Assembly: GCA_020052975.1 (NCBI GenBank)
Contig: JAGVOC010000182.1
Span: forward strand, 1 to 15,206
Source: Desulfobacterales bacterium
GTDB taxonomy: Bacteria > Desulfobacterota > Desulfobacteria > Desulfobacterales > RPRI01
DNA: 15,206 nt
Direction: 5' to 3'
The notes beneath the pieces are model-generated. The model was given only the letters and a program-made list of their open reading frames with translations. It made no database searches and had not been told where the DNA came from. Of the stretch, positions 1-15,206 are shown one piece after another (positions within the stretch are counted from its first letter, which is position 1; every line of letters starts with the position of its first letter). The position numbers were made by a program, and so were the translations under genes.

Positions 1-97
1 AAATGGTGGACGTAATCGGCAACTATTCGAACTTTTATATACTAAACCAACTAGAAAGGGCCATAAGAACTGTTGCCTAATCCAAAAACTCTTGGGG

Positions 98-1297
98 CTA
101 TATAAAACTCAACTTTGCGCATTCTCGATCTAAAATGGACTTCTCCGAAGCAGATAATGTTTTTCCATGCCAATCTTCAATAACTGAACGTCTCAAATCA
201 TCCAGTAGCGAAAATTGCAACTCGTGAGATATTCCCTTTGGAATAACGAATAATTCCCGCAAAATTACTCGCCAATGCTCTTCCGTCTTTTTACGATACA
301 ATTCGGGACTTATAAACCAGTGGTCTGTACCACGTATCATCCATTGTTCGACCATGTTTAATATATCGAAGGGATTTCTTAGACGGCTTAGATATTTATG
401 AATATACTTAGTATCTTCTGCCTTTCCGTGAATGACAATTTTTGATGTTTTCTCTTTATCATCCGGATACACACCTAAAATCGCGAAAACCCTCTTCGTC
501 ATATTTACGTCCCGAACATAAAAAGAACCGAGCCCAGAGAGGCACACCGGTAGTACAACATCAATTGAAAGAATTACAGGCTCTAAAGAATCTTTTGATT
601 CGTCATAGATACTCAATTCGATTTCGCGAAGATGTTCATTCTTAAGTTCAGTGATAACAAACCGAGTATCATCAAGCTGTCTTCTAATGAAAGAAGTCAC
701 GGGATCGGTATAATTAAGGGTCTTAAAACTCATGTCTTTGGAGCTGAGCGAGGAAAGCCTTTTATTGACCATCTCCATAAGTCTTTCGTTTCTCATCCTC
801 ATGTATTCCGAAATACTTTCTTCAGACTGATTCAGGTCGCACTCCATCCGCACAACTTCTCTGCAAATTGATCTATAGATCTGCTGTATAAGCGCATCGG
901 GAGTATCTAGGTTCTTTTTTGCCTCGAATATTGAAAATATTTTTTCGTGCTCTGTGCAAAAACCTGGAAAAACAGATGCCTGGGCAAGACCCTTTTCAGC
1001 TAAGACAACCCGACCCAGCTCGAAATCAAACTGCGGAGTGAAAACTTTCGAATTCGTTGAGACGACCCTTAGAGCGCCCAATTTTTGTATGCTGTGAGAT
1101 TTAATACTCTTTTTTGCGCAACCTCGAAACATGCATTTCTTGCTGTTACTCCAAGAATTTAGTTTTCTCCCCACAAATCCATAAAGCATTCTTCTTCTTT
1201 CTGACTCATTCAGAAAGATGACATGACGATCTTCCTGAAAAGAAAGGATCACTTCATCCAATATTTCATCGATTATGTCTAATAATTTTGGTTCCAT
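98..1297 (-). CDS. Uncharacterised protein with Cys/His zinc-binding-like pattern
   Basis: The 399-aa product has no enzyme signature I can name. Residues 55-70 carry C55-x4-C60 followed by a Ser-His-Ser-Ile motif (S67-I70). Residues 114-125 carry F-C-x2-H (C114, H117) then an IFSIFE stretch. The C-x4-C, S-H, C-x2-H spacing looks like a split zinc-binding or treble-clef-like module. I recall a similar arrangement in uncharacterised proteins from defence islands, but that is memory, not a search. The rest (about 130-399) is charged and mixed alpha/beta, with no signal peptide or membrane helix. The ATG start has a weak GGGA about 8 nt upstream, and the stop is TAG. It is the last gene of the minus-strand block, 95 bp after the AbiV-like gene. 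The 97 bp beyond it show no convincing terminator. The coding call is firm; the function is unknown. Confidence 0.85.
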   Translation of the reverse strand: MEPKLLDIIDEILDEVILSFQEDRHVIFLNESERRRMLYGFVGRKLNSWSNSKKCMFRGCAKKSIKSHSIQKLGALRVVSTNSKVFTPQFDFELGRVVLAEKGLAQASVFPGFCTEHEKIFSIFEAKKNLDTPDALIQQIYRSICREVVRMECDLNQSEESISEYMRMRNERLMEMVNKRLSSLSSKDMSFKTLNYTDPVTSFIRRQLDDTRFVITELKNEHLREIELSIYDESKDSLEPVILSIDVVLPVCLSGLGSFYVRDVNMTKRVFAILGVYPDDKEKTSKIVIHGKAEDTKYIHKYLSRLRNPFDILNMVEQWMIRGTDHWFISPELYRKKTEEHWRVILRELFVIPKGISHELQFSLLDDLRRSVIEDWHGKTLSASEKSILDRECAKLSFI

Positions 1298-1392
1298 CGC
1301 AATATCCCGTTTTACAAATCAGTAAATAGATTTTCAGAGATTACCCGACGACCGCCGCGACAAACACCTGGCCGTCATATTTCTCTTGTCTT

Positions 1393-1908
1393 TCATTTCA
1401 TAAAGCCCTTTGTTCCTATTTGTACTCCCATGGCTTCCCATTGCCTGATCTTCTTGATTCCCGATTTGACAATCTTGATGAGTTCACGAGCTTCTCGTTC
1501 TGACACTCGGTCCCGCGGAGTCATGGGTGCCAGCCGGTCATCTACGTCAACATATAGGGCAGCCATGCGCTTAGATGCGATGGGAATGATTGCGTCCTCG
1601 GGGAGTTCTTCAATATCGCCATGCGAAAATAGCACAGCCCATTGCGTGCGTTTTATTTTCCGCTTATGATCACGAAACGCTGCATCAAACTCCTCCCTCG
1701 GTATGAAGCCCGTAAACAGATCGGCGGCCAACTGTGACTTTGAAATCTCTTCAAGCGCAGTAAAGGCGAGAGCGTACGCACGCGGAAAGCTGCCTCGCTC
1801 GACCAACAGAGTCGCCTCTCCTAATAAGTCAGAGGCATTGTTCAGACACGCACGATAGGTTTCAAGAAGGTTCGGCTCAATACGCATTGACAACTGGCTT
1901 CCATCCAT
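1393..1908 (-). CDS. AbiV-family abortive infection protein (HEPN-like)
   Basis: The 171-aa helical protein matches the AbiV family of phage abortive-infection proteins, which belong to the HEPN superfamily. The key signature is at residues 43-57, R-A-Y-A-L-A-F-T-A-L-E-E-I-S-K, the alpha-helical Ala-rich 'ALEEIxK' core. It is followed by the F-x2-H-K-x-K element near residues 78-84 (H81, K82). AbiV is known from Lactococcus to block phage translation and to respond to a phage factor; whether this homologue does so is inference. The ATG at 1908 has no good SD, and an internal ATG at 1887 (MRIEPN) is the alternative start. A TATAAA hexamer on the minus strand (1947-1942) could be a -10 element, but its -35 is poor. 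The neighbours are a DUF4238 gene 73 bp upstream and the zinc-pattern gene 95 bp downstream. Codons are GC-richer than in the DUF4238 gene, so it may have been acquired separately. Confidence 0.82.
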   Translation of the reverse strand: MDGSQLSMRIEPNLLETYRACLNNASDLLGEATLLVERGSFPRAYALAFTALEEISKSQLAADLFTGFIPREEFDAAFRDHKRKIKRTQWAVLFSHGDIEELPEDAIIPIASKRMAALYVDVDDRLAPMTPRDRVSEREARELIKIVKSGIKKIRQWEAMGVQIGTKGFMK

Positions 1909-1981
1909 TACAGGCTTTTTTTAATATTTTTCCCTGATGATTTTATAGCGGTGTTGGCTCTAAATAAAATCGAACCCCCAA

Positions 1982-2842
1982 TTACCATTCGATACGACTC
2001 AAAAAGGGTTTGCTTTTCTTTGCAATTTTGTTGATCCAATCAGCCCTGTTACTCGCATAAATAAACCGGCTGGTTTTGTCAATCAATCTTCGGTTGGCCT
2101 CTCTTACTAAGAATTTCTGATCGATTACATTATTGCCATTGGAAACTGGTGTCCAACTACCGAAAATGGCCAGCTTGCGGGAGACTGGAAACGTCAGTTC
2201 AGATTTATCCGTACGAAGTCCATAACAATCGAAAAAGAACGCGGGATTATCGGACGTTAGAAAGCACTCATCGTCTTGAGCTTGGACAAAACGCCAATGC
2301 ATTTCGTATATAGCTTTAATAATGTTTTCGCTGGGCCAAGGACTCCTTATTTGTTTACGCACATTGCTTGGCGTTTGCAACTCGTACTTCGCTTCCACGA
2401 TATCTGTATCTGTTAAATATTTATTAGCTTGCAGTGCCGATATTTTGTCCGCACTTTGAAGCTCGCGAATTTTGTTGCGCAGGTCAGAAGTTATCTCTTT
2501 TAGAACCTCAGGCACCATCGCCTCGCCTTTGGCGCGATGATATGGAACTCGTTTGATCATTGTTGCGATGTAAATAGACAGATGAACTTTTTCTTCAACT
2601 GTCAAAGAAATATTTCCTGATCGAAGTTTTTCCAATACACAATTTCCGGGACGTTCAACTACCTCATTTAATGATGCTTCTGTCTCTGCATCATAAAATG
2701 TTCTTTGTTGGGCTATTTTTACAATTGATAATCTCTTATTTGAAAATGTGTATGTCTTTTTATCGAATTGCCAAAGTGCATTTGGGCACGTCGAATTAGT
2801 AAATCCCTTAAGATATTTTTGAGGAATATAATGACTGCCCAT
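1982..2842 (-). CDS. DUF4238 domain protein
   Basis: The 286-aa product fits DUF4238. The N-terminus reads M-G-S-H-Y-I-P-Q-K-Y-L-K-G-F, the family's hallmark 'HYxPQxYLxxF'. A second hallmark lies in the C-terminal half, C-F-L-T-S-D-N-P-A-F-F-F, followed by a F-P-V-S-R-K-L-A strand. The middle section is helical (residues about 70-150). The biochemical role of DUF4238 is not established. The conserved His near the N-terminus and the S-D-N-P motif suggest an enzyme active site, possibly a nuclease, but I cannot assign a reaction. The ATG start has GAGAG 3-4 nt upstream. It lies 12 bp after the stop of the HEPN-like gene, so the two are almost certainly co-transcribed and may work as a pair. Confidence 0.85.
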   Translation of the reverse strand: MGSHYIPQKYLKGFTNSTCPNALWQFDKKTYTFSNKRLSIVKIAQQRTFYDAETEASLNEVVERPGNCVLEKLRSGNISLTVEEKVHLSIYIATMIKRVPYHRAKGEAMVPEVLKEITSDLRNKIRELQSADKISALQANKYLTDTDIVEAKYELQTPSNVRKQIRSPWPSENIIKAIYEMHWRFVQAQDDECFLTSDNPAFFFDCYGLRTDKSELTFPVSRKLAIFGSWTPVSNGNNVIDQKFLVREANRRLIDKTSRFIYASNRADWINKIAKKSKPFLSRIEW

Positions 2843-2854
2843 CGTCTCTCGGGT

Positions 2855-3460
2855 TTAACGACCTATTATGAAAGTATTGTAAAAATGTGCTTCGAATTTC
2901 GCCCGATAAACAGAACCTGGATTATTGAGCTCGATAAAAAATTTCTTTACTGCATAAACAAAATCATCCAGTAAACATTGTGGGTCAACCCTTATGGAAC
3001 CGCTTGATTCGTCAATGTAGTTGCCAGTTGCATGAAACTCAAAGCCACCGTCTTTAACGTATGCGGCATGCGCCAATCCATTTCTCACTGATTTCCAAAG
3101 CCATTTTCTATAGGTCGAGTATTGTTGAGGTTTGGTAGTAGAAGCATTCGTCCAAATCGGATTCATGAACTTGAAAAATTCATCAAAACTTCGCCCTGAA
3201 GCCGCTGAGTTTGTTAAGAAATGACCAAGTGCCTCAATAGAACATGTCAGAGCGTTGCCCCAAATAAGTAAGTCGAAGCGATCCGGATCCTTTCCAAAGT
3301 CAGCCAAAGTAGCCAACAGTGGGTTAATGATTGCGAACTCAAAACGCTTTTCCAGATATTCAACAGTTCCCGGATATACTAGCCTTTGTAAGTTGCCACT
3401 TTGCCGGTCATAATCAATAAAAAGCTCAAATTCTAAGCCCTGAATCGTTACCCTACCCAT
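2855..3460 (-). CDS. HEPN-like protein with R-x4-H motif
   Basis: The 201-aa soluble protein matches no family I recognise by overall sequence. Residues 121-131 read L-W-K-S-V-R-N-G-L-A-H, which contains R126-N-G-x-x-H131. R-x4-6-H is the catalytic signature of HEPN RNases and toxins, and the 'RNGLAH' form is common among them. Helical segments flank the motif (about 66-100 and 160-180), as expected for a HEPN bundle. The N-terminal 40 residues look like beta strands. The gene starts 2 bp after the lipoprotein-like ORF and ends 12 bp before the DUF4238 gene, giving a compact minus-strand operon. The HEPN call rests on the motif and helical pattern only. If it is right, the gene pair resembles a two-gene abortive-infection or toxin unit. 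Confidence 0.78.
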   Translation of the reverse strand: MGRVTIQGLEFELFIDYDRQSGNLQRLVYPGTVEYLEKRFEFAIINPLLATLADFGKDPDRFDLLIWGNALTCSIEALGHFLTNSAASGRSFDEFFKFMNPIWTNASTTKPQQYSTYRKWLWKSVRNGLAHAAYVKDGGFEFHATGNYIDESSGSIRVDPQCLLDDFVYAVKKFFIELNNPGSVYRAKFEAHFYNTFIIGR

Positions 3461-3462
3461 GA

Positions 3463-3648
3463 TTAATCAGTATCAGCCGGATTGATTGATAAACGATTAC
3501 CTTTACGTCTATGGTCAAAAGCATCTTGAAAATGTGCGGTCACTTTCGTGTTTTGGGTGCAACCAGTTGCCACGAGTAGCGCTGGCAACACTAAAATCAC
3601 TGCGCCCAAGAAAATCGTTTTCCATGACATTTTTGAGAAACCTTTCAT
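3463..3648 (-). CDS. Small lipoprotein-like ORF, uncertain
   Basis: The predicted 61-aa product has a short basic N-terminus, a hydrophobic stretch at about residues 12-28 and then A-T-G-C at 27-30. That is a near-lipobox (A rather than L/V at -3), as in a lipoprotein signal cleaved before C30. The remaining 31 residues are polar. The stop lies 2 bp upstream of the next gene's ATG, which supports a real, translationally coupled ORF. Two starts are possible. The ATG at 3648 has TAGG 5 nt upstream, and the ATG at 3630 (MSWKTIF) has AAAGG about 9-10 nt upstream. A TAGAAT hexamer (minus strand, 3670-3665) could be a -10 element, but its -35 is weak. No function can be given. Such small genes are sometimes annotation artefacts. 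Confidence 0.5.
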   Translation of the reverse strand: MKGFSKMSWKTIFLGAVILVLPALLVATGCTQNTKVTAHFQDAFDHRRKGNRLSINPADTD

Positions 3649-3716
3649 TGCGGCCTACCGATCAATTCTACCCTTAAATAAAATGAACGATCAGATAACA
3701 AGAGAAAGTGATGGGC

Positions 3717-4130
3717 TCATCCTTCGAGGAAGCGAATTAATTTCTTTTTTAGCGCTTCCATATCCTTCAGTTCGCACTCCCAAACGATCATTAATTCGAA
3801 GCCCTGATTGTTCAGCTTTTCGTAGTTATTCTTGTCGCGCTCTTTATTGCTAGCAAGTTTAGTTTGCCAGTAGTCTACATTTGTAGATGGTAAACGATCT
3901 CCCCGTTTGCAATTATGCCCATGCCAAAAGCAGCCATTCACGAATATGACTTTCTTACGGCGAGGAAAAACAATATCGGGCTTACCCGGCAGCTTGGAAT
4001 AGTGTAAACGATATCTGAAACCTAGAGAAAAAAGGAGCTGCCGGACTGCAAGCTCTGGGGCGGTATCAGTCGAACGAACGCGACGCATCACAGCGCTTCG
4101 GTCCATCGGTTCTTTCTTAGTCTTCCTCAT
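3717..4130 (-). CDS. vsr: Very short patch repair endonuclease
   Basis: Vsr nicks DNA at T:G mismatches left by deamination of 5-methylcytosine and so offsets the mutational cost of a C5 methyltransferase. Counting from the ATG at 4130 (137 aa, family size), the protein shows L-P-G-K-P-D-I-V-F with the metal-binding D52 and V-N-G-C-F-W-H-G-H-N-C at 64-74 (H70, H72, C74 near the zinc/active site). E26 lies in the N-terminal helix and I-V-W-E-C at 116-120. N65 stands where E. coli Vsr has His64; homologues vary there. Starts at 4136, 4130 and 4106 are all possible. An upstream ATG at 4181 would add 17 unlikely residues inside the preceding gene. The gene overlaps the GIY-YIG gene by 14 bp and follows the methyltransferase in the same operon, the expected partner arrangement. 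Confidence 0.9.
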   Translation of the reverse strand: MRKTKKEPMDRSAVMRRVRSTDTAPELAVRQLLFSLGFRYRLHYSKLPGKPDIVFPRRKKVIFVNGCFWHGHNCKRGDRLPSTNVDYWQTKLASNKERDKNNYEKLNNQGFELMIVWECELKDMEALKKKLIRFLEG

Positions 4131-4806
4131 TGCCATTGTTGCCGCCGACGCTGTCGTACCTTCGCTCCGCAAGCCACTCAAGACGCTTGGCTTGTGTCAT
4201 CAGAGTCTTTCGAAGTCCTTTGCTCACAAGTCGCTCGCTGATAACCTGAGCAAGGCGGGCAAGTATCAATGCTCTGCGAGCTATTCGAAAGTCCGGGTGC
4301 TTGCGAATCTTGTGGACCTCATTTGAGACTATACAACCCCGCAGCGACTCTGGAATGTCAATTGTTAAAGTTGGAAGAGCTGGGTCTTTCTCATTCAGTA
4401 TTGCTTTGAACTCCGATTCTTCGATTGCCTTCTGAAAGATGGTGTATTCAAGAGCATTTAACGTATCACATGCCTCACGATATTTTTCAGGTTCTGTAGA
4501 ATTCTTCGTTCCCTCGAAATTTATTAAGGGCCAAACTTCTATTTCATAGACTTCGAACGGGTCAAGCACAGACATTGCTACAGCATCAGTCCTTTGATTG
4601 GTTAGATGCCGACGGATTCTTGTCCGCAACTTCTCATTAGTCTGACCAACGTAGATGGGCTCCCCATCATAATCATAAAAAGCATAAACGCCGTACTTGA
4701 AATTCCCGACTTTTTGCCCCTCGAATTCTGTATCGAGGAATGTGGTCAGGTTTTTTCTTAGCTCATGAGTCTCAAAAGGCGGCTGATTGATGTCGTCATC
4801 GAGCAT
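4117..4806 (-). CDS. GIY-YIG endonuclease, likely restriction enzyme
   Basis: The 229-aa protein has an intact GIY-YIG nuclease core near the N-terminus. G39-V-Y41 and Y52-V-G54 are the two signature tripeptides. R61/R63/R65 lie in the following helix, E120 (L-E-Y-T-I-F) is the probable metal ligand, and N138 is in the A-I-L-N segment. The C-terminal 80 residues are helical and basic, probably DNA-contacting. Known GIY-YIG type II restriction enzymes (Eco29kI, Cfr42I, Hpy188I) and the methyltransferase next door support a restriction role; the sequence specificity cannot be read. The ATG at 4806 overlaps the methyltransferase stop as TGATG, so translation is coupled; a TTG at 4809 is in frame but less likely. 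It could instead be an accessory nuclease, for example one acting on damaged or modified DNA. Confidence 0.85.
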   Translation of the reverse strand: MLDDDINQPPFETHELRKNLTTFLDTEFEGQKVGNFKYGVYAFYDYDGEPIYVGQTNEKLRTRIRRHLTNQRTDAVAMSVLDPFEVYEIEVWPLINFEGTKNSTEPEKYREACDTLNALEYTIFQKAIEESEFKAILNEKDPALPTLTIDIPESLRGCIVSNEVHKIRKHPDFRIARRALILARLAQVISERLVSKGLRKTLMTQAKRLEWLAERRYDSVGGNNGNEED

Positions 4807-5936
4807 CAAGCAACCGCCAGGCGCTGTCGATTTGCCGCCAATATAGGCTCTAACAAGTTGCTGGCCAAGTGCCGAACAACGGGAACGGCGACACCGTCAC
4901 CTGCCAGATGATAAGCATCATTGTAGTTCGAAGGTAAGCTATAGCTATCGGGCAGACCCATAAGGCGCGCAGCTTCTCTCGTCGAAACGAGGCGGGACCG
5001 TATTTTTCTCCCTTCCACCACAATGATCGTTTGGCGACTAGAGCCGCCTGCTGGTGTACGCAAACATCCAGCGATGTCGTCAAATCTTACCTCGGCCCGA
5101 ACAATGCCTCCGCGCGTCCGACGATAAATTGCCCCAACCACGCGTCTGCCAGTTTTTTTCGCTTTTTTGACCTTTTCTAAATTAACTTCTGTCATCATGC
5201 TAAGAAGTCTTTTTGTCTCGGCAGCAGTATTCCATTTAACGCCTTGGGGTATTTCCTCGATGATATCCGCAAGAGTCTGATTCCGAGCGCTACGCGGATA
5301 TGGCAGGTTCCACCACATCCATTTTGAAGCGGCACGAGATGATATACCAAGATGTGCTTCGATCAGGGCTCGTGGATGCCACTCTGGATTAGACCCAGCA
5401 AGTACCATGCTGGACGGGATATTAAGATCGGGATGCACCCCTAATACAAATAATCTCGGGCGACTTTGCGGAACAAAATGAACGGCATCAACGACTACTG
5501 CGCCGAAGCGGTAATTGGATCCTGAAAAGGCTGAGGCAATTGCCGAAAAATCTTTACCCTGATGACTCGTTATTGCGCCATAGACATTTTCAATTACTAT
5601 CGTTTTTGGCCCTCGCCCCTCTTTGTTAAGGGAACGCATGAGTTCCCAGAATGGCCAGAAGGTGCCGCTGCGTTCAGCTCGAATACCGGCACCCGCACCT
5701 GCCAGCGATAAATCCTGACATGGAAACGAAGCCCAGGCTAGGTCTGCACGAGATGGAATATCAGAGGGTGAAAGAGAGCCGATGTCCGCAAGAAGCAGGT
5801 CATCTGCCCCCCAATTCAAGGTGTATGAAGCAGCTTTCTTCTTATCGATATCATTTGCGATGAGACATTTCCATCGCTTGCCGAGACCGGCTCTAGCCAT
5901 CCCCCCGCCCGCAAAAAACTCGTAATACGACGGCAC
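4806..5936 (-). CDS. DNA (cytosine-5) methyltransferase
   Basis: The 376-aa product carries the C5-methyltransferase motifs in order. Motif I (F-F-A-G-G-G-M-A, 7-14) binds SAM. Motif IV P-C-Q (72-74) provides catalytic Cys73. Motif VI E-N-V is at 116-118 and motif VIII Q-S-R-P-R at 157-161. A target-recognition region lies at about 185-280. Motif IX includes R-T-P-A-G-G-S-S-R-Q (293-302), and motif X is A-G-D-G-V-A-V-P-V (345-353). No motif is missing, so the enzyme should be active. The GTG start has an excellent GAGGAGG SD with a 7-nt spacer, and translation continues into the GIY-YIG gene via TGATG. It is clearly GC-richer than its neighbours. It is the first gene of the restriction-modification/Vsr operon, so the host DNA can be protected before the nuclease is made. 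Confidence 0.95.
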   Translation of the reverse strand: MPSYYEFFAGGGMARAGLGKRWKCLIANDIDKKKAASYTLNWGADDLLLADIGSLSPSDIPSRADLAWASFPCQDLSLAGAGAGIRAERSGTFWPFWELMRSLNKEGRGPKTIVIENVYGAITSHQGKDFSAIASAFSGSNYRFGAVVVDAVHFVPQSRPRLFVLGVHPDLNIPSSMVLAGSNPEWHPRALIEAHLGISSRAASKWMWWNLPYPRSARNQTLADIIEEIPQGVKWNTAAETKRLLSMMTEVNLEKVKKAKKTGRRVVGAIYRRTRGGIVRAEVRFDDIAGCLRTPAGGSSRQTIIVVEGRKIRSRLVSTREAARLMGLPDSYSLPSNYNDAYHLAGDGVAVPVVRHLASNLLEPILAANRQRLAVA

Positions 5937-5943
5937 CCCGCGG

Positions 5944-5950
5944 CCTCCTC
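5944..5950 (-). promoter_or_regulatory. SD fixing the GTG start of the methyltransferase
   Basis: On the minus strand GAGGAGG precedes the GTG by 7 nt. This is the best SD in the window and settles the non-ATG start. The 7-nt spacer contains CCGCGG, a 6-bp palindrome. Confidence 0.8.
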
Positions 5951-6103
5951 ATTTCGTAATCTTACCTAGCTCTCCATCCCGTTCGAACAAAAAAGATAGA
6001 TTTAACTCTCTAATGGCCTGATAAACCTAAGGCTTGAAGCAATTGGCTTTGATTCGATAGAGTCTCGGTTTAAAAAAAACATACTACCCGCGCTCTTAGC
6101 CCT

Positions 6104-6232
6104 TTATATAGGGTCTTGCGTCCAACAGAGGTTGAAATCGCGAAGATATTCTTCGATATCTCCCCCAAGCTTAAAATCGCTACCATTGGGACAAAGTTCG
6201 ACAACGACTTCATGCCTACCTCCATATTTCAA
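6104..6232 (-). CDS. Possible 42-aa small ORF or gene remnant
   Basis: On the minus strand a TTG codon at 6232 opens a 42-codon frame ending in TAA (6106-6104). It encodes a plausible acidic, mixed-hydrophobic peptide ending N-L-C-W-T-Q-D-P-I. Composition and codon choice look like protein: a V-V-V-E-L-C-P-N-G strand and turn, then an acidic helix around G-G-D-I-E-E-Y-L. An in-frame TAG lies only six codons upstream and no ATG or GTG exists, so only TTG could start it, with no good SD. A rival frame (ATG at 6212, GGAGG upstream) gives a less protein-like sequence. It may be the 3' remnant of a lost gene. I do not recognise it. Confidence 0.3.
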   Translation of the reverse strand: MKYGGRHEVVVELCPNGSDFKLGGDIEEYLRDFNLCWTQDPI

Positions 6233-6274
6233 CGCACAATCATGGTCATCCTATTGCAAGGGCAAGGAAAGGTC

Positions 6275-6306
6275 AAAAAAAGGGCCGCCGGAGATTCCGA
6301 CGGCCC
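6275..6306 (-). terminator. Intrinsic terminator downstream of HNH gene
   Basis: Read on the minus strand, an 11-bp GC-rich stem (arms 6306-6296 and 6292-6282, one A/C mismatch, 3-nt loop) is followed at once by seven T (6281-6275). It lies 117 nt after the HNH stop and ends that transcript. An alternative 5-bp hairpin (6305-6309 with 6317-6321) shares two bases with the terminator stem. Confidence 0.88.
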
Positions 6307-6422
6307 CCAGTGACAGTGGGGTGGTGCGCATATTATCATTACATGGAAGGCTTTACATCGTACAAAGGTTGTATTTTGACCCGTAAAAATCTTATCTATC
6401 GACAGTGATTACTATTTTCAAA

Positions 6423-8168
6423 TTATTTAGTCTCACCCCGCGTTAAATCAGAGAATTTATCCCATCCTTCGAACATTTCACTACAAATAATACCCTCGTC
6501 GTTTAAGTAGAACCCTCTGAAGTACGCATTGTTTCCTCTAAAAAGCTCATGGTAGTCGTCCAAATTCGCCGAGATTAATACTTCAAGCTTCGGTTCGACA
6601 TTTACCGATAGCTCTGTTAAAAATCCTTCCCACTCGTAATCTTTCTCTTCGTCAAATTCAGATAGAATTTCTCCATTGTCATCCCATTTAGCCATCCAAG
6701 TTCCCAGAACGTCGAGCACATCATTCCATTCATAGTATTTCAGCAAACGAGCAACATCCTCTCCACGTGGTTTTAATCCACAGCGCTCAAATTGCAACGT
6801 TATTGATGCTAAAATTGCCGTCTGGATTAAAGACGCGACTGAATATTTGTTATAGGACTCGCGCTGGATCATATTGTAAGCGGTCTCGCCATTATCCTGT
6901 TTGTCTAATCCTGCAAGGTGTTGACAGGCTGCTATATATGTATCTCTGTTTGGAAACATCACTTGGCAAATTGTTGAGTAGGAGTGATATACAAATGGTA
7001 TGTCGCGCTCAATGTAATTGAAGAGATAGCTATTTAAATCCTGAAATCCTTGATGATAGGGTTTGTGAGTGCTAAGAATTCTAAGAGGCATCCCGAACGG
7101 AGCACTTTCTAATATGTAATCGTATAAAGCTTCATTTACTGCATTAATTGATTTGTCGATGTAGTTCCTCTTTAAATATTCTTCGAAAGATGCAGACAAA
7201 ACACGCAATCCACTTGTTAGATCATGCGCCTGTTCATCCTCGAAGCCGTAATTTTCCATTAGACTCATCTCAAGATCCACACTAGCACCAGTCAACTTCG
7301 TTGGAATGTCAATCTCTGTAGTCCTGAAATCAGGCCGTTTGTTAGCATCAATATTATCTTCTGGTTTGTCTTCCTCGACATCTTCATGCTCTTGATTGGG
7401 TTGATTAAGAGCATCCTCGATAACATTGCGAAATGCTGTCCAGCTATTGCATGTCTTTGCTTGCCTTTCGATCCAATCAACTGAAATATCAGCTTCAGCT
7501 GCCTGTTCCAAAAGCGGCATTAGTTGCCATTCATTTAAATATGAAAGACGATTACGGAGTATGCCTCTGATATAAAAAAGGCGCCTTAGGTAGGGCTTCT
7601 CATCCGACACCTCCTCGACCTTTAATATTCCGCCAACTTTCTTAAAAGCAATCTCAGCGGTTTCTTTAATGACGTTTTTATTCTCATCAAGTCGGATGTA
7701 CTGTTCTGTAGCGGTGTCGATTGCCTGTAATAGTTTTGCCAGGCCATATTTTTTTAGTAGCTTTTTAAGCGTTTTCTTTCCCTCAACCGTTGCATCTAGG
7801 CCTGGTACATTGGAAGCCCAATATTCTGCGACTTTATCGACTTGCACTTGATCTAGATCTTTAAGCTCTTCATGCCAGACCATCATCATTTCCATTTGCT
7901 GTCTTCTCTCGTTCAAAAGCTCGGCCTGCTTTTGACTTTTTCTTACAGCTGTATCATCGTCCAGCTCTCGATCACTTTTCCCCAAATTGCAGTCACGACA
8001 TGAAGTGATCAGATTTATGATGTCGTCAGAACCACCCTTCGAGTGCGGCTTAATATGGTCAACGTGAAGAATCACAGTTGGTGCCGATTTGCCGCAATAC
8101 TGGCAGGTAAAGGAGTCTCTTTTGAAGACCTCCATCCTCAATTTCTTTGATATTCCCTTACGCTTCAT
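6423..8168 (-). CDS. HNH endonuclease with long C-terminal extension
   Basis: The 581-aa protein starts with a classical zinc-bound HNH nuclease. C22-x2-C25, H35-V-D37-H38, N52 and C57-x2-C60 followed by N61 form the beta-beta-alpha metal site, so it should cleave or nick DNA. Residues about 75-115 are strongly helical and charged, perhaps coiled coil. A helical region to about 270 follows, then an acidic linker (about 272-290). The remaining 290 residues (N-I-D to the end) form an extra domain I do not recognise, helical and Tyr/Phe-rich. Free-standing HNH domains are about 60-100 aa, so this is a large fusion. The ATG at 8168 has AAAGGA (8184-8179) with a 10-nt spacer. That SD overlaps the -35 of the divergent promoter. 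The gene has its own terminator and seems monocistronic. Defence or a mobile-element role is inferred from context only. Confidence 0.87.
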   Translation of the reverse strand: MKRKGISKKLRMEVFKRDSFTCQYCGKSAPTVILHVDHIKPHSKGGSDDIINLITSCRDCNLGKSDRELDDDTAVRKSQKQAELLNERRQQMEMMMVWHEELKDLDQVQVDKVAEYWASNVPGLDATVEGKKTLKKLLKKYGLAKLLQAIDTATEQYIRLDENKNVIKETAEIAFKKVGGILKVEEVSDEKPYLRRLFYIRGILRNRLSYLNEWQLMPLLEQAAEADISVDWIERQAKTCNSWTAFRNVIEDALNQPNQEHEDVEEDKPEDNIDANKRPDFRTTEIDIPTKLTGASVDLEMSLMENYGFEDEQAHDLTSGLRVLSASFEEYLKRNYIDKSINAVNEALYDYILESAPFGMPLRILSTHKPYHQGFQDLNSYLFNYIERDIPFVYHSYSTICQVMFPNRDTYIAACQHLAGLDKQDNGETAYNMIQRESYNKYSVASLIQTAILASITLQFERCGLKPRGEDVARLLKYYEWNDVLDVLGTWMAKWDDNGEILSEFDEEKDYEWEGFLTELSVNVEPKLEVLISANLDDYHELFRGNNAYFRGFYLNDEGIICSEMFEGWDKFSDLTRGETK

Positions 8169-8182
8169 GACATCTAAATCCT

Positions 8183-8211
8183 TTGACAGAAGAACATGCT
8201 CGTGATAGATT
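8183..8211 (+). promoter_or_regulatory. Sigma70-type promoter of the 154-aa gene
   Basis: A perfect TTGACA at 8183-8188, a 17-bp spacer and TAGATT at 8206-8211 (4 of 6) form a strong candidate promoter. It predicts a start near 8218 and a leader of about 54 nt before the GTG at 8272. The -35 overlaps the SD of the divergent HNH gene. Confidence 0.72.
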
Positions 8212-8258
8212 TTCCGACTAATGAGCTAAGACCATCAGCTTGGTTGTCTAACCCGAGT

Positions 8259-8265
8259 AAAGGAG
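8259..8265 (+). promoter_or_regulatory. SD fixing the GTG start at 8272
   Basis: AAAGGAG lies 6 nt upstream of the GTG. This favours GTG over the internal ATG codons. Confidence 0.75.
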
Positions 8266-8271
8266 CGATTC

Positions 8272-8736
8272 GTGGCAAAAGTCAAGTACGAGAATATCAT
8301 GCAGGACTGGGATGCGCATATGCCTGGTATGGAGGCAAAAATTGAGGATTTCTATAATTTCCTTATTGAAGCATGGAATCAGAAGCAGACCGGCCTCGAA
8401 ACGGATTGGGAGAATGTTGGCGGTCTATTCGGGAAAAAGAAACGGATGATGAAGATCAAATGGAATAGTTATTGCTGTTATATCGGGGCGGAGAGCTTCG
8501 GAACTGATCTTTGCTGTACATGGCAACTATACGATCCGAAATTTAACCGCACAGGAAGTGATTACACCTTGTCTGGCCTATTCAAGTCGGATTTCAATGA
8601 AATCAACGAAGTAAGAGCCTTCGCCGCAGTATGTCTCGATTGCGCTCAAAAGGCAGCAGACAAGATTTGCGACGACAATAACCTGGATAAATCCAAGATC
8701 AAAAAGCAGAGCAGCGGCGCACTCGGGCCTCTCTAG
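8272..8736 (+). CDS. Uncharacterised 154-aa Cys-containing protein
   Basis: I recognise no family. The product is soluble, with no signal peptide or membrane span. The first 45 residues look helical and acidic. A basic turn (G-K-K-K-R) follows, then beta-strand-like segments holding two vicinal Cys pairs (C-C near 68-69 and 81-82). A helix with further Cys (near 121-135) and a Lys-rich polar tail complete it. Paired cysteines could bind metal or form disulphides. Expression signals are unusually clear: TTGACA/TAGATT promoter, AAAGGAG SD and GTG start. The stop codon lies inside a CTAG shared with the stop of the convergent ATPase gene. That tight junction suggests the two were inherited as a unit, but no functional link is shown. 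Confidence 0.8.
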   Translation: MAKVKYENIMQDWDAHMPGMEAKIEDFYNFLIEAWNQKQTGLETDWENVGGLFGKKKRMMKIKWNSYCCYIGAESFGTDLCCTWQLYDPKFNRTGSDYTLSGLFKSDFNEINEVRAFAAVCLDCAQKAADKICDDNNLDKSKIKKQSSGALGPL

Positions 8737-10163
8737 GTCAGAAAACTATCGGGTTCGTCATTATCGAGAGGCTGCGGCTCAACAGGAAAAGATATTCTTT
8801 CATCCATCTTTTTCATGCTTTGGGTGTAACCCGATTCCTTGTTAGCCGCCCGCAGCCTATTTTGGTTTTCTTCCAGTCGCCAGCTTTCATAAAGGTCAAA
8901 AGTTCTGAACCTGTGTGGTTCAAGTCCTTTGGTCTTTAAAATCGCCAATTGGGTTTGCAGGCTCGTAATATGCGATATCCCGTTTTCACGTTGCTCGTCT
9001 TTTGAAAACCAAGTTGTCACCCTACCATCAATCATGTATTTCCAGTCGAACGGGTCATAGTCCTTAATGTATTTGACGATTAGCTCCGCGTCCTGCCTGT
9101 CACAGCGATATATAACGAAGTTCTTGGCGTTCCCGAGGATAATGTCCCTTAATTGCTGGTCGAGTTGAACCAAACTCTGATGAGCGAGAATGAGTGATAG
9201 TCCGTATTTCCTGGCTTCGCTCATAATCTCGGCAAAGCTTAGAGTCGCATAGTTTTGAAACTCATCCACGTAAAAATAAAAAGGCTTCCTATCCGATGGC
9301 CTTAAATCAACTCTGGACATGGCCGCCATTTGTATTCTCGCAACAAAAAGAGCACCTAAAAGAAAGCTGTTCGTTCTTAGAACTCCTTTTGCGAGATTAA
9401 TCAGAATTGCTTTCTCATCATCCATGATCTTTCTGAACTCAATCGTTGATTTCTTGGCTGAGAGCATGAGCCGGATTCTAGGGTCAGAAGTAAAAGACGA
9501 AACCTTGTTCAACGTAGATTCGATATTTGAGACTCTGTCGTTCTCAGTCCACTTGTTAAATCGATTCTCCCAAAACGAGGCAACAGCTTCATAAGTGACG
9601 AATCTCATCTTTTCCTGCCTGAACTGTTCATTGGTAAGAAGTGGTTCGATGTCAAGCATTGTCCCGCCGGATTCAATCAGGGTCAGCACGGAGTTTCTAA
9701 GAATTTCAATAAGCCTGGGCGTTGTGTCGTCTGACAGATTCCAAATTTTTCTGAAAACATCGACTAATTCCAGTGTCTGGGTATAGGGATCAATTCCGTC
9801 TTGCTGTTCGAGAGGATTGAAGCCAATGATATTGTCAGGATCGGTCATTTCGACCAGGACAACTCGGTGAAAATCCTCCAGGTTTCCAACGATGTCATTT
9901 ACTAGATCGCCGTGAGGATCTATAACCCCGCAGCCATTTCCCGCCTTAATATCTTCCAAAATCCAATTTGCAAGCCCCTTAGACTTGCCAACCCCTGAAC
10001 TGCCCAGGACATAGACGTGGGTGGACCTGTCCTCTTCGGGCAAATAAAAACCGGCTAGCTCGCCGGAATCGTCATATGTAATACCAAGTTTAAGTGCTGA
10101 ATTCATAATTTTCTTGACAATGAATTTCTGAATTGTATCATTACGTCTCTTGATCCTCGACAA
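8733..10163 (-). CDS. VirD4/TraG/HerA-like ATPase without membrane anchor
   Basis: The 476-aa protein is a RecA-fold DNA-translocase ATPase. Walker A is G-S-S-G-V-G-K-S at 54-61, I-D-P-H-G-D-L is at 81-87, and G-F-N-P-L near 114-118 is typical of the type IV coupling-protein/HerA clan. Walker B F-Y-F-Y-V-D-E-F-Q at 295-303 has D300-E301, and A-H-Q-S at 327-330 is the sensor-like motif. Coupling proteins of conjugation normally carry N-terminal membrane helices. None is visible here, and no relaxase or type IV secretion gene is in the window. A soluble HerA-type or defence ATPase is therefore as likely as a conjugation remnant. The TTG at 10163 has GGAG 5 nt upstream; an ATG at 10106 (MNSALKLG) would shorten it by 19 residues and would clear the promoter at 10114-10141. 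It converges on the 154-aa gene, overlapping 4 bp. Confidence 0.88.
   Translation of the reverse strand: MSRIKRRNDTIQKFIVKKIMNSALKLGITYDDSGELAGFYLPEEDRSTHVYVLGSSGVGKSKGLANWILEDIKAGNGCGVIDPHGDLVNDIVGNLEDFHRVVLVEMTDPDNIIGFNPLEQQDGIDPYTQTLELVDVFRKIWNLSDDTTPRLIEILRNSVLTLIESGGTMLDIEPLLTNEQFRQEKMRFVTYEAVASFWENRFNKWTENDRVSNIESTLNKVSSFTSDPRIRLMLSAKKSTIEFRKIMDDEKAILINLAKGVLRTNSFLLGALFVARIQMAAMSRVDLRPSDRKPFYFYVDEFQNYATLSFAEIMSEARKYGLSLILAHQSLVQLDQQLRDIILGNAKNFVIYRCDRQDAELIVKYIKDYDPFDWKYMIDGRVTTWFSKDEQRENGISHITSLQTQLAILKTKGLEPHRFRTFDLYESWRLEENQNRLRAANKESGYTQSMKKMDERISFPVEPQPLDNDEPDSFLT
10114..10141 (+). promoter_or_regulatory. Sigma70-type promoter of the carbamoyltransferase operon
   Basis: TTGACA (10114-10119), a 16-bp spacer and TATCAT (10136-10141, 5 of 6) are close to consensus. 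The predicted start is near 10148, 49 nt before the ATG at 10197. It lies inside the first codons of the divergent ATPase gene if that gene begins at its TTG, and upstream of it if the ATG at 10106 is used. Confidence 0.72.
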
Positions 10164-10172
10164 TCTTACTCC

Positions 10173-10196
10173 AGAAGTTCTTAAGAAAGAAGTTCT
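10173..10196. repeat. Direct repeats and palindrome in the divergent gap (possible operator)
   Basis: AGAAGTTCT occurs at 10173-10181 and again at 10188-10196, 15 bp apart. Between and partly inside them is the perfect 10-bp palindrome TTCTTAAGAA (10178-10187). All of it sits in the 33-bp gap between two divergent start codons, downstream of the -10 element. This is a sensible place for a repressor site or an mRNA structure. Chance occurrence in AT-rich DNA cannot be excluded. Confidence 0.4.
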
Positions 10197-11870
10197 ATGA
10201 ACATTTTAGGTGTTAATGGCTGGTTCACCAGAAGTCATGACGCTTCTGCTGCCCTGATAAGCGATAATCGGTTAATCGCCTTTATTGAAGAAGAAAGACT
10301 AACAAGGCATAAACATGCATTTGAACAACTTCCTCATCGAGCTATCGACTTTTGTCTAAGAGAGGCCAATTTAACGTTAGATGATATAGATTTTTTCTCC
10401 ATTGGCTGGGATTACTTAAAGAAATATAAGCTCAGAAATATCCCAATTCCCAGACAGGCGAACAAACTCATAGATCTATATCTACCCAGAGAACTTTTCA
10501 CGAGAAAAGTTGACCCCAAGTTAAGAATTGTAGACCATCATCGTGCTCATGCGACAGCAGCATTTCAGATGTCTGGTTTCGATGAGAGTGCCGTAATGGT
10601 GTTAGATGGACAGGGAGAATATTGTTCAATTTCTCTTTGGCTAGCAGCTAACAATGAACTCAAGCAGATTCTAACTTTACCTGTTCATTCTTCTCTAGGT
10701 TATTTCTACGAAGCCGTGAGTGTTTATTTGGGCTTTAGTCCACTGTCGAGTGGTAAAACCATGGGTTTATCGGCATATGGAAAAGAAGTTTATCCAATTA
10801 CATCTGTGGTCTGTCACGAGGATGGTTTTAATTTTAAATGCATGAGCGAGAGTAATTATTCGATGGGTAAGCTAGATGATCAAGAGCTACTACTTGGACA
10901 TTGGCGGAAAGAATTTCTTAGTAATTTAAACTTTCCTCCCGCCGCGGGTTCCGCAGTCCTTGATAAATGTTTCTCCGTAGAAGAAGCAAATATTGCATTA
11001 TCCGGCCAGACAATTGTTGAAAAATGTGTTCTTCATTTGGCTTCGATATTGAAAACTAAAAGTAAAACAAACAATCTATGTTTAGCTGGAGGCACAGCCC
11101 TAAATTGCTGTGTAAATACCTCTCTTGTAACAAGTGGCTTTTTCCAAAACGTTCATGTATCTCCAATCATTAATGATGCCGGGGTTAGTTTAGGGTCAGC
11201 ACTTCATGTTGCCATGACAGAATCTAATTACAAGACTCCTTTTGAATGGAGTGTTTATAGCGGTCCTTCCTATTCAAACGAGCAGGCTTCAAATACTTTA
11301 TCCAAGTACAAAATTGATCATAGGCAAATTGACCAGCCGCATAAGACGGCAGCAAGTTTGCTGGCACAAGGAAAAATACTAGGTTGGTTTCAAGGAAAAT
11401 CTGAAATGGGGCCAAGAGCCCTCGGAAACAGAAGCATACTCGCTGATGCCCGCATATCAGATATGAGAGATAGAGTAAATAGAATAAAAATTAGAGAACG
11501 GTGGCGGCCATTTGCTCCAAGTGTTTTAGAGGAAGATGCTAAAAATTATTTTTCTGAATCCTGGGATTCTCCTTTTATGTTGTTTACATATGGCATCAAA
11601 CCTAAATACCGCCAATTGATTCCCGCTGTATGCCACATAGATAACAGTTCTCGACCTCAGACTGTAAGCAAGAGTCACAATTTTCAATTTTGGTTACTTC
11701 TGCAAGAGTTTAAAAAAATCACCAGTATATCTGCTGTTTTGAATACTTCATTTAATGATAGTTCGGAACCCATCGTTTGTTCACCGGAAGATGCTGCAAA
11801 AATGTTTCTACGATCAAATTTGGATGCACTTATTATTGGTAACATGTTGGCGACAAAAACCTCGGGTTGA
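10197..11870 (+). CDS. Carbamoyltransferase, NodU/CmcH/TobZ family
   Basis: The 557-aa enzyme matches the family that moves a carbamoyl group from carbamoyl phosphate to a hydroxyl on sugars or antibiotics via a carbamoyl-adenylate. The N-terminal Kae1-like domain shows S-H-D-A-S-A-A (13-19), E-E-E-R-L-T-R, D-H-H-R-A-H-A (metal-binding His), V-L-D-G-Q-G-E and G-K-T-M-G-L-S-A-Y-G. It also has L-A-G-G-T-A-L-N and N-D-A-G-V-S-L-G. The C-terminal domain shows S-E-M-G-P-R-A-L-G-N-R-S, R-W-R-P-F-A-P-S and the closing L-N-T-S-F-N. Length and motif set look complete, so it should be active. Known members decorate Nod factors, cephamycin and aminoglycosides; the substrate here is unknown, though the GT4 gene nearby suggests a sugar. 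It leads a three-gene operon from a near-consensus promoter. The SD before the ATG is modest (AAGAAAG). Confidence 0.95.
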   Translation: MNILGVNGWFTRSHDASAALISDNRLIAFIEEERLTRHKHAFEQLPHRAIDFCLREANLTLDDIDFFSIGWDYLKKYKLRNIPIPRQANKLIDLYLPRELFTRKVDPKLRIVDHHRAHATAAFQMSGFDESAVMVLDGQGEYCSISLWLAANNELKQILTLPVHSSLGYFYEAVSVYLGFSPLSSGKTMGLSAYGKEVYPITSVVCHEDGFNFKCMSESNYSMGKLDDQELLLGHWRKEFLSNLNFPPAAGSAVLDKCFSVEEANIALSGQTIVEKCVLHLASILKTKSKTNNLCLAGGTALNCCVNTSLVTSGFFQNVHVSPIINDAGVSLGSALHVAMTESNYKTPFEWSVYSGPSYSNEQASNTLSKYKIDHRQIDQPHKTAASLLAQGKILGWFQGKSEMGPRALGNRSILADARISDMRDRVNRIKIRERWRPFAPSVLEEDAKNYFSESWDSPFMLFTYGIKPKYRQLIPAVCHIDNSSRPQTVSKSHNFQFWLLLQEFKKITSISAVLNTSFNDSSEPIVCSPEDAAKMFLRSNLDALIIGNMLATKTSG

Positions 11871-11883
11871 AACGTTGGCGAAT

Positions 11884-12276
11884 ATGGAATCATCACTTAT
11901 CATGATTAAACCAGACGCCTATCAACGAGATCTAGTGCCAAAAATAAAGAATGCAATTTTTGATCTTGAATTAACAATCACAAGAACAAAAAAGATTTCC
12001 TTAGATAGATGGGACATATTAGAATTGTGGCCAAAGATTCATACTCTTTGGGGTTGGCTGTCGAGTCAGCAATATATTGTTGGTCACACGTTAGAAGTTT
12101 GGGAAATATGCGGTGAAGATGCCGTAGAAAAAATATGCCACTTGAAAAAACAGCTTAGAGAAATTTACTGCGATCCAAAAGATGCCGTTCATACCTTAAT
12201 CCACGCACCAGATTCTAGTGCCGATTTTTTCCGAGAGAGAAAACTCTTATTTGATATTTTAAGAATTAGACTCTAA
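11884..12276 (+). CDS. Compact nucleoside diphosphate kinase-like protein
   Basis: The 130-aa product resembles NDK, which transfers phosphate between NTPs and NDPs via a phospho-His. It has S-L-I-M-I-K-P-D-A at 4-12, including the conserved Lys and the KPDA signature. Near the C-terminus T-L-I-H-A-P-D-S (104-111) matches the 'NxxHGSDS' active site, with H107 as the likely phospho-acceptor; Asn is replaced by Thr and Gly by Ala. The central part is divergent (W-G-W-L-S-S-Q-Q), and housekeeping NDK is slightly longer (about 140). It may therefore be a specialised paralogue for a pathway nucleotide. The ATG at 11884 follows the carbamoyltransferase stop by 13 bp and puts the NDK N-terminus at the right place. 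The longer frame from 11755 overlaps the upstream gene and is not credible. The gene ends TAATG into the next gene. Confidence 0.8.
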   Translation: MESSLIMIKPDAYQRDLVPKIKNAIFDLELTITRTKKISLDRWDILELWPKIHTLWGWLSSQQYIVGHTLEVWEICGEDAVEKICHLKKQLREIYCDPKDAVHTLIHAPDSSADFFRERKLLFDILRIRL

Positions 12277-13031
12277 TGGACCAACAAACCTACATAAATA
12301 ACGTATTAGATAATGAGGAGTTTTTATCTCTGAGGAAGGCTAAATTATCCATTGTTGTGACGGGATCTAGCGCAGGAATAGGCAACGATACTTTTAGCGA
12401 TTGGGATTTTAAAATTTTTGTTGACAATTACGGTTTTCACCAATTCGAAGAAACATTTGGGGGTAAGTTTGCATTAGAAGATAACGATCATGAACCACCA
12501 TGTTTCGTTCTTGTGCGACCTATTTCTTTTCTAAATCAGGAATTTTTAGAAAATCAGCCAATTGCATTATGGATTTACCAAAACTCAAAAGTTCTTAGGG
12601 ATGATAATAACCAATTACGTGATTTTCTTGGATATCAACAAGAGACTTTTGATACGGCTTTAGAAAAATTAATTCATAGCAAGTATTTGCGGTTACGCTG
12701 CAGACGACATGCGTTAGATAACTCGATAAAGAGAGGAGATGATTTAACAGTTGAGCTACTAAAAGCAGATGTGGTCATTCATGGCTTTGAGTTATTGCAT
12801 TTGATCAATGGAAAGCCCTTTCCATATCCGAAGTGGCTCTTGTTGTCAGCTAAGTATAACTTCATAGAAACACACGAAGAGCTGTTGCTTATAGCTGGTA
12901 GTTTAATCTCGTCGTCCGCTGATTCCCAAATTATTCAGGCTTCACGTAACTATGTTGATATTATTATTGGACTTATGGTTGATAAGGGATATGATGCCGA
13001 TCTTCTTAAATCTTGGTGGTTTAATATTTAG
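12276..13031 (+). CDS. Nucleotidyltransferase-fold protein
   Basis: The 251-aa protein carries the polymerase-beta-type nucleotidyltransferase signature. V-V-T-G-S-S (27-32) is followed by S-D-W-D-F (41-45), so G30-S31 and D42-x-D44 match the 'GS...DxD' motif that binds metal and NTP. The third carboxylate is not obvious. From about residue 120 the protein is helical (K-Y-L-R-L-R-C-R-R-H), as in small-molecule nucleotidyltransferases. These enzymes attach NMP to antibiotics, sugars or proteins; which applies here is unknown. The start overlaps the NDK-like stop as TAATG, so it is translationally coupled. The 3' end overlaps the convergent kinase gene by 11 bp, and no terminator is visible. 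With carbamoyltransferase and NDK-like genes upstream, a role in nucleotide activation of the same product is a reasonable inference. Confidence 0.83.
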   Translation: MDQQTYINNVLDNEEFLSLRKAKLSIVVTGSSAGIGNDTFSDWDFKIFVDNYGFHQFEETFGGKFALEDNDHEPPCFVLVRPISFLNQEFLENQPIALWIYQNSKVLRDDNNQLRDFLGYQQETFDTALEKLIHSKYLRLRCRRHALDNSIKRGDDLTVELLKADVVIHGFELLHLINGKPFPYPKWLLLSAKYNFIETHEELLLIAGSLISSSADSQIIQASRNYVDIIIGLMVDKGYDADLLKSWWFNI

Positions 13032-13533
13032 AGTAATTTACTAATTCTACTTTACACTCCAATTCTTTAATCATGTCTACTAAATAACTGTAATAATTTC
13101 TAACAAATGCGGGATTATTTAACAAAATAGGAGTTCTTAAATATTTTTCATTACATTGATTGGTGACGACTTCAATAACGCTTCCCAAATTTACATCTAT
13201 TAAGATCACCTTATCTGGGGAAAATTTCTCAGCACTACTGATAAGCTGATTGTATCTTTCTTCATTACCTATTGCTTTTAAATATGCTAAGACGGAAATA
13301 CGACATCTGTCTAATACGACAATAAATCCTGAGGATTTTAATTCAACAGCTTTTTTTTCCAAATCAATAAATTTCTTAAAGTACCAGAACTCAATATCGT
13401 GTATTTCTTCATCATTTTTGAGATGATCTGGCTCTGGAAAATAGTAAGCTCCCAGAGAAAAGGCGAGCTGTTTTGCGAAAGTAGTTTTTCCAGAATGCCA
13501 AATACCTTCAACCACGATAATTTTACCAATCAT
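13021..13533 (-). CDS. P-loop kinase, deoxynucleoside/thymidylate kinase-like
   Basis: The 170-aa protein begins with a kinase core. Beta strand K-I-I-V-V-E leads into Walker A G-I-W-H-S-G-K-T (10-17). E23-E24-like acidic residues follow, and V-V-L-D-R is at 72-76 (D75-R76). The 'DR' plus P-loop layout is that of thymidylate and deoxynucleoside kinases, and K-V-I-L-I-D-V (107-113) supplies another central strand. The length (170) is short for dTMP kinase (about 210). The lid region appears reduced or altered, so the acceptor could be a nucleoside, a sugar or another small molecule. The ATG is 1 bp after the GT4 stop, and the gene is third in the minus operon. Its stop overlaps the convergent nucleotidyltransferase gene. 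The P-loop is certain, the substrate unknown. Confidence 0.82.
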   Translation of the reverse strand: MIGKIIVVEGIWHSGKTTFAKQLAFSLGAYYFPEPDHLKNDEEIHDIEFWYFKKFIDLEKKAVELKSSGFIVVLDRCRISVLAYLKAIGNEERYNQLISSAEKFSPDKVILIDVNLGSVIEVVTNQCNEKYLRTPILLNNPAFVRNYYSYLVDMIKELECKVELVNYSKY

Positions 13534-13534
13534 C

Positions 13535-14794
13535 TTATAAGTGATCCTCTCTTCTTATCCTTCTGATTCTCTGAGTGACAGTATTTGAGTTTACAAATCT
13601 ACTTTCTGTTAGCCACAGAGGCTTGGGAATTCTGTCAATAGATAAGATTCTAGCTGTGCCAGGAAGATTTGATGTTATTGTAAATTTATCATGTCTTTTT
13701 CGTTTGACCGTTCTCAAATACACCTCAGCTAACTTCTCTATCAAAACATCCCATGAATAATTTTTCATCATCATATTATTCAAATTTTTGCCCATTATGT
13801 GTGCTTCCGTTGGATTGTTAAGTAACCAAGTTATCTTATTAGTAAACGAACTTAATGAGTCAGCTATTAGGAAATCTTGTTCATTTATATATCCCCTCAC
13901 TGCTAGCCGAGTTGCAACAATAGGAAGAGAGTGATTGGCATAGGTTAGTAACTTCACTTTCATGCCTGACCCTTGAAATAAGGGTGCGATGCCCACAGTT
14001 GCTTTATCTAGAATCATGCCTATGTCATCAATCTCACCCATCATTTCAATCCCAGCCCGTTGTTTGCGTGCCAATTCAGGTGGGGTTCTTCCAATAAAGA
14101 TAAAAAGAGCGTTAGGAAAAACATCTAATGTACCTGGGGCAATAACATCTATAATTTTATTGGCAGCATCAAAATTGGGTCCGTAAAATAAATTTCCGAG
14201 AAAAATCACTTTTTGTTCATTTCTCATCTCCGTAGAGCTTGAACGTGGGTCAATTCCGTTAGGTATGTGATGAAGCTTCTCCTCCTTTATTCCCAATTTA
14301 ACGAGATGCTCGTAATCATAAGAAGACATACAAATGATTTCATCACAGCATAAACTTGTTACATATTGCAGTACTTTCGCTTCGTATATTTCCTGCTGAC
14401 CTTTACCCATGCTTTCGAGCAAATGAAAGTCAACATCATGCATATCGCAAATTAAGGGTATGTCCAATTGCTCTGCAATATAGCTACCATAGGAGAGCAC
14501 AACAATATGTGAATTACATACATGTAATACATCAATCTTGTCTTCACGTAAAATTTTTATGACTTGCTTTATCCGGTCATCGTACAACCATTCAGCTGGA
14601 AACAATGTAAAGTCAAGATTTTCCTTATTTAGATCTTCGTCTGTAGTCCAGCCGCGATCTCCCAAGTAGAACCTGACCGAAATTTGCCCTTCTGCTTTAG
14701 CCCTTTGAAGATGCTTAGCTACATGATAAGCCCTGTAAGTAACTCCATCTTTGGGTGGCAAAGAGAGGCCATCAAATAAGAGACCTATTCGCAT
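13535..14794 (-). CDS. Glycosyltransferase, GT4 family
   Basis: The 419-aa GT-B fold protein has M-R-I-G-L-L-F-D-G-L at the N-terminus. I-D-V-L-H-V-C-N-S-H closes the acceptor domain and H-I-P-N-G-I-D starts the linker to the donor domain. K-V-I-F-L-G-N-L-F-Y follows. The donor site I-A-P-L-F-Q-G-S-G-M (265-275) leads into K-V-K-L-L-T-Y-A, where most GT4 enzymes have a Glu at the T position (K-x-L-E-A/Y). Together with Q instead of the first Glu, the EX7E catalytic pair is not conserved. This may reduce or alter activity, or mark an unusual subgroup. Residues about 360-419 form a basic extra tail ending R-I-R-R-I-R-R-E-D-H-L. The ATG overlaps the peptide gene by 10 bp, so the two are coupled. 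The SD is weak. A natural-product or surface-glycan sugar transfer is the expected role. Confidence 0.9.
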   Translation of the reverse strand: MRIGLLFDGLSLPPKDGVTYRAYHVAKHLQRAKAEGQISVRFYLGDRGWTTDEDLNKENLDFTLFPAEWLYDDRIKQVIKILREDKIDVLHVCNSHIVVLSYGSYIAEQLDIPLICDMHDVDFHLLESMGKGQQEIYEAKVLQYVTSLCCDEIICMSSYDYEHLVKLGIKEEKLHHIPNGIDPRSSSTEMRNEQKVIFLGNLFYGPNFDAANKIIDVIAPGTLDVFPNALFIFIGRTPPELARKQRAGIEMMGEIDDIGMILDKATVGIAPLFQGSGMKVKLLTYANHSLPIVATRLAVRGYINEQDFLIADSLSSFTNKITWLLNNPTEAHIMGKNLNNMMMKNYSWDVLIEKLAEVYLRTVKRKRHDKFTITSNLPGTARILSIDRIPKPLWLTESRFVNSNTVTQRIRRIRREDHL

Positions 14795-14988
14795 AGTTCA
14801 CAATGCTGTTTCATCAATTTGCAGTTATTTTTGGTTTTACACGGATGAGAACTATCGTAAAATTCATTATGTAATTTAGCGCCCGCTTCGTTAATTTCGA
14901 CGAGAATTTGCTTGCTGGGGGAAAATATATAAAAACGTCCATCCATAACCCCACAAATAACACCGCTTTTTTTGTTTTGGTCATTCAC
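14785..14988 (-). CDS. Small Cys-rich peptide with PqqD-like N-terminus
   Basis: The 67-aa product starts at GTG (14988) with CGGGAA 6 nt upstream. Its N-terminal 41 residues look like the beta-strand plus helix of a PqqD/RiPP-recognition fold: G-R-F-Y-I-F-S-P (17-24), then L-V-E-I-N-E-A-G-A-K-L (29-39) as the 'LNxxGaxi' helix start. The last 18 residues are dense in Cys (C50, C56, C63, C66) after H49-P, ending C-E-L-C-E; C12 is the only other. It could be a precursor peptide with a folded leader and Cys core, a tiny metal or Fe-S protein, or a truncated recognition domain. It is not a known family to me. It is first in the operon and overlaps the glycosyltransferase start by 10 bp, which links it to modification or glycosylation. 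Confidence 0.62.
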   Translation of the reverse strand: MNDQNKKSGVICGVMDGRFYIFSPSKQILVEINEAGAKLHNEFYDSSHPCKTKNNCKLMKQHCELCE

Positions 14989-15019
14989 AATTATTCCCGC
15001 TAGTATTTTATATTCTGAC

Positions 15020-15049
15020 TTTTTAGATTATGTTTATATTCTGTGGCAA
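15020..15049 (-). promoter_or_regulatory. Possible promoter of the peptide-GT4-kinase operon
   Basis: On the minus strand TTGCCA (15049-15044, 5 of 6), an 18-bp spacer and TAAAAA (15025-15020, 4 of 6) precede the GTG at 14988. The predicted start near 15013 leaves a leader of about 25 nt with the SD. The AT-rich setting makes -10-like hexamers common. Confidence 0.4.
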
Positions 15050-15081
15050 AAGGGGTGGTAGTTTAACCTGTAGCACAATCT

Positions 15082-15206
15082 ATGTCAATCAGATTTTTAA
15101 AGCTCATCTTATTTGCTAAAGGAAATTATGCGTCACCCAAAGGGCAGCTCATTGAAAGCAATCCAAAGGAACTAATTTGGAAAATGTTCTTCTTATCGGA
15201 GGTATG
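15082..15206 (+). CDS. Partial ORF running off the right end
   Basis: An ATG at 15082 opens a frame of 41 complete codons with no stop before the window end. The in-frame codons upstream reach a TAA at 15067. The peptide starts M-S-I-R-F-L-K-L-I-L-F-A-K, hydrophobic then polar. No clear SD precedes the ATG. It is divergent from the Cys-rich peptide operon, 93 bp away. I cannot assign a family. A short alternative ORF (15128, 15 codons, good AAAGGA) overlaps in another frame. Confidence 0.45.
   Translation, partial: MSIRFLKLILFAKGNYASPKGQLIESNPKELIWKMFFLSEV

Follow-up and report, generated by a model that had tools for sequence, protein, structure and literature searches.

A possible tailoring cassette with a TobZ-type carbamoyltransferase and a divergent NDK-like protein in a Desulfobacterales contig

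Introduction

Nucleoside diphosphate kinases (NDKs) are known chiefly for their housekeeping role. The class III O-carbamoyltransferases include TobZ, from tobramycin biosynthesis, as well as GdmN and NodU, and a general-base His and a His/His/Asp/Asp set of iron ligands are described for GdmN in the available part of the source (PMC9633730). DUF4037 has been grouped with the C-terminal domain of aminoglycoside nucleotidyltransferases (PMC3710099, available part). In the tailoring of the lasso peptide pseudomycoidin, PsmK phosphorylates and PsmN adds a hexose (PMC9266682, available part).

Here, we describe a six-gene locus in a window of 15,206 nucleotides, the whole stretch of contig JAGVOC010000182.1 of a Desulfobacterales bacterium (assembly GCA_020052975.1) that was analysed. 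Like the pseudomycoidin system, as far as the available text describes it, the locus combines a kinase and a nucleotidyltransferase with glycosylation; it differs in that no lasso enzymes are recognised in the window, in the dTMPK-like character of the kinase and in the addition of a carbamoyltransferase and an NDK-like protein. Unlike the setting of TobZ, no aminoglycoside scaffold genes are recognised within the window. The original prediction did not know the set as a described pathway, and a literature search, limited in terms and collection, returned no paper on it.

Gene organization and composition

The six open reading frames occupy positions 10197..14988, placed and oriented as predicted (Table 1), and the identities first given to them were correct (Pfam families for five, five Cys residues in the 67-aa ORF). 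Five of them are not chance ORFs, since the NDK-like protein, the nucleotidyltransferase and the kinase have close homologs and the carbamoyltransferase and the GT4 protein belong to strong families.

Table 1. Features of the cassette.
Feature	Length (aa)	Position	Strand	Basis of assignment
TobZ-type (class III) O-carbamoyltransferase	557	10197..11870	+	PF02543 + PF16861; TobZ structures
Divergent NDK-like protein	130	11884..12276	+	PF00334 1.4e-8
Nucleotidyltransferase	251	12276..13031	+	Predicted kanamycin nucleotidyltransferase/ANT fold, SDWD motif, DUF4037
dTMP-kinase-like P-loop kinase	170	13021..13533	-	PF02223 3e-7; Walker A GIWHSGKTT
GT4 glycosyltransferase	419	13535..14794	-	PF13439 4.3e-16, PF13692 5.7e-14
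67-aa ORF, GTG start	67	14785..14988	-	5 Cys, 4 of them in last 18 residues

The rightward operon runs from the carbamoyltransferase through the NDK-like protein to the nucleotidyltransferase, with 13 bases between the first two genes and a one-base overlap (TAATG) between the last two. The leftward operon begins with the 67-aa ORF, which overlaps the GT4 gene by 10 bases, and ends with the kinase gene, 1 base from that of GT4. The 3' ends of the two operons (nucleotidyltransferase and kinase) overlap by 11 bases, in line with the claimed convergence with end overlaps, and the terminator scan, which gave 4 sites against 3.5 expected, placed none at this junction, as had also been proposed. Promoter-like matches lie upstream of the carbamoyltransferase (11/12 at 10114-10141, plus strand) and of the 67-aa ORF (10/12 at 15088-15060, minus strand), within a total of 19 that is no more than chance (17.7).

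The AT-richness ascribed to the cassette stands as a mean trend (GC 0.372 versus 0.437 in the ten other genes compared) and does not hold as a sharp border, as the gene-by-gene ranges touch (0.310-0.394 versus 0.389-0.511). The cassette adjoins defence and transfer genes (AbiV, Dcm, Vsr, GIY-YIG, HNH and TraG/HerA-like) and appears to have been horizontally acquired. The whole window had no match among plasmids by megablast.

The carbamoyltransferase

Both carbamoyltransferase domains (Carbam_trans_N and Carbam_trans_C) were found with Pfam at 3.4e-49 and 4e-66, and TobZ structures match residues 1-554 at 8.3e-115 to 2.8e-113. The two domains, the full-length match and the key residues are common to this protein and TobZ. 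Residues H14, H114, H118, D137 and D327 are invariant in 6/6 aligned carbamoyltransferases. By position and motif, H14 would correspond to the general base of GdmN, and H114, H118, D137 and D327 to its iron ligands as given in the available part of PMC9633730, GdmN itself standing outside the alignment. On this pairing, the protein carries the class III iron site and general-base His, and transfer activity is predicted. It is 36-39% identical to the plasmid carbamoyltransferases aligned, 35.8-38.3% identical to the plasmid proteins among the matches listed and 29-37% identical to those at genome loci; the genome scan comprised at least 592 stretches and at least 12 loci. Viral contigs gave no matches.

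The NDK-like protein and the nucleotidyltransferase

The NDK-like protein, the nucleotidyltransferase and the kinase are very rare: a search of 5.8 billion proteins gave two homologs of the NDK-like protein (the nearest 95% identical), four of the nucleotidyltransferase besides itself (nearest 86%) and one of the kinase besides itself (81%).

Four members of the NDK-like family were aligned with eight housekeeping NDKs. All four share with NDKs the PF00334 domain, the KPD lysine, the His and Ser of the HxxDS motif and the late Glu; the catalytic His is retained. In contrast, four positions constant in 8/8 housekeeping NDKs are replaced in 4/4 family members, and nine columns of the housekeeping enzymes are deleted. 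We take the replaced columns to be Phe60, Arg88, Thr94 and Asn115 of NDK, with roles in the nucleotide site. The canonical nucleotide-site residues are thus largely missing, with four of the five positions examined replaced in 4/4 members; the fifth, the Arg105 column, varies among them (His, His, Arg, Arg), in a part of the alignment that is uncertain. The family also has an invariant LELWPKIHTLWGWL. As the catalytic His is kept while conserved NDK positions are replaced, we consider it probable that the family constitutes a new subfamily whose acceptor has changed.

In genome contigs the family profile gave 43 pattern stretches and no relatives. It matches 179 of 398 genomes, with a best score of 34.9 bits, and the eight loci read among these matches (L018-L025) resemble ordinary NDKs. 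Viral contigs held no match to the protein.

The model of the nucleotidyltransferase has the KNTase (kanamycin nucleotidyltransferase) fold and shares this fold with ANT(4') and LinB over 217-230 residues, nearly the whole protein, at a sequence identity of 12-16%. A D-x-D motif and a helical HEPN-type C-terminal domain are common to the three, and DUF4037 was detected with Pfam at 5.6e-6. The S, D, W and D of the SDWD motif are invariant in 5/5 sequences; the third acid and the base were not placed. The family differs from ANT in the long helix that follows the nucleotidyltransferase domain, which carries an invariant KYLRLRCxRH where ANT has acidic residues. It differs from ANT(4') and LinB also in being paired with, or fused to, an NDK-like domain: the metagenomic protein P0007 is a natural fusion of NDK-like and nucleotidyltransferase domains. 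This fusion supports the two as one unit. The wider suggestion that all six genes form a unit is upheld for this pair and not for the full set, for which no synteny was found at 17 fetched carbamoyltransferase loci.

No relative of the nucleotidyltransferase was detected in viral contigs, in plasmids or in four sets of whole genomes (0/7, 0/398, 0/188 and 0/193). Like the searches with the NDK-like family, these are weak negatives, from sets without a known positive genome. In a further 295 genomes a single partial match (21 bits, 66 residues, in a 586-aa frame) was not counted as a relative.

The leftward operon

The kinase passes the PF02223 cut-off (30.8 versus 27) and falls below that for dTMP kinase (TIGR00041; 40.5 versus 83.25 bits); plasmids gave no match. 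The GT4 protein matches 32 plasmid records, of which one aligns with 80% of the protein (26% identity). It has no match in viral contigs and none by sequence to a solved structure at 0.01. The XrtA-system glycosyltransferase model TIGR03087 was rejected for it, at 82.1 bits against a cut-off of 316.65.

The 67-aa ORF is less well supported as a real gene than the other five. It belongs to no Pfam or NCBIfam family and has no homologs in the two collections searched, plasmids and viral contigs. With a codon score of 0.074 per codon it outranks the other five frames at this place and falls within the range of ten other genes (0.019-0.110), while one antisense ORF reaches 0.117; the score was trained on the five other cassette genes (0.13-0.17), which are hence an unfair yardstick. 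The GTG is preceded by GCGGGA, and a single-sequence prediction gave a b-b-b-a model of low confidence (pLDDT 52.5).

Carbamoyltransferase loci elsewhere

The neighbours of 17 fetched carbamoyltransferase loci, of which L008, L013 and L015 are shorter than 10 kb, were searched with the six proteins (tblastn, E 0.01) and with the nucleotidyltransferase and NDK profiles. The check proposed with the original prediction, conserved synteny in unrelated genomes, gave no support here: relatives of the other five proteins were found by tblastn at 0/17 loci, a search that detects relatives of these very proteins rather than any GT4 or P-loop kinase. Twenty neighbouring ORFs at four loci (L006, L009, L011 and L013) were scanned with Pfam and include radical SAM, methyltransferase, GT2 and PIG-L proteins; L009 also has APS-kinase, PPDK-like and NTP-transferase genes. 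These neighbours represent comparable chemistry in other families than those of the cassette.

Interpretation of the locus

We tentatively favour a horizontally acquired tailoring cassette in which a sugar-like hydroxyl compound would be the substrate of the rightward operon. This reading draws on the full-length TobZ match with its five key residues, on the match of the nucleotidyltransferase model to ANT(4') and LinB and the DUF4037 link (PMC3710099, available part), on the P0007 fusion together with the TAATG overlap, and on the tight gene order in each operon and the common mean composition. We infer the substrates, the order of reactions and co-expression. The carbamoyltransferase would use ATP to activate carbamoyl phosphate as carbamoyl-AMP and then carbamoylate a hydroxyl; as with TobZ, the substrate would most likely be a sugar or an aminocyclitol-like compound. 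The nucleotidyltransferase would move an NMP onto a hydroxyl, either of this substrate or of a related one, like other enzymes of its fold, and the NDK-like protein, as one unit with it, would move phosphate by the kept His to an acceptor that may no longer be an ordinary NDP. GT4 of the leftward operon may add a sugar and the kinase may phosphorylate; the 67-aa protein could be their acceptor or a small helper. The 'glycosylated, carbamoylated, nucleotide-activated product' originally proposed is a plausible reading of the families.

A bolder version seems unlikely. In it, the ANT-fold nucleotidyltransferase and its NDK-like neighbour would together make up a two-step enzyme of a new type. 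The NDK-like protein would be a phosphohistidine transferase with a rebuilt nucleotide pocket, giving phosphate to a sugar that the nucleotidyltransferase had nucleotidylated, or taking phosphate from that sugar; the TobZ-type enzyme would carbamoylate the same molecule. With the GT4-kinase operon, these steps would form a pathway on mobile DNA, not yet described, whose nucleotide-like product is both carbamoylated and glycosylated. 

A rare NDK subfamily with the catalytic His kept, much of the rest of the nucleotide site changed and a fusion to an antibiotic-nucleotidyltransferase fold would represent a novel type of phosphotransfer partner, and would serve as a marker for finding further cassettes of this sort. 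Joint action of the six genes, if it occurs, would indicate a class of carbamoylated compounds that is still unexplored.

Both operons may serve one product; it is nearly as likely that two unrelated cargo modules, carbamoyltransferase-NDK-nucleotidyltransferase and glycosyltransferase-kinase-67-aa ORF, came together by chance at a mobile hot spot, with nothing in common but their location and base composition. The mixed island at the flank and the synteny result at the 17 loci are consistent with such a meeting. The longest contigs of the nearest homologs also differ (6072 bases for the NDK-like protein and nucleotidyltransferase, 4531 for the kinase), a difference that shows neither linkage nor its absence. 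Against a chance meeting, the operons interlock by their 11-base overlap, both are AT-rich on average (although some flanking genes are nearly as AT-rich), and the identities of the nearest homologs (95, 86 and 81%) look as if one relative had both operons, which is no proof that it did.

The other readings change the substrate. A RiPP-like unit, with the 67-aa protein as precursor or PqqD-like recognition protein and the kinase, GT4 and nucleotidyltransferase decorating a peptide, would suit the adjacency of these four genes and has a precedent in PsmK and PsmN. In a PqqD comparison with 30 sequences, the ORF scored 14.8, which 0/200 shuffles reached and which exceeds the 6.5-9.1 of ten chance ORFs of the window; however, the hhalign probability is 3.2% over 21 residues, and the unrelated NDK-like and kinase controls score alike (15.96 and 14.01; 2.6% and 0.9%). 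The ORF has no Pfam PqqD match, and the scan of window ORFs recognised neither a protease nor a cyclase; we regard this reading as improbable. We give still less credence to a self-protection or resistance-type module, in which the nucleotidyltransferase would inactivate an aminoglycoside-like compound with the other genes as bystanders: ANT(4') and LinB are its closest folds and the setting is mobile, but identity to them is 16% or less, and the gene is operonic with the carbamoyltransferase and elsewhere fused to an NDK-like domain. Least probable of all is nucleic-acid modification, with carbamoylation of a hydroxymethylated base and kinases handling modified nucleotides. Nucleotide kinases are nearby, and 5-carbamoyloxymethyl-dC is the product of a TobZ-family enzyme that comes from a modified-DNA contig; in the available part of that source, however, such enzymes co-occur with thymidylate synthase homologs (PMC8670742). 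The Pfam scan of window ORFs revealed no such homolog, on a contig that ends soon after the cassette, and, among the matches listed, phage carbamoyltransferases are 29.5-32.2% identical to the cassette enzyme, against 35.8-38.3% for the plasmid proteins.

Organization of the cassette

The six ORFs lie where the original prediction placed them (see the table below), and five were assigned to families by Pfam. Both operons are compact: 13 bases separate the carbamoyltransferase (CT) and NDK-like genes, the NDK-like and nucleotidyltransferase (NT) genes overlap at TAATG, the kinase and GT4 genes are one base apart and the GT4 gene overlaps the 67-residue ORF by 10 bases. The end overlaps and lack of terminators that had been claimed were both recovered: the NT and kinase 3' ends share 11 bases, and a window scan placed no terminator-like site at the operon junction. 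A good promoter-like match precedes each of the two operons, with promoter-like and terminator-like totals in the window at chance expectation. The claimed AT-richness holds for mean GC content (0.372 for the cassette versus 0.437 for ten other genes) but not as a clean separation, as the per-gene ranges touch (0.310-0.394 and 0.389-0.511).

Genes of the cassette and of the remainder of the window
Feature	Position	Strand	Remarks
AbiV-family HEPN protein	1393-1908	-	PF18728 4.1e-25; PADLOC AbiV 1.6e-8
DUF4238 protein	1982-2842	-	in defence-like part of window
Dcm-type cytosine methyltransferase, GIY-YIG protein, Vsr nicking endonuclease	3717-5936	-	tight, overlapping gene row
581-residue protein	6423-8168	-	N-terminal HNH domain, PF01844 1.3e-14
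TraG/VirD4/HerA-like ATPase	8733-10163	-	
CT	10197-11870	+	
NDK-like protein	11884-12276	+	
NT	12276-13031	+	
Kinase	13021-13533	-	
GT4	13535-14794	-	
67-residue ORF	14785-14988	-	

The rightward operon

CT matches TobZ over its full length (best E 8.3e-115) and keeps the residues that correspond, by position and motif, to the class III iron ligands and base, whose roles are described for GdmN (PMC9633730). Judged by identity, its relatives are distant: 311 plasmid records, every one below 60% (35.8-38.3% for the best 20 of 311), at least 12 genome loci at 29-37% and 142 phage records (29.5-32.2% for the best 20 of 142). In an archaeal MAG (locus L009, 8257-11668) two TobZ-like carbamoyltransferases stand in tandem, close to APS kinase, PPDK-like, GATase and NTP-transferase genes. 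On a Moellerella plasmid (locus L002, 5989-11934) the CT is followed by hypothetical, DUF6270, SIS, histidine phosphatase and HAD genes; this row sits between insertion sequences and is another mobile CT cassette in different company.

Among 5.8 billion proteins, the NDK-like protein has two relatives (95% and 58% identity), and NT gave five matches, namely itself and proteins at 86, 42, 36 and 38% (local alignment); remote relatives of either could escape this search because the method requires shared exact words. The metagenomic protein P0007 (386 residues) carries NDK and NT domains on one chain, the former assigned by Pfam and the latter by alignment with the NT family. This fusion lends independent support to a putative NDK-NT partnership, the sole neighbour link in the cassette to have any.

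Four family NDKs were aligned with eight housekeeping NDKs; the eight were the best scorers of an NDK-family profile search, so their selection is biased, and some are close to identical. All four family members keep the lysine of KPD, the catalytic His, the HxxDS serine and the late Glu, and LELWPKIHTLWGWL is invariant within the family. Four further positions, which we take to be Phe60, Arg88, Thr94 and Asn115, are replaced in 4/4 members and retained in 8/8 housekeeping enzymes. Nine alignment columns are missing, and the column taken as Arg105 is split evenly between His and Arg (two members each), in a difficult stretch of alignment. The closest solved NDK by profile search is 2b8q, a probable NDK, presumably the mimivirus enzyme. 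We infer that the NDK-like protein may be a phosphotransferase with an altered acceptor or an inactive enzyme retained as a partner. Every cassette family is already known; neither this NDK subfamily nor its pairing with an ANT-fold NT was encountered in our literature searches.

The leftward operon

The kinase (Walker A GIWHSGKTT) has one homolog besides itself, at 81% identity; it scores below the dTMP kinase model cut-off, and its P-loop sequence is also weakly like deoxynucleoside-kinase relatives. GT4 resembles XrtA-linked glycosyltransferases, at a score far under their cut-off, and its stretch KLLTYAN has Thr at what we take to be the second Glu of the E-x7-E donor-binding motif. The start of the 67-residue ORF is plausible, and its codon score is comparable to those of other window genes but exceeded by that of one antisense ORF. 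It gave no homolog in two collections and no family match; its PqqD score beats 200/200 shuffles and ten chance ORFs, but is matched by two unrelated cassette proteins.

One unit or two modules

The six genes had been proposed as one possible tailoring cassette, to be checked by synteny in unrelated genomes. That synteny did not appear: in 17 CT loci (five plasmid, 12 genome) tblastn detected no relative of the other five proteins, and no ORF there matched the NT or NDK profile. As far as seen, the set is therefore restricted to the present contig and possibly to close relatives.

The most likely account, offered tentatively, is that CT, NT, the NDK-like protein, GT4 and the kinase work on a common sugar-like substrate. 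Such a substrate would be the simplest assumption, since CT and NT each indicate aminoglycoside-type acceptors independently of one another. From family knowledge, CT would convert carbamoyl phosphate and ATP to carbamoyl-AMP and pass the carbamoyl group to a hydroxyl; NT, from its fold, would move NMP onto a hydroxyl. The NDK-like protein would couple phosphate transfer to NT, as the P0007 fusion and kept His suggest, and GT4 and the kinase would add sugar and phosphate. An alternative that is nearly as probable is that two modules were brought together in a hot spot.

Other genes of the window

The Dcm-type methylase matches the PADLOC DruM model at 1.9e-158. The HNH protein also scores with IscB and Cas9d profiles, under their cut-offs, and has no family match outside its HNH domain. 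Among the scanned ORFs, no conjugation gene was recognized besides the TraG/VirD4/HerA-like ATPase. At the extreme end of the window, GGAGGTATG (15190-15206, +) resembles the beginning of one more rightward gene, truncated where the contig stops.
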